From an uncultured Rickettsiales bacterium (GTDB lineage Bacteria > Pseudomonadota > Alphaproteobacteria > UBA8366), in assembly GCA_913046825.1 (NCBI GenBank), contig CAJWTF010000005.1, positions 1-64,000 of the forward strand: a stretch of 64,000 nucleotides of DNA, read 5' to 3'. The notes below the pieces were generated by a model. It was given only the letters and a program-made list of their open reading frames with translations, searched no databases and had not been told where the DNA came from. Both the position numbers and the translations under genes were made by a program. The first letter of the stretch is position 1, and every line of letters begins with the position of its first letter. This document shows positions 1-64,000 of the stretch, piece by piece.

Positions 1-537
1 TGACCACATTTCCCACAATTGCCGGGCGACGGCGCGACGATCTTTGTTCAGGCCGTTGCGGCCTCGCTCCGAATGAAAATAGTATTGATACCAGTAAGCG
101 GCTTCCGCCGCCGGTGGTGCAGGCTCCAACGCCCGCGCGATGTTCTGGATATTGTACGAATTGCCCGAGACCAGGGCCGTCACCCGTTCCGGCCACAAGG
201 CGGAGACAATACACGCGGCTCGTCCGCCCCAGTCATACCCTCCAACAACCGCGCGCTCGATGGAAAGCGCATCCATCAGCGCTAACAAGTCCGCACCAAA
301 CGCCGCCTGCTCCCCGGAGCGCGGCGTATCGGGCAACAGGAACGTGGTCGACCCATAGCCGCGCATATACGGCACAATCACCCGTGCGCCCGCGTCTGCA
401 AGGATTGGCCCCACCTCCGCATAGGCATGAACGTCATAGGGAAAGCCGTGCATCATGAAACACGGCCAACCGTCCGAAGACCCATATTCAAGATACGAGA
501 CGTTCAGGACCCCTGCATCAATCGAATTGATTTTCAT
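1..537 (-). CDS. alpha/beta hydrolase, epoxide-hydrolase/dehalogenase type (3' end cut by window)
   Basis: The reading frame starts at an ATG at 537 and is open to base 1, giving the first 179 residues; the C-terminal part lies outside the window. An HGFP oxyanion-hole motif is at residues 30-33. The nucleophile elbow at 99-105 reads GGYDWGG, so the nucleophile is Asp102 rather than Ser. That combination is typical of soluble epoxide hydrolases and haloalkane dehalogenases, which form an ester with Asp; the exact substrate cannot be told. The cap-domain region with tyrosines (around residues 146-152) is present. The catalytic His would lie in the missing part. Confidence 0.8.
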   Translation of the reverse strand, partial: MKINSIDAGVLNVSYLEYGSSDGWPCFMMHGFPYDVHAYAEVGPILADAGARVIVPYMRGYGSTTFLLPDTPRSGEQAAFGADLLALMDALSIERAVVGGYDWGGRAACIVSALWPERVTALVSGNSYNIQNIARALEPAPPAAEAAYWYQYYFHSERGRNGLNKDRRAVARQLWEMWS

Positions 538-741
538 TTAGACTGTCTCCCACCAATTTGCGCCACCCTACAAAACCCGCAGCCTCAGACGTGTTACAAC
601 ACGACTTCAGAGCCGGGGATCGGTGATCGAGAGAATGTTCCCGCCTTGCGGACAGTATCGACTCCACCAAATTTTTCCATATGTCCGGCCTGACCCGCTT
701 TACTCTTGGCGTTGACCGCTTCGGGCCGGATTGAGGAAGCA

Positions 742-1569
742 TCACGAAACGGCACCGCCGAACTTACGCAAAGCCTTGGGCAACACTTGGATATCTTCCT
801 GGTTAATGGTCACGTCCGACCAGAGGAGATGCCTGCACCCCGAGAGCACCAATGTGCCGTCGTAGCATTGGAAAAGGTGGCTTTCGAAAGGACCGGTATC
901 GTGCATCACATCGATATCGTTATCTTCAATTCCAAAAGCCGGATAAAGCTCGTTTCTAACGAAAAACCCGTTCCAGGCCGTCGTTGCCACAAGTTCGTAA
1001 CCCTTGGATCTTCCGAGCTCAACAAGCGCTAAAAGCGAAGCTCCCTGGTTGATCGCGGCATCATCATCTTGCACAAAGACGATATCGTTGGGCACGGTCG
1101 GATTGAATTCAATTAAGACTAATCTCGGTGAAAACTCTGTCAGAGAATTCCAGATATGCCAATCCAAGCCATCCACATCAATGCACAGGAAGTCCAAGTC
1201 CGCAGGCGCTCCGGCACCAGTAAGGATAGCGTCGAGAGACCCTTCACCCTCCTGCTCGACCAAGGTATTCAAAGTGATAACTTGATCGTTATCGCGATAC
1301 GCACTCTCAAGTTCTGCGAACTTAGCCTCATTCGCCTCAATTAATAGGCCATGCCAGTCATGGTTATTCAGCATATTCCATGTACTGCTGTAGAGCTTTC
1401 CGTCCCAAGCGCCGAATTCAACACAGTAACGATTGGTCGCCCCGACGATCTCGAATATCTTTTCAATAATGCCGTCTTCGCCACGTTGCGTCATCACATC
1501 CTTGCGGAACTCCTGAAGGAATGCCGATTTTGGATTGATCCGAGATTTTCGCCTGCTCTGTAAAATCAT
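742..1569 (-). CDS. FkbM-like SAM-dependent methyltransferase family protein
   Basis: The 275-residue product has a Rossmann-like motif I (VEFGAWDG, about residue 50), an acidic IDVDG motif and a following LVLIEFNP strand, the arrangement seen in FkbM-type methyltransferases. These act on hydroxyl groups of sugars or small molecules. The start codon lies 6 bp after the stop of the NtaA-type monooxygenase gene, so the two are probably co-transcribed. The substrate cannot be inferred, and the assignment rests on motif pattern rather than full-length similarity. No signal peptide or membrane segment is seen, so it should be cytoplasmic. Confidence 0.55.
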   Translation of the reverse strand: MILQSRRKSRINPKSAFLQEFRKDVMTQRGEDGIIEKIFEIVGATNRYCVEFGAWDGKLYSSTWNMLNNHDWHGLLIEANEAKFAELESAYRDNDQVITLNTLVEQEGEGSLDAILTGAGAPADLDFLCIDVDGLDWHIWNSLTEFSPRLVLIEFNPTVPNDIVFVQDDDAAINQGASLLALVELGRSKGYELVATTAWNGFFVRNELYPAFGIEDNDIDVMHDTGPFESHLFQCYDGTLVLSGCRHLLWSDVTINQEDIQVLPKALRKFGGAVS

Positions 1570-1575
1570 CGTCTT

Positions 1576-2895
1576 CTAATCTTCTTGTCGCAAAATTTCA
1601 CGTTGGGTCGTTCCCTTGTATTCGGTGCGATATACACCGCGCCGCTGGAATTCCGGTACCATCAAATCGACGAATTCCTCGATGGCACCCGGCGAGTAGA
1701 TGGGCGTTAGCATGAAACCATCACCGCCGACCGTCTCCATGAAAGCTTCCATCTGGTCGGCAACGCTTTTCACCGTGCCGACAAATTGCGGTAATCCAAC
1801 CCCTTGGCCGTGACGTTGCGCCACTTCGCTTAGGGTCATGCCGCTGCCATCGGGCTTCAAAAAGCGCGTCCGCATGCGTTGGAGTTCAGGCTCTTCCCGG
1901 CTCGTCATATCCGCATCAAGAGAAATCTTCGAGAGATCATAATCGAGATGCGCCGACAGGATCGCCATCCCAGCATCGAGCGGCACCAGGGAATTATGCT
2001 CTTCCTGTTTCTCGCGCGCCTCGTCTTCGCTCTCGCCGATAATCGGTTGCGCACCGAACAGGATGCGGCAATGGCTCGGGTCGCGCCCGAACTGATCCAT
2101 GCGGTTCTTCACGTCCGCGTAATACTGCGCCGCGTTCTCCGCGCGCGGTTGGATCGCAAAAATCCCGTCAGCGTATTTAGCCGCAAAATCCATGCCCTTC
2201 GGCGACGTCCCCGCCTGCAGAATGGAGGGTCCGTTCTGTGGTGATTGCACCACATTCAACGGCCCACGCGATTTGAAGAATTGGCCTTCATGCTCGATGC
2301 GGTGGACCTTTGACGCATCGGCGAAAACCGCACCTTCCTTGTCCATAACGACGGCGCCCTCTTCCCAGCTATCCCAAAGTTTGCGGCAGACCTCCAAATA
2401 CTCGTGCGCTTGATCGTAGCGGGTATCGGAATTGGCGCGCTCAGTGCCGTAATTGGCCTGCTGGTTGTGATTGATAGAGGTCACCACATTCCACGCCGCG
2501 CGCCCACCAGTTAGATGATCGAGCGTCGCCCACATGCGGGCCGCGTAGAAGGGATGCTGATTGCTGGTCGAGAATGTAGCGCCAAGCCCGATATGCTTCG
2601 TCACCGCCGCCATCCAGCCAAGCAGCGGGACAGGGTCGTGTTCAGGGGCTTGCGCGGCGTAACGCAGCGCAGGTTCCATCGACCCCGTGAACGTGTCCGA
2701 GATGTAGTTGAGGTCGGCGAAGAACACCATGTCGAAGAGGCCACGCTCACAGACCTGGGCGATGTGTTGGTAGAGCTCTGGGCGGGCCCAACTCTCCTTA
2801 TCGAAGGTACTCTTGGGATGCCGCCACATGCCGAGGCTGTGATAGCTCGGCCCGTGCACGAGAAATTGGGCCAAATGAATTTTCTTTTTCGCCAT
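1576..2895 (-). CDS. NtaA/DmoA-family FMN-dependent monooxygenase
   Basis: A 439-residue protein of full family length. The N-terminal LAQFLVHGPSYHSLGMWRHP segment, the AARMWATLDHLTGGRAAWNV region and the later GTSPKGMDFAAKYADG segment are characteristic of the nitrilotriacetate monooxygenase component A / dimethylsulfide monooxygenase group of the luciferase-like superfamily. Such enzymes use FMNH2 supplied by a separate reductase to oxidise C-N or C-S bonds. An AGGGAGG Shine-Dalgarno site precedes the ATG by about ten bases. It is the first gene of a probable two-gene unit with the FkbM-like gene. The FMN reductase at 8567 is a possible, unlinked partner. Confidence 0.88.
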   Translation of the reverse strand: MAKKKIHLAQFLVHGPSYHSLGMWRHPKSTFDKESWARPELYQHIAQVCERGLFDMVFFADLNYISDTFTGSMEPALRYAAQAPEHDPVPLLGWMAAVTKHIGLGATFSTSNQHPFYAARMWATLDHLTGGRAAWNVVTSINHNQQANYGTERANSDTRYDQAHEYLEVCRKLWDSWEEGAVVMDKEGAVFADASKVHRIEHEGQFFKSRGPLNVVQSPQNGPSILQAGTSPKGMDFAAKYADGIFAIQPRAENAAQYYADVKNRMDQFGRDPSHCRILFGAQPIIGESEDEAREKQEEHNSLVPLDAGMAILSAHLDYDLSKISLDADMTSREEPELQRMRTRFLKPDGSGMTLSEVAQRHGQGVGLPQFVGTVKSVADQMEAFMETVGGDGFMLTPIYSPGAIEEFVDLMVPEFQRRGVYRTEYKGTTQREILRQED

Positions 2896-3039
2896 AATAC
2901 GGTCGCCTCCCTGGATCAGACGTTACCGCGCACCACGAACATTGCAACCGTCGGGACAGCATTTCTCCTTTCGAGCGCGCGAAACTAGATCATATTGAAG
3001 TGATCGCACTGCGACAGGTAAGCGCATGCCAGGAGATGG

Positions 3040-4090
3040 ATGAAAGAAAGCCCTAGTGGTCGGCGCCTCCGGTGTTGTTGGACGGCGGTTGGCGGAATAT
3101 CTGCACAGCCAAGAAGATTGGGAAGTGGTTGGCCTCTCTCGGCGTGAACCCACCGGCGGCAACGACGCGCCATACATTGCCGTCGATCTCTCGAACCGAG
3201 CGAATACGATCGCAAAACTTGGCAACCTCTCCGACGTCACGCATATCTTTTACAAAGCGCGCTTCGACCACGAGGAAGGCCAGCCCGAGCCCATTGAAAC
3301 CAAATTCTCAATGTTCCACGATCTGATCGAAACACTGGAGCCAGTCTCCCGGTAACTTGAACATGTCCATATCGGCAGTGGACACAAGAATTACGGATTG
3401 CATTCGGGACCGGCCCCGACACCGGCCCGCGAGTATGCGACGCAGACCACCCAACCGAGTTTCTACTACCAACAAGAAGATTTTATACGCGCCCGGCAGG
3501 TTGGAAAATAATCGTCCTGGCGAACGGCGCACCCGACCGGACTTTGTGATACAGCCCCCGGTATTAACCGCAGCATGATCAGTCTGATCTGCACCTATGT
3601 GGCGATTTGCAAAGAATTGGAGTTGCCGCTGCGCTTCCCCGGTACGGAGAGAAATTACCACGCTTTTTAATCAATGTACTGAGGCACTGCATCTAGCTAA
3701 AGCCACGACGTGGATGGCAACGGGGCCAAAATGCGCCAACCATGATTTCAATATCACCAACGGCGATAAGTTCCGCTGGTCTGCTTTCTGTCCAAAGTTC
3801 GTGGACTATTTCGACATGGAATTGGGGCCAGTACAGACTATCGACCTCGTCAAGCATATGGGGGTTATGGAGCCGGTCTGGCTGCGCATAGTCGAAAAGC
3901 ACGACTTGGTCCTCCAACCGCTTGATCAGGTAGCACTCTGGCCCTACCGGCGACACCTTTGGACGCCGGACTGGGACATCGTTTCATCGACCATGAAGGC
4001 GCGACAATTCGTTTTTACGAGTTTGTCGACGCAGAAGAAATTTTCTTCAAGGTGTTCGAGCACTTCCGCGCAGAACGAGTGTTTCCTTAG
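3040..4090 (+). pseudogene. remnant of PRISE-type SDR (progesterone 5beta-reductase/iridoid synthase-like)
   Basis: Three-frame reading recovers most of a long SDR: LVVGASGVVGRRLAEYL (nucleotide-binding) at 3053-3103, HVHIGSGHKNYGLH after 3363, FYYQQEDF near 3460, LELPLRFPGT near 3617 and FNITNGDKFRW near 3750, all landmarks of the PRISE subfamily. It is broken by a +1 shift at the start (the ATG at 3040 is out of frame with the body), an in-frame TAA at 3354-3356, further stops near 3510 and 3668, and a frameshift around 3950; the C-terminal VFEHFRAERVFP segment then ends at 4090. The last four bases overlap the opposing gene. The function would have been NAD(P)H-dependent enone reduction; now lost. 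Confidence 0.85.
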
Positions 4091-5004
4091 CGCACCGCAC
4101 CCGCATCCAGATCGAGCATTTTCTCCGCGACTTCTGCGATCATCCGCCACGATGTCGACGGGTCTCGTGTCGCTTCCACATCATCGAAATAAGTATCGAG
4201 CAAGACATGCTCGCAACCCATTTCCTCGAGCGAGGCAAGATCGCGGTGCACTTGGTCGAGCGAGCCCGTGCCCATCACCCGCGTCTCGTCATCAGCTGCC
4301 ACATCGAAAATGCGCAATCGTATTCGCGGGCAGAGTGCGGGCATCTTCGCACCCTCTTCATCTGCTAGCTGTCGCAGCCGCGGCATACCTTCGTCGCGCA
4401 GCCAGTCCTCTTGGAATCGTATTGGATGCCATGCATCGCCTAGTCGGATAGTCCGCCGCAGCGCCGCATCGCTCGCACCCCCCACCCAGATCGGTGGATG
4501 CGGTTTGCGCGCGGGACGCGGCGCCGTATCAACATCGCGATATGAGACGTATTTACCCTCGTAACTCGCAATCTCTTCCGTCCACAATTGTTTGATGGAC
4601 GCGAGATACTCGTTAGTGATCGCGCCGCGTTCCCGGTACGGCACTTTTAGAGACGCAAATTCTTGCTCCGCCCAACCAATACCGACGCCGAGAATCAGCC
4701 GCCCGCCGCTCAACTGATCGATGTTTGCGAACGCGCGTGCTGTCTCTAATGGATTGCGGTACGGCACGATGAGGACCGTCGTGCCAATCTCCAGTTTCTC
4801 GGTCACTCCGGCGAGCCAGGCGAGAGTGCTGATTGGCTCATAGAATGGCGCGGGATAAGCGGCCGCCACGTCCGGTGTTATTACAACATGGTCCGACGTC
4901 ATGATCGAGTGATAGCCAAGCCCCTCCACCACACGTACCCACCGCAGAAAGTTCATCGGGTTGGCTGACGGCCCAAAATTGAGAAGATTGACACCGAATT
5001 TCAT
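4087..5004 (-). CDS. LLM class flavin-dependent oxidoreductase (TIGR03619-like)
   Basis: A 305-residue luciferase-like protein beginning MKFGVNLLNFG, with the TSDHVV, ANIDQLSGGRLILGVGIGW and PHPPIWVGGASDAALRR motifs that define the F420/FMN-dependent LLM oxidoreductase fold. Sequence alone does not decide between F420 and FMN. A GAGG ribosome site sits about eight bases before the ATG. It lies 10 bp downstream of the cupin gene on the same strand, so the two likely form a unit. The stop overlaps by a few bases the end of the convergent decayed SDR. Confidence 0.85.
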   Translation of the reverse strand: MKFGVNLLNFGPSANPMNFLRWVRVVEGLGYHSIMTSDHVVITPDVAAAYPAPFYEPISTLAWLAGVTEKLEIGTTVLIVPYRNPLETARAFANIDQLSGGRLILGVGIGWAEQEFASLKVPYRERGAITNEYLASIKQLWTEEIASYEGKYVSYRDVDTAPRPARKPHPPIWVGGASDAALRRTIRLGDAWHPIRFQEDWLRDEGMPRLRQLADEEGAKMPALCPRIRLRIFDVAADDETRVMGTGSLDQVHRDLASLEEMGCEHVLLDTYFDDVEATRDPSTSWRMIAEVAEKMLDLDAGAVR

Positions 5005-5014
5005 TTGCCGGACC

Positions 5015-5392
5015 TCACGCGAAGACGGCTTTGCTGCCGCGCGCGGTCACGGTGATATGCCCCATCACCGTATCCGCCTTGGCGCCATGCCAGTGGTTCT
5101 CACCCGCCTTGACGTGAACGACATCGCCGACATTGATTTCCTGTTCTTCGGTCTCAGTCGCCACCATGCCGGAGCCGTGAACTACAACCAAAATCTGGTC
5201 GCAATCATGGGTGTGCCAGCCGGTCGTCGAGCCCATAGTAAAATTCACCACACTGCAATTATAGTTCTCGGAATCTCCCGGCTCGATAACGTTCTGGCGC
5301 GAGCGACGTACCTCGCCACCGGTCCAGCCTTCGATCGGTACGGCCTCCCCCAAATCGATTTCAGGAATGTTCTTCAATGTAACAACGCGCAT
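5015..5392 (-). CDS. small cupin-domain protein
   Basis: A 125-residue single cupin. The first cupin motif is GWHTHDCDQILVVVHGSG and the second is VKAGENHWHGA, giving His residues and acidic groups for one metal. Stand-alone cupins of this size act as small dioxygenases, isomerases or binding proteins. An AGGGAGA ribosome site is seven bases before the ATG. The luciferase-like oxidoreductase gene follows after 10 bp, suggesting joint action on a small metabolite, which is inference. Confidence 0.8.
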   Translation of the reverse strand: MRVVTLKNIPEIDLGEAVPIEGWTGGEVRRSRQNVIEPGDSENYNCSVVNFTMGSTTGWHTHDCDQILVVVHGSGMVATETEEQEINVGDVVHVKAGENHWHGAKADTVMGHITVTARGSKAVFA

Positions 5393-5433
5393 GGCGGCTC
5401 TCCCTAAATTAGTTTCTGCTACCTATGTAGGGC

Positions 5434-6867
5434 TCACCCAGGTTCCGTCACAGGAAGTGACAACGGTGCAATTTCCTGACTGGTGCGGCCAAAGAAATCT
5501 GTGCCCTCGACCGCTGTTTCCATACGCGCCTGCCCGTCGACAATCTTCTCGGCGGCAACCTGCCGATCAAGGGTCATGCATTCGAGGTCGCAAACAGTTT
5601 GTATTCCATCGATATAAACATCCTTCAACGCACGGTCGGCAGCAGAGTGGATTAGGCACATGAGCGGGTCGCGCGACGGCAACATCATAGGATGATTGCA
5701 ATCGATAACCACGATGTCCGCTTTGGCAGCCACCGCGAGGCGTCCAATGTCGTTCCGCATCAAGGCTTTTGCACCTCCCGCCGTCCCCACATTGAATACA
5801 TCACCGGTCTTGGCCGTGTTACCGTCGTGCTCGGCCACCCGCGCCAGAATGGTGGCGAAGCGCATGTCCTCGATGAAATCGTGGGGGATGGTATCGGGGC
5901 CGATGCCAAGCACGACACCCGCGTCGAGATGCCGCTCTAAAACCTCCAACGTCGTGCCTGGGCGCATGAACGGAGTCGGATAATGCGCGACGCCGGTCAC
6001 GGTTCCGCCCAACAGCTCAACATCGAGATTGCTGTGCCAACCGACCCAGGAGCTGTGATCCGGCACAATCACTGACCCAAGGTCACTCCTTCACCCAGCA
6101 GATCGTTCTCCACCATAAACTGAATCAGGGAAATGCCATGCCGATCCACCATAATGTTGAACTCCAGCACCGATTGGTTGGGATGGGTGGTCCAGGGCAG
6201 ATCGCGCGTACTCGCTTCGGCACGACTTTCAATCAACAATACCGGTGTTACCTTGTCGATGGTCGAAGGCGGGACGACCGCTGGGATGCGCCCGCGCCTC
6301 ATCGATTACGTCCATGGCTGTGCGGAAGGCCTGCTCGCCCCGGGGCACGTCCTCGATGAATGTCAGCTAATGGATATTGTTGCGGCTCCAACGCTATGTC
6401 TCGAAATTGGAAGCCGTGTACATGCGCAAACCACTCCGGGCCATAACCTCTATCCAGCCGGGATAGGGTGCTGTGACACCGACCAACTTCGTCACCCAAC
6501 TTAACATCCAATCCGCACAGGAGACCTCCGCACCCATGGGCAATAGCGTCCGGTCAATATGTGTGGAGTAAGCGCAGGACCGCTCATACAAACCAGTCAT
6601 GAAATGTTCCGGGACGCTGTGGTCTTTGCGGAGCCCACGATAGAAGGCTGCCGTTGCCAGGTGAGCGTGAATGTCAACGAGACCGGGGATAAGGCATAAC
6701 CGGGCCCCATCAATCACAGTGTCGGCCGCTCCGGTATAATGCTTCCCAATAAAGGAGTTCGCGTTCCCACCGACGGCCAGATCACCACCTCTTAGATAGG
6801 TGTGGCCTTAGCGCTCGGCATCCCAGGCGACAATCCAATCGACATTCGAGAAATCTGTGATTGCCAT
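5434..6867 (-). pseudogene. decayed amidohydrolase (cytosine/SAH-deaminase-like family)
   Basis: The frame opening at ATG 6867 reads through a TAA near 6810, then IPGLVDIHAHLA (the HxH metal motif) near 6680, then two in-frame TAG codons near 6365-6395. Further segments in shifted frames include VVPPSTIDKVTP near 6270, DHSSWVGWHSNLD near 6060, GIGPDTIPHDFIEDMR near 5890 and the C-terminal AVAAKADIVVIDCNHPMM near 5710, ending in TGA at 5434-5436. Together they cover a full-length metal-dependent amidohydrolase, broken by at least three stops and two frameshifts. It cannot make an intact enzyme. Confidence 0.85.
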
Positions 6868-6950
6868 GGTCCGCCTCTCAGTTTAATTGCAGATTAACGC
6901 GGATCCCAAAACGGGTTGTTACCGCTGACCGCCATCAAGGCCTCAATAAA

Positions 6951-7595
6951 TTATGGCGCTGAATCCGATAAGGTCGAGACATAATCCGGTTTCAGCCGGT
7001 CGCGATGGCGCGGTGAGCTCAACAATTTTGCCGCCTCCGTCAACGGCATCAGGCCCGGCTCCGTGCCGGGCGCGAACTCACTCCAATTCCGGGCATCCTC
7101 TTCAGACCTGAAGAGGTTCATGCGGCTTAAGGAAAAGGGAAGGCTCTCGTACCATTTCTTGATCGGCCGATCGACATAGAAATGAATGCCGTCGGGCGTC
7201 GCCTCCTCGATCACACTGTCGCGCATGGTGATGTGCATGTCCTCACCCGAATGTAGGCAGGGAGCATCGATTTCAACCGTCTTGCCGAGAAACAGTCAGG
7301 AGATTGCGGTGGCTTCCAGCCCGCATTGCGCGAACCATTTTCGCGTACCGTCGACGGTGACCCTATAATGGGTTGGTAGATTGTAGAACGGTGCAAACGA
7401 CGCGATCAGATCGGTGCCGGGAAAGACCCAATTGGGCAGACCTTGGCCCATCAGATCGTGCAGCAACTCCCGACCTTCAGCAGGGGAAATATCGAACTCG
7501 CGCGCCATTTCCGTATAATGCGGCGCCTCTCCATTCTCCACGATAAAGCGGAGAATGAAGTTATACGTCCGATCCAACGTCGCCGCGTCGGCCAT
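6951..7595 (-). pseudogene. alkylmercury-lyase-like protein with one in-frame TGA
   Basis: A single frame of 215 codons is interrupted only by TGA at 7298-7296 (codon 100). Before it comes an N-terminal winged-helix-like part (YTEMAREFDISPAEGRELL) and a KWFAQCGLE motif; after it, LFLGKTVEIDAPC and SRMNLFRSEEDARNW. The pattern resembles MerB organomercurial lyase and its relatives: Cys91 with Glu94 sits where MerB has catalytic Cys and Asp. The second MerB catalytic Cys has no counterpart, so it is probably a MerB-like relative and not a true mercury lyase. The TGA falls about nine residues after Cys91, so a nonsense mutation (Trp or Cys codon) is likelier than selenocysteine. The preceding broken genes support decay. 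Confidence 0.65.
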
Positions 7596-7605
7596 AGCCT
7601 ATTCC

Positions 7606-8445
7606 CTATCCGATCAGCTTCGTGAATGCGTCCAGCTTCTGCATGCAGGTGTCGCGGTCCGCCGTCGGCATCTGCAATAGGACAGTATCGATCCCAGCCG
7701 CTTCGTATTTATCGAGTTCGGCACGATCCTCCGGTCCTCGGAAGATCGTGATCGACAGCTCGCTCGGATCGCGGCCGACATCTTCGGCCATCGCGGCCAA
7801 TCGAGATTTGGCTTCCGACGGATCAAATCCGGGCTTGGCGCGCGGCAACCAACCATCGCAATAATCGACCACGCGCTTCAAGGTGTGATCGGTCTCACCA
7901 CCCAGGATAATCGGCGGGTGCGGTGTTTGTAGCGGCTTCGGATAAGAGAATGCCGGATCAAAATTCACAAACTCGCCATGGAATTCGGCCTGTTCCTGCG
8001 TCCACATTTCCTTCATCGCCAACACATTCTCGCGCATCAGTTTGAAGCGCGTCTTATACTCAACGCCGTGGTTCTCCATCTCGTCGACATTCCAACCACC
8101 GCCGATGCCGAAGACAAACCGGCCACCGGAAAGCTTATCGATACTGGCGACGTTCTTGGCGGTGACGATGGGGTCACGCTGTGGCACCAGGCAGATACCA
8201 GTGCCGACCTTTAATTTCTTGGTCGCAGCCGCCGCAAAGGACAACGCAACGAACGGATCGTAAGTGTGATAATACTCCTTCGGAAGCGTCCCATCGCCAG
8301 CACCCCACGGCGTCTTACGGCTGGCCGGGATATGCGTGTGCTCCGGCTGCAGGAGCGTGCTGAAACCCCTTTGCTCGAGTTCGACGGCAAGTTCGACGAT
8401 ATCGATGGAATAGTCGGTCGCGAAGAAGAAAACACCTAAGTCCAT
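7606..8445 (-). CDS. LLM class flavin-dependent oxidoreductase
   Basis: A 279-residue luciferase-like oxidoreductase. The motifs LQPEHTHIP, VGTGICLVPQRDPI, ASIDKLSGGRFVFGIGGGWN and PHPPIILGGETDHTLKRVV mark the fold and flavin site. It is a close paralogue of the protein at 13346-14185: same length, with shared motifs along the whole chain. A GGGAGC ribosome site precedes the ATG. The alkylmercury-lyase-like remnant lies just downstream (10 bp). The divergent FMN reductase gene at 8567 could provide reduced flavin if this enzyme is FMN-dependent. Confidence 0.87.
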   Translation of the reverse strand: MDLGVFFFATDYSIDIVELAVELEQRGFSTLLQPEHTHIPASRKTPWGAGDGTLPKEYYHTYDPFVALSFAAAATKKLKVGTGICLVPQRDPIVTAKNVASIDKLSGGRFVFGIGGGWNVDEMENHGVEYKTRFKLMRENVLAMKEMWTQEQAEFHGEFVNFDPAFSYPKPLQTPHPPIILGGETDHTLKRVVDYCDGWLPRAKPGFDPSEAKSRLAAMAEDVGRDPSELSITIFRGPEDRAELDKYEAAGIDTVLLQMPTADRDTCMQKLDAFTKLIG

Positions 8446-8566
8446 TTACAAAGCTCCCAATGAAATACCTTTCAGCCATTAAATCCCGCTGGGACCAGGC
8501 TGTCCATGCAGCTCCCACCTGATAGGGTCAGTACAACTGAAAAAATTCATATTGGGACATTAAAGC

Positions 8567-9118
8567 ATGGCCGATACGAAAATCCTGGGTATCTGCGGCA
8601 GTTTGCGGAAAGCCTCGCTCAACATGGCCGCCTTGCGCGCCGCGGGCGCGAACGCGCCGGACGGCATCAGTTTGGATATAGCCAATCTCTCCGGCATTCC
8701 AGTCTATAACGAGGAAATCTATGCCGACGGATTCCCGCCAGCGGTTGATACCTTCCGTGCGCAAATCCGGGCCGCCGACGCGCTCCTCTTCGCCACGCCG
8801 GAGTATAATTACTCAATTCCAGGCCCGTTGAAGAACGCCATCGACTGGGCCTCACGTCCGCCGGAACATCCCTTCACTGGCAAGGCAGTCGGCATGCTTG
8901 GTTGCTCCGCCGGGACCTCCGGCACGATGCGGGCGCAATATCATTTACGCCAGGTGATGGTGTTTCTCGACATGCGGCCACTGAATAAGCCAGAAGTTTT
9001 TATTCCAGCGGCGGGCAAGCTGTTCGACTACAATGGAAACTTGGCCGATGACGCGACGGCGGGACGGGTTGGAGACTTGATGGCAGCACTCGCAGCGTGG
9101 TCGAAACAGATTTCTTAA
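8567..9118 (+). CDS. NAD(P)H-dependent FMN reductase (SsuE/ChrR-like flavodoxin fold)
   Basis: A 183-residue flavodoxin-fold protein with the phosphate-binding loop GICGSLRKAS at residues 8-17 and the classic TPEYNYSIPGPLKNAIDW motif (about 82-99) that binds the isoalloxazine ring. Proteins of this family reduce FMN, quinones or chromate with NAD(P)H. A GGGA ribosome site precedes the ATG. Divergent to a luciferase-like oxidoreductase, it is a plausible source of reduced flavin for the LLM enzymes of this window (inference). A GC-rich hairpin follows the gene. Confidence 0.9.
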   Translation: MADTKILGICGSLRKASLNMAALRAAGANAPDGISLDIANLSGIPVYNEEIYADGFPPAVDTFRAQIRAADALLFATPEYNYSIPGPLKNAIDWASRPPEHPFTGKAVGMLGCSAGTSGTMRAQYHLRQVMVFLDMRPLNKPEVFIPAAGKLFDYNGNLADDATAGRVGDLMAALAAWSKQIS

Positions 9119-9137
9119 GAAATTCCCCTCACCCCTG

Positions 9138-9160
9138 CCCTCTCCCAAAAGGGGAGAGGG
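9138..9160. terminator. GC-rich hairpin between convergent genes
   Basis: CCCTCTCCC (9138-9146) pairs with GGGAGAGGG (9152-9160) around an AAAAG loop. It lies between the convergent FMN-reductase and GST genes and is preceded by CCCCTCACCCC. The same core recurs at 43737-43835, so this is probably a member of a dispersed intergenic repeat that doubles as a bidirectional terminator. There is no long T tract. Confidence 0.6.
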
Positions 9161-9175
9161 GGCTTAAAACAAATA

Positions 9176-9874
9176 CTACTCAGCCGCGACAACTTCCTGC
9201 TCGAACAAATTGCCGATGTGGTAACCGTAACGCTTCATCGATGTTTTGAACTCGGGCACGAAACTGTCCGCAACCGATCCGGTTACCAATTCCGAGGCAA
9301 GCAAGGCTTTGCACCACGCTTTCACCAACGGGAAGCCGTCGAGTAGACCGGTATTGAGCCGCTCTTCGGCGATCATAAAACGTTGGAAGAACGGCGCATA
9401 GGCCGCATCCACCAGACACAGCGTATCGCCGTTGAAATACGGACCGTCATTACCGCGTTCGGCCTTGATCGCGTCTTCCAGCTTTTTGAGAGCTTTCTCG
9501 GCATCCGGTCGGCCCGCTTCCATCTCGGCCACAGTCTCGCGGCGATAGGCGGCACTCAGGCCTTTAGAGAAGTCCGGCACGAAATCGGTCCATGCCCGGT
9601 TACGCGCTCGCTTGATCGGATCTTTCGGATGCAAGTGCGGCGCGACCACTTCCTCCAAGAATTCGGCGATGGCGTTCGATTCAAACAGCACGTCATCGTC
9701 CACGTTTAACACCGGCACCTTGCCGTGCGGCGATATTTTCAGGAACCAATCCGGCTTTTCGCGAAGATTAATGTAGGTAACGTCAAAGTCTACTTCCTTG
9801 GTACGCAGCACGATCACGGCGCGCTGGACCCAGGGTCAAGTTACAGAACTAATAAGATGAAACTTCTTGCCCAT
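9176..9874 (-). CDS. glutathione S-transferase, candidate selenoprotein (in-frame TGA at the catalytic Cys site)
   Basis: The conventional frame (from GTG 9817) lacks the first strand of the thioredoxin fold. Extending upstream reaches ATG 9874, giving a 232-residue GST whose codon 13 is TGA (9838-9836). The context reads ISSVT-U-PWVQRAVIVL, matching the CPF/CPWVQR active site of Cys-type GSTs, so TGA replaces exactly the catalytic Cys. The rest is intact: KPDWFLKISPHGKVPVL, the ESNAIAEFLEE glutathione-binding region, and an all-helical C-terminal domain. A strong GGGAGG ribosome site stands seven bases before ATG 9874 and nothing comparable precedes GTG 9817. A hairpin begins nine bases after the TGA. 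If the TGA were a plain nonsense mutation, no other lesion accompanies it, unlike the neighbouring decayed genes. No selA, selB or selC is in the window, so decoding capacity is unproven. Confidence 0.75.
9806..9826 (-). promoter_or_regulatory. candidate bacterial SECIS hairpin in the GST mRNA
   Basis: On the minus strand, CAGCGCG (9826-9820) pairs with CGTGCTG (9812-9806), seven base pairs including one G-U, enclosing a seven-base loop CCGTGAT. The stem starts nine bases after the TGA and the loop begins at about base 17. Bacterial SECIS elements are stem-loops within roughly this distance downstream of the UGA. The loop lacks a G in its first two positions unless the closing G-C pair opens, so the match is reasonable but not decisive. 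Confidence 0.45.
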
Positions 9875-9881
9875 AAGGCGT

Positions 9882-9887
9882 CCTCCC
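9882..9887 (-). promoter_or_regulatory. ribosome binding site that fixes the GST start
   Basis: GGGAGG on the minus strand lies seven bases upstream of ATG 9874. It decides that translation starts before the TGA at 9838-9836 and not at the GTG at 9817. Confidence 0.75.
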
Positions 9888-9976
9888 AATGTGTCGGGGT
9901 TTAGGTTGTAGATCGACCATAGGGTGGGGACTATATCGAGTCAAAACACGTCCCGTTTACATAAGGAAGCGCCGCA

Positions 9977-10978
9977 ATGAAATTTGGACTCTATATTTCA
10001 ACCCAATGGCCGGAGGGCGCAAACATCTCGTCCGAGATGGACAACATGCTAGAACAGGTCCGGGTCGCCCGCGACAACGGCTTTTCGTCTGTCTGGATGG
10101 GCCAACACTATTTGGTCGCGCCCATGCAGATGATGCAGGTCATGCCACTGCTCTCGCGGCTGGCGGCTGAGGGTGAAGGCATGACATTCGGCACCGCCGT
10201 CGTCTTGCTCTCCATGCTCAATCCGGCGGTCGTGGCGGAAGAAGCCGCGACGCTCGATTGGATCACCGAAGGGAATTTTGTTCTTGGCGTCGGCATGGGT
10301 TATCGGAAGGAAGAGTTCGAGACCCTTGGCGTGCCGTTCAATCAGCGGGTCGGGCGGCTCGAGGAAGGCATCGACGTTATCCGGCGACTTTGGACCGAAG
10401 ATCGCGTCAATCACGACGGAAAGTATTTCAAGATCGACAATCTTGGTATCAGTCTGAAGCCGAAGCGCTCCGGCGGCCCGCCGATTTGGCTTGGCGGTCA
10501 GGTTCCAGCGGCGGTCGCGCGGGCCGCCCAGCTCGGCGACGCCTGGATGGCAGCCCCCACGGACAGTTTCGGTCGCGTCGCCAAATGCGTCGAGATGTTC
10601 CGCACGGCACGCGCCGAGGCCGGATTGCCGATGCCGGACAGCATGCCTATCACCCGCGAGTGCTGTATCCGAGATACCCAAGCACAAGCACTTGAGGTTT
10701 GCCGCCCCGCCTTGCTCGACAAGTACAAAGCCTATGCGTCCTGGGGGGCAGCAGGCAGCGGAGAGAAAAGCCGGAGCTTCGCCGACTCCTTCGACGATTT
10801 TATGACGGACCGCTTCATCGTCGGCGACGAGGCGGAGGCCGCGGACGAGTTTCAGCGCTATCGCGACGAGCTCGGAATCGATACTTTTATTCTGCGGATG
10901 AGCTGGATCGGCCTCGAGCAGGCGGAGATGCTGGAAACCATCAAGCGGGTCGGACGGGTCGCCGCCAGGGTGTCATAA
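9977..10978 (+). CDS. LLM class flavin-dependent oxidoreductase
   Basis: A 333-residue luciferase-like protein starting MKFGLYIST after an AAGGA ribosome site. Motifs include SSVWMGQHYLV, ATLDWITEGNFVLGVGMGY and GGPPIWLGGQVPAAVARAA, with a family-typical C-terminal strand FILRMSWIGLEQ. It is longer than the 279-residue pair and belongs to another LLM branch. It is divergent from the GST gene across about 100 bp that must hold both promoters. The substrate is unknown. Confidence 0.87.
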   Translation: MKFGLYISTQWPEGANISSEMDNMLEQVRVARDNGFSSVWMGQHYLVAPMQMMQVMPLLSRLAAEGEGMTFGTAVVLLSMLNPAVVAEEAATLDWITEGNFVLGVGMGYRKEEFETLGVPFNQRVGRLEEGIDVIRRLWTEDRVNHDGKYFKIDNLGISLKPKRSGGPPIWLGGQVPAAVARAAQLGDAWMAAPTDSFGRVAKCVEMFRTARAEAGLPMPDSMPITRECCIRDTQAQALEVCRPALLDKYKAYASWGAAGSGEKSRSFADSFDDFMTDRFIVGDEAEAADEFQRYRDELGIDTFILRMSWIGLEQAEMLETIKRVGRVAARVS

Positions 10979-11009
10979 TCGATCCCAAGCGTTGGGGGGG
11001 GAGGGGTCC

Positions 11010-11850
11010 ATGTTCGAAGCGGCGGAGCGCGGACAAAAAACATCGAAGCAAGCGTTCCACTAATTGGCGCCGGACCTGCGCCTGCGCATGGTCCGATTGC
11101 AGCAATCTCTGCGCGCCGCCGGGCACGGACGAATACGGCAGCACCCAAGGTTCTAACGCAACTGGATATGTCGCCAACGATATCCCGCGAACACCATAGT
11201 ATCGAATTGTAGGCGCTGCGGACACGGCTTCACAGCCTATATCGCCACCCCCAATCGGAGGCGCTCTCGACCGTTCTGGTTTTCGAAGGATGGGATGGCG
11301 CAGGAAAGGGTGGTGCCATCCGGCGCATGACGACAGCCCTCGACGCACGCGATTACCGCGTCATTCCGATCTCAGCACCGACAGACGAGGAACGAGCGCA
11401 CCATTTTCTCTGTCGGTTCTGGCATCATCTTGCGCGGGTCGGACGTTTCACAATATTCAACCGCAGTTGGTACGGCCGAGTTTTGGTCGAATATGTGGAG
11501 AATTTTATATCGAACGACCTTTACGAACGCTCCTTTGACGAGATCAACGGGTTCGAGGAATAGCTCACGGAGTCCTGTTGTTGAAATTCTGGCTGCATAT
11601 CGACAAAGATGAACAGGCGGCACAGTTTGAGAAACGTGGAAACATTCCATTTAAAAGCTGGAAGCTGACGGACGAAGATTGGCGCAACCGCGAGAAGTGG
11701 GACGATTACGAATGCGCGGTCGACGAAATGGTGCTGAGGACAGGCACCTATGATTGCCTGTGGACCTTGGTCGAGGCTAAAAGCAAACGCCTCGCCCGAT
11801 TAAAAGTGATACGCACACTTTGCGAGCGGCTGGAAGAACGGCTGGGGTAA
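11010..11850 (+). pseudogene. remnant of polyphosphate:AMP phosphotransferase / PPK2 kinase
   Basis: ATG 11010, behind a G-rich ribosome site, begins MFEAAERGQKTSKQAFH, similar to the start of two-domain polyphosphate:AMP phosphotransferases. A TAA follows near 11061, and most of the first PPK2 domain is missing. From about 11234 another frame gives the second domain: VFEGWDGAGKGGAIRR (Walker A), FNRSWYGRVLVE, an in-frame TAG at about 11562, then LKFWLHIDKDEQ and DEDWRNREKWDDYE to TAA 11850. The total is roughly half the expected length, so an internal deletion plus nonsense mutations removed function. The intact enzyme would phosphorylate AMP from polyphosphate. Confidence 0.85.
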
Positions 11851-11894
11851 GGCCCTGCTACCCGATCTCAAACGTTCCGGGTATTATCGACTTG

Positions 11895-12338
11895 TCAGGT
11901 GGCGCCATGGATTTCTGGATCACCGTGGTTTCGCAACAATATCTGACGGATTGCCGATATCCGCCACTCATCGTCGACTTGCAGAAAGCCGAATTCGTAG
12001 CGTCCGTAAGAATGTAAGAACGCATCATTCCATCCGTCGAAATCCGGATGGAAACGATGGATGATGTAGTTGCACCAACCGTGCGCAGTGGCATCGTCGA
12101 TCTCCACCCGCAGGTTCAGAAAATTATGCTGCATGTCGAGCGTAGAAAGCGCCGCCTCTCTTTGCGCCACGTAACGGTCGCCGGAAACCTTACCCGGAGA
12201 CACGTTGCGGAAAGAGGAATAATCCGTCCAAATGGTATTGGCGAGACACAACCGCATCGTCTTCCAGTCCTTTTCATCGAAGGACCAAAAGAAACGGCAC
12301 AGCAGATCGTTGAGCGTGTCCCGGTCCGTCACGTCCAC
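11895..12338 (-). CDS. SnoaL-like / NTF2-fold protein
   Basis: A 147-residue protein with the order typical of SnoaL_4 proteins: an N-terminal helix with LLCRFFWSFDEKDWKTM, a DYSS segment, then strands with HNFLNLRVEIDDATAHGWCNYIIHR-type pattern and a final DDEWRISAIRQ strand. Such domains act as small hydratases, cyclases, isomerases or aromatic-hydroxylase partners. It begins at GTG only 2 bp after the stop of the quinone oxidoreductase gene, so the two are co-translated or co-transcribed. The function is unknown. Confidence 0.75.
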   Translation of the reverse strand: MDVTDRDTLNDLLCRFFWSFDEKDWKTMRLCLANTIWTDYSSFRNVSPGKVSGDRYVAQREAALSTLDMQHNFLNLRVEIDDATAHGWCNYIIHRFHPDFDGWNDAFLHSYGRYEFGFLQVDDEWRISAIRQILLRNHGDPEIHGAT

Positions 12339-12340
12339 AC

Positions 12341-13303
12341 CTAGGCTGTCAGCAATATCTTTCCAAAATGCTGATTATCTTTCATGTATTGATGCGCCTC
12401 CACAGCCTCTTCCAGCGGGAAGGCCTTATCGATGGGGATGGACAGATCACCCGCTTCGAGGGCACCCCAGAGATCGGCTTTCATCAGACGGATGATCTCG
12501 GCGACTTCTTCCTCGCTGCGGGTACGGAAGGTGACACCGATATAATCGATGCGCCGGGCTGCGTGCAGATCAAAGTCGAGCTCGCCCTTGAACCCACCGA
12601 GACGGCCAACATTTACAATCCGCCCAAGAATACGGGTGGCCTTCAGATTGTCATTCATCACACCGCCCGAAACTTGATCGACGATCAAGTCCACACCTTT
12701 GCCGTTGGTCGCCTCTAATACTTTGTCGGCCCAATCTGGGCTTTTCGAATCGAGCGCAATGTCCGCACCGTATTCGGTCAGCTTGGCACGACGGCCCTCA
12801 TGGGTCGAAGTGCCGATGACAAGACCCGCTCCCATCGTCTTGGCGATCTGCATTCCAAGAATGCCGACACCGGAACTCGCACCTTGAATCAACACGCTAT
12901 CGCCTTTCTCCAACCGGCCCGCGGTCACAATGGCGTTGTGCATAGTCTGCAGGGAGACCGGAAGCGTCGCCGCTTGCTCCAAGCTCATGTTGTTGCCGGG
13001 GACTTTCCAGGCCCGGCCCGCAACCGTCACCGCATACTCCGCATATGCACCGCCGCCGGTGCACATTACCCGGTCGCCGACCGCCAGCCCGGTGACGCCA
13101 TCGCCTAACGCCGCGACTTCGCCCGACCATTCACGGCCGCCGACACCGCCGCCCGCAAACCCGCGTGCGCCCTGCAGCGCCAACAGATCGGCTCGATTAA
13201 GCCCCGCGGCCGCGACTTTGATCAGAACTTCTCCCGCCTTCGCTTCCGGTTGCGGTACGTCCTTTATCTCCAACCCATTTTCCGTGATGACAGCAGACTT
13301 CAT
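12341..13303 (-). CDS. NAD(P)H quinone oxidoreductase / zinc-type alcohol dehydrogenase-like (MDR)
   Basis: A 320-residue MDR protein with GLNRADLLALQG, GREWSGEVAALGDGV, VLIQGASSGVGILGMQIAK (NADPH-binding) and VDLIVDQVSGG. Zinc-ligand cysteines are absent, as in quinone oxidoreductases (QOR, PIG3 type). A strong AAGGAGA ribosome site precedes the ATG. It forms a two-gene unit with the SnoaL-like gene and lies downstream of a luciferase-like gene on the same strand (42 bp gap). It probably reduces quinones or enones. Confidence 0.87.
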   Translation of the reverse strand: MKSAVITENGLEIKDVPQPEAKAGEVLIKVAAAGLNRADLLALQGARGFAGGGVGGREWSGEVAALGDGVTGLAVGDRVMCTGGGAYAEYAVTVAGRAWKVPGNNMSLEQAATLPVSLQTMHNAIVTAGRLEKGDSVLIQGASSGVGILGMQIAKTMGAGLVIGTSTHEGRRAKLTEYGADIALDSKSPDWADKVLEATNGKGVDLIVDQVSGGVMNDNLKATRILGRIVNVGRLGGFKGELDFDLHAARRIDYIGVTFRTRSEEEVAEIIRLMKADLWGALEAGDLSIPIDKAFPLEEAVEAHQYMKDNQHFGKILLTA

Positions 13304-13345
13304 GGCTTTTTCTCCTTAACAATTGTGATGCGCAAGTCCGCCCGG

Positions 13346-14185
13346 TCAGCCGAGCAGCGTCGCGAAAGTATCCAAGCTTTGTAAAATTTCATCTCGCTTT
13401 AATCCGGGGAACTGCAGTAGACCGCGCTCGATTCCCGCGGCTTCATAACGCGCGATCTCGTCTTTCTCATGGGGCAATCGAAACACCGTAACGGAGAGTG
13501 TAGCCGGGTCGCGCCCGGCTTCTCCAGCAATACGATGCAAGCGCGCCATGTCTTTCTCTGGATCAAACCCATGCGAGGGACGCGGGAACCAACCATCACA
13601 ATACTCGACGACACGGCGCAACGTATGATCCGTCTCTCCGCCCAGCAGCAATGGCGGGTGCGGCTTCTGCATCGGTTTTGGGTAGCACCAGACGGGACTA
13701 AAATCGACATACTCGCCGTGGTATTCGGAGTCCTCTTCGGTCCACAGCGCCTTCATCGCCAGCACGTGTTCCCGCAACTGCGCAAAGCGGGTCTCATAGA
13801 CGACGCCGTGATTGTTCATCTCGCCAACATTCCAACCGCCACCCATACCCAAGATGAAACGACCTTCGGACAGCACATCCAGCGTGGCAATGGTTTTTGC
13901 GAGCACAATCGGATCATGCTGTGGAACAAGGCAAATTCCGGTGCCGACCGTCAGCCGTTTGGTCACCGCTGCCGCCGCCATGCAGGCAGTGAACGGGTCC
14001 ATCATCTCCGCGTAGCTTTTCGGCATCCGCTCGGTGCCGCCCCGGAACGTCTTCTCGGTATTCACCGGAATGTGCGTATGTTCGGGAATGAAAAGCGATT
14101 CAAAGCCACGCGCTTCCAATTCGGAGGCCAGTTCCTGGACACGCATTCCTTTATCGGATGCGGGAAATATCACGCCAATTTTCAT
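13346..14185 (-). CDS. LLM class flavin-dependent oxidoreductase (paralogue of 7606-8445)
   Basis: A 279-residue luciferase-like protein sharing its length and most motifs with the one at 7606: FIPEHTHIPVN, VGTGICLVPQHDPI, GRFILGMGGGWNVGEM and PHPPLLLGGETDHTLRRVV. A GGAGAG ribosome site precedes the ATG. Upstream on the same strand, with a 42 bp gap, lies the MoaD-like gene and before it the molybdoenzyme gene, so a common transcript is plausible. Confidence 0.87.
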   Translation of the reverse strand: MKIGVIFPASDKGMRVQELASELEARGFESLFIPEHTHIPVNTEKTFRGGTERMPKSYAEMMDPFTACMAAAAVTKRLTVGTGICLVPQHDPIVLAKTIATLDVLSEGRFILGMGGGWNVGEMNNHGVVYETRFAQLREHVLAMKALWTEEDSEYHGEYVDFSPVWCYPKPMQKPHPPLLLGGETDHTLRRVVEYCDGWFPRPSHGFDPEKDMARLHRIAGEAGRDPATLSVTVFRLPHEKDEIARYEAAGIERGLLQFPGLKRDEILQSLDTFATLLG

Positions 14186-14227
14186 GGGCTCTCTCCGTTC
14201 AGATGGCGTTAAGGCGGATCGTGTCGG

Positions 14228-14476
14228 CTAGCCGCCCTCGATGGCTGGAATAAACGCGACCTCGCTATCGGGGCCGACCGCTTCCAACAATACGTCCTGA
14301 TAAATATTCCCATCAATTGCGACGGCCATATCATGGCGCAGGACCGCGCCGACACCGGGAAACCGTTCGTCGAGTTCCCGGATGACGGCTCGGATATTGT
14401 CGGATAGGACCTTTATCTCCGTCTCACCACCGGTGAATTGACGGGCAATTTCCCGGTTCAGGATAACGTTCGCCAT
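14228..14476 (-). CDS. MoaD/ThiS-family ubiquitin-like sulfur carrier
   Basis: An 82-residue protein with a beta-grasp pattern and a C-terminal Gly-Gly (VAFIPAIEGG), the site that is adenylated and thiocarboxylated in MoaD and ThiS. The start is seven bases after the stop of the molybdoenzyme gene, with GAGGGA as ribosome site. Its position suggests a sulfur donor for molybdopterin synthesis or for the adjacent enzyme, but no MoaE or adenylating enzyme is nearby. Confidence 0.78.
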   Translation of the reverse strand: MANVILNREIARQFTGGETEIKVLSDNIRAVIRELDERFPGVGAVLRHDMAVAIDGNIYQDVLLEAVGPDSEVAFIPAIEGG

Positions 14477-14483
14477 TCGTCCC

Positions 14484-16763
14484 TCAATCCGCTGCGTCGA
14501 TGGCGGCGCGGATTTTTGGCGGCGACATCGGCAGGTCCTTCATCCGCACACCAATCGCATCTTCAATCGCGTTCGCAACAGCAGCCATCGGCGGAATGAT
14601 CGGCACCTCACCGACACCCCGGACACCGAAAGGGTGTGTCGGGTTCGCGACTTCGACCAAGACCGCCTCGATCATCGGCAAGTCGGATGCCACGGGGATG
14701 CGGTAATCGAGGAAGCCCGGATTCTCCAGTCGACCCTTGTCGTCGTATATATATTCCTCGTTCAAGGCCCAGCCGACACCTTGCGCTGCACCACCTTGGA
14801 TTTGCCCTTCCACATAACTTGGATGGACCGCTTTGCCGACATCTTGCACCGCCGTGTAGCGCAGGATCGTGACATGGCCGGTTTCTTTATCGACCTCGAC
14901 ATCGACGATGTGGGTCCCGAAGGCGGGGCCCGGCGCTTGCACGTTCTTCGACTTGCGCGCCCCGATTGGCCCGCCTGTCTCAAGTGTCTTGCCCGCGATA
15001 TCGGCCAGAGTGAGGGGTTCGAACTCGCCTGCGTTGGGGCCCGCTGGTCGGGCTTCACCTTCTTCCCACACCACAGCTTCGACATCGATGTCCCAGATCA
15101 TCGCCGCCCGTTCACGCATTTGCTGCACGATATCTTGTGTCGCCTCAATAACGACGATCCCGGCAGCGAAGGTCACGCGGCTGCCTCCGGTGTGCCGGTT
15201 GTAAGCAAGCGAACTGGTGTCCGCGATGATCGCCTTCACGTCCTTCACATCGCAACCCAGGACTTCCGCCGCCATGTTGCAGAGCGAAGCCCGTGAGCCG
15301 CCAACATCCGGCGATCCCGAAGTCACCATGACGGTGCCATCCTCCAACAGACTGACCGCGACGCTGGTTTCACCGCCAACATTGAACCAGAAGGCAGACG
15401 CCACACCCCGGCCCTGATTTTTGCCTAGCGGCGCGCTGTAATGTGGATGGTCCTTCGCGGCCGTCATCGTTTCGATATTGCCGACGACGCCCAAGGTCGG
15501 GCCGTACGAGGTTTTGGTGCCCTGCTTTGCCGCGTTCTTCAGGCGCATCTCCATCGGATCGAGTTTCAACTCCCGCGCCAATTCATCCAGTGCGCTCTCG
15601 ATCCCGTAGGCACCGATCGGGGCGCCCGGTGCACGATATGCCGCCGCCTTCGGGCGGTTGACCACGACGTCGTAGCCGATGCTCTCGACATTGGTGATAT
15701 CGTAGGGAGTAAAGCCGCACATACAGGCGAGCTGCACCGGTGAGCCCGCATAGGCACCCGCCTGGAATTTATACTCGGCCTGACCGGCGGTGATGGTGCC
15801 GTCCTTCTTGGCGCCAACCTTGATCTTCATCCAGGAGCCAGACGTCGGACCCGACGCGCGGAACACCTCGTCGCGGGTCATCTGCATCTTGACCGGGCTG
15901 CCGGCCTTGCGCGACAGCAGCAAGGCATGCGGCTCAAGCCAAACGGTCGTCTTACCACCAAACCCACCGCCGATCTCGGCAGGCGTCACGCGAATGTCCG
16001 ACGCCGGCACTTCCAGCAATCCCGCGCAATATTGCCGGATCATGTATTGGCCCTGGCTGCTCGACCACACCGTCGCCGTGCCGTCTTCCGACATATTAGC
16101 GACGCACGCGCTCGGCTCGATATAGCCTTGGTGGACCGGCTTGGTGGTGTACTCGCGCTCGATGACCGCATCCGCGTCCTTAAACCCGGCTTCGATATCG
16201 CCGATAGAGAAGGCAACCCGGTTGGCTACGTTCGAGGCTTTCGTTGGTTTTGGATCGACATTCGCGGTAAACAGGTTGTCGTGCAGAACCGGAGCGTCCG
16301 GCGAGCAGGCGTCCAACACGTCGATGACATGCGGCAAAACCTCGTATTCGACCTCAATCAACCTCACCGCGCGCTTGGCGATTTGTGGCGTCGTTGCCGC
16401 CACCGCCGCGACGCCATGCCCGTCATATAAAACTTTCTTCCGCGCCATCAGGTTATCGGATAGATGCTGGAAATTCACCGGCGCAGTGCCTTTGGTCTTT
16501 TCAGCATCGGGAATTTCCGGCCAATCGGCAGCGGTGATGACCGACTTCACACCTTTCAGCGCTTCCGCCTTAGAGGTATCGATCTTGACGATACGCGCAT
16601 GGGCGTGGGGGCTGCGCAGAACCGCACCATACAACATGCCCGGCAGGCTGAAATCCGCACCATATGCGGCGCGGCCCGTCACCTTATCCACGCCGTCGGG
16701 CCGGGCCGTCCGTTTGCCCACCCATTTATACTCACCTTTGCCGGGAATCACTGCGTCGTTCAT
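14484..16763 (-). CDS. xanthine dehydrogenase-family molybdopterin-binding (large) subunit
   Basis: Starting at ATG 16763 gives 759 residues, the usual size of a CoxL/XdhB-type large subunit, beginning with WVGKRTARPDGVDKVTG and YGADFSLPGMLYGAVLRSPH. Molybdenum-cofactor motifs include EIGGGFGGKT, AYRAPGAP and the C-terminal RGVGEVPIIPP carrying the conserved active-site Glu. The frame is open further upstream to 16964, but that stretch has no family similarity and would overlap the divergent promoter region. The family hydroxylates or oxidises N-heterocycles, CO or aldehydes with FAD and 2Fe-2S partner subunits; neither partner gene is adjacent. Confidence 0.88.
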   Translation of the reverse strand: MNDAVIPGKGEYKWVGKRTARPDGVDKVTGRAAYGADFSLPGMLYGAVLRSPHAHARIVKIDTSKAEALKGVKSVITAADWPEIPDAEKTKGTAPVNFQHLSDNLMARKKVLYDGHGVAAVAATTPQIAKRAVRLIEVEYEVLPHVIDVLDACSPDAPVLHDNLFTANVDPKPTKASNVANRVAFSIGDIEAGFKDADAVIEREYTTKPVHQGYIEPSACVANMSEDGTATVWSSSQGQYMIRQYCAGLLEVPASDIRVTPAEIGGGFGGKTTVWLEPHALLLSRKAGSPVKMQMTRDEVFRASGPTSGSWMKIKVGAKKDGTITAGQAEYKFQAGAYAGSPVQLACMCGFTPYDITNVESIGYDVVVNRPKAAAYRAPGAPIGAYGIESALDELARELKLDPMEMRLKNAAKQGTKTSYGPTLGVVGNIETMTAAKDHPHYSAPLGKNQGRGVASAFWFNVGGETSVAVSLLEDGTVMVTSGSPDVGGSRASLCNMAAEVLGCDVKDVKAIIADTSSLAYNRHTGGSRVTFAAGIVVIEATQDIVQQMRERAAMIWDIDVEAVVWEEGEARPAGPNAGEFEPLTLADIAGKTLETGGPIGARKSKNVQAPGPAFGTHIVDVEVDKETGHVTILRYTAVQDVGKAVHPSYVEGQIQGGAAQGVGWALNEEYIYDDKGRLENPGFLDYRIPVASDLPMIEAVLVEVANPTHPFGVRGVGEVPIIPPMAAVANAIEDAIGVRMKDLPMSPPKIRAAIDAAD

Positions 16764-17014
16764 GTCCTGACTGCTTTCGGTAAAACTGTTGATATTCCGT
16801 TGCCGCAAATCCTGCCGCGTCACTCGGCGAACGACAGGTGCCGACCATAAATCCCGGCCGTTGATGAAAATATAGAGCGGAGATGAAGACTCGCGAATCA
16901 AATTTTGGAGCCGTCCAACAGCAAAATGAAACCACTTGATAGTTTGCGTTTGTCTCTCGCTCAATTCGAGGCAGATTAAAACTGTCAGATACGCGTCGAT
17001 AGAGAGAGAACGCC

Positions 17015-18643
17015 ATGCAATCCGCCGAGGCTATTTCCGAAATTCTGAAACGCGAAGGCGTCGAGATCGTCATCGGGTATCCGGTGAACCACATTCTCGA
17101 ATTTGCAGCCCGTGCGGATATCCGCCCCGTCATTGTGCGCCAAGAACGCATCGGTTTGCACATGGCGGACGCCATTTCGCGGATGACCAGCGGCAAGAAG
17201 ATTGGCGTCTTCCTGATGCAACATGGCCCCGGCGCGGAAAACGCGTTCGGCGGCGTGGCCCAGGCTTACGGCGAATCAGTGCCGATCCTGGTCATGCCCA
17301 TGGGCTACGCGCGCAACATCGCGCACACCGACCCACAGTTCAATTCGGTGCTGAATTTCAAACACGTCACAAAATCGACGGAACCTGTCACCAATGTCCA
17401 AGATATCCCGGACATCATGCGCCGCGCCTTCACACAACTGCGCAACGGGCGCGGCCGTCCGGTCTTGATCGAAGTGCCGACCGACGTACTGGCCGAGGAT
17501 TTCGAAGGCGAGATCGATTACACTCCGGTTTACACCACGCGCAGCGGACCGGATCCCGAAGCGGTCAAGACGGCAGCAAAAATGCTGATGAGCGCCAATC
17601 GACCCGTCATCTATGCGGGTCAAGGCGTCCACTACGCGGAAGCTTGGCCGCAATTGAAGGAATTGGCTGAGTTGATGGGCTCGCCCGTCACCACCAGCCT
17701 CGAAGGCAAGAGCGCATTCCCGGAGGATCACCCGCTCTCGCTTGGCTCCGGCGGCCGCTCGATGCCGCGCACAGTACACGATTTCCTAAAGAAATCCGAT
17801 GTGATTTTCGGGATTGGTTGCAGCTTCACCTCGACGAGTTTCGGCGTCACCATGCCGAAGGGAAAGACGATCATCCACTCGACGCTCGATGCGGTCGACT
17901 TAAACAAGAACGTGGTGAGCCAACACGCCATGGTCGGCGACGCTGCGTTGACGCTCGACGCCCTGATCGTCGAGATGAAGGCGCAAGGACAAACACCGCC
18001 GGACACCTCTGCCGTAACCGCCGAAATCGCCGAGGTTAAGAAAGCCTGGCTCGCCGAATGGATGCCGAAGCTGACCTGCAACGACGCTCCGCTGAATCCC
18101 TACCGGGTGCTTTGGGACGTCGCCAATACGGTGGACCGACCGAATACCATCATCACCCATGACGCGGGCAGCCCCCGCGATCAACTCTCGCCGTTTTGGG
18201 AATCAACGACGCCGCTTTCCTATATCGGCTGGGGCAAGACAACGCAGTTGGGCTATGGTCTCGGTCTCGCGATGGGCGCCAAGCTCGCCTGTCCCGATAA
18301 GCTATGCATCAATGTTTGGGGCGATGCGGCGATCGGCTTTACCGGCATGGATTTCGAGACGGCGGTGCGTGAGCGGATTCCGATCCTCTCGATTCTTCTC
18401 AATAATTTCTCCATGGCCATCGAACTAAAAGTCATGCCGGTGTCGACAGAGAAATACCGCAGTACCGATATCTCTGGCGATTACGCCGCAATGGCCCGCG
18501 CCTTTGGCGGTTACGGCGAGCGGGTGACAGCGCCCGACGATATTATTCCGGCCATCCAACGCGGAATCGAGCAAACGAAGAATGGTACCCCAGCGCTGCT
18601 CGAATTTATCACTTCGCAAGAAGTGGATATTTCCATCTTCTAA
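17015..18643 (+). CDS. thiamine pyrophosphate-requiring enzyme (acetolactate synthase-like)
   Basis: A 542-residue three-domain TPP enzyme: N-terminal PYR domain with the catalytic Glu in VIVRQERIGLHMADA, a central domain with QGVHYAEAW, and a C-terminal PP domain whose GDAAIGFTGMDFETAV-LNN segment is the TPP/Mg motif. This fold covers acetolactate synthase, benzoylformate and oxalyl-CoA decarboxylase; no single activity is indicated. An AGAGAGA ribosome site precedes the ATG. It is divergent from the molybdoenzyme cluster across about 250 bp. Confidence 0.88.
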   Translation: MQSAEAISEILKREGVEIVIGYPVNHILEFAARADIRPVIVRQERIGLHMADAISRMTSGKKIGVFLMQHGPGAENAFGGVAQAYGESVPILVMPMGYARNIAHTDPQFNSVLNFKHVTKSTEPVTNVQDIPDIMRRAFTQLRNGRGRPVLIEVPTDVLAEDFEGEIDYTPVYTTRSGPDPEAVKTAAKMLMSANRPVIYAGQGVHYAEAWPQLKELAELMGSPVTTSLEGKSAFPEDHPLSLGSGGRSMPRTVHDFLKKSDVIFGIGCSFTSTSFGVTMPKGKTIIHSTLDAVDLNKNVVSQHAMVGDAALTLDALIVEMKAQGQTPPDTSAVTAEIAEVKKAWLAEWMPKLTCNDAPLNPYRVLWDVANTVDRPNTIITHDAGSPRDQLSPFWESTTPLSYIGWGKTTQLGYGLGLAMGAKLACPDKLCINVWGDAAIGFTGMDFETAVRERIPILSILLNNFSMAIELKVMPVSTEKYRSTDISGDYAAMARAFGGYGERVTAPDDIIPAIQRGIEQTKNGTPALLEFITSQEVDISIF

Positions 18644-18668
18644 TACAAAAGGCCGGTATGATACCCGA

Positions 18669-19839
18669 ATGGAACTAAACCGCGGCCAGCGCTTGGCTCA
18701 CTTACTCGATTCAACGGGCTCAATGAGCCCGTCCAAAATGGGGATGGCAACGGTCTTTCTCGGCGCGGCCGTGCCCGCGGCAACCGCCTTCGCCACGATT
18801 ACCGTTCCCTCTCTCTTCAAGTGCTATCGACGCCGCGAACGCCATTTATTGGGCGTGCAGTGCCATCTTTCTGGCGGAATATCTCCTGCGGATCTGGCTC
18901 ACACCTCAGCAAGAGCGGCGACCGGACGACACTTAGATCTACCGTCGGCGCTAGCTTACCTCCGGCCTTGGTATCGTCGATCTATTCTCAGCGCTGCCTA
19001 TCTTCCTGATGTTCACGGGGGTAATGTCCTATGGCGAAATCGGCGAACTGGCGCTCCTCTCTCTTTGCAAAAGCGCCCGCTACGTGGCCAGTCTCGGCCT
19101 GTTCACACAAGTGGTGCAGAACAAAGTCCGCTCCTTGATCCCGGTCTTGCTGTTATTGATGATCTTGGTTGTGCTGGCATCGGGCCTGACGTGCCGGTTC
19201 GAGCATGCAGCCCAAGCGGAGAGTTTCAGCTCAATCTCTACGACCATCTGGTGGGCGGTTGTGACCGTTGCAACGGTCGGCTACTGCGATATGACGCCGG
19301 TGACAGAACTCGGCCGTGTCTTAGGCGGATTGATTATGATCCTGGGTGTAGCAATCTTCGCCATGCCGGCAAGCATTTTGGCTAGTGGTTTCGCCAGCGA
19401 GATGCGGCGACGCAACTTTCTCGTCACATGGAAAACTGTTGCCGATGTGTTGCTTTTCTCTGACTTAAATGCTGGAGAAATCGCCGAATTTATCCGCCTT
19501 TTACGCCCGCATGGCGTCCCCGCAAATCGCGTGGTCGTGCATCACAGCGATACCGGCGACGCCATGTACTTCATTATGTCAGGCGAGGTCGAGATCAAAA
19601 TCACACCGCCCCCCATACGCTTGAAAGAAGGACAATATTTCGGTGAGATCGCACTGTTGAAGGACATCGAGCGAACGGCGATGTTTATCACCAATAAGGA
19701 CTGCCAATTGCTCTCGCTCCGAGCAACCGACTTTAGTAACCTCATGAAGCGTCAGCCAAATATCAGCGAAAAAATTACCCAGCAGGCGGACGGGCGCCTG
19801 CAAGAGCTTGAGATCGGCCACGGCGACACCCATCACTAA
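18669..19839 (+). pseudogene. broken cyclic-nucleotide-gated potassium-channel-like gene
   Basis: The N-terminal MELNRGQRLAHLLDS part from ATG 18669 is in one frame. From about 18825 the frame shifts to AIYWACSAIFLAEYLLRIW (S2-like), then TAG codons near 18929 and 18944, then GIVDLFSALPIFLMF. An open stretch from ATG 19009 to 19839 still encodes S4/S5, the pore and a cyclic-nucleotide-binding domain (GEVEIK, EGQYFGEIALL, ERTAMF). The selectivity filter reads TVGYCD where potassium channels have TVGYGD, a one-base GGC to TGC change at 19285. An intact relative would be a MloK1-type channel in the inner membrane. The residual 276-residue product would be filter-defective. Confidence 0.8.
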
Positions 19840-19841
19840 CG

Positions 19842-20723
19842 TTAGTCGCGCCCAGCGCTGCGCAATTCAGCCAGCGCTCGGAACAATACCGCACTGATTA
19901 CAAGCGAGCCTCCGATGAGAGTCAGTCGCGTCGGCACCTCATCGACGAACAACCAAACCCAAATCGGCCCGAAGACAAATTCCAACAACATCACTAAGGT
20001 CACTTCCGCGGCGATCAATTTCCGCGAAGCCACAATGAACATCCAATTGGAAAAGCCGGAAAGTACGCCCCCCCACAACAGACACAACGCTATATCACGG
20101 AGTGGCACGTCGAGTTGCCCCCCACTCACCACGGCTCCCGCTGTCATAATGATCAGGGAGGAGACAATCAGTGTGGGCAGCATATCCACGTTGCGCCGCC
20201 AACGGACGATGACCGCATAGGACCCGAAAGATATTGCGGTCAGCAAGCCCATCACATTGCCGAAGATCGATCCGGCGCCGACACCTTCGCCCAACATTAC
20301 CGCCACGCCCGCCGCCGCGATCGCCATGGTGATAACGGTGCGCCATGGCAGTGCTTCCTTCAGGAAGAACCTGGCCACGCCCGCACTGATAAATGGAATT
20401 GCACACAGCATGAACAGAGCGTTGGCGACTGTCGTATGGGCCACGGATTGCACGAAACTAATACTGGCGATCGCCACCAGCATCGCACCGAAAACACCAG
20501 GCCAACCGATATCTCGCAGGCGAAAGATCGTATGGCGGCGATACCGTATGGTGAGCAACACGGTGACGGAAAACAGCATGCCGAGCGCCCGATAGAATAC
20601 GAGCTGCCATTCATCGGCCTGTTCGATGTTACGGATCACCAATCCGCCAAAACTGATCGTTGTCGAGCCCGCGGCCATCAGGGCAAGCGCAATCAATCGG
20701 CTTCTGGTTTCGTTGGTAGTCAT
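19842..20723 (-). CDS. EamA-family (DMT) transporter
   Basis: A 293-residue membrane protein with about ten hydrophobic segments in two EamA repeats, for example MAAGSTTISFGGLVIR at the start and MLLEFVFGPIWVWLFVDEVP in the second repeat, the hallmark loop of this family. Such proteins export amino acids, nucleosides or other metabolites. The gene starts 9 bp after the stop of the MFS gene, so both exporters probably share a transcript. The substrate is unknown. Confidence 0.87.
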   Translation of the reverse strand: MTTNETRSRLIALALMAAGSTTISFGGLVIRNIEQADEWQLVFYRALGMLFSVTVLLTIRYRRHTIFRLRDIGWPGVFGAMLVAIASISFVQSVAHTTVANALFMLCAIPFISAGVARFFLKEALPWRTVITMAIAAAGVAVMLGEGVGAGSIFGNVMGLLTAISFGSYAVIVRWRRNVDMLPTLIVSSLIIMTAGAVVSGGQLDVPLRDIALCLLWGGVLSGFSNWMFIVASRKLIAAEVTLVMLLEFVFGPIWVWLFVDEVPTRLTLIGGSLVISAVLFRALAELRSAGRD

Positions 20724-20732
20724 TCGATCATC

Positions 20733-22328
20733 TTAGCTCTGCCGCCCGCGACGGGACACAATATGCAGTGCCAGCGCGGGAATAAGCCCAAAGAATGCAA
20801 TAGTTGCAATGGCTGTAAATCCGTCCTGGAACCCCAGCGTATTGGCTTGGGCGCGAAGCATATCGGCCAGGTAGTTCAACGCGACCGGCGAGCGCAGCGC
20901 TTCGGCAAATCCTTCCTCACCGAGCAACCGCGAGACGTTTTCGAGTAGTTCCCGCGTCGCCGGATTGGCTGCGGTTTGCGTCGCGGTCAAAGCCTCGCTG
21001 TGAAATTGCGTACGCCGGTCAAGCAGAACCACCAATCCATTGATACCGATCGCGCCACCGCCCAACATGACGAAGTTCACGATCGCGGAAGCTTCGCTGA
21101 GTTTATTGAGAGGTAAAGTGCCCAAGGCGGCGCTCATCATCGACGGTGTCATAAATGCTAGGCCTAACCGTCCAACTAAGATGAGAGCGGCGACACCCCA
21201 GAACATCGAACTGATGTCGGAGGAAGACAGGATCAAATTACTGATTCCGAACAGCCCGACACCGAGCGCGATACCGAATTGAGGCGGCACTGCATCGGCG
21301 AACTTTCCGGTGAGTGGCAGAATGAAGACCGCGATAATCGCGCCCGGCAAGATCAGAAATCCAGCAGCGGAAGGGGTATATTCCTGCACCAACTGTCCGA
21401 AAACCGGATAGAGATAGATGGCAGAGAAGTTTGCTAACCCATAGACGAAAGCCACGGCGATGGCAGCGGAGAAGGGAGCATGGCGAAAAAGCGTGAACTC
21501 TAAAATTCGTTGGCCACCGTATACTTGCGACAACACGAAGCCAGTGGCAGACACAAACGATATGATGAATTGCAGGATGATCGTATCCGACAGCCATCCA
21601 TCTCTTTGACCGTTGGCAATCCCTGTCATCAAGAAGAACAGCGAGAGACACAAAAGCGAGAACCCTAGCCAGTCAAATGGCACCGAGGTTCCCACCGCCC
21701 GGCGCGGCAAAACGAACAGCCCCATCACGAAGGCAAAGGCCACCACCGGAAGCGGTAGTAGAAAAATCAACCGCCAATGGAACGCGTCTATCGTGAGGCC
21801 ACCCAAATAGGGCCCCAAACCGTGCGCGCAAACAATTCCCATGCTGAACAATCCCATCGCAAGACCGCGCCGCTCCGGCCGGAAGGCTTGTACCAACGCG
21901 ACCATGACCAAAGGCTGAATGACACCCGACGCGAAGCCTTGAACCACGCGGCCGAAGATGATCGCGGGCAGATTGGGACTGAAAGTGCTGATCAGTGAGC
22001 CGATCACGAACAAAATCAGCGAGACGGAAAATGTAAGCTGCGGGCCAAACTTCTCGACCGTCCACGGACTGATCAGTAAGCTCGCGGTCATCGTCGCAAA
22101 AAAGGCGGTAGCGATAAACTGCACCTGATCCTGCCCCACCCCGAACGCTCCCATGACGTCTGGTACCGCGACATTCACGATACTGCTGGTGAGGACAGCT
22201 GTGGCAAAGGCGGAAAGCACGGTCACGGCGACCAGCCATGGATAGGCCGCGCCGTAGCGTTCCGCGAGCTCCTCCAATGTGGTCTCGGTCGACCCGCTTA
22301 TGCCGGCTTCCGTCATCTGTCCCTTCAC
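20733..22328 (-). CDS. MFS transporter, DHA2 family (14 TM)
   Basis: A 531-residue transporter with about 14 hydrophobic segments and DHA2 features: VNVAVPDVMGAFGVGQDQVQF near the first helix, and GRVVQGFASGVIQPLVMV with the motif-C-like GPYLGGLTID further on. These proteins are proton-driven drug or metabolite exporters of the EmrB/QacA type. An AAGGGAC ribosome site precedes the ATG. It is co-oriented with the EamA gene, 9 bp apart. No EmrA-type partner is adjacent. Confidence 0.9.
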   Translation of the reverse strand: MKGQMTEAGISGSTETTLEELAERYGAAYPWLVAVTVLSAFATAVLTSSIVNVAVPDVMGAFGVGQDQVQFIATAFFATMTASLLISPWTVEKFGPQLTFSVSLILFVIGSLISTFSPNLPAIIFGRVVQGFASGVIQPLVMVALVQAFRPERRGLAMGLFSMGIVCAHGLGPYLGGLTIDAFHWRLIFLLPLPVVAFAFVMGLFVLPRRAVGTSVPFDWLGFSLLCLSLFFLMTGIANGQRDGWLSDTIILQFIISFVSATGFVLSQVYGGQRILEFTLFRHAPFSAAIAVAFVYGLANFSAIYLYPVFGQLVQEYTPSAAGFLILPGAIIAVFILPLTGKFADAVPPQFGIALGVGLFGISNLILSSSDISSMFWGVAALILVGRLGLAFMTPSMMSAALGTLPLNKLSEASAIVNFVMLGGGAIGINGLVVLLDRRTQFHSEALTATQTAANPATRELLENVSRLLGEEGFAEALRSPVALNYLADMLRAQANTLGFQDGFTAIATIAFFGLIPALALHIVSRRGRQS

Positions 22329-22393
22329 ACAAAATTTGATTACCCCGCTAGATAGTCCAACATTCCTGTTGATGAATACAGGCGGAAAACCGG

Positions 22394-23230
22394 ATGCCGG
22401 AATTCGAATATCAAGGTGCGACCCTTCATTACGGGGACAGTGATCGTGGCGACCCCCTGCTGCTCCTGCATTCGGGCGGCAGTTCCGGTGCGCAATGGCG
22501 TAAAACCGGGGAACATCTCGGCGGTAAATACCGCCTACTTACGCCAGATTTCTATGGCCATGGCGGCAGCGAAGCCTGGAGCCGCCCAGAGGTCCTACAA
22601 CATGACGATCAAGCGGATCTCGTCGCAGCGGTTATCGGAGATGGGGGACTCGCGGCGTCCACAATCGATATCGTCGGCCATTCCTATGGCGGAGCGGGGG
22701 CAGTGCGAATGGTATTGCGAAAGCTCGCCAACATCCGAAGTTTGGTGCTGATCGAACCAATGCTCGCGCGCTTGCTGCCGGAAGCAGACGAAAGCAAACT
22801 CTTTACCGAATACGAATATTTAGCCCATGGATTTCTCGACCGGGTCACCGCGGGTGAGGAGATCGAGGCCTGGCGGTTCTTCCTCGACTACCGAAATGGT
22901 AAAGGCAGCTGGGATAAGTTCCCAGAGAAAACCCAAACCAGGTTCCGGGGTCAGACGGATGCCACCTATAAGGCATTTCAGTCAAACTTAGCGAACCCAA
23001 CGACGCTGTCGGATATCGCTTCACTCGATGTGCCGGTCACCGTTGTTTGCGGCGAACGAACCACCGCGCCGGACCGCCGGGTGACTGAATTGTTGCGGGA
23101 TACACTGCCTAAAATGCGCTACGTGGTCATATCTGGCGCCGAGCATATGTCGCCCCTGACCCATCCAGAAAAAGTGGCTGCCATCATCGAACGGCACCTC
23201 TCAGATCTATCAACGGGAGATTGGATATGA
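22394..23230 (+). CDS. alpha/beta hydrolase
   Basis: A 278-residue hydrolase with HSGG at residues 26-29, the nucleophile elbow GHSYGG at 95-100 (Ser97) and a C-terminal GAEHMSPLTHP carrying the catalytic His. DVPVTVVCGERT precedes it and holds the usual acidic strand. The stop overlaps the ATG of a broken FAD monooxygenase gene (ATGA), so a hydrolase-monooxygenase pair once existed here, as in aromatic or ester catabolism. Confidence 0.87.
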   Translation: MPEFEYQGATLHYGDSDRGDPLLLLHSGGSSGAQWRKTGEHLGGKYRLLTPDFYGHGGSEAWSRPEVLQHDDQADLVAAVIGDGGLAASTIDIVGHSYGGAGAVRMVLRKLANIRSLVLIEPMLARLLPEADESKLFTEYEYLAHGFLDRVTAGEEIEAWRFFLDYRNGKGSWDKFPEKTQTRFRGQTDATYKAFQSNLANPTTLSDIASLDVPVTVVCGERTTAPDRRVTELLRDTLPKMRYVVISGAEHMSPLTHPEKVAAIIERHLSDLSTGDWI

Positions 23231-23504
23231 ACGATAACCCAATCCTGATCGCCGACGGTCGCATTGGCGGTGCCGCAGCAGCGCTGACTTTGGCCCAGCA
23301 AGGACGTGCGGTGCGGCTGCTCGAACAATCGCGGGATTTCCGGGAGATCGGTGCCGGTATTCAGCTCGGCCCAAATGTGTACAAGATGTTCCAAAACTCG
23401 GCCTGACGGAGGTCATCGATGCGGCGGCAGTCCGTCTAGACGCGCTTGTGATACGGGATGCACTCGACGGCGAGATCGTCACCCGCGTGCCCCATGCAGG
23501 ATAA
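23227..23504 (+). pseudogene. N-terminal fragment of FAD-dependent hydroxylase
   Basis: ATG 23227 overlaps the hydrolase stop. The first 59 codons give ILIADGRIGGAAAALTLAQQ and FREIGAGIQLGPNVYKMF, typical of 3-hydroxybenzoate 6-hydroxylase/salicylate-hydroxylase-like flavoproteins. The glycine motif is already altered (ADGRIGG for AGGGIGG). After the TGA, a shifted frame continues LTEVIDAAAVRLDALVIRDA to TAA 23504. The remaining 300 or so residues are gone. Confidence 0.8.
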
Positions 23505-23552
23505 ACTAGGCCTGTGGAGGGAGAATCGGGGCTAGTCGGCGACGATCACCGA

Positions 23553-25385
23553 TTAGTTCGCAGCAATCAGGTCGATAAAGATGTCGGCGAAATCTTTTAG
23601 TTTCGCCTCGCCGACGCCGAAGGTTTCCGCAAACTCTACTCGCGTCGCCGGACGTTTCGCCGCCATATCTGCGAGGGAGCGGTCGGAAAAGATCACATAA
23701 GCAGGAACACCGCGCTCCTCTGCAAGGCGCAGACGTTTCGCCTTCAACACCGCCAGCAACTCGGTCCCCGCCGAGTCGAGGCTTTCGATCTCTGCGGAGG
23801 CCCGGCGTTTTCGCGTAGATGTTTTGACGATCCGGTCAGCACGGTAGCGGAATTCACCCTCGCCGCGCGTCAACGCCATTCCTGCCACCGTCATCTTAAT
23901 GCCGCCATACCCGGCGACATCGATTTCCAAAAACCCGGCGGCCACCATCTGGCGGACGATGCCTTGCCATTCCTTCTGATTACGCGACGCCCCGGCTCCG
24001 TAAACATCAAGCCGGTCATGCCCCTGCTGCTCGATCTTGTCGTTCGAGCCGCCGCGCAACACGCTGACGATATGCGCCACGCCAAATCGGTTGCCGGTCC
24101 CTTGAACGGCGGTGAGAACCATATTCGCTTCGTGGGTCCCGTCCGTTGTCTCAACCGGATCAATGCAGACGTCACAATTGCCGCAGGCCTCTTCCATCGC
24201 TTCGCCGAAATAGCGCAGCAACATGCGCCGTCGGCAATCCGGTGCTTCGCAATAGGCGATCAATGAGTCGAGACGTTTATGCTCGCGCCGTTTGTGGTCG
24301 TCCGAAGTCTGCGCTTCCTCGATGAAGACACGGCGCATGCGAATATCGTCGAGTCCGTAGAACAACATTGTCTCCGCTGGGGCGCCGTCCCGACCGGCGC
24401 GGCCGATTTCCTGGTAATACGCCTCCGGGCTTCCCGGTAGGTCAGTATGGGCGACGAAGCGGATATCCGGCTTGTCGATGCCCATACCGAAAGCGATGGT
24501 CGCGACCATGACGATGCCGGGCTCGGTCATGAAGCGGTTCTGGATGGCTGCCTTCTCGGAGCTATCGATCCCCGCGTGAAACGCCAGGGCACTATGCCCC
24601 TGATCGCGGAGCATCTGCGCCACGTCCTCGGTCTTCTTGCGGGACAGGCAATAGACGATGCCCGACGCCCCTTTTCGCTCGGCGACGAAATCTGCGATCT
24701 GTTTCTTCCAGCTGCTCTTAAGCGTCACGCCCAGGCAGAGGTTGGGGCGATCGAAGCCGGTGACTATACTAACCACGTCACCCGCGAACATGCGCTGTTC
24801 GATATCCTCGCGGGTGGCACCATCCGCAGTCGCGGTCAGGCCGATGATCGGTACGCTCGGAAAGCGTTGGCGCAAATCGGCCAGCATGGCGTATTCCGGG
24901 CGAAAGGCGGGGCCCCATTGCGAGATGCAATGCGCCTCGTCGATGGCGAAGAGCGCGATATCCAATTGCGACAGCGCGGCCAGCATCCGGTCAGTCATCA
25001 AACGCTCCGGCGAAAGATACAAAAGCCGAATTTTCCCGTCACGCACCGCGAGCCACGTCTCGACGTTTTCTTCCCGCGAGAGGTCGGAATTGATGGTCGC
25101 TGCTGCGATCCCATTGAGCCGCAAGGCCGCGACTTGGTCGCGCATCAGTGCCACTAAGGGCGAGATCACGACCGTCAACCCGCCGCGCACGATTGCCGGC
25201 AATTGATAACAAAGTGATTTCCCGGCCCCGGTCGGCATGACCGCTAAGACGTTGCGCCCCTCCATCACCGCCTCGATGGCCTCGCGTTGCCCGTCGCGAA
25301 GCTCCGAGAAGCCGAAGACGTCGTGCAACGCCGATCCGAGATCGGCAAAATTGACGGTAAACGGGTCTGAATCCAGTAGGGTCAT
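23553..25385 (-). CDS. recQ: ATP-dependent DNA helicase RecQ
   Basis: A RecQ of 610 residues from ATG 25385. Walker A is PTGAGKS (51-57), the Walker B box is DEAHCISQWG, and helicase motif VI lies in QEIGRAGRDG. The zinc-binding Cys cluster (CEAPDC and CGNCDVC), an RQC winged helix and a C-terminal HRDC domain follow. The frame is open 16 codons upstream to a TTG at 25433, but the conserved part begins after 25385. RecQ unwinds recombination and stalled-fork intermediates. It stands alone between the decayed hydroxylase and the HsaA-like gene. Confidence 0.95.
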   Translation of the reverse strand: MTLLDSDPFTVNFADLGSALHDVFGFSELRDGQREAIEAVMEGRNVLAVMPTGAGKSLCYQLPAIVRGGLTVVISPLVALMRDQVAALRLNGIAAATINSDLSREENVETWLAVRDGKIRLLYLSPERLMTDRMLAALSQLDIALFAIDEAHCISQWGPAFRPEYAMLADLRQRFPSVPIIGLTATADGATREDIEQRMFAGDVVSIVTGFDRPNLCLGVTLKSSWKKQIADFVAERKGASGIVYCLSRKKTEDVAQMLRDQGHSALAFHAGIDSSEKAAIQNRFMTEPGIVMVATIAFGMGIDKPDIRFVAHTDLPGSPEAYYQEIGRAGRDGAPAETMLFYGLDDIRMRRVFIEEAQTSDDHKRREHKRLDSLIAYCEAPDCRRRMLLRYFGEAMEEACGNCDVCIDPVETTDGTHEANMVLTAVQGTGNRFGVAHIVSVLRGGSNDKIEQQGHDRLDVYGAGASRNQKEWQGIVRQMVAAGFLEIDVAGYGGIKMTVAGMALTRGEGEFRYRADRIVKTSTRKRRASAEIESLDSAGTELLAVLKAKRLRLAEERGVPAYVIFSDRSLADMAAKRPATRVEFAETFGVGEAKLKDFADIFIDLIAAN

Positions 25386-25577
25386 GAGCGCGAGTCGAAC
25401 ATACGCGATTCGCGCGACGACAACAGCCCCCAATCAACATATTGGGACAAAAGAGCACTCCTAGCCCAGATGTTTCCTATAAAACACCAAAGTACGGGCC
25501 TCGTCCTAGCTCATTGCAACTTTGCCGTCGTATTGCCGACGGATGAAATGTTGTGTAATTCATAACTTCGTAAACAC

Positions 25578-26771
25578 TCAGACTGACGATAAATCCGGCT
25601 CGCCACCTAACAAATAATTACCGACGGTCTGATAGTGCGCCTTCCGCCCCTGCATCTGCTGAGTAACGGTGCGAATATCGCGGTAGCGCCGCTCGAACGG
25701 GCTGGAGTGGAACACCGCCGAAGCGCCCGCTGCGTCATAGACTGCTTCAGCCACGGATTTCGCTTCGTGGATGCCGTGAGTGCTCGCCAAGCGAATGCGC
25801 ATGCGTTGATCCACGGTCAGCTCACCAGTTTCCAAAACCGCGGCCCAGATATCATCAAGCTCTGAAATCAGGAAAGTGCGGGCTGCGTTCAGACGCGCTT
25901 CGGCCAAAGCCACATCCGCTTGCACCACTGCGTTTTCCTTCAACACGGTTTTCGCCAAGCGCGGACGCTTGTCGATGGAGAGCTTTTTGAACGCCTGCAG
26001 CATGCTGTGCGCAATGCCCATCGCGACACCAGAAAATCCAGAAGCAAAGAGGTTGGTTTGCCGGAAGAGATAGAGCGGCGCACGATAGGTCAGTTCTTCG
26101 TCCTTGTCGCGGATGACTGAATGCGCGGCCGGGACGAAATGATCTTTCAAGGCATAGCCGTCGCTGCCCGTCGCCCGCAGCCCTACCACGTCCCAGATGA
26201 CATTGATTTTGATCTCAGATTTCGGAATCAGCATGGTGCGTACCACGGTCTTACCGTCGGCACCCTTCATCGGCTCGCCGTCTTCCAGCATGATGCAATG
26301 CGCTCCGAGCCAGGTGGCGTTATGCATACCGCTGCAAAACGCCAGATCGCAGGTCACGCTGTAGCCATCGTCCACCGGAACCGCCGTGGCTTTACCCGGC
26401 CCCCAGGCCAACACGCCCGCCGGATCATCACCCCAAATCAAACGCGCAACATCGGGCTGCGCGGTGGCGGCACTCATCGAACAACCGTTTCCCTGACACA
26501 TGCACCACGCGGTGCTGGCGTCGTAGCGCGCCACTCTTTCGATTGCCTGCATGAAAGTCGGCGGCGTCACTTCCTCACCATTATACGGCTTCGGCATGAG
26601 AAGGCGGAACAGCTTTGCCTCATGCAGTGTATCGACCAATTTTTGCGTCAAATGACCCTGCGCTTCGGATGCATCCGCTTCGCCTTCGATGATCGGCGCT
26701 ACAGCGTCGATCCGCTGAAGAATTTCCGCCGTCGATGCGGTCATATTTTGGTCCATCGCTGAATCGGGCAT
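25578..26771 (-). CDS. flavin-dependent monooxygenase of acyl-CoA dehydrogenase fold (HsaA/DszC-like)
   Basis: A 397-residue protein from ATG 26771, chosen for its strong GGAAGGAAG ribosome site; an upstream ATG in the same frame lacks one. ASTAWCMCQGNGCSM, the WGPGKATAVPVDDGYSV segment and WDVVGLRATGSDGY match the HsaA / p-hydroxyphenylacetate oxygenase group: acyl-CoA dehydrogenase fold, but using FMNH2 and oxygen instead of acyl-CoA. The catalytic Glu of true dehydrogenases is not evident. A separate flavin reductase would be required. Confidence 0.82.
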   Translation of the reverse strand: MPDSAMDQNMTASTAEILQRIDAVAPIIEGEADASEAQGHLTQKLVDTLHEAKLFRLLMPKPYNGEEVTPPTFMQAIERVARYDASTAWCMCQGNGCSMSAATAQPDVARLIWGDDPAGVLAWGPGKATAVPVDDGYSVTCDLAFCSGMHNATWLGAHCIMLEDGEPMKGADGKTVVRTMLIPKSEIKINVIWDVVGLRATGSDGYALKDHFVPAAHSVIRDKDEELTYRAPLYLFRQTNLFASGFSGVAMGIAHSMLQAFKKLSIDKRPRLAKTVLKENAVVQADVALAEARLNAARTFLISELDDIWAAVLETGELTVDQRMRIRLASTHGIHEAKSVAEAVYDAAGASAVFHSSPFERRYRDIRTVTQQMQGRKAHYQTVGNYLLGGEPDLSSV

Positions 26772-26796
26772 CGTTCTTCCTTCCATGTCCGGTCGC

Positions 26797-27456
26797 TTAT
26801 GCGGATTTAGCGCCGGCAATAAGCGCTACATTGCCATGTAGATGGAGAATTTGGGCTGTCATGCCGGCGGCCGCAAACCATTCTTGATAGTCGCTCAATC
26901 GGCCGGGCCGATTGTTGGGTGCTATATCGCCTTCATAGGCTTCAAACGACCCCGCCGTCCGCATGCCGCGGCCAAATTCCCGCTCAATCCGATTCCAGAT
27001 CGAACACTGTAGCGGGAAGTGTGGTGCTTCCGTCAGACGCAAGCGGTCATAGAGAAGGAAGTATCCATCCGCCGCCAAGCGGTTCGCCGCGAAATAGATC
27101 ACCCCCTGTTTCGTTTCATCCGGAAGATCATGGAACGTCAGCGCGGTGAGCGCGAAGCGGTACGGCCCATCCGGTATACCTATCTTCTCCAACGATTCGA
27201 GATTTCCCGCGAACCAGTCGGTGCGATCACCATATGCCGCGAGATTCTCTTTCGCCTGCGCTAAAGACTCCGGTTTCAGGTCCACCCCGGTCAGTCGAAG
27301 ATCATCGCGCTTTTCAAAAATTAAACTCGCGACATATCCAGTCCCGCAGCCGAAATCGAGAATTCGATCTTCCGGTCTCGCGGTGTCGGCGACGGCGCAG
27401 GCCAGAATATCGAGCTGTTCGGCCCGGGTCGGATGACTTCCGATTGGATCTTCCAT
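26797..27456 (-). CDS. class I SAM-dependent methyltransferase
   Basis: A 219-residue methyltransferase with motif I ILDFGCGTGYVASLI (about 33-47), the acidic VDLKPESLAQAK after it, and TALTFHDLPDE as motif IV. The N-terminal HPTRAEQLDILA is common in small-molecule methylases. It lies 25 bp upstream of the HsaA-like gene on the same strand and 24 bp downstream of an SDR gene, suggesting one three-gene unit. The acceptor is not known. Confidence 0.82.
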   Translation of the reverse strand: MEDPIGSHPTRAEQLDILACAVADTARPEDRILDFGCGTGYVASLIFEKRDDLRLTGVDLKPESLAQAKENLAAYGDRTDWFAGNLESLEKIGIPDGPYRFALTALTFHDLPDETKQGVIYFAANRLAADGYFLLYDRLRLTEAPHFPLQCSIWNRIEREFGRGMRTAGSFEAYEGDIAPNNRPGRLSDYQEWFAAAGMTAQILHLHGNVALIAGAKSA

Positions 27457-27480
27457 GAGGATTGCTGTTCCTTTGTAGAG

Positions 27481-28212
27481 TTAGCTGAAATGCATTGCGC
27501 CGTTGATATCTAACACCGCGCCGGCGATATAACTCGCCGCCGGTGAGACAAGGAACGCCAGCGGGCCGGCAACCTCATCCGCTTCAGCGATACGCTTCAT
27601 CGGGAAAATATCACCACCGAAAGATTGGCTTTGTGTCATTGGCGTCGCAACCGGTCCCGGTGCCACGGCGTTGATCAGGATATTGTGCGGGGCACCGCGC
27701 CGCGACGCCCAACGCACGAAGCCGTGGATGCCGCCTTTCGCCATCGCATAATGAGGCGCCGCCGCGACCCCGCCGATACGCCCGGCGATGGAGCCAATCA
27801 ATGCAATCCGTCCGCCATTGCCGCGCTCAATCATGCCGTTCATAAAAGCGCGAGTTAGGTTCAAGGGGCCGTGTAGATTGATGTTGAAGACGCGGGCCGC
27901 GACTTCGTCCCAACCGTCGTCGTTCCAATCATCGAACGGACAGATCGCAGCACAGTCGATCAGCGCGGTGACGGCGCCGCAATCAGCGGCCCATGCCTCG
28001 ACAGCATCGCGGTCCGTGACATCGAGCGACGCCGCCAAGGATTCCCGCCCCTTCGAGGAAATGTAATCGGCCAACGCTTGCGGCGGTTCGATATCGGAAA
28101 GCATGACATCCGCGCCCATCTCCGCAACAAGGCGCGCCGTCGTCGATCCGATCCCGCCAGCGGCGCCGGTAATCGCGATTCTCTGACCCGTAAGGTCGAA
28201 CTGAGCAGCCAT
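27481..28212 (-). CDS. SDR family oxidoreductase
   Basis: A classical SDR of 243 residues from ATG 28212, preceded by a GGGAGTGGGGAA stretch; an ATG six codons upstream is possible. The TGAAGGIG nucleotide-binding motif, the GSIAGRIGG segment with a Ser, the catalytic YAMAK and NAVAPGPVATPM are present. DIEPPQ after the second strand suggests NAD(H). It heads the apparent unit with the methyltransferase and the HsaA-like monooxygenase. Confidence 0.87.
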   Translation of the reverse strand: MAAQFDLTGQRIAITGAAGGIGSTTARLVAEMGADVMLSDIEPPQALADYISSKGRESLAASLDVTDRDAVEAWAADCGAVTALIDCAAICPFDDWNDDGWDEVAARVFNINLHGPLNLTRAFMNGMIERGNGGRIALIGSIAGRIGGVAAAPHYAMAKGGIHGFVRWASRRGAPHNILINAVAPGPVATPMTQSQSFGGDIFPMKRIAEADEVAGPLAFLVSPAASYIAGAVLDINGAMHFS

Positions 28213-28392
28213 TTCCCCACTCCCTTTCATGTTCCCTATTTCTCAATGATCTCGACGGGCGGGGGTCCGGGTCAAGCTTTCCAACGACAATCCCCAAATG
28301 CCGCCATTCCAGAGACAGACTTTTGCAGTATATGATTATGCGCGACATACTCCATCCGCACGACTATTCCTCCGCTTCCAACGGAACAACGC

Positions 28393-29802
28393 ATGCCGGT
28401 CACCGCGCGAAGCTATCTCGGCCTTCTCGTCCTCGGGCTCGGCACATTGGTGGCACCGCTCGACAGTGCAGTGAACATAGCGTTCCCGCGGATTACCGGA
28501 GACTTCGGTGTTCCCTTGGCGGATATCCGTTGGGTTATCATCTGTTACGTCCTCACGCACACCAGCCTGATGCTGGTCTTCGGCAAGCTCGGCGACCTTT
28601 ACGGACACAAGCGGATATTCACCGCTGGATTGGCGTTGAGCGTCGTCACCTTCTCGCTGTGTGCCATGGCGTGGGAGTTCGAGTACCTGTTGCTTTTTCG
28701 TGTCTCACAAGGTGTCAGCGCCGCGCTCGTGATGAGTTGCGGGCCGGCCATCGCGACGTCATTGTTTCCGGAAGAATACCGGGCTCGGGTGCTCGGTGCG
28801 TATTTAACGATGTTCGGCATCGGCGGCGCGCTCGGCCCCTCGATCGGAGGTATCTTGGTCGCTGAATGGGACTGGCCCGCTGTCTTCTGGGCCCGTGCCC
28901 CCATTGCATTCGTCGCCTTGTTATTGGTTTTCGTTCTACCAAATCCGCCACGCCGGTCGGCCTCGTCCAACTTCGATTCGACCGGCGCGGTGCTCGTCGC
29001 CGCCGCGATGTCGAGCTTTCTGCTAACGATCACGCAATTGCAGCGGGCGGAAGACTATCCGATTGCCGTCGGCCTGCTGGCTCTCACCGCGCTTGCCGCG
29101 ATCCTCGCCTATATCCGCCGCGCGGCGCGCCATCCGTCCCCAGTCATTCGCTTGGACGTGTTTCGCCGTATCGAGTTCACCTTTCTCAATTGCGGCAATG
29201 TCGCGATCAATTTTACAGGCTTCTCTGTGCTGTTGTTGGTCCCCTATTATTTAGCGACCCAATCGGGATTGGAAGTCGGGTTGGCGGGCGTAGTGCTGGC
29301 GATGTCACCGCTCGGCGTGGTCTTGGCCTCCCCCATGGGTGGGTGGTCGATGGGCAAGGTCGCGGCCAATCGGCTGGCTTTCCTCGGCGTATTGCTGGTC
29401 GGCGGCGCAACGTTCTTGGTTGGGCGTTGGGACGGTACACCCGGAATGGTCGCCATGGCTTTGCCACTGTTGATGTCCGGGGTTGGCCTCGGTCTGTTTC
29501 AGGTCGCCTATATGAACATCGTCACCGGCACCTTGCCCTTATCGGACCGTGGTGTCGCGGGCAGCCTCGCCATGCTGACACGCACCGTCGGTATTGTCGG
29601 GGCCGCATCTCTCTTAACCTGGTTGTTCGCCAGCCTTGAGGCGGGAAACATACAAAACGGCGAGAGCCCAGATCAAAGTTTCATTCACGCCTTTCAATTG
29701 ACCTTCGACATTGCCAGCGCGGTTTTGATAGGATTTCTACTTATATCGCTCATAAGATCCGGAACCTGGTTCGGGCGCACGACGGAGGGAGCACAATCAT
29801 GA
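28393..29802 (+). CDS. MFS transporter, DHA2 family
   Basis: A 469-residue multi-spanning membrane protein beginning with VAPLDSAVNIAFPRITGDFG, the helix-1 signature of DHA2 exporters, followed by the motif-A-like GDLYGHKR and GALGPSIGGIL. About 14 hydrophobic segments are visible. The final ATGA overlaps the start of the esterase gene, so the transporter and hydrolase are translationally coupled and may handle the same compound. Confidence 0.88.
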   Translation: MPVTARSYLGLLVLGLGTLVAPLDSAVNIAFPRITGDFGVPLADIRWVIICYVLTHTSLMLVFGKLGDLYGHKRIFTAGLALSVVTFSLCAMAWEFEYLLLFRVSQGVSAALVMSCGPAIATSLFPEEYRARVLGAYLTMFGIGGALGPSIGGILVAEWDWPAVFWARAPIAFVALLLVFVLPNPPRRSASSNFDSTGAVLVAAAMSSFLLTITQLQRAEDYPIAVGLLALTALAAILAYIRRAARHPSPVIRLDVFRRIEFTFLNCGNVAINFTGFSVLLLVPYYLATQSGLEVGLAGVVLAMSPLGVVLASPMGGWSMGKVAANRLAFLGVLLVGGATFLVGRWDGTPGMVAMALPLLMSGVGLGLFQVAYMNIVTGTLPLSDRGVAGSLAMLTRTVGIVGAASLLTWLFASLEAGNIQNGESPDQSFIHAFQLTFDIASAVLIGFLLISLIRSGTWFGRTTEGAQS

Positions 29803-30746
29803 ATGATGTCGTCATCGTAGGTGGCAAGACGTTACACCCGGATATGCAAACCATGCTCAATGCCCGAGCAGCTGCCGGTCCGACGGGCACCATCGAAGAA
29901 CAGCGCACCGCATGGACAGCCTATAGCCAAGCACTCTCGACACCGCACCCGGCAGACATGAAAGTAGAAGATCGAGTTTTGCCCCTGGATCACGGCAACG
30001 TCACGGTCCGCGTCTATACGCCGGCATCCGCTTCCGGTGATGCGCCCTGCGTGATTTATTCCCATGGCGGTGGATTCATGAAAGGCGATCTCGACAGCTC
30101 CGACATGTTCGCGTGGGGCCTGGCGCAAGATTGCGGCGCTATCGTCGTCAGTGTCGATTATCGTTTGGCACCGGAACATCCATTCCCCGCCGCTTTCGAC
30201 GACGTCTACGGAACCCTATGTCATGTTGCCAAGAAACCCGCGGACTTCGGTATCGACGCGAACCGGATCGCGGTCTGTGGAGACAGTGCCGGTGGAAACC
30301 TGTCCGCCGCCGCAGTACTGGCGGCGCGCGACCGCAATGGTCCCAAAATTGTGGCGCAATCGCTGCTCTACCCAGGCACCGGGCTTGAGCAATCCGGCGG
30401 CTCCTATGAAGAGAACGCGGATGCGCCAGGCCTAACGAAAGCGGCGACGGAAACCTATCGCGATCTTTATATTCCACCGGAAGAGCGCGAAAACCCATAT
30501 GCCCGACCGGTGATTGCATCAGATTTTAGTGGCCTACCGCCCGCCTATGTTCATACCGCGCAACACGATCCGATCCGCGACGACGGCGAAGTTTTTGCCG
30601 ACAAACTCCGCGCCGCCGGTAACGACGTGGTCTATCACTGTGCCGAGAACATGATCCACGGGTTCCTGCGGGCGCGCCTGTTGGGGCCAGGTGGCAAGGC
30701 CGAATACAACAAGATCATTGATTGGCTGAGGGCCCGACTGCAATGA
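29799..30746 (+). CDS. alpha/beta hydrolase, hormone-sensitive-lipase family esterase
   Basis: A 315-residue HSL-family esterase with HGGG at 89-92 and the nucleophile motif GDSAGG at 161-166; YRLAPEHPFPAA is also characteristic. The catalytic Asp lies in HDPIRDDGE and the His in ENMIHGFLR. It is translationally coupled to the upstream MFS gene. It presumably hydrolyses short acyl esters or lactones in the cytoplasm. Its stop overlaps the ATG of a decayed amidohydrolase. Confidence 0.9.
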   Translation: MNDVVIVGGKTLHPDMQTMLNARAAAGPTGTIEEQRTAWTAYSQALSTPHPADMKVEDRVLPLDHGNVTVRVYTPASASGDAPCVIYSHGGGFMKGDLDSSDMFAWGLAQDCGAIVVSVDYRLAPEHPFPAAFDDVYGTLCHVAKKPADFGIDANRIAVCGDSAGGNLSAAAVLAARDRNGPKIVAQSLLYPGTGLEQSGGSYEENADAPGLTKAATETYRDLYIPPEERENPYARPVIASDFSGLPPAYVHTAQHDPIRDDGEVFADKLRAAGNDVVYHCAENMIHGFLRARLLGPGGKAEYNKIIDWLRARLQ

Positions 30747-31214
30747 GCGGAACCACCGTCATCCAGCGCGCCGATTGGGTCGTCGCCTGAAGTGAGAAAA
30801 TCCGGCCATGTCTACCTGCGCGACGCCGATGTCGTATTCCGGGGGACCGAAGTACTCTCCATCGGCTAACATTACGACGGTGAGGTCGAGACCGAGATCG
30901 ACGGTGGCAGGATTGTCATCTCTGCTAGAGCCGAGACGGACGAATCGGTATGCATCCAAGTCTAGGACAATGGCATCGGCATCGCCGCCTAAGATATGAA
31001 AAAAATCTTCAAACCTTTCGGACAAGTTCAATCAAAACCGGACCGCCCACATGAGGGCCTCAGTCTCTCATTCTCAAGAAGCTTAACGGAACTGAACGGC
31101 AGTCAACTGAGGCTCACGAGTGAAACCGCTAAAGGTACATGTGCAAGTATCCAATTCCCGCCGAAAAAAGTCGTGCCCGAGAAGAGCGACCCAGCAGCAG
31201 GCAAAACGGCCTAA
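30743..31214 (+). pseudogene. chimeric remnant: amidohydrolase start joined to histidine-kinase ATPase end
   Basis: ATG 30743 overlaps the esterase stop and begins SGTTVIQRADWVVA, then a TGA; a shifted frame gives GHVYLRDADVVF and YDGEVETEIDG, the N-terminal composite domain of an amidohydrolase. At about 30902-30911 the same frame changes to GGRIVISARAETDESVCIQV, then DNGIGIAA and KIFKPFGQVQS, the ATP-binding boxes of a sensor histidine kinase, ending QFPPKKVV. Several TAA/TAG codons interrupt it. A GGR segment is shared by both parents at the joint. Non-functional. Confidence 0.75.
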
Positions 31215-31221
31215 TCCATCG

Positions 31222-32382
31222 TTAAGCGCGTTCGTACTGCCCCAACTCCGCGCGGCGTACAATGGCCCAGCGGTATTGGTCGGGCCAAAGCTTGAATGCG
31301 TCTTCCTGCTCCAATGCTTCCGCCGCATGCAGTGCCCAGAACGGATCGTGCATCAGCTCACGACCAAGGGCCACCAGGTCGGCTCTGCCTTCTTGCAAGA
31401 TATCTTCCGCTTGTTGCGGGTCGACAATGCGACCGACGGCCATGGTAGGTACATTGGCGTCACGCCGGATCGCTTCCGAATAGGGCACTTGGAAGCCGAG
31501 TGGGCGTTGGCCTGATTTCGGCAACGGCTTGCCATCGTCCTCGGCTCGGAAGGCAGGTGCTCCGGTGATGCCGCCGGCGGAGCAATCGACCACATCAACA
31601 CCGCGCTCCTTGAGCGCCGTCGCCAGCGCAACTGAATCCTCGATCTCCCATCCGTAGCCGTCGATGGCAGAGATACGGAAGAACAGCGGCAGCTCGTCGG
31701 GCCACGCAGCCCGGACAGCTTCTGTGACTTCCAGGGCGAAACGCATGCGCCCGGCGCGGTCGCCGCCGTAGCCATCATTGCGCTGATTGCTGAGGGAGGA
31801 TAGAAAGCTGTGGATGAGATACCCATGCGCGCCGTGAATTTCCAACACCTTGAATCCGGCCTGGGCCATGCGCCGGGCGCTGTCCGCAAAGGCAGTCACG
31901 ACATCCGCAATTTCCGTTTCGCTTAAGGCATGAGGTGTCGGCCATCCGTCAGCCAACGGCACTTCTGACGGCGCCACGGTTTGCCAGCCGGGATCGCCCC
32001 ACGCAGTATCGCCAATCGCGAGCGGGACACCCTTTGCCCATGGCGGTGCCGCCGATGCCTTGCGCCCCGCATGGGCGATCTGCATGCCTGGAACCGATCC
32101 CATCGAAGAGATGAACTCGGTCGTCGGCCTAAGGGCCTCCGCCTGCTCGTCGGTCCAGATGCCAAGACAGCGCGGGGTAATGCGCCCGCGTGGATCTACC
32201 CCGCTGGCTTCGGCGAAGACCAAACCCACCCCACCCCGCGCGAAAGTGCTAAGATGCGCAAATTGCCAGCTTGAGGCGACACCGCTATTCGCGGAATACA
32301 TACAGAGCGGTGATAGCACGACGCGGTTCGGCAGGGTGACGCCACGTAATTTGAGCGGAGAGAAGAGGAGATTGTTACTCAT
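31222..32382 (-). CDS. NADH:flavin oxidoreductase, Old Yellow Enzyme family (YqjM/XenA-like)
   Basis: A 386-residue OYE from ATG 32382. Features: LFSPLKLRGVTLPNRVVLSPL with the conserved Cys-Met-Tyr that follows, the IHGAHGYLIHSFLS substrate-site His pair, GRMRFALEVTEAVRAAWP, and the C-terminal GRELMHDPFWALHAA. The class I (thermophilic-like, YqjM) branch reduces activated C=C bonds of enones and nitro compounds with NADPH and FMN. It stands alone between the chimeric remnant and a quinone reductase on the same strand. Confidence 0.92.
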   Translation of the reverse strand: MSNNLLFSPLKLRGVTLPNRVVLSPLCMYSANSGVASSWQFAHLSTFARGGVGLVFAEASGVDPRGRITPRCLGIWTDEQAEALRPTTEFISSMGSVPGMQIAHAGRKASAAPPWAKGVPLAIGDTAWGDPGWQTVAPSEVPLADGWPTPHALSETEIADVVTAFADSARRMAQAGFKVLEIHGAHGYLIHSFLSSLSNQRNDGYGGDRAGRMRFALEVTEAVRAAWPDELPLFFRISAIDGYGWEIEDSVALATALKERGVDVVDCSAGGITGAPAFRAEDDGKPLPKSGQRPLGFQVPYSEAIRRDANVPTMAVGRIVDPQQAEDILQEGRADLVALGRELMHDPFWALHAAEALEQEDAFKLWPDQYRWAIVRRAELGQYERA

Positions 32383-32567
32383 GAAGATTCGTTTTCCCTT
32401 AATATCTCGTCGTTCCGGGACGGGCATCGCCCAAACCCTGATTTATGGCCTGAGCCCGACCGCCGGACAATCCGCCCACTGGAAACGCTCAGGCAGTAGT
32501 TTCGGGTTCGCTTCGCGCCCCGGAACTACGTTGTAAGGTGGGTAGATATCTATCCAACTTACGACCT

Positions 32568-33599
32568 CTATTGCCCCAGCCGTTTCGCTTCTTCATTCAT
32601 CACGACGGCAACACGGCCAATGGCAGCTCGGTCCAAGACTGCCACCATGGCATCTTGGAAATCCTCCAGCTTGAAGGTTTTCCATATCCGCGGTTTTATT
32701 TTTTCGGCTTCGAACCAATCGAACATCTGCTGCATCAACGGATGAATGCGCGGCGCCATCTCATTGCGCACGTCGTCCGGGCTCCAGCCAATATAATACC
32801 CCATGTTGAGCCCCGTCACGGTGATGTTCTTAACCAATAGGATGTTGGCCGGAATTTCCTGTATCGTGCCGCCGGCGAAACCGACCGGCATGATGCGACC
32901 TTCCGGCGCGATGCAGCGAAGCGACTGCTTAAATACGTCGCCGCCCACCGGATCGTAAATGGCATTGGCACCGCGCCCATCGGTGAGCTCATTCACGGTT
33001 TTGCGGAACTCGCCCTCGCGGTAATTGATTACATGATCCGCACCGTGGGCCTTTGCCGCTTCCAACTTCTCCGCCGACCCAGCGGTAGCGATCACCGTCG
33101 CGCCGATGATCTTTCCAATCTCGATTGCCGCCAAGCCAACGCCACCGGCAGCACCGTGCACCAACAAGGTCTCGCCCGCTTCCAGACGCAACAGATGCGG
33201 CCACAACAGGGCGGCTGCCGACGTCGCATAGGAATTGGTGAAGCAGATCGCCCGGTCAAAGGTTAAGCCGTCGGGTATCTTGAACGTGTTCACCTCATTG
33301 GCGACCGCGACCTCGGCCAAGCCGCCCCAATCAAGGACGGCGCACACTCGGTCCCCGACTTTAATTCGCTCACAGCCTTCGGCCACGTCGGTGACGATCC
33401 CGGCCACTTCGGCAGCAGGGACAAAGGGAAGCGGAGGCTTGCGTTGATAGCGGCCCGCCACCATCAAGCTCAACGCGAAGCTGACGCCCGTTGCCTGGGT
33501 TCGAATACGAACCTGCTTCGGCCCTAATTCCGGCTCCGGGCATTCGATCAGGTTCAGGTTTTTGAATTCGGTAAATTCCTCGACGAGTACGCCTCGCAT
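32568..33599 (-). CDS. NADPH:quinone oxidoreductase-like MDR protein
   Basis: A 343-residue MDR protein from ATG 33599, which has an AAGGGA ribosome site; the frame is open to 33887 but that extension is unrelated. PFVPAAEVAGIVTDVAEGC, TLLVHGAAGGVGLAAIEIGK (NADPH site) and PVGGDVFKQSLRCIAPEGR show the quinone oxidoreductase subfamily. It is a relative of the tandem pair at 50649 and 51638, sharing the YDPVGGDxFKxSLRCI pattern. Physiological substrate unknown. Confidence 0.9.
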   Translation of the reverse strand: MRGVLVEEFTEFKNLNLIECPEPELGPKQVRIRTQATGVSFALSLMVAGRYQRKPPLPFVPAAEVAGIVTDVAEGCERIKVGDRVCAVLDWGGLAEVAVANEVNTFKIPDGLTFDRAICFTNSYATSAAALLWPHLLRLEAGETLLVHGAAGGVGLAAIEIGKIIGATVIATAGSAEKLEAAKAHGADHVINYREGEFRKTVNELTDGRGANAIYDPVGGDVFKQSLRCIAPEGRIMPVGFAGGTIQEIPANILLVKNITVTGLNMGYYIGWSPDDVRNEMAPRIHPLMQQMFDWFEAEKIKPRIWKTFKLEDFQDAMVAVLDRAAIGRVAVVMNEEAKRLGQ

Positions 33600-33713
33600 C
33601 GGCTTTCCCTTCTGAGCATAAACTTCGGCAGGAAAGATAGGTGCGCGGCCGCCCCTGACATCCCCGGACCCCGCCTTAGTTATTCTGAGAAGAATTTCCA
33701 AGGGGAGAATGAA

Positions 33714-34496
33714 ATGCTGAACGGCAAATGTGCGCTGATCACCGGATCGACGAGCGGCATCGGTCTGGCCTATGCAAAAGCATTGGCCGCTGAAGGGTGC
33801 GAGATCATGATGAACGGCGTGGCGGATGCGGACATCATCGACGCCGCCAAGGTAGAAGTCACAGCAGCGGGCGCGAAAGCGGTTCATTTCTCCGCCGCTG
33901 ATATGCGGATACCGGAAGAAATTCGAGCGATGGTCACCGATGCTACAGCAGCAATGGGTAAGGTCGACATCCTAATCAACAATGCAGGCATCCAGCACGT
34001 CTCCCGTATCGAAGACTTCCCGGACGACCAATGGGACGACATCATGGCGATCAATCTCTCCTCGTCCTTCCACACCATCAAGGCGGTCTTGCCTCAAATG
34101 CGTGAGCGCAACTGGGGACGGATCATCAACACCAGTTCGGTGCAAGGCATCGTCGCCTCAATCCATAAAGCAGCCTATGTCTCGGCAAAGCACGGGTTGA
34201 TCGGATTGACCAAGATGGTTGCGCTGGAGACGGCTGAGTCCGGGATAACCTGTAACGCAATCTGCCCTGGCTCAACCGACACAGCGCTATCGCGCTGGCA
34301 AACAGAAAAATTCGCCCGTGAGAGTGGAACGACCGTGGAAGAGGCGTCGAAGAACCGGCTCGGCGAAAAGCAACCGAGCATGACGCAGGTCGGCGTCGAG
34401 CAACTCGGCGCCCTCGCGGTCTTCCTGTGCGGCGACGCGGCGAGCCAGATGACCGGCACCGCCTTACCGATGGATGGCGGCTGGACCGCACAATAA
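33714..34496 (+). CDS. 3-hydroxybutyrate dehydrogenase-like SDR
   Basis: A 260-residue SDR with TGSTSGIGLAYAKALA, NNAGIQHVSRIEDFPDDQWD and the catalytic YVSAKHG. The NAGIQHV motif, the QVGVEQLGALAVFLC segment and the length are typical of D-3-hydroxybutyrate dehydrogenase, which interconverts 3-hydroxybutyrate and acetoacetate with NAD. A GGGGAG ribosome site precedes the ATG. An alpha/beta hydrolase gene follows after 18 bp. Confidence 0.82.
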   Translation: MLNGKCALITGSTSGIGLAYAKALAAEGCEIMMNGVADADIIDAAKVEVTAAGAKAVHFSAADMRIPEEIRAMVTDATAAMGKVDILINNAGIQHVSRIEDFPDDQWDDIMAINLSSSFHTIKAVLPQMRERNWGRIINTSSVQGIVASIHKAAYVSAKHGLIGLTKMVALETAESGITCNAICPGSTDTALSRWQTEKFARESGTTVEEASKNRLGEKQPSMTQVGVEQLGALAVFLCGDAASQMTGTALPMDGGWTAQ

Positions 34497-34514
34497 GAAA
34501 TTAGGAATGACAAA

Positions 34515-35318
34515 ATGCCCATGATCGACGTCAACGGCCTCGCCACCCATTACACCTTGGACGGTCCCAAAGATGCGCCTGTCCTAACTTTTGTACCCGG
34601 ACAGTCCTTCACGCTGGAGACTTGGGCCGGACAGGTCCCCGCATTCAGCGACCGCTTCCGCGTCTTGTGCCTCGACCTGCGCGGACATGGCGGCACCGCG
34701 CTCGGCGATATCAAGGACGAGCTAAGGATGCCGGATCTGGCTGGCGACGTCATCGGTCTGTGGGACGCGCTCGGCATCGAGAAATCGCATTACGTGGGCA
34801 AGTCGCTCGGCGGCATGATGGCGTACGAGATGTCTCTCGAACACGCGGACCGGCTGCACAGCGTCACCTTCGTCGCGACCCAAGGATTAATGCCGGACGG
34901 CAGTCTGGAGCGGATGCGGGGCTACGTCGCGGAGTTCCGCGCCTCCGAGCGCAAGATGGGATTGGCGGCGGAGCGCCTGCTCGCGCGCTATCTTCCCGAA
35001 GACTATAAATCGAGAGACCCCAAAGGCTTCGCCCAGTTGGAACGCGCGATTACCGCGTTGTCGGTCGATAGCTATGCTTATACGACGGAAGCCATCAACG
35101 CGATGCGCTACGACGCCCGGCTCGGTGAAATTAAAACCCCTGCCATGGTTATCGCCGGAGAAGTCGATGCCCCAACCCCGCCGGCGCGAATGGAGATTTA
35201 TCGCGATCAAATCGCGGGTGCCGGATGGGCAGTCATTAAAGGTGCCGCGCATCTGCCCAATTTCGAGAAGCCGGAAGCCTTCAATCAAGCACTCGCCAAC
35301 TTTCTCGACGCCTTATAG
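34515..35318 (+). CDS. alpha/beta hydrolase, 3-oxoadipate enol-lactonase (PcaD)-like
   Basis: A 267-residue hydrolase with LDLRGHGGT, the nucleophile elbow GKSLGG at 95-100 (Ser97) and a C-terminal GAAHLPNFEKPEAFN carrying His. This layout matches PcaD-type lactonases, although related esterases look the same. It follows the SDR gene by 18 bp, so a joint catabolic role is likely. The GFA-like remnant follows 12 bp later. Confidence 0.82.
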   Translation: MPMIDVNGLATHYTLDGPKDAPVLTFVPGQSFTLETWAGQVPAFSDRFRVLCLDLRGHGGTALGDIKDELRMPDLAGDVIGLWDALGIEKSHYVGKSLGGMMAYEMSLEHADRLHSVTFVATQGLMPDGSLERMRGYVAEFRASERKMGLAAERLLARYLPEDYKSRDPKGFAQLERAITALSVDSYAYTTEAINAMRYDARLGEIKTPAMVIAGEVDAPTPPARMEIYRDQIAGAGWAVIKGAAHLPNFEKPEAFNQALANFLDAL

Positions 35319-35330
35319 GAGGAGTGCGCG

Positions 35331-35738
35331 ATGCCCGCACCCTATTCTGGCGGCTGCCAATGCCGCCAGGTCCGCTATGATCTTACCGGCGAGCCGGTAC
35401 ACCTAATCGCCTGCCATTGCAACGAATGCCTAAACTAGTCGGGCAGCGCTTTCGGCATGTCGATGATCGTGAAGACGGACGATCTGAAATTTACCGGCGT
35501 CACCAAAAGCTATACCCACACCGCCGATAGCGGCAACAAAAATACAGGTGTCTTTTGTCCCGACTGCGGCGTGCGCATCCACAACACACCTCACTACATC
35601 GATGGCGTTTTAACGCTGAAGCCAGGCACGCTAGACGACACCAGCTGGCTGCGCCCGACAGCGATGCTTTGGACGAAAAGCGCGCAGGGCTGGACGCCCG
35701 TGCCGGACGGCGTCAAGGAGATCGAAGGGCAGCCCTAA
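35331..35738 (+). pseudogene. GFA-family (glutathione-dependent formaldehyde-activating-like) protein with one stop
   Basis: ATG 35331 has a strong GGAGGAG ribosome site. The frame gives GGCQCRQVRYDLTG and CHCNECLN, zinc-binding Cys motifs, then TAG at 35436-35438, then continues in the same frame with SGSAFGMSM and FCPDCGVRI to TAA 35738. In relatives a Gln usually precedes SGSAFG, so CAG to TAG is the simplest lesion. Everything else is intact, so it is a recent nonsense allele or a sequence error. Confidence 0.82.
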
Positions 35739-35745
35739 ACGGGCC

Positions 35746-36550
35746 CGCATAGTAGATAAAGAGATTGTCGCCCTCGCCAAGCTCGCGCCACACCCGATCG
35801 GAGGCATCGAGTATTTGGTCCCGCGTCGCAGCCCGCAATAAGGTTACCGTATTGGCGGTTTAACACCCCGGCGATCTGCGGCCGCCCGCGCAGTGCCAAG
35901 CTTCGGCCAATCTGCGTAGGTATTGTACCCAATGACAAGGCCGTGCAAATTACCAAAAAAGAGACTTACCATGTCTATCTTGGCGAGCGAGGCGGCGGAC
36001 TTTTTTGCCGGGGCGGCGAACCGTGCGGGTATCAACGGCTTGCTCGCGGCTTGACCGGGCGGCGGCACCTGATCGGTTCGCACCACCTTGACGCTGAGCA
36101 GACCGGTATTACCGAATAGCCAAGCTTGGTTGTCATTCGGTCCGAGATACAGGACGCCATCCTCCTCCGCTAAAAATTCCAGATGCTTGCCGACCGGAAA
36201 GAGAGCGCCAAAGGGGCCAATGCGAGCGATCAAGGTCTGAAAATCAACCGCGACAACCGGCCGGATATTCAACACATCCTAACAGAATAGCGTGTATTGG
36301 AGAAACCCGCCGCTCGCGTTTGTTTGATTACAATGGGGGCTCATCCGTCAGGAGCCGTCCGGACGATACGGTATTTAGTCCCCGCCTTCAGTTGGATTCA
36401 GTGTTACGCCAATGTCCGCCAGCGACGACTTGGACGGATTTCGCCTCACCCCCTGCGAGCGTTACGATTTTACATAAAGTCGTATATTGATGGGCCGCCT
36501 GACCAGCGCCAAGCGCCAGCACTACCAGAATGGCAGATGCTCTATGAATA
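35746..36550 (-). pseudogene. remnant of secreted caspase-like (peptidase C14) protein
   Basis: A degenerate signal peptide (SAILVVLALGAGQAAHQ) is readable near 36545-36490, then stops. From about 36340 to 35844 an open frame gives FPVGKHLEFLAEEDGVLYLG and NTGLLSVKVV, a beta-domain seen ahead of bacterial caspase domains, then SLFFGNLHGLVIGYNTYADW and PKLGT. A frameshift leads to TLLRAATRDQILDA and GEGDNLFIYYAG, where the gene is cut just before the catalytic His-Gly. The Cys half is missing. It is convergent with the GFA-like gene end. The rest of the 36276-36727 gap holds no other recognisable gene. Confidence 0.65.
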
Positions 36551-36727
36551 CGTATGTGACATTCCCTCGGTATTTTGCCTCTCCCCGACGGTAGAGCCAG
36601 GATCGAAACATAATTAGCGCAAGCCGCCTAATCGGGCCACATGAGGCGATTTCCTTGGCACACGATCTGACCTATATTCGTTAGCAAAGAAACACCGAGT
36701 AAGAAACCAAACGGGAGAAGAATAACC

Positions 36728-37216
36728 ATGAGCTTTTCAGTCACCAGTAACAGCTTCAAGGATGGCGACTATCTCGCCAACGATCACGCGTTGTCAGAGA
36801 GTTACGGCTTCGGTTGTGCGGGCAATAACCAGTCACCCCATCTGGCTTGGGGCGAGCCTCCGGCGGGCACCGAGAGCTTCGCCGTCACCTGTTTCGATCC
36901 GGACGCACCGACCGGCAGTGGATTCTGGCACTGGCTGGTGATCAATATCCCGGCCGATGTACGTGAGCTGGCGTTGGACGCGAGCGGTAATGGCATGCCG
37001 GTCGGCGCGCTGGAGACCCGCACAGATTTCGGCAGCCCTGGCTACGGCGGCCCCTGCCCCCCCGAAGGCGACCACCCGCACCGCTATCCTTTCACCGTGC
37101 ACGCATGCAATTCGAAATTGGAACTGCCCGCCGACATCATGCCCGCGGTGGTCGGATTCAACCTGCATTTCGCGACGCTGGAGAAGGCCACGATCATGGG
37201 GCTTTACAGGCGATAA
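36728..37216 (+). CDS. YbhB/YbcL family PEBP-like (Raf kinase inhibitor-like) protein
   Basis: A 162-residue phosphatidylethanolamine-binding-protein fold. CFDPDAPTGSGFWHWLVINIP contains the DPDxP and HW motifs, and YGGPCPPEGDHPHRYPFTVHA the second ligand-site motif. An AACGGGAGAAG ribosome region precedes the ATG. The role of bacterial PEBP proteins is not well defined. It is followed by the QueE-like gene after 21 bp. Confidence 0.9.
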   Translation: MSFSVTSNSFKDGDYLANDHALSESYGFGCAGNNQSPHLAWGEPPAGTESFAVTCFDPDAPTGSGFWHWLVINIPADVRELALDASGNGMPVGALETRTDFGSPGYGGPCPPEGDHPHRYPFTVHACNSKLELPADIMPAVVGFNLHFATLEKATIMGLYRR

Positions 37217-37237
37217 GCGCGGCACGCCTATAGCGGG

Positions 37238-38071
37238 ATGAAACGCTACCGCATCTCGGAAATTTTCCATTCCGTCCAAGGCGAGGGCCGCTACACCGGC
37301 GTGCCCTCGCTGTTCTTACGCTTCTGGGGCTGCAACTTTCAATGCCGTGGGTTCGGCAATGTGCCGATGCCGAACGGGCCGGTCGAGACCCTCGCCGATT
37401 TTCCAGTGGCAGAGACCGGCTGCGACACGGAATACGCTTGGAACCCTGCATACCGACACCTCTCTGAAGAGCTGACGGTCGCGGAGATTTGCGACCGTCT
37501 GGAGGCACTTGCGCCTCGATTTCACCACGAGCAGTCTAAGCAATGGACCCATCTGGTCGTCACCGGCGGTGAGCCGATGTTAAGCCAGACAGCGCTCGTC
37601 GATGTGCTGAAGGCGATGGCTGCCCGGAACAACCTGCCCCGTTTCGTCACCATAGAAACCAACGGCACCCAATTGCCGCGCGACCCGCTCGCGACGCTCA
37701 TTCGCTCTCACTACACGGACGGCACACGCGAATGGTTCTGGTCCGCGAGCCCGAAATTAACGCTGTCAGGTGAAGCCTGGGACACGGCGATCCAGCCACA
37801 CGTACTCGCCGCCTACCGCGATCTATCCGATGCGGGGCAGATCAAGTTCGTCTCGGACGGGCATGAAGGGAGTTGGGATGACGTGGCTCGCGCCGCAAAA
37901 ACTTTCCGCGAGGCCGGGATCGAGTGGGATGTCACGATCATGCCTGTCGGTGCGACCCTCGCCCGGCTCGAATCGGTGCAAACGGAAATCTGCCTAGGCG
38001 CGCTCGAGCGTGGCTACCGCTTCGCACCTCGCCTCCACACATGGCTTTTCGGGAATACACCGGGAACATAG
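37238..38071 (+). CDS. queE: 7-carboxy-7-deazaguanine synthase-like radical SAM protein (phage-type QueE)
   Basis: A 277-residue QueE: ISEIFHSVQGEGRYTGVPS is the substrate/SAM-binding start, followed by FWGCNFQCRGFG. The cluster motif is C32-x3-C36 but residue 39 is Phe, so the usual third Cys is absent there. A Cys at 62 in ETGCDTEYAW may supply the third ligand, as in the CRGFG-type QueE sequences I associate with phages. VVTGGEPMLSQ is the SAM-binding GGE motif. QueE makes 7-carboxy-7-deazaguanine for queuosine or 7-deaza DNA modification. No queC, queD or queF is nearby. Confidence 0.8.
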   Translation: MKRYRISEIFHSVQGEGRYTGVPSLFLRFWGCNFQCRGFGNVPMPNGPVETLADFPVAETGCDTEYAWNPAYRHLSEELTVAEICDRLEALAPRFHHEQSKQWTHLVVTGGEPMLSQTALVDVLKAMAARNNLPRFVTIETNGTQLPRDPLATLIRSHYTDGTREWFWSASPKLTLSGEAWDTAIQPHVLAAYRDLSDAGQIKFVSDGHEGSWDDVARAAKTFREAGIEWDVTIMPVGATLARLESVQTEICLGALERGYRFAPRLHTWLFGNTPGT

Positions 38072-38078
38072 AACCTGG

Positions 38079-38480
38079 TTAGTGCCTATGATGATATTTT
38101 GCGAACTGCATGTCTTCGTGCAGGATATAATCGGTGAGCCATTCGGTGAGGAAGGTGGTAAATCCATTGGAGGCGAAGCGCGCTGCTTGACACTCAAAAG
38201 CGGCTTTGTATTCCTCGACCCGCCGCGCCAATGCCACATGCAACTCGATATGGCTGTCGAGTTCGGGATAACCGACCGTCCGCATTAACCGTTCTTCATG
38301 CTGGAAATCGACGTCGACATAGGCAGCCCAGGCGTCGACGGTCGACGTGATCGAAGCGTCTCCCGCACCTTGGGCATGCTGATCCGACAAATCGTTGCTG
38401 AGGGCGAACAACCCCCAATGTTTCCGGTCGATCTCCGCTTCGCCGAGCTTGAAGTCGTCCGACCATTCGACAATCACCAT
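38079..38480 (-). CDS. bacteriohemerythrin
   Basis: Starting at ATG 38480 (GGGAGAGA ribosome site) gives 133 residues. His and Glu ligands follow the hemerythrin order: EIDRKHWGLF, VDFQHEERLM, SHIELHVAL and DYILHEDMQFAKY, supplying the His and carboxylate ligands of a di-iron site that binds oxygen. It is a stand-alone cytoplasmic oxygen carrier or sensor. It is convergent with the QueE-like gene, ending 7 bp from it. Confidence 0.9.
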   Translation of the reverse strand: MVIVEWSDDFKLGEAEIDRKHWGLFALSNDLSDQHAQGAGDASITSTVDAWAAYVDVDFQHEERLMRTVGYPELDSHIELHVALARRVEEYKAAFECQAARFASNGFTTFLTEWLTDYILHEDMQFAKYHHRH

Positions 38481-38710
38481 GTCGTCTCTCCCGGTTTGGT
38501 TTCCCAAGGATAGGTCGGGAGGTCAAGGACGGGCATTGTGCTACGTCAATCCCTCGGCGGGTAATGGCGTGACGTCAAGAGAGATCGAGAGAGCCGATAA
38601 AAATTTTCCTCAACAGCACGTGCACGCCTCGCCCTTCGTAATGGCGAATAAGCCTCTTATTTATGTTAGGGTGCATACCCAATGGTGGGGCAGAACAATG
38701 AACGGCATCT

Positions 38711-39260
38711 ATCGCCGACATTCTAAATGTCTACCTCGGACAGAACGCCGGGGAGGCGGTGCTGGCGGGTAATATGACGCGAGGCAAATCCTTCAAAGTC
38801 ACAGCCGCGATTCTGATCGTCGACATTCGGGGGTCCACGCCATTGCTCCAACAACTCGGCACCGATACCTAAATCAATATTATCAATAAACTGTTCGATA
38901 TCGTCACCCCGCATGTCAAAGCAAACGACGGTGAGGTTCTTCAGTTCACGGGTGGTGGGATGCTTGCGATTTTTCCTGAGTCCACCGAGGCCAAGGCAGG
39001 TGGATTCACGTGCCCAATCGCCATTCAGAATGCCCACACCGCTGCCGGCGGCACGGACAAGGCGACCCTAAATGCGGACCTGCCGGCCTCTCTCAGCTTC
39101 GGCTAAAGCTATGGGCCGGTGGATTACGGCAATGTCGGCGCGGAAGATTGGTTAACCTTCACCGTTTTGAGCACCGAAGTCAGTCGCGCCGACCGACTGC
39201 AAATCCTTTGCCCGCTCGGGGATTCGAATGTGGCTATTTCGGGTGACTGCGCCCCGCATC
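38711..39260 (+). pseudogene. class III adenylate/guanylate cyclase domain with two stops
   Basis: One continuous frame reads IADILNVYLGQNAGEAVLAG, then AAILIVDIRGSTPLLQQL (the metal-binding Asp of the cyclase domain), TAA at 38870, INIINKLFDIVTPHVKAN, GEVLQFTGGGMLAIFP, TAA at 39104, then VDYGNVGAEDWLTFTVL. The second metal Asp region reads GGG instead of GDG. There are no frameshifts, only two TAA codons and eroded positions. The start is not clear and the frame runs on toward the next gene, so the boundaries are approximate. Confidence 0.75.
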
Positions 39261-39353
39261 TCCCGAATGGGGCGGGGACAAGTCCCAATCCAACGGCTTT
39301 GTTTGACCGGTCTAGCCGGGCTACACTATCCCAAAGAACGGAGCGTCGATCCC

Positions 39354-40094
39354 ATGCCATCGGACCCCCAACCCACCCGCTTAGGATTCCTTGTCCCGGA
39401 GCGAAACGTCACCTGCGAGGTCGAGTTTCCGCGCTATCTGCCGGACGGCGTGACCGCGCATTTCTCCCGCCTGCCACGCGAGCAGGCTGAGCTGAAAGCG
39501 GCCTCCCTCGTGCAAATGATGGAGAACGTGGAGGCGCAATCCAGGCTGCTCACTAAGATTGACGTAAAGGTTATTATGGCGGCCTGTACCAGCGGGACGT
39601 TTCTCGGCGGGACGGCGGCGGCAGACGACCTCGGCACCCGTATCAAACGTGCCACGGGCATCCCCGGATTTACCACATCGACGGCAGTCACGGACGCGCT
39701 CCGCGCCATTGGCATTCAACGGTTCTTCATGATCACTCCCTATCCCCACGACATCACGGCAACGGAAGCGGCGTTTTTTGAGGCGCTCGGTTTTGAGGTG
39801 GCGGGAACGGACACATTCGCCTGCACCCACTCCCCGATGATTCCGGCGCTCGCCTCTTCAGAAGTCGCGGAGATGGTGGCGCGGCACGCGGACGAGATCA
39901 AGGCGGCGGACGGCCTGTTCGTGAGCTGCACCAATCTCGCGACCATGGACCGGATATCGGCGATGGAAGAGACGCTCGGTAAGCCAGTCGTCACCTCGAA
40001 TGCCGCGACCCTATGGCGCGCATTGCGCGAGGCGGATATACCATCCGTTGATATTGGGGCGGGGTCGATTTTCACACATGACCTCGCGCGTTAG
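39354..40094 (+). CDS. Asp/Glu racemase-superfamily protein (maleate isomerase / arylmalonate decarboxylase-like)
   Basis: A 246-residue protein from ATG 39354; the open frame upstream is unrelated. RLGFLVPERNVTCEVEFPRY starts the first half. Two catalytic-type Cys occur in symmetric motifs, AACTSGTFLGG and VSCTNLATMD, as in maleate cis-trans isomerase and arylmalonate decarboxylase. TPYPHDITATEAAFFEALGF is a family landmark. It is convergent with the TauD operon, separated by a strong hairpin, and might process the same dicarboxylates (inference). Confidence 0.85.
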   Translation: MPSDPQPTRLGFLVPERNVTCEVEFPRYLPDGVTAHFSRLPREQAELKAASLVQMMENVEAQSRLLTKIDVKVIMAACTSGTFLGGTAAADDLGTRIKRATGIPGFTTSTAVTDALRAIGIQRFFMITPYPHDITATEAAFFEALGFEVAGTDTFACTHSPMIPALASSEVAEMVARHADEIKAADGLFVSCTNLATMDRISAMEETLGKPVVTSNAATLWRALREADIPSVDIGAGSIFTHDLAR

Positions 40095-40096
40095 GA

Positions 40097-40144
40097 CCCC
40101 GACCTTTACCCTCTACCGCGTGCGGGGGAGGGTAAAGGTCGGGG
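40097..40144. terminator. 17-bp perfect hairpin, bidirectional terminator candidate
   Basis: CCCCGACCTTTACCCTC (40097-40113) is the exact inverse of 40128-40144, with a 14-base loop. It fills the gap between convergent racemase-like and TauD genes. The GC-rich arms with internal TTTACC resemble the dispersed hairpins elsewhere in the window. Confidence 0.7.
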
Positions 40145-40153
40145 CAATCTTAT

Positions 40154-41014
40154 TTAAACCGCGAACGGCACCGGATAGCGCTCCGGCGGCAGAAAGATCG
40201 TCGTGCGTTTCAACAGTCGCGGCACCATCGGGTCGAAGGGCTCACGCCGGTGCAGCACCCGGCAATTGTCCCAGAGCACAATATCGCCGCGCCGCCATTT
40301 ATGCTCAAAGACAAATTCAGGCCGGGTAATATGCGCCGATAACTCATCAAGCAGGGCACGGCCTTCGGCGCTCTCCATCCCCTCCACCCCGTAGGTCTGC
40401 AACGGGTCCAGATATAATCCCTTTCGCCCGCTACCAGGCTGGGTCAGCACTATTGGGTGAACGACGTCGGGCGTCTTTTCGCGAATATCCTTGACGTCAC
40501 CATCCTCGACGATATCCACATCGAAGATGTTATAGGCGTATTCGCCGCACCGCCCCTCGACCCGCGCGCGCATCTCGTCCGAGAGGGCGTCATAAGCGAG
40601 CTGCGTATTCGCCCAAGCGGTCTTGCCGCCATCCTCCGGCACTTCGAGTGCGTAGAGCAGCGAGCCGGTATCCGGCTTCGGCTTATAGCAACTGTCCGTG
40701 TGCCACTTCGCCTCGCCGCTGGCGAGCGCCCCAATATTGTCGCCGTTCTCCAGCCGCAGGTTCGAGACCATCACCACTTCCGGATGGGAGCGCGAACGAA
40801 TGTCCGTGCGCACATGAATATTGATCTCGCCAAGCCGAGAGCTGAACGCAATCTGCTGCGCCTCGTCGAGCAGCTGGTCGCGAATTAACAACACCGGATG
40901 CTCGACCCAAAGCGCATCGATTCCGGCGATCAGGTCAACGGTGGGCGCGCGAAGATCAATATCGAGAATTTCGAGCCCGAAGGTGGATGTGAGAGGACGT
41001 GTGATGAGGGGCAT
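40154..41014 (-). CDS. TauD/TfdA-family alpha-ketoglutarate-dependent dioxygenase
   Basis: A 286-residue Fe(II)/2-oxoglutarate dioxygenase. The HxD metal ligands are in KWHTDSCY, the distal His in DNCRVLHRREPF, and the 2-oxoglutarate-binding Arg in RLLKRTTIF. Members hydroxylate sulfonates, chlorophenoxy acids or other small acids. It begins 13 bp after the stop of the iron-sulfur subunit gene and is the last gene of a three-gene minus-strand unit. Confidence 0.9.
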   Translation of the reverse strand: MPLITRPLTSTFGLEILDIDLRAPTVDLIAGIDALWVEHPVLLIRDQLLDEAQQIAFSSRLGEINIHVRTDIRSRSHPEVVMVSNLRLENGDNIGALASGEAKWHTDSCYKPKPDTGSLLYALEVPEDGGKTAWANTQLAYDALSDEMRARVEGRCGEYAYNIFDVDIVEDGDVKDIREKTPDVVHPIVLTQPGSGRKGLYLDPLQTYGVEGMESAEGRALLDELSAHITRPEFVFEHKWRRGDIVLWDNCRVLHRREPFDPMVPRLLKRTTIFLPPERYPVPFAV

Positions 41015-41027
41015 GAGCGTGGTTACG

Positions 41028-41720
41028 TTACTCCGTTTTCATCGCCGCCAACATTGGGCGCACGACTTTCCCCATCAGATTGATGCCAACGCCGCACTTG
41101 CAGCCCGCGCAATCCTTGCACGTCTCCAGCCCCAGCTCCTGTGCGTTCGCGAGCGCCTTTTCTCTCCCGGCGTCTGTGTTGAGCGGGTCAAGACGGAGGA
41201 TTTGCAGCTTCAATAAGGAGAACGGGTTGCCGTATAGGTAGCCGTCGGAGGCACTCGCTTCCGCACCGTTCTCAAAGTTTTTCGCATGCATCGGGCAATT
41301 TTGTAAGCATGCATAGCATTCGATGCATGCCGTCAGCGCATGGTAATCTTCGGGCGGGTCTTGATTGAGATCGTTGCCTTGGGCCACGCTGGTCAGGCGA
41401 TCGCGCATTTGCCGGGCGACGCCGTCTCTGCGCACCACCAGGTCGGCAAGGACCGGGAGCGTGTTGACTGGGCTGATGCGGTCGCCTTCCCGCACGCGGG
41501 CACGGCAGGCGACTCTCGGGCGGCCGTTGATGTCGACGGTGCAGACACCACAATTGCGCGCTCGGCAGCCATAGCGGAAGGCCAAGTCCGGCATCGTCGT
41601 TGCCTGTGCCTGGAGCAGGACGTCGAGGATCATTGGTTTTTCGGCAGGCTCGCGGAGCGCGTAGTCGTACTCGACAATCTCGCTCTTGCCATCGCGGTGG
41701 AGCTCTATTTCGACCTTCAT
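41028..41720 (-). CDS. succinate dehydrogenase/fumarate reductase-like iron-sulfur subunit
   Basis: A 230-residue SdhB/FrdB-type protein. The N-terminal plant-type 2Fe-2S site is in YGCRARNCGVCTVDI with a distal VACRARV; the C-terminal part has CIECYACLQNCPMHA and CKDCAGCKCGVG for further clusters. Its ATG overlaps the flavoprotein stop by four bases (ATGA), so the two subunits are translationally coupled. No membrane-anchor subunit is adjacent, pointing to a soluble complex. Confidence 0.88.
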   Translation of the reverse strand: MKVEIELHRDGKSEIVEYDYALREPAEKPMILDVLLQAQATTMPDLAFRYGCRARNCGVCTVDINGRPRVACRARVREGDRISPVNTLPVLADLVVRRDGVARQMRDRLTSVAQGNDLNQDPPEDYHALTACIECYACLQNCPMHAKNFENGAEASASDGYLYGNPFSLLKLQILRLDPLNTDAGREKALANAQELGLETCKDCAGCKCGVGINLMGKVVRPMLAAMKTE

Positions 41721-43675
41721 GCCGCGCGCTTTTCCGCAATTGCCGCATCGTCCGACCCGGGCTCGATCTCAGGCGCGGCCCCCGTGGGGCTGCCCATGAT
41801 GGCCTGGTAACGGGCTTCCAGTTTCTTGTCCTTGATTGAAGCAGGTAGGAAGCGAAACCATTTCGACTGGAAACGCCGCCAGTTCTCTTCCGCCTTATAG
41901 GCGAGCAATTGCTTGAGCGGCGTCTTCGGGCGCATCACCCGGCGCACGCAGTAGCTACCATCTGCATCGCGGTGGACTACGGTTGAATAGGGCTCAGTGA
42001 AGACGGAAATTTCGCCCTTGTCGAGACGGACATGGCCGCCGAGGCTCCCGTCCCGCTCCCCCGCGGCCGCCGCGACGGCCTTGGCCGTCTCCAGCAGATT
42101 GCGCAGTTCTTCGAACTCGATGAAAGACTGGTTGTAGGTCGCGTAAGCCGGGATGGCGACGGTGTCGAGCCGCTCGGTCAGCGAAGCAATCAGGCCGGCA
42201 ATCCCGGCGATGCCATCTCCGGTGCGGGCCGGGCCAATGGCGTCCCAAGCTTGTGTTTGTAACTCCAATTTCAGGGTCGCAGCGGCAACATCGCCTTGTT
42301 GGCCGAAGCGAGCTGCGGTTGCCTCGATCAGCGGCGCGAAGGCCGCGTCATCGATCTTACCCTTGAAGCCGCGCGCCAATTGCGTCGCTGCACGTCCGGC
42401 GCGAGAACCAAAGACAGAGACTTCCGTCAGCGCGGTGGAGCCGAGGCGATTGGCACCGAAGACGCCGCCCATCGCTTGGCCCGCCGCGAACAATCCCGCG
42501 ATGCCGAGCGCGCGTTCGCCTGAACCGTCCCCCTTGACGGACGCACCCTCGGCATCGGCGCGCAGCCCACCCATGTGGTAATGGGCACTGGGCCGAACTT
42601 CCCAGGGCTCTTCGCATTTCGCGATCGGCTTGCTGAAGGCTTGGCGCGCGTTGCGGTAAGCCCCCGGCAGGCATGTCTCCAGGTATCGCATGAAATACGG
42701 GCCGGAGCGCGGTAGGACCTTGTTGCCAGTCATATCCAGATAGGCCCCGCCATTGGGGCTACCACGACCGTCGGCCACCGCGCGCATGATGGCGGCAGAG
42801 CATTCGGCGCGGGTGCGTTGATAGACACTGTCGAGGATCACCGTTCCGTTCTTGTCGCGGAGCACGCCGAGGAAACTCGCACTCGCCGGCTCGCCGACCA
42901 GCAACCCTTCATAGGAAGGCGGGGAGGCGATGCAGAAGGGCAGAAATTGGCACTGTTCCATATCCGCCAGTTCGGCCCCAGCGCGGGCGGCAATAGCATA
43001 GCTGTCACCGGTATTGCCGCGCATGGTGTCGGTCTTCGGGAAGAACAGCGTAGAGAGGCCGCCCGCAGCGATGATGATCGCGGGTGCCCGCACAGCGATC
43101 AATTTGCCGCCGGATGCGTCGTAGATCAAACCGCCGATAATACGGGGTTTGCCGTCTGCGTCCTCATCCGTCACCAGATCGAGGAACCAGGCGTCTTCCA
43201 GATAATCGACCCCGTTGCCTTGGACGACCGCGTTCCAATTCGCATGACCGAAGGAGATACCGTGGTTCGGCAGCCCGACAGAGCGCCGCCGATTGTGGCC
43301 ACCGAACGCCATGGGGGCGGCTTTTGGGCCATCGCGCTCATGATCGATGGCGGGGCGCAGCCCTTGCGCGCGAAATAGATCGAAGCTGGATTGGCTGTCC
43401 TTGGCGAAGGCGTCGGTGATCTCCTTTACAGGCAGGTTGCCACCCGCCATGCGTAGGTTCTCGGAGAGGTTATCCTCGCTGTCGTCATCAGTCGCCACGG
43501 CGCGCACGGTGGCATTGCCCTCAGAGATTTTGGTGTCGGAGCAGCCAACGGGATCCTTCGAGACGACGAGCACGCGCGCGCCCTCATCCGCCGCCACCCG
43601 CGCCGCCAAACTCCCGGCCCCGCCGGAGCCAACGACCACCACGTCATAGTCGCGCCATTCGGTCTCGATTGTCAT
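41717..43675 (-). CDS. FAD-dependent oxidoreductase, fumarate reductase/succinate dehydrogenase flavoprotein-like
   Basis: A 652-residue flavoprotein starting with the dinucleotide motif VVVGSGGAGSLAARVAADEG. It has APAIIIAAGGLSTLF, an HYHMGGLRADAEG capping-domain motif and FAAGQAMGGVFGANRLGSTA near the FAD, as in SdhA, FrdA and AprA proteins. The C-terminal helical part ends near GSDDAAIAEKRAA. It heads a three-gene unit with the Fe-S subunit and a TauD-family dioxygenase. The likely activity is oxidation or reduction of an unsaturated dicarboxylate-like acid (inference). Confidence 0.88.
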   Translation of the reverse strand: MTIETEWRDYDVVVVGSGGAGSLAARVAADEGARVLVVSKDPVGCSDTKISEGNATVRAVATDDDSEDNLSENLRMAGGNLPVKEITDAFAKDSQSSFDLFRAQGLRPAIDHERDGPKAAPMAFGGHNRRRSVGLPNHGISFGHANWNAVVQGNGVDYLEDAWFLDLVTDEDADGKPRIIGGLIYDASGGKLIAVRAPAIIIAAGGLSTLFFPKTDTMRGNTGDSYAIAARAGAELADMEQCQFLPFCIASPPSYEGLLVGEPASASFLGVLRDKNGTVILDSVYQRTRAECSAAIMRAVADGRGSPNGGAYLDMTGNKVLPRSGPYFMRYLETCLPGAYRNARQAFSKPIAKCEEPWEVRPSAHYHMGGLRADAEGASVKGDGSGERALGIAGLFAAGQAMGGVFGANRLGSTALTEVSVFGSRAGRAATQLARGFKGKIDDAAFAPLIEATAARFGQQGDVAAATLKLELQTQAWDAIGPARTGDGIAGIAGLIASLTERLDTVAIPAYATYNQSFIEFEELRNLLETAKAVAAAAGERDGSLGGHVRLDKGEISVFTEPYSTVVHRDADGSYCVRRVMRPKTPLKQLLAYKAEENWRRFQSKWFRFLPASIKDKKLEARYQAIMGSPTGAAPEIEPGSDDAAIAEKRAA

Positions 43676-43736
43676 GTCAATTCTCCACCGCGTTATCTTT
43701 CAGCGAGATGGCATAGGTAGGCCGATGGATCAAGGG

Positions 43737-43835
43737 CCCCTCACCCTAGCCCTCTTCCGCGAGGGGAATGGGGACGTCACCGTGTATCTCGTTAGAATTC
43801 CCTTTCCCCTCGCGGGAGAGGGCTAGGGTGAGGGG
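43737..43835. repeat. 30-base inverted repeat, CCCCTCACCCTAGCCCTC family
   Basis: The left arm (43737-43766) and right arm (43806-43835) are inverse complements over 30 bases with one mismatch (compatible with G-U), separated by 39 bases. The arms contain the CCCTAGCCCTC core related to the hairpin at 9138. It lies just downstream of the CMD-family gene's stop and upstream of the flavoprotein gene, so it may terminate transcription of the former's upstream neighbour or be a dispersed repeat. Confidence 0.75.
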
Positions 43836-43837
43836 GC

Positions 43838-44383
43838 TTATACCCCGTCGTCGACCTCAACACCGCAAGCGTTCAGCGCCATCGCCAGCGTCATGTAATT
43901 TCCGGCAGTGAAAATTATGTCCAAGACCTGCTGATCGTTAAAATGTTTGGTGACCGCAGCCCAACCCGCATCGTTGAGTGTTCGCGTCTCCAACAATTCG
44001 TCGACGGCGGCAAGCAGAGCATGTTCGCTATCACTCCAGCCAGCTGCACTAGCGCCTTCTTTTACACGCTCAATTTCCTCTTGAGAAAGACCGGCCTCCA
44101 GCCCGATGCGATTATGTTGCGCCCATTCGTATGCGGATTGGCTGACCCATCCGGCACGCAAGATCACCAGCTCGCGGTCGCGCGGCACGAGGCTCGATTT
44201 CAGCAAGCAATGATTGGCGAAGACCATCCAGCGCTTCAGCAGCTTCGGATGACGGCCCAGCGTGGTAAAGATGTTGAATACCCGCCCGAAGGTTTTGATC
44301 GTCGGCGTGAACATCTCACGCATCTCGTCGGTCCATTGGGCTTCGGGAAGCGGTGCAAGGCGCGGCGCAGGCTGATCGGACAT
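43838..44383 (-). CDS. carboxymuconolactone decarboxylase (CMD/AhpD-like) family protein
   Basis: From ATG 44383 the product is 181 residues of all-helical CMD type; the open extension to 44557 is out of family. RELVILRAGWVSQSAYEWAQ corresponds to the CMD core helix, but the redox CxxC of AhpD is absent, so peroxidase activity is not expected. The second repeat QQVLDIIFTAGNYMTLAMAL follows. It lies 14 bp downstream of rlmN on the same strand. Confidence 0.82.
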   Translation of the reverse strand: MSDQPAPRLAPLPEAQWTDEMREMFTPTIKTFGRVFNIFTTLGRHPKLLKRWMVFANHCLLKSSLVPRDRELVILRAGWVSQSAYEWAQHNRIGLEAGLSQEEIERVKEGASAAGWSDSEHALLAAVDELLETRTLNDAGWAAVTKHFNDQQVLDIIFTAGNYMTLAMALNACGVEVDDGV

Positions 44384-44397
44384 ATGGTTGTACTCGT

Positions 44398-45531
44398 TTA
44401 GTTGAGACGTTGAGATTTGCGGACGCGTTCGCTCTCGGTCTTGAGCTGTCCGCAGGCCGCCATTATGTCGGTGCCCCGCGGCGTGCGTACCGTTGCGACA
44501 TAACCGGCGCGTTCGATAACGCGGGCAAATCTTCGAATCGCATTGCCGGAAGAGCATTCATAGGTGCTACCGGGCCATGGATTGAATGGGATCATGTTCA
44601 CCTTGGCCGGAATACCCTCGATCAGGCGGCACAGCTCACGGGCGTCAGCCTCGGAATCGTTGATGCCTTTTAGCATGACGTATTCAAAAGTGATGCGCCG
44701 GGCGTTCTTAGCAGGGGGATAGGCGCGGCAGGCGCGCAGCAATTCCGCAATCGGATATTTCTTATTGATCGGCACCAGCTTGTCGCGCACATCATCGGTC
44801 ACCGCGTGCAGGGAGATCGCCAGCATCACGCCGAGTTCCTCGCCACATTGCTCGATCATCGGCACCACACCAGAGGTCGACAGCGTAATCCGACGCCTCG
44901 ATATTGAAACACCGGCGCCGTCCATGGCGATCTGCAGCGCCTTCTTGACGTTGTCGTAATTATAGAGCGGCTCGCCCATGCCCATCATGACGATGTTGGT
45001 GATCCGTTTCTGTTCCTTGCTCGACGGCCATTCTTCCAGATGATCGCGGGCCAACATGATCTGGCCGACGATCTCGCCCGGCTCCAGGTTGCGCACCAGA
45101 CGCTGTGTTCCGGTATGGCAGAAGGAACAGGTGAGCGTGCAGCCGACCTGGCTCGAGACACAAAGGGTGCCGCGACCCGGCTCCGGGATATAGACTGTCT
45201 CGGCGGCGTTCTTGTCCTCAAAGTCGAGCAGCCATTTCCGCGTGCCGTCGACGGATTGTTGGTCAACCGAAACGCCCGGTCGGTCAATCCGAAAGGCTTC
45301 CGGCAAATGCGCCCTTAAATCCTTCGAAAGGTTAGTCATCGCATCGAAGTCACGCGCACCTTTGGCGTAGACCCAACTGTATATTTGGTCGGCCCGGTAA
45401 CGCTCGACATCAAAAGCCGCCAAGGCGTCGAGAATCTCCGTGTGCGACATGCCGACAAGATTCTGGCGCGTATCTTTCGCGGGCGTGGGTAGGTCGGAAT
45501 TGATCCCGATCATGGCGGCGGTGTCAGTCAT
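44398..45531 (-). CDS. rlmN: 23S rRNA (adenine(2503)-C(2))-methyltransferase RlmN
   Basis: A 377-residue radical SAM methyltransferase from ATG 45531. The cluster motif is [11 protein letters not shown], followed by [21 protein letters not shown] and SLHAV; the C-terminal [16 protein letters not shown] carries the conserved cysteine. The N-terminal [19 protein letters not shown] is typical. It methylates A2503 of 23S rRNA and A37 of some tRNAs. No clear ribosome site supports one start over downstream ATGs, so the exact N-terminus is uncertain. Confidence 0.95.
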
Positions 45532-45580
45532 AGAGCGGGATATACGGCAGAACGGCACCGTACGCCAAGGGAGAATGACC

Positions 45581-45786
45581 ATGAGCTTTGAGAACCTGAC
45601 CGCCGAATTGACACTGCTGGTTGACGAAATAGAGGGAGATCAAGGCGACCGCCACGAAATTTACCTCCGCATTCGCGAAAAACTAGGAGACCCGAAGGCC
45701 ATGGGCATGCCATTGCCAGAGGACCTTGTCCGGTTGAGGGGAACCTCGCAGCCGAGTTGGATGCGGATATGGGCTACACCCTGTAA
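45581..45786 (+). pseudogene. small conserved-looking protein with a 3' frameshift
   Basis: ATG 45581 has a GGGAG ribosome site eight bases upstream. The frame begins [20 protein letters not shown] and continues with HEIYLRIREKLGDPKAMGMP and LPEDLVRL. After codon 52 or so, the next frame continues as NLAAELDADMGYTL to TAA 45784-45786, while the original frame runs into unrelated sequence to 45817. A one-base deletion near 45737 (TTGAGGGG, perhaps once TTGGAGGGG) explains both. The family is small, acidic and of unknown function. It may be a sequencing error rather than decay. Confidence 0.5.
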
Positions 45787-45809
45787 TTCGAGATCGACGG
45801 AGGTGTTAC

Positions 45810-46310
45810 CTATTTAATGCCGCAGGCCTTGTTCATCTCCGCATAAGCTTTGGTGAAGCCCTTTAGGGAAAAGACATCCCTCGTCTTAGTGCCGCGTCCG
45901 GACACGCCACTAGCAGTCATTGTCGCCCCGGCCCGCATCGCCTTAACCATCCGCACATCATCCTTTCTATTGGCATTCCAGGCGGTGTCGCCGTCCGTGA
46001 ACATCGAAAAATTCGACTTTCCAACAGATATACTAAGCGCGCTTTCTTTCTTGAACGGATAACCGATGGAAATGCTGACTTCGTTCAGCCGTTTCTTCGA
46101 CGGGCGCTGTGTCACATAGGTGTAGACGTCGCCGCGGCGGGTATAGTTGCCTTGGGATTTCGTCGGTTGACCCCACATCAAGCAGACCTTGCCGCCACCC
46201 TCGTCATAGGTTTGGACGTGCCAATCGCCGTACGTGCCAACAAAATCGTCTGCCTGGGCGACACTAGCCGCCGACAGGGCGCATGCGATCAAAATATATC
46301 CGGATTTCAT
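45810..46310 (-). CDS. invasion-associated locus B (IalB)-family exported protein
   Basis: From ATG 46310 the product is 166 residues beginning with a signal peptide (MKSGYILIACALSAASVAQA, cleavage before DD). The mature part has GDWHVQTYDEGGGKVCLMWG, a TYVTQRPSKK strand and SLKGFTKAYAEMNKACG at the end, matching the IalB domain with two conserved Cys. The periplasmic role in alphaproteobacteria is not well defined. The upstream in-frame extension to 46484 is not supported by family features. Confidence 0.87.
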   Translation of the reverse strand: MKSGYILIACALSAASVAQADDFVGTYGDWHVQTYDEGGGKVCLMWGQPTKSQGNYTRRGDVYTYVTQRPSKKRLNEVSISIGYPFKKESALSISVGKSNFSMFTDGDTAWNANRKDDVRMVKAMRAGATMTASGVSGRGTKTRDVFSLKGFTKAYAEMNKACGIK

Positions 46311-46496
46311 ACACAATAGATATGGAAGGTCGCCCACGCGTTCAACCCGGAGAATCGCCGCATTGCGTAAAACAATGACAAACGCTGGGGTCGCGCTAGT
46401 CTCGTTCTGTAATGTAAATGAACCCCAATGGCGCACGCGCCATCGATAAGGGCGGGGGATGGAACCAATCTGCATTTCGCCCACTGACGCGATAAC

Positions 46497-48011
46497 ATGA
46501 CCGCGGCCACCTTACCGGATAGGAAGGCCGGTGATACACGGCGTTATTGGGTTCTCGCGACCGTCACCTTAGCGACGCTGCTGTTCGCCATGACGGTGAC
46601 GATTTCCTATGTCGTCCTGCCGCAGATGCAGGGTTCGCTCTCGGCTACACAGGACCAAATCGCCTGGTCGGTTACGTTCAATTTGGTCGCGACCGCCGTC
46701 GGCACACCGGCGTCCGGTTGGCTCGCCAACCGGTTCGGACGTCGCGCGCTGATGATCTGGTGCGTCACCGGATTTTCCGTCGCCTCGCTGCTCTGCGGCA
46801 CTGCGACGACATTGGAAGAGCTGGTTACCTACCGGGTCATTCAAGGGATCATGGGCGCACCAATAACTCCGGTCGCGCAGGCCATCATCCTCGGCACCTT
46901 CCCGCGCCGCCAGCACGGCCTCGCCACCGCAGTCTGGGGCATGGGCGTGGTCTGCGGGCCAATCATCGGGCCGACCATCGGTGGCTTTATCGCCGAGGCT
47001 TATGACTGGCGTTGGGTGTTCTTCATGACGTTTCCAGTCTGCGTCGTCTCCATCCTCATGGTGTTCGTGTTCATCACCGACCGCACCCGCAACAGCGACA
47101 TCCGCCTCGACTGGACCGGTTTTCTCGCCCTCTCCATCGCCGTCGCCAGTTTCCAATTGATGCTTGATCGCGGCGAACGGCTCGATTGGTTCGACGCCAC
47201 GGAAATCGTCATCGAAGCTTGTCTCGCGGGGCTCGGCCTTTATCTGTTCGCGGTCCACAGCCTGATGGCGCAGAAACCCTTCCTCGATCCGAAACTGCTG
47301 CTCGACCGAAATTTCGCGCTCGGATTGTTCTTCGCCTTTGCCTTTGGCGGCCTCGCGTTCGTGCCAATGGTGTTGTTGCCGACGATGTTGCAGGACCTGC
47401 AAGGATTCCCGGATTCGATTATTGGTCTTATTCTCGCCGCGCGCGGGGTGGGCAGCATGATCGGTAATTTCGCGGTCGTCGCGATGAGCCGCTTCGATCC
47501 CCGCATCGGCCTCGTGATCGGCTATACCAGCCAATCGATGAGCGGTTATATGATGGCGCAATTTGATCTCAACGTCTCCATGGCCGATGTGATGTTCACC
47601 AGCGCTTTCCAAGGATTCGGCAACAGTTTCCTGTGGGTGCCGTTGACGGTCATCGCGTTCGGGACGCTTCCTACCCATCGGCTCGGCGAAGCGACGGCGG
47701 TCTTTCACCTGATCCGCAATCTCGGCAGCGCCATCGTCATTTCGGTCTGCGTTGGCGTCGTCATTCACTCCGCCGGCGTCAGCTACAGCGTGATTTCAGA
47801 GAACATCAATCCGTTCAACGAAGCCTTCGGTATCGCTTCCGTGACCGGCGGTTGGTCACTTGATAGCCTGACTGGATTGGCGAAACTGAGCAATGAAGTC
47901 GACCGACAAGCCTCGATGATTGGTTATATTAATGCGTTCTATGTGTTCTCGACCTTCGCCATTTCCATCGTCCCCTTTATCCTTTTTCTAAAGAAGCCGG
48001 AGAGAGACTAA
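46497..48011 (+). CDS. MFS transporter, DHA2 family (EmrB-like)
   Basis: A 504-residue transporter with about 14 hydrophobic segments: VLPQMQGSLSATQDQIAW near helix 1, GWLANRFGRRALMIWC (motif A) and GPTIGGFIAEAYDWRWVFF (motif C), which are DHA2/EmrB hallmarks. A long antisense open frame across it is a shadow. The stop TAA overlaps the next ATG by one base, coupling it to a broken luciferase-like gene. Confidence 0.92.
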   Translation: MTAATLPDRKAGDTRRYWVLATVTLATLLFAMTVTISYVVLPQMQGSLSATQDQIAWSVTFNLVATAVGTPASGWLANRFGRRALMIWCVTGFSVASLLCGTATTLEELVTYRVIQGIMGAPITPVAQAIILGTFPRRQHGLATAVWGMGVVCGPIIGPTIGGFIAEAYDWRWVFFMTFPVCVVSILMVFVFITDRTRNSDIRLDWTGFLALSIAVASFQLMLDRGERLDWFDATEIVIEACLAGLGLYLFAVHSLMAQKPFLDPKLLLDRNFALGLFFAFAFGGLAFVPMVLLPTMLQDLQGFPDSIIGLILAARGVGSMIGNFAVVAMSRFDPRIGLVIGYTSQSMSGYMMAQFDLNVSMADVMFTSAFQGFGNSFLWVPLTVIAFGTLPTHRLGEATAVFHLIRNLGSAIVISVCVGVVIHSAGVSYSVISENINPFNEAFGIASVTGGWSLDSLTGLAKLSNEVDRQASMIGYINAFYVFSTFAISIVPFILFLKKPERD

Positions 48012-48955
48012 TGAAGTTCGGGATATTCGGTGGCGCGCGCCAGCAACTAGGACTGGCGGATACGGACAGCCCAACCGGTTACCGGGATTGGATCGAATAC
48101 AGTATCGAAGCGGAGGCACTAGTCTACCACAGCACGTTCACGACCGAGCATCATTTCACTGGCCTCGGACAAGTCTCCGCATCACTCAACCTGCTGACTT
48201 TTTAGCGACGAAAACCACGACATTGCGGCTCGGCACAGCGGTAATGACCTTGCCGTGGCACAATCCGATCTTGCTGGTGGAGCAAGCAGCTACCCTCGAT
48301 CTGGTTTCCGATGGGCGCCTTGATTTCGGCATCGGCAAAGGCCACCGCTATAACGAGTTTAACGGGTTCGACATCGATATGGCGGACGCGGCTGCGATCT
48401 TCGAGGAAGCCTTCAGTCTGATCTTGAAGGCGTGGCAGAATGAGGAACGGTGGAGCCATCAAGGCGCCCGCTGGCAGTTCAACGACATCGTGGTCGAACC
48501 ACCGGTGGTCCAAAAGCCGCATCCGCCGATTTGGCTCGCGGCCGGGCGACCTCAATCCATCCGCGCCGCCGCCCGCAGTGGCGCCCATCTTCTGCTCGAC
48601 CAATACTCGCCGCTTAAGGTGGCCCTGGAACACGCTGACATTTTCCGCGACGAATTAGCGACGATGGGAGTCGATCCGGCAGCGCGGCAAATCGCGTTGG
48701 CGCGCAGACTCTTCACCGCAAAAAATCAGGCGGAGAAAGCAGCGGTCATCGAACGACGCACTAAATCACGCGGCCTGGTGGATGAGTTGGCGCAAACACC
48801 CGAGGGCGACAACAGCGCCAGCATCATGCAATTCAAGGGGCCGGAAGAAGCCATCGACGACGCCCTTATCGGGACGCTGGATGAAATTCAGGAACGTCTG
48901 GACGCGATCCGCGCAGGCGGGACCGAAGGAATACGCACTTTTCTCTCGGGAATTT
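48011..48955 (+). pseudogene. luciferase-like flavin oxidoreductase broken by one frameshift
   Basis: ATG 48011 overlaps the MFS stop. The first 64 codons (MKFGIFGGARQQLG, STFTTEHHFTGLGQ) end at a TAG at about 48203. A single missing T in the TTTTT run (48199-48203) restores the frame LATKTTTLRLGTAVMTLPWH, then DLVSDGRLDFGIGKGHRYNE, PHPPIWLAAGRPQSI and RTFLSGISL to about 48950. Beyond it the frame runs into the antisense of the TrmH gene, so the C-terminus is uncertain. The motifs are well kept, so a sequencing or recent error at the homopolymer is possible. Confidence 0.8.
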
Positions 48956-48957
48956 CT

Positions 48958-49473
48958 TTAATCTCGCCCACCGTGGAAATGCGGCGGCAACTCTTCCGTG
49001 GGACCACCCGCCGCAACCGGCCGGGGGGCGAAACGGCCCTTGGTCAGCCATCGGTCGTACATAAGGATGGCTCCGGCGACACCGACATTAACGCAGAATT
49101 TGGTCGGGATTCTCACCACGTGGTCGCAACGCGCTACAACTTCAGGCGACAGCTCACCCTTTTCCGGGCCTAGGATATAGGCGGCCTGTTCCGGGTGAGT
49201 GAAGCTCGGCAGGTCGTGCGCAACATCGAGCAATTCGACGCCGACCAATTGGCAGCCTTTCGGCAAGGTTAGATCCTTCGGTGTCGGGAATTCGTAGACC
49301 GGCATGTGCCGGTGCGTCTTCGAGGTGTCCGACCGGTCGATTTGTTTAAGGTCGATTGCCGGCGCGATGGCGAAAAAGAAATCCGCCCCGAACGCATGCG
49401 CGGAGCGAATCAAATTACCGACATTCATCGGTTTCGAAATACTCTCAACGCCTATGCCAAAATATCCTCGCAT
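48958..49473 (-). CDS. TrmH/SpoU-family RNA 2'-O-methyltransferase
   Basis: ATG 49473 gives 171 residues; three or more upstream in-frame ATGs exist. SPOUT knot motifs are present: SKPMNVGNLIRSAHAFGADF (motif 1), YILGPEKGELSPEVV (motif 2) and IPTKFCVNVGVAGAILMYDR (motif 3). The protein lacks the N-terminal substrate-binding domain, as in TrmL-type enzymes. It probably methylates a ribose in tRNA or rRNA. Convergent to the broken luciferase-like gene. Confidence 0.9.
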   Translation of the reverse strand: MRGYFGIGVESISKPMNVGNLIRSAHAFGADFFFAIAPAIDLKQIDRSDTSKTHRHMPVYEFPTPKDLTLPKGCQLVGVELLDVAHDLPSFTHPEQAAYILGPEKGELSPEVVARCDHVVRIPTKFCVNVGVAGAILMYDRWLTKGRFAPRPVAAGGPTEELPPHFHGGRD

Positions 49474-49556
49474 GGCGCGGGACATTGCCCGCACATATCC
49501 GTGAAGGCAAGCCACATCGGGTTTCCCCAGCGGGAGAATATGCTAGTTTGCGTGCC

Positions 49557-50618
49557 ATGAACGACCTGCATGTAAATCACGACTCCCACCCACCTCGCGA
49601 TGATCAAGCATCACCGATCATGGTCGAGGTAACGCGCGGCGATATCGTCGAGAGTCAGCATCGCGGTCGCGCCGCCGTGGTCGATCGCGAAGGTGCCGTC
49701 ATTCTATCATGGGGCGATATCGAAGCACCGGTCTATCCGCGTTCCGCGATCAAACCGCTGCAAGCCATCCCCTTGATCGAGAGCGGAGCCGCCGACGCCT
49801 ACGGCGCAACCGACACCGAGATTGCTGTCAGTTGCGCGTCACATGGTGGCGAGCACATGCATGTGGAAGCCATCACGGCTTGGCTCGCGCGATGCGGCCT
49901 GTCGGTCACTGATCTTGAATGCGGCAGTCACGCGCCGAGCCATGGTCCGTCGAGCGACGATCTCATTCGGCAGGATACAGCCTTTCATGCAGCGCACAAT
50001 AATTGTTCGGGCAAGCACGCCGCGATGTTGGTGACGGCAAAGCATCTGGGCGATTCAACAGCGGGATATATCGACTATACCCATCCGGTACAGCAGCGGG
50101 TACTAGGTGTCCTGGAACAAATGTGTGGTCTCGATCTGGCGTCCGCACTGCGCGGCGTCGATGGCTGCTCCATTCCCACGATCGCGGTGCCGCTCGGCAA
50201 TTTGGCGTTGGCCTTTGCCCGCTTCGCCGAGCCCGGCGACGAAGTCCCAGCACGGCGTGTGGACGCCATCCGGCGCATTCATGCGGCATTGGCGGCCACG
50301 CCCGAGATGATTGCAGGGACCGGGCGTTACTGTTCCGATGTGATTCGCGCGACCGAAGGCAAGGTCCTGGTCAAGACCGGTGCAGAGGGTGTTTTTTGTG
50401 GCGCGGTTCCTGCGCTCGGGGTCGGCATCGCCTTGAAATGCGAGGATGGCGCGAAGCGCGCCAGCGAAGCCATGATGACGACGATCCTGATGCGGATCGG
50501 CGCTATCGACGAAGTGACGCTGCAATCCATTGACCAAGCGCTTCCGCAACCCATTTTTAACCGCAACCTTCGGGTCGTCGGCGAGGTGCGGTCAACAGCC
50601 GTGTTACGCGCCGAGTAG
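49557..50618 (+). CDS. asparaginase (Rhizobium etli type II, ReAV-like)
   Basis: A 353-residue protein from ATG 49557. Motifs VYPRSAIKPLQAIPL, SCASHGGEHMHVEA and HNNCSGKHAAMLV, with a GVDGCSIPTIAVPL segment, are those of the R. etli-type asparaginases, unrelated to the classic AnsA/AnsB fold. The Ser-Lys-Cys triad positions appear conserved. It is cytoplasmic, and the start lies in a stretch with few good ribosome sites. Divergent to the trmH-like gene. Confidence 0.88.
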   Translation: MNDLHVNHDSHPPRDDQASPIMVEVTRGDIVESQHRGRAAVVDREGAVILSWGDIEAPVYPRSAIKPLQAIPLIESGAADAYGATDTEIAVSCASHGGEHMHVEAITAWLARCGLSVTDLECGSHAPSHGPSSDDLIRQDTAFHAAHNNCSGKHAAMLVTAKHLGDSTAGYIDYTHPVQQRVLGVLEQMCGLDLASALRGVDGCSIPTIAVPLGNLALAFARFAEPGDEVPARRVDAIRRIHAALAATPEMIAGTGRYCSDVIRATEGKVLVKTGAEGVFCGAVPALGVGIALKCEDGAKRASEAMMTTILMRIGAIDEVTLQSIDQALPQPIFNRNLRVVGEVRSTAVLRAE

Positions 50619-50648
50619 ACCCTTACCAGCCACCGCGGGAGAGGTACC

Positions 50649-51632
50649 ATGCGCTCGATACGCGTCTCAAGTTTCGATGGGGTCGATGCTCTGACCCTGG
50701 AAGACATCCCGCCCCCCGCCGTCGAGCCAGACGAAGTCCGGATTAAGGTCTATGTGGGCGGGGTCAATTTCCCCGACCTGCTGATGTCCGAAGGCAAATA
50801 CCAGCATAAGCCGGAAATGCCGTTCACGCCCGGCCTTGAAGCGGCTGGCGTTGTGATTGATGTCGGCGAAGGGGTGACACGCTTCAAACCCGGCGAGCGG
50901 GTCATGGGATTCTTCGACTATGGCGCGTTCGCCGAGGAAGCGGTCATTCAGGAAAAGTACCTCATGCATGTGCCCGACGGCATGGATTGGGAAATGGCGG
51001 GCGGCTTCTGTCTGACACATACGACTAGTCACGCGGCCCTGGTACACGAGCGGGTCAATCTGAAAGCGGGCGAGGTCTTGCTCGTCCACGGTGCGGCAGG
51101 CGGTGTAGGCACGACGGCGGTGCAGATCGGCAAGGCGCTTGGCTGTACCGTGGTGGCGACGGCCGGTAGCGACGAGAAGGCACAATTCGCCCTCGATAAC
51201 GGCGCCGATTTTGCCATCAATTATTCAACCGAGGAAATCCGCACACGGGTCAAGGAATTGGTCGGCGGCGCGGATGTAATTTACGACCCAGTCAGCGGCG
51301 ATGCCTTCACGCAATCACTTCGCTGCATCAATTTCGAAGGCCGCATCATCATCATCGGGTTTGCCAGCGGCACCATCGCGAATGCCCCAGCGAATTACGT
51401 TTTGGTCAAGAATATCTCAATCGTCGGCTTTCCGGTCGGCTCTTACCGCCGCGTCAGTCCCGAAATCCTGCAACGCTCCTATGCCGGTCTCACCGAGATG
51501 TGGGACGCTGGGCATCTGAAACCTCAGCAAAGCCATGCTTTCTCGCTGGCTGATACCAGCGAAGCCATCAAGGCGCTACGCGACCGCAAGGCCATGGGTA
51601 AAGTCATCATCAAAGTTCGGGACGGGGAGTAA
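50649..51632 (+). CDS. NADPH:quinone oxidoreductase-like MDR protein (tandem copy 1)
   Basis: A 327-residue MDR protein with GGVNFPDLLMSEGKYQHKPE, PFTPGLEAAGVV, VLLVHGAAGGVGTTAVQIGK (NADPH-binding) and DPVSGDAFTQSLRCINFEGR. A GGGAGAGG ribosome site precedes the ATG. It sits 5 bp before a second, similar gene, and both likely come from a tandem duplication. The sub-family (no zinc ligands) reduces quinones or enoyl compounds. Confidence 0.9.
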   Translation: MRSIRVSSFDGVDALTLEDIPPPAVEPDEVRIKVYVGGVNFPDLLMSEGKYQHKPEMPFTPGLEAAGVVIDVGEGVTRFKPGERVMGFFDYGAFAEEAVIQEKYLMHVPDGMDWEMAGGFCLTHTTSHAALVHERVNLKAGEVLLVHGAAGGVGTTAVQIGKALGCTVVATAGSDEKAQFALDNGADFAINYSTEEIRTRVKELVGGADVIYDPVSGDAFTQSLRCINFEGRIIIIGFASGTIANAPANYVLVKNISIVGFPVGSYRRVSPEILQRSYAGLTEMWDAGHLKPQQSHAFSLADTSEAIKALRDRKAMGKVIIKVRDGE

Positions 51633-51637
51633 TCGGC

Positions 51638-52612
51638 ATGCGCGCAATGAGACTTCACGGCCGCGACGGCATCGACGCCATGAAACTGGAAGAAGTTCAG
51701 CTATCGGCTCCAGGGCCGGGCCAAGCACAGATCGCGGTTCACGCCGCCGGAGTTAACTTCGGCGACACCTTGATGGTGACCGGCCAATATCAAGAAAAAC
51801 CTGATCTGCCGTTCAGCCCCGGCATGGAAGCGGCGGGCGAGGTGATCGCGCTCGGTGATGGTGTGGACAATGTTAAAGTCGGAGACAGGGTGATGGGCTC
51901 GATCGGCTTTGGTGGTTTCGCCGAGGAAGCTAATGTTCCTGCCGCCAACCTGACCCAGGTGCCTGACGACATGGATTGGGCAACGGCATCGGCCTTTCCG
52001 GTTGCATATGGCACGAGCCATGTAGCGCTGACATATCGCTCGCATCTGAAATCGGGTGAAGTCCTGCTGGTGCACGGAGCGGCAGGTGGCGTTGGCCTGA
52101 CAGCGGTCGAACTCGGCAAGGCCATGGGGGCCACGGTGATCGCGACGGCAGGTAGTGACGATAAGGTGGCCCTCGCGAAAACTTACGGTGCCGATTACGG
52201 CATTAATTACTCCAACGAGGACATCCGCGAGAAGGTACTAAAGTATACCGGCGGCGCAGATGTGGTCTACGATCCGGTCGGCGGCGATGCGTTCAAGGCC
52301 TCGCTCCGCTGCATCAACTTCGAAGGTCGGATCATCATCATCGGTTTCGCCAGTGGTGAGGTGCCGCAAATCCCGACCAACTACCCGCTGGTGAAATGCT
52401 TCACCGTCGATGGTTTCGTTTGGGGTGCTTATCACCGTAATAAGATCGACGTAATCCACGACGGTTATGCGGGTCTGCGGGAGATTTGGGCGAAGGGCGT
52501 ACTCAAACCACATATCAGCAAGCGGTTCCCCCTCGCGGAGACGGGCGATGCCATGCGGTTTCTCCTAGCTCGGAAGTCAACCGGAAAGGTCGTTATCGAG
52601 ACCCGGGTATAG
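51638..52612 (+). CDS. NADPH:quinone oxidoreductase-like MDR protein (tandem copy 2)
   Basis: A 324-residue paralogue of the preceding protein: AAGVNFGDTLMVTGQYQEKP, PFSPGMEAAGEV, VLLVHGAAGGVGLTAVELGK and DPVGGDAFKASLRCINFEGR. A GGGGAG ribosome site overlaps the previous stop region; the gap is 5 bp, so both are in one transcript. Divergence between copies is clear over the whole chain, so the duplication is not recent. Confidence 0.9.
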   Translation: MRAMRLHGRDGIDAMKLEEVQLSAPGPGQAQIAVHAAGVNFGDTLMVTGQYQEKPDLPFSPGMEAAGEVIALGDGVDNVKVGDRVMGSIGFGGFAEEANVPAANLTQVPDDMDWATASAFPVAYGTSHVALTYRSHLKSGEVLLVHGAAGGVGLTAVELGKAMGATVIATAGSDDKVALAKTYGADYGINYSNEDIREKVLKYTGGADVVYDPVGGDAFKASLRCINFEGRIIIIGFASGEVPQIPTNYPLVKCFTVDGFVWGAYHRNKIDVIHDGYAGLREIWAKGVLKPHISKRFPLAETGDAMRFLLARKSTGKVVIETRV

Positions 52613-52633
52613 GAAGGCCGCATTCGTCGTCAA

Positions 52634-53201
52634 TGGCAATATGTCCCGGTTGGACGGCGATACGGCCCAGCGGATCGCGGGATAGGGAAATAACCCTCAT
52701 CCGCCACGTGCGTATACGCGTAGAGGGAAATATCGGCGATCGTATAATGGTCTGCCGCGAAATACGTTTGCGCGGCTAGATGCTGTTCGATGACCCTCAA
52801 CGCATCATGCCCAACGTCGCGTTTGCGTGCGACTTCGCCCCCCGTCTGGTTGATCCAGATGGGTCAAACTAGCGACACAGCACGGTGATGTTTGGCTCGT
52901 GGGAATATTGCTCGAAGGGCATGTACTGCAGAGTGCAGGCACGGGTATCTCGGCCCCCCGGCAAATATTCTGTGCCATCGGCCAGATAGTGGAGAATCGC
53001 ATTCGATTCCGGTAACACGAACGCGCCGTCGACCAATGCTGGAAGCCGACTGTTCGGATTGATCGTGAGAAACGACTCCGCTTGGGATTCGGCCCTCAGC
53101 GTGTCAATCCACACGATTTCAAATGGTACGACGAGCGACGCCAGCATCAGTCGAACCTTGTAGCCGTTACCAGACAGATGATTGTCTTAGAGCGTCAACA
53201 T
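52634..53201 (-). pseudogene. decayed glutathione S-transferase
   Basis: ATG 53201 gives MLTL, a TAA, then DNHLSGNGYKVRLMLASLVVP, LTINPNSRLPALVDG and LPESNAILHYLADG, a GST N-domain with NPNSRLPAL (cis-Pro) and ESNAIL (glutathione-binding). A TAG follows near 52871, then the C-terminal domain appears in-frame as ALRVIEQHLAAQTYFAADHY and TIADISLYAYTHVADEGYF, with a final frameshift near 52685. The SGNGYK position usually has Cys (SGNCYK) in relatives. It sits 6 bp from the DUF1127 gene's stop. Confidence 0.8.
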
Positions 53202-53207
53202 CGCGAA

Positions 53208-53408
53208 TTAGGCCTGCCAGAACGGCTTGCTGATTTCCACGTCACGGCGGGCATGATCCAGGCCGATATCGTCGAGCAGACGATTATCCAAGTCGGCCAA
53301 CTGGCGGCGCTGACGGCGGCGCTCCGACCAAACCCACAAGGTGCACAGCAATTGAATCATCGTGCCGGCGCGGCGTGTCCGTCCAACGGAAAGAATGAAT
53401 TCACTCAT
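53208..53408 (-). CDS. DUF1127 small protein
   Basis: A 66-residue protein with a strong AAGGAG ribosome site seven bases before ATG 53408. The C-terminal arginine-rich YjiS/DUF1127 motif reads RRRQRRQLADLDNRLLDDIG, ending in a conserved KPFWQA. Such proteins are common in alphaproteobacteria and have been linked to phosphate or RNA homeostasis in general terms. Divergent to the broken LysR gene, so the AT-rich gap 53409-53549 probably holds its promoter. Confidence 0.85.
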   Translation of the reverse strand: MSEFILSVGRTRRAGTMIQLLCTLWVWSERRRQRRQLADLDNRLLDDIGLDHARRDVEISKPFWQA

Positions 53409-53549
53409 TTGAATGCTCCTTATCTTAGATTTGAGTCGAAAAGAGGCATGTAAGCCTTTTTATTTCCGGATATATCGACCACTTGCTAATTTTGGATAAA
53501 CGATGAAATCTTATCGTATTTATCAATATTTCTTATCCGAAAGGGTCTG

Positions 53550-54387
53550 ATGATGGCGGGGAGATTCCCCCCTTTGAGTACGCTGCGCGCCTTTGAGGCG
53601 GCGGCGCGTCATCTGAGTTTCACGCAAGCGGCAGCAGAGCTGTTCGTGGCTCAAGCGGCGATCAGTCACCAAATTAAAACCCTGGAAGAATGGCTTGGCC
53701 TAAAACTCTTCCGTCGAATGAACCGCCGCCAGCTTCTGACCGACGAAGACCAAGCCTATACAGCCCCGATCCGGGATACGCTCTAAAGTCGCCAGCGCGA
53801 TGACTTCCTTTGCTGCAAACTGGCTCTTTCCCCCGTCTCGACCAATTCAGCCGATTGCATCTGGAGATCGACATCCACGTCGACGTGCGGGACGATCTGA
53901 CGAATTTCTCACGCGACGGCGTCAATTTTACCTTGCGCTGACGCACCGATGACTGCCCGGACCTCGCGCCGGAATGGTTTCTGGCCGAGGAAGCCTTCCC
54001 CGTCTGTAGTCAAAATTGGTGGAAGACGGTCCGCACCCACTCCAGCCGCCGGAAGACCTTAAACACCACACGCTTATACATGACTTTACAAAACGGCTCT
54101 GGGACCGCTGGTTGGAGCTCGCCGGGGTGAGCGGTGTCGACGCGGACCACGGTCCCTCGTTCAACCTGCTCAATCTGGATATCGATGCTGTTATTGCTGG
54201 TGAGGTGATGACGCTTGCTCAAAGCGCCATCGTGCAAGGCGCGCTTGACGACGGCCACCTCATCAAACCATTCGACCTGATGATACAGTCCGCTAACTCG
54301 TACTTTTTCGTCTGCCCGCAGAAAATTGCGGAACGCCCAAAGATCGTCGCCTTCCGGGACTGGATTGTCGAACAGCCAAATTCCTAG
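53550..54387 (+). pseudogene. LysR-family regulator (GcvA-like) with frameshifts and internal deletion
   Basis: ATG 53550 gives an intact-looking helix-turn-helix: PLSTLRAFEAAARHLSFTQA and AAISHQIKTLEEWLGLKLFR, with a TAA at 53784 after RDTL. The following effector-domain part is scrambled over two frames with stops, and the C-terminal half returns as HPLQPPEDLKHHTLIHDFTK, RWLELAGVSGVDADHGPSFN and PKIVAFRDWIVEQ to TAG 54387. The dimerisation segment between about residues 80 and 150 is shortened. Its DNA-binding domain alone may still be made. Confidence 0.85.
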
Positions 54388-55535
54388 ATCCGCTTCGCGA
54401 CCTCTTCGAGCATGACCTCTGTGGCGCCGCCACCGACGGACTGGACGCGGGCGTCGCGAGTCATGCGTTCGATGGTACTCTCGCGCATATAGCCGAAGCC
54501 ACCGTGGAATTGTTGGCAATCGTACATAACCTTGTTCACCAACTCGCCGCAATAAGCCTTCACCATCGAAACTTCCTTGACGCAATCGATCCCCTGGGTG
54601 TCGAGCCAGGCGGCGTGATAGACAAGATGCCGCCCCGCCTCAACCTCAGACAACCGCTGTGAGAGCCGCTGACGGATCGCCTGTTTGTCCCACAATACCC
54701 CGTCGAAGGCCTTGCGCTCCTTGACGTATTCCAAGGTCAGTTCGATTGCCTTTTGCGCCTCGCCCATGGATTGGGCGCCAAGCACCAGACGCTCATTCTG
54801 AAAATTCTGCATGATCGCATAGAAGCCGCGATGTACCTCGCCGAGCACATTGGCGTCGGACACGAAACAATTGTCGAAGATCAGCTCCGCGGTGTCCGAA
54901 CTGCGCCAGCCCATCTTGTCGAGAGAACGCCCGACACTGAAACCCTCAACGCCCTTTTCCACGATGAACATGGTGACTTCGCGTGACCGGATACCGGCAT
55001 CGGGATCACCCGACTTCGCTGCAACAAAATAAAGGTCCCCATGTACGCCGTTGGTGATGAACATTTTCGCGCCGTTCAAAATCCATCCACCATCAGTGCG
55101 CGTGGCGCGGGTGCGGATGGCCGCGACATCGGAGCCCGCATCCGGCTCGGTCACACCGACGGCAGTAATCAATTCGCCGGAGACGACCTTCTCTAAGAAC
55201 CGCACCTTCTGTTCATCATTGCCCGCGTTCACCAAATGCGGCGAAGCCATGTCCGTGTGTACCAAAACCGTGATCGCAAAACCGCCGAAGGTCGAGCGGC
55301 CCATCTCCTCCGACAGCACCATGGTCGCGATAGTGTCGAGTTCCGCTCCGCCAAAGGATTCGGGATAGCGGATGCCGAAGAAGCCGAGCTCACCCATGCG
55401 CTTGAGCGATTCGCGAGGCACCATTCCCGCCGCTTCCCATTCATCTCCGTTCGGCGTTACCTCCGCCTCAATGAAACGGCGCAGCTGATTGCGCAGCATG
55501 CGATGTTCATCCGTGAGGTAAATCGGGTCGTGCAT
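54384..55535 (-). CDS. acyl-CoA dehydrogenase
   Basis: A 383-residue acyl-CoA dehydrogenase with AVGVTEPDAGSDVAAIRT, LNGAKMFITNGVHGDL, KMGWRSSDTAELIFDNC and QFHGGFGYMRESTIERMTRD. An acidic residue in YCGELVNKVMYD is near the usual catalytic position. A GAGGGAG ribosome site precedes the ATG, which is 5 bp after the aminotransferase stop, so the two form a unit. The first four bases overlap the broken LysR's end. Substrate chain length unknown. Confidence 0.9.
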   Translation of the reverse strand: MHDPIYLTDEHRMLRNQLRRFIEAEVTPNGDEWEAAGMVPRESLKRMGELGFFGIRYPESFGGAELDTIATMVLSEEMGRSTFGGFAITVLVHTDMASPHLVNAGNDEQKVRFLEKVVSGELITAVGVTEPDAGSDVAAIRTRATRTDGGWILNGAKMFITNGVHGDLYFVAAKSGDPDAGIRSREVTMFIVEKGVEGFSVGRSLDKMGWRSSDTAELIFDNCFVSDANVLGEVHRGFYAIMQNFQNERLVLGAQSMGEAQKAIELTLEYVKERKAFDGVLWDKQAIRQRLSQRLSEVEAGRHLVYHAAWLDTQGIDCVKEVSMVKAYCGELVNKVMYDCQQFHGGFGYMRESTIERMTRDARVQSVGGGATEVMLEEVAKRI

Positions 55536-55540
55536 GCTCT

Positions 55541-56722
55541 CTACACTCCCTCATCCAGCGCCCGCGCTAATCGGTTCATGGCCTCGTCGATGCGCTCAGG
55601 GGATTGCGCGAAACAAAGGCGCAACCAGCCCTCGCCCGACGGTCCAAATGCCGTCCCAGGCGCCACGCCGACCTTGTACTCAAGCGCCAAGCGTTTGGCG
55701 AACTCGAGGCTGTTCTCCATCCCATCGACCTTGAAGAAAGCGTAGAAGGCTGCAGCGGGTGGGTTGTAGATTACACGCGGCATGTCCGCGAGGCGCCGGC
55801 TGGCGGCGTCGCGCCCGACCCGGCACAGCTCCACCATTGCGGCCACGGTGTCTTCCCCGTCCCGCACAGCGACAATGCCTGCTTCCTGCAGGAATTCGGG
55901 CGTGCCGCTGGTGTTGAATTCCACCAAATCGCCTAGCTGCTCAGAGATCCACGCCGGATGGGTCAACCATCCCATGCGCCAGCCGGTCATGGCCCAGGAC
56001 TTGGAAAAACTGTTCACCACCACGACCGGATCGTCCGGCGTGGCGATCTCCAGGAACGAGGGCGCGACCCGGCGGTCGTAGACAAGACGACCATAGACCT
56101 CGTCAGCGAGAATCCAGATACCACTCGCCCGGCAGAAATCGAGGATCGCCTGCTGCTGGTCCTGCTCCATCATCCAACCAGTCGGATTGCCGGGTGAATT
56201 GACGAAGATCAGCCGAGTGCGGTCATCCGCCGCCGCGAATAGCTTGTCGAGATCGAGGTGCCAATCGCCTTGGCTATTGGCGTCGAGGCTGACGCGGCGC
56301 ACCTCGCCACCCATCACCTGCGCCGCCGACGCGCCGTTCGGCCAGATCGGATCGACCAGTAGGATATTGTCGCCAGCGCCGACCAATGCCTGCATCAGCA
56401 TCATGATCCCGGTCATGCCCGACGACGTGACCGTCACGCGCTCGGTCGAAACGTCGATCCCATAGAGCCCGCCGGTATAAGTGGCGAGCATCTCCCGCAA
56501 GGCGGGGATGCCCCATTTGTGGGTATAGAAGGTTTGCCCCCGCCTCAGCGCAGCAGACGCCGCGTCGCAGATAAAGTCCGGTGTTTTGACATCGGATTCC
56601 CCATACCACATCGCGATGACATCCGGATCGTCCATCGCCAAGGTCGAGACCTGCATGATCTGCTGAGTTTCGATGGCGAGCACTTCGGGGCGCAGGGGTG
56701 CGATTTTCAGGCGAGAATTCAT
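55541..56722 (-). CDS. pyridoxal-phosphate aminotransferase (class I/II)
   Basis: ATG 56722 gives 393 residues of an AspC/AatA-like fold-type-I aminotransferase. TVTSSGMTGIMMLMQALVG, FVNSPGNPTGWMMEQ, ILADEVYGRLVYD and the PLP-lysine motif VNSFSKSWAMTGWRMG are all present; the C-terminal RLCFAQSPERIDEAMNRL ends the fold. The open frame upstream of 56722 is not similar to the family. It is followed 5 bp later by the acyl-CoA dehydrogenase, suggesting branched- or aromatic-amino-acid degradation (inference). Confidence 0.9.
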   Translation of the reverse strand: MNSRLKIAPLRPEVLAIETQQIMQVSTLAMDDPDVIAMWYGESDVKTPDFICDAASAALRRGQTFYTHKWGIPALREMLATYTGGLYGIDVSTERVTVTSSGMTGIMMLMQALVGAGDNILLVDPIWPNGASAAQVMGGEVRRVSLDANSQGDWHLDLDKLFAAADDRTRLIFVNSPGNPTGWMMEQDQQQAILDFCRASGIWILADEVYGRLVYDRRVAPSFLEIATPDDPVVVVNSFSKSWAMTGWRMGWLTHPAWISEQLGDLVEFNTSGTPEFLQEAGIVAVRDGEDTVAAMVELCRVGRDAASRRLADMPRVIYNPPAAAFYAFFKVDGMENSLEFAKRLALEYKVGVAPGTAFGPSGEGWLRLCFAQSPERIDEAMNRLARALDEGV

Positions 56723-56879
56723 GGCGTTCCATTTCCGTCGAGCGGGGAAGCCGCAGGTTTTAGCAGTTTCCCCAAAGCTTCGTAAGTCGAATATTGAGCA
56801 ATCCGGTGACTGCGCTTGGACGGCGCGCCGCCGCGCCTTAGTTTCCCTCTCAACCAAAATTCAGAGTGGGAGTAAATCC

Positions 56880-57176
56880 ATGAGCAAAATCGCCCTCGTC
56901 GTCGAGTTCAACATCAAAGCGGGCCAACGCGACGCCTTTCTTGAAATCATCCGTGGCCATGCCGCCGGCACCAAACTGGACGAGGAAGGCTGCCTGCAAT
57001 TCGACGTGCTGATCCCGGAAGACGATGACAACAAGGTCATGCTGGTGGAGATGTACCGCGACGACGCGGCCCTCGACATCCACATCGCCTCGCCGCGCCT
57101 TCAAGCGACCCGCGGCGCCTATGGCGACATGATCGAAAGCCGTAACATCGCGAAGACGCGCGTTGACGGTTCGTAA
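56880..57176 (+). CDS. antibiotic-biosynthesis-monooxygenase (ABM)-domain protein
   Basis: A 98-residue dimeric alpha-beta barrel protein: ALVVEFNIKAGQRDAFLEII, GCLQFDVLIPED and VMLVEMYRDDAALDIHIASP are the ABM landmarks. Such proteins act as small quinone monooxygenases (YgiN-like) or heme-degrading enzymes. A GTGGGAG ribosome site precedes the ATG. The broken cupin gene follows about 47 bp later. Confidence 0.87.
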   Translation: MSKIALVVEFNIKAGQRDAFLEIIRGHAAGTKLDEEGCLQFDVLIPEDDDNKVMLVEMYRDDAALDIHIASPRLQATRGAYGDMIESRNIAKTRVDGS

Positions 57177-57223
57177 GCGGAAAAGACGCAAGGTCGGGTG
57201 AGACCTTCGTTAGAGAGCGGACC

Positions 57224-57499
57224 ATGAAATGCTCGCGGATATATGCGACGGAAGATGGCGAGTCGCATTTCGATGAGGTCGATTGACACACAGTGCCCGA
57301 ACGTATGCTGACCGTCAGGCTTGATGGTGCGTTGGAATACGAAACTAGTGACGGAGAGGTCCGGACCGTCGCATAGGGCGGTTTCGTCCTTGTCGAGGAC
57401 ACGCACGGCAAAGGACACCTGTCGCGCCATTCGCCGGACTCGCAGTTTGTCCGGTGGATCACCGTGCCGGATGGATTTGATGCGCCGATGATGACCTAA
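57224..57499 (+). pseudogene. cupin-domain remnant with internal loss and two stops
   Basis: ATG 57224 begins MKCSRIYATEDGESHFDEVD, then TGA at 57284 and, in the same frame, RMLTVRLDGALEYETSDGEV, TAG at 57374, and FVLVEDTHGKGHLSRH to TAA 57499. The GKGH motif belongs to the second cupin box; the first cupin box and its His ligands are missing, so a segment has been deleted between about residues 20 and 25. The TGA has no Cys-like context, so it is a plain stop. Confidence 0.75.
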
Positions 57500-57592
57500 T
57501 TGCCGAGCATTCCTTGAGGTCATCCCGGGCGAAAGTAACGATCAGGGCCTCGTTCTGGATCGGCCGTTCGGAAAGACGCCACGGCTCGCGTG

Positions 57593-58432
57593 TCACGGTT
57601 TATCTGGGTTATACACCTTGATCGGATAGTACTGCTTGTAGACGTCCCGCTGGTTCTCCCAGGACACCCCGGTCGCCGCGCCGCCGTCGACGACAATGGC
57701 TTGGCCGGTCACGAAGGTGGAGCGGTCGCTGGCCAGATAGAGGGCCATATTGGCAATGTCTTCCGGGCGGCCGACGCGGGGGATCGGTTGTTGGTAGTCC
57801 ATACCCTCAATCCGCTCTTCGATCTTCTCCGCCGGGCGGCCCACCGTATTGGTTGAGAGCGGGGTCGCGATATAACCAGGGCAGATCGCGTTGACGCGGA
57901 TCGAGTGCTCACCGAGCGACATCGCCGTCACTTTCGACATCTGCACGACCGCAGCCTTGCAGACGGAATAGATCAACGGGCCACGTCCAGCGGTCACCGC
58001 CGCGATGCTGCCGGTATTGATAATGCTGCCGGATCCCTGCTTCTTCATGATCGGGATGGCATGTTTCATACCAAGGAAAACACCTCGCACCAACACATCG
58101 AAGCTCATGTCGAACTCTTCCACGGGAATATCTTCGATCGGACCGAGCACGCCGCCGAATCCCGCATTGTTGAAGATGCAATCTAGACGGCCCCAGTTGC
58201 CAACCGCCTTATCGACGGCGGCTTTAACCTGATCTTCCTGGCGAACCTCGACCTCGACGAAGGCGACCGCATCACCAAGTTCGGCCGCGAGTTCCTCGCC
58301 GCGTTCCTTCTGCATATCGGCGATCACAACCCGGGCACCCTCCTCTACGAACAAGCGCACCGTTGCCTCGCCGATACCGCTTGCGCCGCCGGTCACAACC
58401 GCAACTTTGCCGTCCATTTCCATCTTAGCCAT
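57593..58432 (-). CDS. SDR family oxidoreductase
   Basis: A 279-residue classical SDR from ATG 58432, chosen because a GGAAGA ribosome site is eight bases upstream; a second ATG three codons earlier is possible. TGGASGIGEATVRLF, FNNAGFGG, a Ser in NTGSIAAV, catalytic YSVCKAA and NAICPGYIATPLS are present. DMQKERGEELA after strand 2 suggests NAD(H). An MFS gene is divergent, about 95 bp away. Confidence 0.9.
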   Translation of the reverse strand: MAKMEMDGKVAVVTGGASGIGEATVRLFVEEGARVVIADMQKERGEELAAELGDAVAFVEVEVRQEDQVKAAVDKAVGNWGRLDCIFNNAGFGGVLGPIEDIPVEEFDMSFDVLVRGVFLGMKHAIPIMKKQGSGSIINTGSIAAVTAGRGPLIYSVCKAAVVQMSKVTAMSLGEHSIRVNAICPGYIATPLSTNTVGRPAEKIEERIEGMDYQQPIPRVGRPEDIANMALYLASDRSTFVTGQAIVVDGGAATGVSWENQRDVYKQYYPIKVYNPDKP

Positions 58433-58526
58433 TTCCCCCATTCTTCCGTCTCCGTTGCAGCGAATCTTCCCTTTTTAGCGAGATGGTGCGATTAAGACGG
58501 GAAGCGACCCACATAGGCGGTCGCCG

Positions 58527-59735
58527 ATGGGAAGGATTCCCGTGCCTCTCAAGCTCGCTGCATTCGCCCGGCCCGAAGCGCCGGCCTTCCTGCTCCTGTT
58601 CACTTTGGACAACCTGGCGCGTGCGATGCTGGTGACCGTTGTGCCGCTGCAAGCCTACGCGCTGCTGGCTGACGCACAAAAGGTCAGCGTCCTGTATTTC
58701 ATCGCGGGCACAATCGGGCTTTGCGGGAGTTTGACCGTCCCCTTTCTGGTGACCCGTCTTTACCGTCGGGGCACGTTGACGTTCGGATTTGGTTGCTGGC
58801 TGTTAGCAGCGCTACTCTTGGGACAAGAACAGCTTTGGTACCTTGTACCCGGACTCGCCTTGCAGATGTTCGCCGGCGCATCCGTGACCATCTGTCTCAA
58901 TCTGTATGTGCTCGACAACGTTCCAAAAGATAATTTCACCCGCTTCGAGCCAACGCGGATGTTCCTTGCCGGGATCGGCTGGATCTCCGGTCCCGTCGTC
59001 GGCGTCTATCTCTCGACCCGAGTGGTCTCCTGGGCGCCCTATCTGTTGAGCGCTGCTTTCATGGGCACGATGTATCTCTATTTCCGCTATCTGCGCGTGC
59101 CGCGCGCGCGCGTCAATCCAAGCGCATCACGACCACAAGCAAACCCAGTCAAATTTGTGCGGCGCTTCTTTCAACAACCTCGACTTGCCCTTGCCTGGGG
59201 CCTATCCGTCGGTCGATCCGCTTGGTGGAATATGTTTTACATCTACGCACCGATCTTCGCGGTTGCGACAGGGCTTGGCGACGAAGCGGGCGGCATCATT
59301 TCCTCGTTAGGCTCGGTCGGGCTGTTTACCGTCATGCTTTGGGGACGGGTTGGCCGGCAAATGGGAATTCGCTGGCTGCTGATCTTTGGCTACGGGCTGA
59401 CAGGGATTATCTCGATCCTCGTCGGGTTATTGATGGGCTCCCCATGGGTGGGCGCGGCACTGCTGGTCGCCGCCGCATTCGCCGCCAGCATTACGGATGG
59501 CCCAGGAAACGTGCCATTCATGCGTTCGGTTCACCCACACGAGCGGTCGGCCATGACCAGTGTCTATTCGACTTACCGCGAGGCTTCCCGACTCAGCATG
59601 CCCGCCGCTTATTCCCTGGTCTTACTCGTTTTCCCGCTACCGGCGGTTTTCCTGGCCAGTGGTGGCATTATGCTCGGGCTGGCGGGATTATCCCGATACT
59701 TACCCCGCCGTTTCGGTCTCGACCGGCGCACATGA
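58527..59735 (+). CDS. MFS transporter (12 TM)
   Basis: A 402-residue transporter with about 12 hydrophobic segments, such as FLLLFTLDNLARAMLVTVV at the N-terminus and LVAAAFAASITDGPGNVPFM in the second half. The FEPTRMFLAGIGWISGPVVG segment after helix 4 resembles a motif-C region. It belongs to a different MFS branch from the DHA2 proteins; the substrate is unknown. Convergent with the M20 peptidase gene. Confidence 0.85.
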   Translation: MGRIPVPLKLAAFARPEAPAFLLLFTLDNLARAMLVTVVPLQAYALLADAQKVSVLYFIAGTIGLCGSLTVPFLVTRLYRRGTLTFGFGCWLLAALLLGQEQLWYLVPGLALQMFAGASVTICLNLYVLDNVPKDNFTRFEPTRMFLAGIGWISGPVVGVYLSTRVVSWAPYLLSAAFMGTMYLYFRYLRVPRARVNPSASRPQANPVKFVRRFFQQPRLALAWGLSVGRSAWWNMFYIYAPIFAVATGLGDEAGGIISSLGSVGLFTVMLWGRVGRQMGIRWLLIFGYGLTGIISILVGLLMGSPWVGAALLVAAAFAASITDGPGNVPFMRSVHPHERSAMTSVYSTYREASRLSMPAAYSLVLLVFPLPAVFLASGGIMLGLAGLSRYLPRRFGLDRRT

Positions 59736-59741
59736 AGCGGA

Positions 59742-60893
59742 CTACTCAAGCGTTTCAAACAGGCGCACCCAAAGCTTGGTCATCGGTTCGATCGACGAGA
59801 AGTAGATCGTCTCGTCCAACGTATGCGCGCCATGGCCGTCAGCGCCGAGCCCGTCCAACGTCGGAATACCGAGAGCGGCGGTAAAGTTACCGTCGCTGCC
59901 GCCGCCGGTCGCAGTATCCTGCAAGTCGAACCCGATCTCCGCCGCCAATCCCCGCGCGTGCTCGAAAAGGTCGGTGATCCCAGCGTCTTTCTTGTAGGGC
60001 GGCCGGTTGAGCCCGCCGGAGATTTCTAGCGTCACATCCGGATTGTAAGGCTTCAGGTTCAGAATTTTATTCACGTATTCTTCTGCCAATTCCGGTGTCG
60101 GCATACGGAGGTCGACACCGATGATGCATTCCCCTGGCACCACGTTGATGCCGGTGCCACCGTGAACCTCACCGACATTCGTCGTAATGCCGATATCGTA
60201 ATTCGTCATCGCCTCAATATCGACGATCTGGCGCGCCATCTCCAGGATCGCACTGCGACCGTCCTGATGGCGCAACCCGCTATGGGATTGTCGGCCGATG
60301 GTGCGGATATCGAACCGGGCAGCGCCCTTGCGTTCAGTTACGCATTTATTGCCGTCCCGCGCCGGCTCCGTCACCAGCACGTATTTATGTTTCTTCGCCT
60401 CATCCTCGATCATCGCTTGAGAGGTCGGGCTGCCAACTTCCTCTTCCGGCACGTACAGGAACGTTATGGGAAGCTTCGATGATTTTCCCTGCCGCACCAG
60501 ATGCTGATAGGCGTAATAGGCCATATGCGCCCCCGCCTTCATGTCGTAGATGCCGGGACCCTGGACATGATCATCCTCGCGCTTCCACGGCAGGACTTCA
60601 TCGATCAGCCCCATGGGATGGACGGTATCGAGGTGGGAGAGCACCAGGATACCGGGCTCTTCTCCCGGATGGCCCCAGCTGGTTTTGGCTTTCAGGATAT
60701 CGCCGTAGCCGTCGCGGCCCGGCACGCGGACGATTTCAGCCCCCAACGCCTGGATCGACTTCTCAACCAGATCGACCAGTTTGTTGACCTCTTCGCCCTC
60801 ATGGCTCGGCGTTTCGATATCCACCCAGGTCTTGATTCCCGCCAGAATTTCCTCCGGATCGATGACCGGTTGATTCGATACCCGTTCGTCCAT
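59742..60893 (-). CDS. M20-family metallopeptidase (glutamate carboxypeptidase-like)
   Basis: From ATG 60893 the product is 383 residues. The first zinc motif is LSHLDTVHPMG, the second DDHVQGPGIYDMKAGAHMAY with the bridging Asp, and YVPEEEVGSP supplies the catalytic Glu. RRAARFDIR-type and GGTGINVVPG dimerisation-domain motifs follow, and the final zinc His is in DGHGAHTLDETIYFSS. M20 enzymes remove C-terminal Glu or deacylate amino acids. A GGGAGG ribosome region precedes the start. Confidence 0.9.
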   Translation of the reverse strand: MDERVSNQPVIDPEEILAGIKTWVDIETPSHEGEEVNKLVDLVEKSIQALGAEIVRVPGRDGYGDILKAKTSWGHPGEEPGILVLSHLDTVHPMGLIDEVLPWKREDDHVQGPGIYDMKAGAHMAYYAYQHLVRQGKSSKLPITFLYVPEEEVGSPTSQAMIEDEAKKHKYVLVTEPARDGNKCVTERKGAARFDIRTIGRQSHSGLRHQDGRSAILEMARQIVDIEAMTNYDIGITTNVGEVHGGTGINVVPGECIIGVDLRMPTPELAEEYVNKILNLKPYNPDVTLEISGGLNRPPYKKDAGITDLFEHARGLAAEIGFDLQDTATGGGSDGNFTAALGIPTLDGLGADGHGAHTLDETIYFSSIEPMTKLWVRLFETLE

Positions 60894-61085
60894 TCCCAAT
60901 TCGCCTCCCAGTGCTAAATGGTATCTCGGTCGCCGCACGCTTTAGCTGTACAAGCGACCTTATGAGACCGGGATTTGGCAATGCCGGGGAAGTTCTGTCA
61001 AATACGTCACGCTCACGGTGGCATGCAGGGACACGCTGCGAGGAATACAACAACGGTCGATACGAACGGCCCTGGGAGAAAAAAT

Positions 61086-62321
61086 ATGGATTTCGAATAT
61101 TCGGAACGCACCATGAAACTTCGACGCGAAGTCGAGGAGTTCATGGATGCACACATTTATCCGAACGAGGACCTCTATTACGAACAGCTCAATGAAGGTG
61201 AGTCCCGCTGGGAAACACCGCCGATCCTGGAAGAGCTAAAGGCCAAGGCGAAATCCGCCGGTCTCTGGAACATGTTCCTGCCGGAAAGCGAGCGCGGTGC
61301 CGGGCTTACCAATATGGAATACACGCCGCTTTGCGAGATCATGGGTAAAGTTCATTTCGCGGGCGAGGTTTTCAACTGCTCCGCCCCCGATACCGGCAAT
61401 ATGGAGACGATCGAGCGCTACGGCACCGAAGAGCACAAGAAGCAGTGGCTGGAGCCATTGTTGAATGGCGAAATCCGCTCCGCCTTCGCGATGACCGAGC
61501 CTGCCGTGGCATCTTCCGATGCGATGAACATCGAATCGCGGATTGAGCGCGACGGCGACGAATATGTCCTCAACGGTCGCAAATGGTGGACGTCGGGTAT
61601 CGGCGATCCGCGCTGTAAGATCATCATCTTCATGGCGAAGAATGATCCGAAAGCGGAGCCCTATAAGCAACAATCGATGATCCTGGTCCCGGCCGACACC
61701 CCTGGGATCAAGGTGCATCGAATGCTGACCGTGATGGGTTACGACGATGCACCGCACGGCCACGGCGAAGTCGAGTTCAAGGACGTGCGCGTCCCTGTCT
61801 CAAATATGCTGCTTGGCGAAGGTCGCGGCTTCGAGATTGCTCAGGGCCGCCTCGGGCCGGGGCGTATCCACCACTGCATGCGTTTAATCGGTGTCGCCGA
61901 ACGCGCCCTCGAGCTGATGTGTAAGCGGGCGACCCAACGCACGACCTGGGGCAAAACCCTGGCGGAACGCGGCGTCACCCAAGAACGGATCGCACAAGCC
62001 CGCATCGATATCGAGATGCATCGTCTGTTGGTGTTGAAGGCCGCGTACATGATGGACACGGTCGGCAACAAGGCCGCACGCCAAGAGATCGCGATGATTA
62101 AGGTCGCGGCCCCGAACATGGCGCTCAACATCATCGACAACGCCATGCAGTTGCACGGCGGCGGCGCCATGAGCCAGGAGTTCCCACTCGCCTATATGTG
62201 GGCCCGGGCCCGCGCGCTCCGCTTCGCCGACGGCCCGGACGAGGTGCATCGCCAGCAAATCGCTCGTTTGGAACTGCGGGCTCAGCAAAACTGGACGCCA
62301 CGCGGTAAGGACGTTGATTAG
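61086..62321 (+). CDS. acyl-CoA dehydrogenase (ACAD10/11-like)
   Basis: A 411-residue acyl-CoA dehydrogenase starting [74 protein letters not shown] and [15 protein letters not shown] are typical of the ACAD10/11 group, whose members act on 2-methyl or long-chain substrates. The family catalytic Asp/Glu lies near [15 protein letters not shown]. The upstream open frame is not similar to the family. Stand-alone gene, followed by an intergenic repeat. Confidence 0.92.
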
Positions 62322-62349
62322 TTAGAAACGCCTGTTATCCAACCATTCG

Positions 62350-62476
62350 CGTCATTCCGGACGGCCCATGGGGCCGATCCGGAATTAGGGCCTGAGCATT
62401 ACCCAAGCGCGGTTTTTAGTTTGGCTGGCCTCAGGCTATAATTACGGGTTCCTGCTTTGCGGGCCCTGGAATGACG
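62350..62476. repeat. palindromic intergenic element (CGTCATTCC...GGAATGACG)
   Basis: CGTCATTCC (62350-62358) is the exact inverse of GGAATGACG (62468-62476), with nested stems GGCCC/GGGCC (62363-62375) and GCCTGAG/CTCAGGC (62390-62396 with 62430-62436). This arrangement is typical of dispersed proteobacterial intergenic elements. It occupies most of the 62322-62691 gap; the remaining bases show no gene. Confidence 0.7.
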
Positions 62477-62691
62477 TGAGATGGCAAGGCCCCTTTGGCA
62501 TAATTTTTCTAATCCGAAATCGTAAAAATTCCTCGTTTTAACGACACGTATTAGCGCCCACCTTCCAAGCAAGCATTAGTATTATTGCTCGATGGGAGCT
62601 CAGACGTGTTGACATATTCGAAAATCATCTCGCGGTTCGACGGCATTTCAATGCCGTCCCTCAATCGCAATCACAGAACACTTTTAAGCCC

Positions 62692-62874
62692 GTGGCGTCA
62701 TTCATCCGTTGGCTTGGCGAGCGCCGCAAGAGACAGACCGTGGCCCAACTTAAGCCGGCTCTAATCACCGATGTAGGGCTCAAGCGGATCGGCGATATTG
62801 TTATCCCGGCGGAGACGCCCGATCGCGCCAACGACGATTGCGCGGACATTTTTATCAGTCGCCGCGCGGCGTAA
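62692..62874 (+). CDS. small Arg/Lys-rich protein, DUF1127-like
   Basis: A 60-residue frame from GTG 62692 reads ASFIRWLGERRKRQTVAQLK then LITDVGLKRIGDIV, which aligns by eye with the DUF1127 core of the protein at 53208. No good ribosome site precedes the GTG, and the C-terminal half is not typical. It may be a real but divergent DUF1127 gene or a decayed one. Confidence 0.45.
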   Translation: MASFIRWLGERRKRQTVAQLKPALITDVGLKRIGDIVIPAETPDRANDDCADIFISRRAA

Positions 62875-62953
62875 CGTGCCGGCGAAATTGCCCCGGCACC
62901 GCACCGTCCTATTCTCCATAGCCAAGATTGCCGGCTATCGGAGATAGGACGCT

Positions 62954-63487
62954 ATGCTCGCACACCCTCATATACTGGCGCAGTACAACGCTTGGGCGAA
63001 TCAACGCCTGCACAGCATTTGCGCCGAGTTATCAGCCGAACAGGTCGCCGAAGATCGCGGCGCCTTCTTCGGCTCGATCCTGGGGACGCTAAACCACCTA
63101 TTGCTGGTCGATATCCTCTACCGCGAGCGTATCGAGGGAATCGATTCCACGTTCACAGGGTTGGACGAAATTCTACACACAGATTTGGCTGCTCTTTCCG
63201 CCCATCACGCAGAGGAAGACGCCCGCTGGATTGCACTCACAAAGGACGTAGATGTCGATCGCCTCAACGAGCCCTTCGTGTTCTGGACCCTCGGCCTCGA
63301 CAACCGCGACCGGCGTGAAGTGCCGAAACACATTTATTTCACCAATCTCGCCCAGCATCAGGCACACCATCGCGGACAGACCCACAACATGGTCAGCCAA
63401 GCCGGATTGAAGCCGCCATCACTTGGCTACATTGATTTCCGCATGAAGCTGGACCGCTCGCTGATCACCACCCCAGACGAGACCTAA
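62954..63487 (+). CDS. DinB-family protein
   Basis: A 177-residue four-helix-bundle protein with the metal-binding His triad of the DinB/YfiT superfamily: LNHLLLVDILY near residue 48 and HQAHHRGQTHNMV near 136. LAQYNAWANQRLHSICAEL starts the first helix. Some members are thiol transferases such as bacillithiol or mycothiol S-transferases; no target thiol is suggested. A GGAGAT ribosome site precedes the ATG. The next gene begins 3 bp after the stop. Confidence 0.88.
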   Translation: MLAHPHILAQYNAWANQRLHSICAELSAEQVAEDRGAFFGSILGTLNHLLLVDILYRERIEGIDSTFTGLDEILHTDLAALSAHHAEEDARWIALTKDVDVDRLNEPFVFWTLGLDNRDRREVPKHIYFTNLAQHQAHHRGQTHNMVSQAGLKPPSLGYIDFRMKLDRSLITTPDET

Positions 63488-63490
63488 TAG

Positions 63491-64000
63491 ATGGCGGATG
63501 TCGTCATCGTGGGCGGTGGCCAAGCCGGACTCGCCGCCAGCGTCTGTCTCTCCAAACTCGGCATTGACCATCTCGTCTTGGAGAAAGGAGAGGTTGGCGG
63601 GAGTTGGCGCCGCCAACGGTGGGACAGCTTTTATATGAACACGCCAAACTGGACCCTGAACCTACCGGGACAGGATTACGACGGCTCCGACCCGGACGGG
63701 TTTATGAACCGCGACGAATTCGTCGACCTCTTGGCGGGGTACGCGAAACGCTTTGCGGTCCCGCTGCGCCTGGGCGTCGAAGTGACAAGGACCTCACCGA
63801 TGGGGACCGGCTGGACGCTTGAGACTTCGGACGGCCCGTTGACGGCGCGGGCCTTGATCATAGCAACTTCAACCTATCAAGTTCCAAGCATTCCGGCAGT
63901 CGCCAGGAACCTCTCACCCGATATCGTCTCGCTCAGCGCCGCCGACTACCGCAAGCCCGACATGTTACCGCCCGGAAAGGCACTGGTCGTCGGCTCCGCG
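63491..64000 (+). CDS. FAD/NAD(P)-binding monooxygenase (flavin-containing, CzcO-like), 3' end cut
   Basis: The frame starts at ATG 63491, 3 bp after the DinB gene, and is open to the window end (170 residues). DVVIVGGGQAGLAASVCLSK is the FAD motif, followed by LEKGEVGGSWRRQRWDSFYM, the second FAD-contact motif of flavin-containing monooxygenases. LIIATSTYQVPSIP is the linker and GKALVVGSA begins the NADP motif. Probably operonic with dinB. The substrate cannot be inferred. Confidence 0.87.
   Translation, partial: MADVVIVGGGQAGLAASVCLSKLGIDHLVLEKGEVGGSWRRQRWDSFYMNTPNWTLNLPGQDYDGSDPDGFMNRDEFVDLLAGYAKRFAVPLRLGVEVTRTSPMGTGWTLETSDGPLTARALIIATSTYQVPSIPAVARNLSPDIVSLSAADYRKPDMLPPGKALVVGSA

What the first reader, a model, noticed from the sequence alone, without database searches (positions are those of the whole stretch)
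9176..9874. Candidate selenocysteine-containing glutathione S-transferase
A TGA at 9838-9836 replaces exactly the catalytic Cys codon in the CPWVQR active-site motif (reads T-U-PWVQR). The frame before and after is intact for 232 codons, a strong GGGAGG ribosome site precedes the upstream ATG, and a 7-bp hairpin follows nine bases after the TGA. Automated gene callers would start the gene at GTG 9817 and lose the active site. This is a specific, testable prediction of a redox selenoprotein.
Basis: partly seen in the sequence, partly recalled or inferred. Interest (0 to 1): 0.9.

Follow-up and report, generated by a model that had tools for sequence, protein, structure and literature searches.

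The report
Selenocysteine form of a glutathione transferase
A bacterium's glutathione transferase gene carries an in-frame UGA at its catalytic cysteine, almost certainly read as selenocysteine; this kind of selenoprotein was first predicted in 2005, and standard gene calling cuts off its active site.

Summary
A 232-codon GST frame (9874-9176, minus) is interrupted only by TGA at 9838-9836, exactly at the catalytic Cys column. In 80 related loci that column is TGA in 54, Cys in 25, undetermined in 1. TGA rows share a synonymous-site footprint just 3' of the TGA: codons 18-20 are the three least variable of 62 four-fold columns, and CGCGCCGTG is used in 51 of 55 TGA rows but in 0 of the 6 Cys rows that encode the same three residues. 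The nearest relative (86% identical, partly collinear) has selA, selB, selD and tRNA-Sec; selA is over cut-off in 49 of 53 TGA-form genomes searched. The window's own genome is not held, and RNA pairing is not proven. Sec GST stands in published tables of 2005-2026, so this is a new member, not a new kind. On the tree Sec was gained once and reverted to Cys two or three times. In passing: 1.6 kb away lies a decayed MerB-like gene whose relatives carry TGA at MerB's second catalytic Cys with a SECIS-like hairpin, perhaps the more novel lead.

The parts
9176..9874 (-). Sec-containing glutathione S-transferase gene, 232 codons plus stop, GST_N and GST_C domains
9836..9838 (-). in-frame TGA, codon 13, predicted selenocysteine at the catalytic Cys position (SVT-U-PWVQR)
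9882..9887 (-). GGGAGG ribosome-binding site, 7 bases before ATG 9874-9872
   Evidence: sequence shown directly
9813..9824 (-). GCGCGCCGTGAT, synonymous-site footprint of the TGA form: 51 of 55 TGA rows, 0 of 25 Cys rows (only 6 of these 25 encode the same residues); presumed core of the SECIS
9801..9824 (-). candidate family-wide 6-bp stem (9824-9819 with 9806-9801, 12-base loop); complete in 51 of 55 TGA rows, 3 of 25 Cys rows (3 of the 6 with the same residues); the window has 5 of the 6 pairs
9806..9826 (-).

Best explanation
The gene encodes a glutathione transferase of omega/DHAR/tau-like fold in which selenocysteine replaces the catalytic cysteine at the N-terminus of helix 1. SelB with Sec-tRNA(Sec) decodes UGA codon 13 with the help of an RNA element in the following 35 or so bases of the message (inferred from synonymous-site conservation, not measured). 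Inferred chemistry: with no resolving Cys in the U-P-W-V motif, the selenolate attacks a glutathione mixed disulphide, a peroxide or an electrophilic GSH conjugate, forms a Se-SG intermediate, and is released by a second GSH. It would thus act as a GSH-dependent thiol transferase or reductase; the substrate is unknown.
Against: No whole genome is held for the window, and the window itself holds no tRNA gene. The window's hairpin misses one constraint of the published bSECIS model (a G in the first two loop positions; constraints read in PMC13188914), and the family-wide stem has a 12-base loop, longer than the model's 3-9. Pairing is not shown: RNAalifold finds no covariation support (term 0.11-0.13), the consensus energy at 48 bases hardly differs between TGA rows (-9.75) and near Cys rows (-9.19), single Cys-form sequences fold at least as stably on average (-16.2 all Cys, -18.3 near Cys, against -13.7 for TGA rows), and among Cys rows with the same residues the 6-bp stem is complete in 3 of 6. 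Part of the 51 of 55 vs 0 of 25 motif contrast reflects amino-acid differences, since only 6 of the 25 Cys rows encode the same residues. Four TGA-form genomes of 53 lack selA: G033 and G064 still have selB, tRNA-Sec and selD; G069 has tRNA-Sec and selD; G043 has only selD (itself with an in-frame TGA); G029 and G031 have selA and selB but no tRNA-Sec above 60 bits. These are probably incomplete assemblies, but completeness is not given. The selA link with TGA vs Cys (49/53 vs 4/13 near Cys, Fisher p 1.1e-5; vs all Cys 16/25, p 0.003) counts related genomes; with independent pairs on the tree it cannot be tested (3 pairs, median p 1). No substrate or conserved neighbour: the commonest neighbouring families occur at 9 of 80 rows.
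Confidence: 0.94

Rival explanations
1. The TGA is a real stop; the functional protein starts at GTG 9817 and lacks the active-site strand and catalytic residue.
For: ORF finders and database entries start there.
Against: Codons 5-10 and 12 before the TGA are conserved as protein with synonymous variation in 55 rows; 25 loci have Cys and an open frame there; GGGAGG precedes the ATG, and I see no comparable site before GTG 9817; the short form would lack beta-strand 5-9 and the active site.
Confidence: 0.03
2. Sequencing or assembly error, or a nonsense mutation in a decaying gene.
For: The same window has other genes that look broken: a MerB-like ORF, an amidohydrolase and a PPK2 in pieces.
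Against: The same TGA occurs in 54 other loci and nothing else in the frame is broken.
Confidence: 0.01
3. The organism reads TGA as Trp or Gly (codes 4 or 25) throughout.
For: One database protein carries W at this position (P0093), possibly a gene caller's use of code 4.
Against: Four of the 16 window genes that I checked end in TGA; no other TGA in the printed rows was matched in more than two loci; the alternation is with Cys, not Trp or Gly, in 25 of 25 non-TGA rows; tRNA-Sec and selA/selB are present in relatives.
Confidence: 0.01

Closest known systems
Glutathione S-transferase(-like) selenoprotein family of Zhang, Fomenko and Gladyshev (PMC1088965, 2005; also listed in PMC2398784, PMC9312934, PMC13188914)
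   Same: GST of COG0625/PF13409 with an in-frame UGA and Cys homologues; found in marine metagenomes (table passages seen).
   Different: I could not compare the letters: one listed representative was tried and is not held, and figures are not held. The tables give no active-site motif for this family. What I add: 54 TGA loci from genomes, a synonymous footprint contrasted with Cys forms, the tree and the sel-gene tally.
Omega-class GST, DHAR and tau GST (solved structures)
   Same: Fold and position of the catalytic residue; omega and DHAR use a Cys there (mechanism recalled).
   Different: Sec in place of Cys; 22-30% identity in the structure listings; bacterial. Tau GSTs rank first by Z but use Ser (recalled).

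Membership tests
Sec-containing GST family (PMC1088965) | GST domain (COG0625 / PF13409) | tested here: met
   PF13409 66.5 bits, cut-off 25
Sec-containing GST family (PMC1088965) | in-frame TGA aligned with Cys of homologues, in at least two distinct sequences | tested here: met
   54 TGA and 25 Cys among 80 loci
Sec-containing GST family (PMC1088965) | bacterial SECIS fitting the consensus model (loop 3-9 nt, stem 4-16 bp, G in the first two loop bases, 16-37 nt from UGA, MFE <= -7.5) | tested here: inconclusive
   window hairpin: loop 7, stem 7, spacing 16, -18.0 kcal/mol, but the loop starts CC; family-wide stem has G second in the loop and spacing 17, but a 12-nt loop
Sec-containing GST family (PMC1088965) | sequence orthology to the published members | not testable with these tools
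   one representative accession tried, not held; figures not held
Sec-decoding organism | selA, selB, selC, selD in the genome | tested here: inconclusive
   all four in nearest relative L001/G026; own genome not held
Omega/DHAR class GST | class assignment by fold and sequence | tested here: inconclusive
SaoL, MerB-like organometallic lyase selenoprotein (for the side lead at 6951-7595) | NCBIfam NF040728 score over its cut-off of 140 bits | tested here: not met
   36.5 bits for the window's read-through; 34.7-38.2 for the six proteins scanned

The most novel reading that the evidence does not exclude
The Sec-GST sits in a selenium-linked detoxification neighbourhood: 1.6 kb away is the decayed remnant of a MerB-like organometal lyase, from a non-SaoL family in which Sec replaces the second catalytic Cys of MerB (with a SECIS that fits the published model) and, in some members, both catalytic cysteines (double-Sec lyase).
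Probability: 0.35. Interest if true: 0.65.

Novelty: new member of a known kind. Interest (0 to 1): 0.42.

Why it matters
It supports by independent evidence (codon-level footprint, sel genes, tree) a selenoprotein family whose function a 2026 review calls largely uncharacterised (PMC13188914, passage), and shows Sec to Cys reversion within one enzyme family. The 84 best listed database matches are 198-214 aa against 232, and the four of these read lack everything up to the Sec, so such entries look like GSTs without an active site when they are probably active selenoenzymes.

Tried and rejected
Searching the window's own genome failed: none is held. No tRNA and no Rfam match in the window. 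Folding energy alone does not single out the hairpin, and consensus folding does not separate TGA from Cys rows. A conserved operon partner was sought and not found (the two largest neighbour families are at 9 of 80 rows each). Other selenoproteins were sought in the window by comparing 397 read-through segments with the 80 loci; of the 40 commonest TGA matches printed only the GST is matched in more than two loci, and I take the others for chance or antisense matches. That screen missed the MerB-like ORF, whose TGA is not matched by TGA or Cys in relatives. A phylogeny-corrected test of TGA with selA had too few pairs.

Literature: searches on Sec GST, on bacterial SECIS and on selenoprotein with MerB, organomercurial lyase or alkylmercury lyase. 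For MerB-like selenoproteins I saw only table rows and a few passages of two reviews; the other papers listed were not opened, and the SaoL paper PMC9879109 is not held (its title was seen in a reference list). I therefore do not claim that the MerB-like form is absent from print. Papers: I saw passages of PMC1088965 (plus all of section 8), PMC2398784, PMC9312934, PMC13188914 and PMC12013277 (the last has no mention of GST); search listings only for the rest.

The stem contrast is weaker on the 6 Cys rows with the same residues.

Full report
1. What is there. On the minus strand an ATG at 9874 opens a 232-codon frame ending at 9176. Its only internal stop is TGA at 9838-9836, codon 13. The product is a GST: GST_N_2 66.5 bits, GST_C_2 38.8 bits. 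GGGAGG stands 7 bases before the ATG. The usual ORF rule starts at GTG 9817. Of 120 listed database matches the best 84 (P0002-P0085) are 198-214 aa; the four read from these begin at that GTG (P0002, P0003, P0009, P0082).

2. Codon 13 in relatives. A scan of genome contigs found 83 relatives and kept the best 80. Codon 13 is TGA in 54, TGC or TGT in 25, and undetermined in one (L065, where the alignment starts at residue 15). Over 17,769 aligned codons of 80 rows (79 loci and the window) the only stops are the 55 TGAs at this column. By record title the TGA loci come from Rhodospirillaceae, other Alphaproteobacteria and Gammaproteobacteria MAGs.

3. Is the part before the TGA translated? In the 55 TGA rows, residues 5-7, 9, 10 and 12 are shared by at least 51 rows and residue 8 by 48, with up to five synonymous codons per residue. 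This is what translation through the TGA predicts.

4. RNA element. In 52 TGA rows (55 thinned at 95% nucleotide identity) 62 four-fold codon columns are conserved enough to score. Codons 18, 19 and 20 rank first to third for lowest third-base entropy; codon 24 is fifth and favours CGT (41 of 52), which is rare in the rest of the gene (75 of 585 Arg codons). The chance that the three lowest of 62 fall among the seven scored columns of codons 14-26 is 0.0009, treating columns as exchangeable. GCGCGCCGTGAT (9824-9813) is in 51 of 55 TGA rows and 0 of 25 Cys rows; a 6-bp stem of bases 15-20 with 33-38 (T of TGA = 1) is complete in 51 of 55 against 3 of 25; GT in its loop 55 of 55 against 10 of 25. 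The fair comparison is smaller: all 55 TGA rows but only 6 Cys rows encode Arg-Ala-Val at codons 18-20. Among these, CGCGCCGTG is used in 51 of 55 against 0 of 6, whereas the 6-bp stem is complete in 51 of 55 against 3 of 6. So the sequence is distinctive; the stem as such is not. Against a structure reading: no covariation support, similar consensus energies at 48 bases (-9.75 TGA, -9.19 near Cys, -2.19 all Cys), and Cys-form sequences fold singly at least as stably.

5. Sec machinery. Of 53 TGA-form genomes searched (54 loci; L008 not held) selA is over cut-off in 49 (22 of 24, 27 of 29; the genome of L065, codon undetermined, has none). Of 25 Cys-form genomes 16 have it; of the 13 nearer Cys forms 4. 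selB: 23 of 24 TGA genomes of the first batch, 14 of 25 Cys genomes. tRNA-Sec above 60 bits: 21 of 24 TGA genomes, 15 of 25 Cys genomes. Matches of 47-54 bits there are probably other long-arm tRNAs, since 5 of 14 control genomes also pass the family cut-off. The four TGA genomes without selA keep other sel genes: G033 and G064 selB, tRNA-Sec and selD; G069 tRNA-Sec and selD; G043 only selD. The closest relative, L001 (a Rhodospirillaceae MAG), is collinear with the window for much of 9-21 kb and has selA, selB, selD and a 78.7-bit tRNA-Sec.

6. Evolution. The tree of 80 proteins, with residue 13 masked, needs 4 changes between Sec and Cys; well-supported branches alone force 3. Twelve distant Cys proteins and L040 lie outside; under the midpoint root the best tree reads as one gain of Sec and three reversions to Cys (L030; a nine-row clade; L029 with L067). 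In the nine-row clade 8 of 9 genomes lack selA. Loss of the machinery together with reversion is plausible but not statistically separable from shared descent: 3 independent pairs cannot reach significance.

8. Known or new. Sec GST appears in the tables of PMC1088965 (4 sequences, COG0625), PMC2398784 (12 sequences), PMC9312934 and PMC13188914 (passages seen); the 2026 review counts it among selenoproteins whose functions remain largely uncharacterised. So the gene is a new member of a published kind; that the published sequences are orthologues of this one is likely but untested.

9. A lead outside the coordinates. The minus-strand ORF 7595-6951, ten bases after a luciferase-like monooxygenase gene, is MerB-like (PF03243 at E 7e-4 on its second piece, 20 bits, below Pfam's cut-off of 27; MerB2 5c17, E 7.5e-6; the listed database relatives carry PF03243). 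It has an in-frame TGA at codon 100 (7298-7296) and a Leu codon at 156. Two relatives (L088 in the genome of L009; L089 in that of L021; 62-64% identical) have TGA at codon 156, the column of MerB's second catalytic Cys, and TGC at codon 91, the column of the first; a distant one (L091, 28%) has TGC at both (catalytic roles recalled). Just 3' of codon 156 the window, L088 and L089 fold an 8-bp stem with a GGUC loop 19 bases from the codon, which meets the loop, stem, G and spacing rules quoted; the window's stem differs from theirs at two pairs, with both partners changed. Of 120 listed database relatives (of 182 found) 101 are 153-157 aa long; the five of 155 aa that I read all end just before codon 156. 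Ten listed proteins have 217 aa or more, all from JGI; the seven of them that I read (P0126, P0127, P0132, P0149, P0150, P0157, P0175) have W at both catalytic columns, which would fit TGA translated as Trp, i.e. two Sec; I could not see their DNA. Six proteins scanned score 34.7-38.2 bits against SaoL (NF040728; cut-off 140), the MerB-like selenoprotein of the review tables. The window's copy looks decayed. The gene is rare: clear matches in 2 of 50 genomes (a third at E 7e-4), and in 385 genomes of one class only G035 again plus four more distant matches.

Noticed in passing
window 6951-7595, minus strand: MerB-like ORF with an in-frame TGA at codon 100 and a SECIS-like hairpin (7116-7097) after codon 156; relatives L088 and L089 carry TGA at codon 156, MerB's second catalytic Cys column. 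Looks like the decayed copy of a selenoprotein gene of a non-SaoL MerB-like family.
   Followed up: partly
database proteins P0126, P0127, P0132, P0149, P0150, P0157, P0175: JGI relatives of that MerB-like protein with W at both catalytic Cys columns, possibly TGA read as Trp, i.e. a double-Sec lyase. DNA not seen.
   Followed up: partly
genomes G033 and G043 (of loci L015 and L049): selD matches that themselves hold one in-frame TGA: SelD is probably a selenoprotein there.
   Followed up: no
window 5434-6717 minus; 11327-11850 plus: An amidohydrolase and a PPK2 gene appear split into pieces: frame errors of the sequence or pseudogenes.
   Followed up: no
window 4087-14185: Four luciferase-like monooxygenase genes (4087-5004, 7606-8445, 9977-10978, 13346-14185) and an FMN reductase (8567-9118) surround the GST; a GST/FMN reductase pair recurs in L009 and a GST/monooxygenase pair in L005.
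   Followed up: partly
P0093 (database protein): A 64% relative of the GST with W at residue 13, possibly TGA translated as Trp by a gene caller.
   Followed up: no
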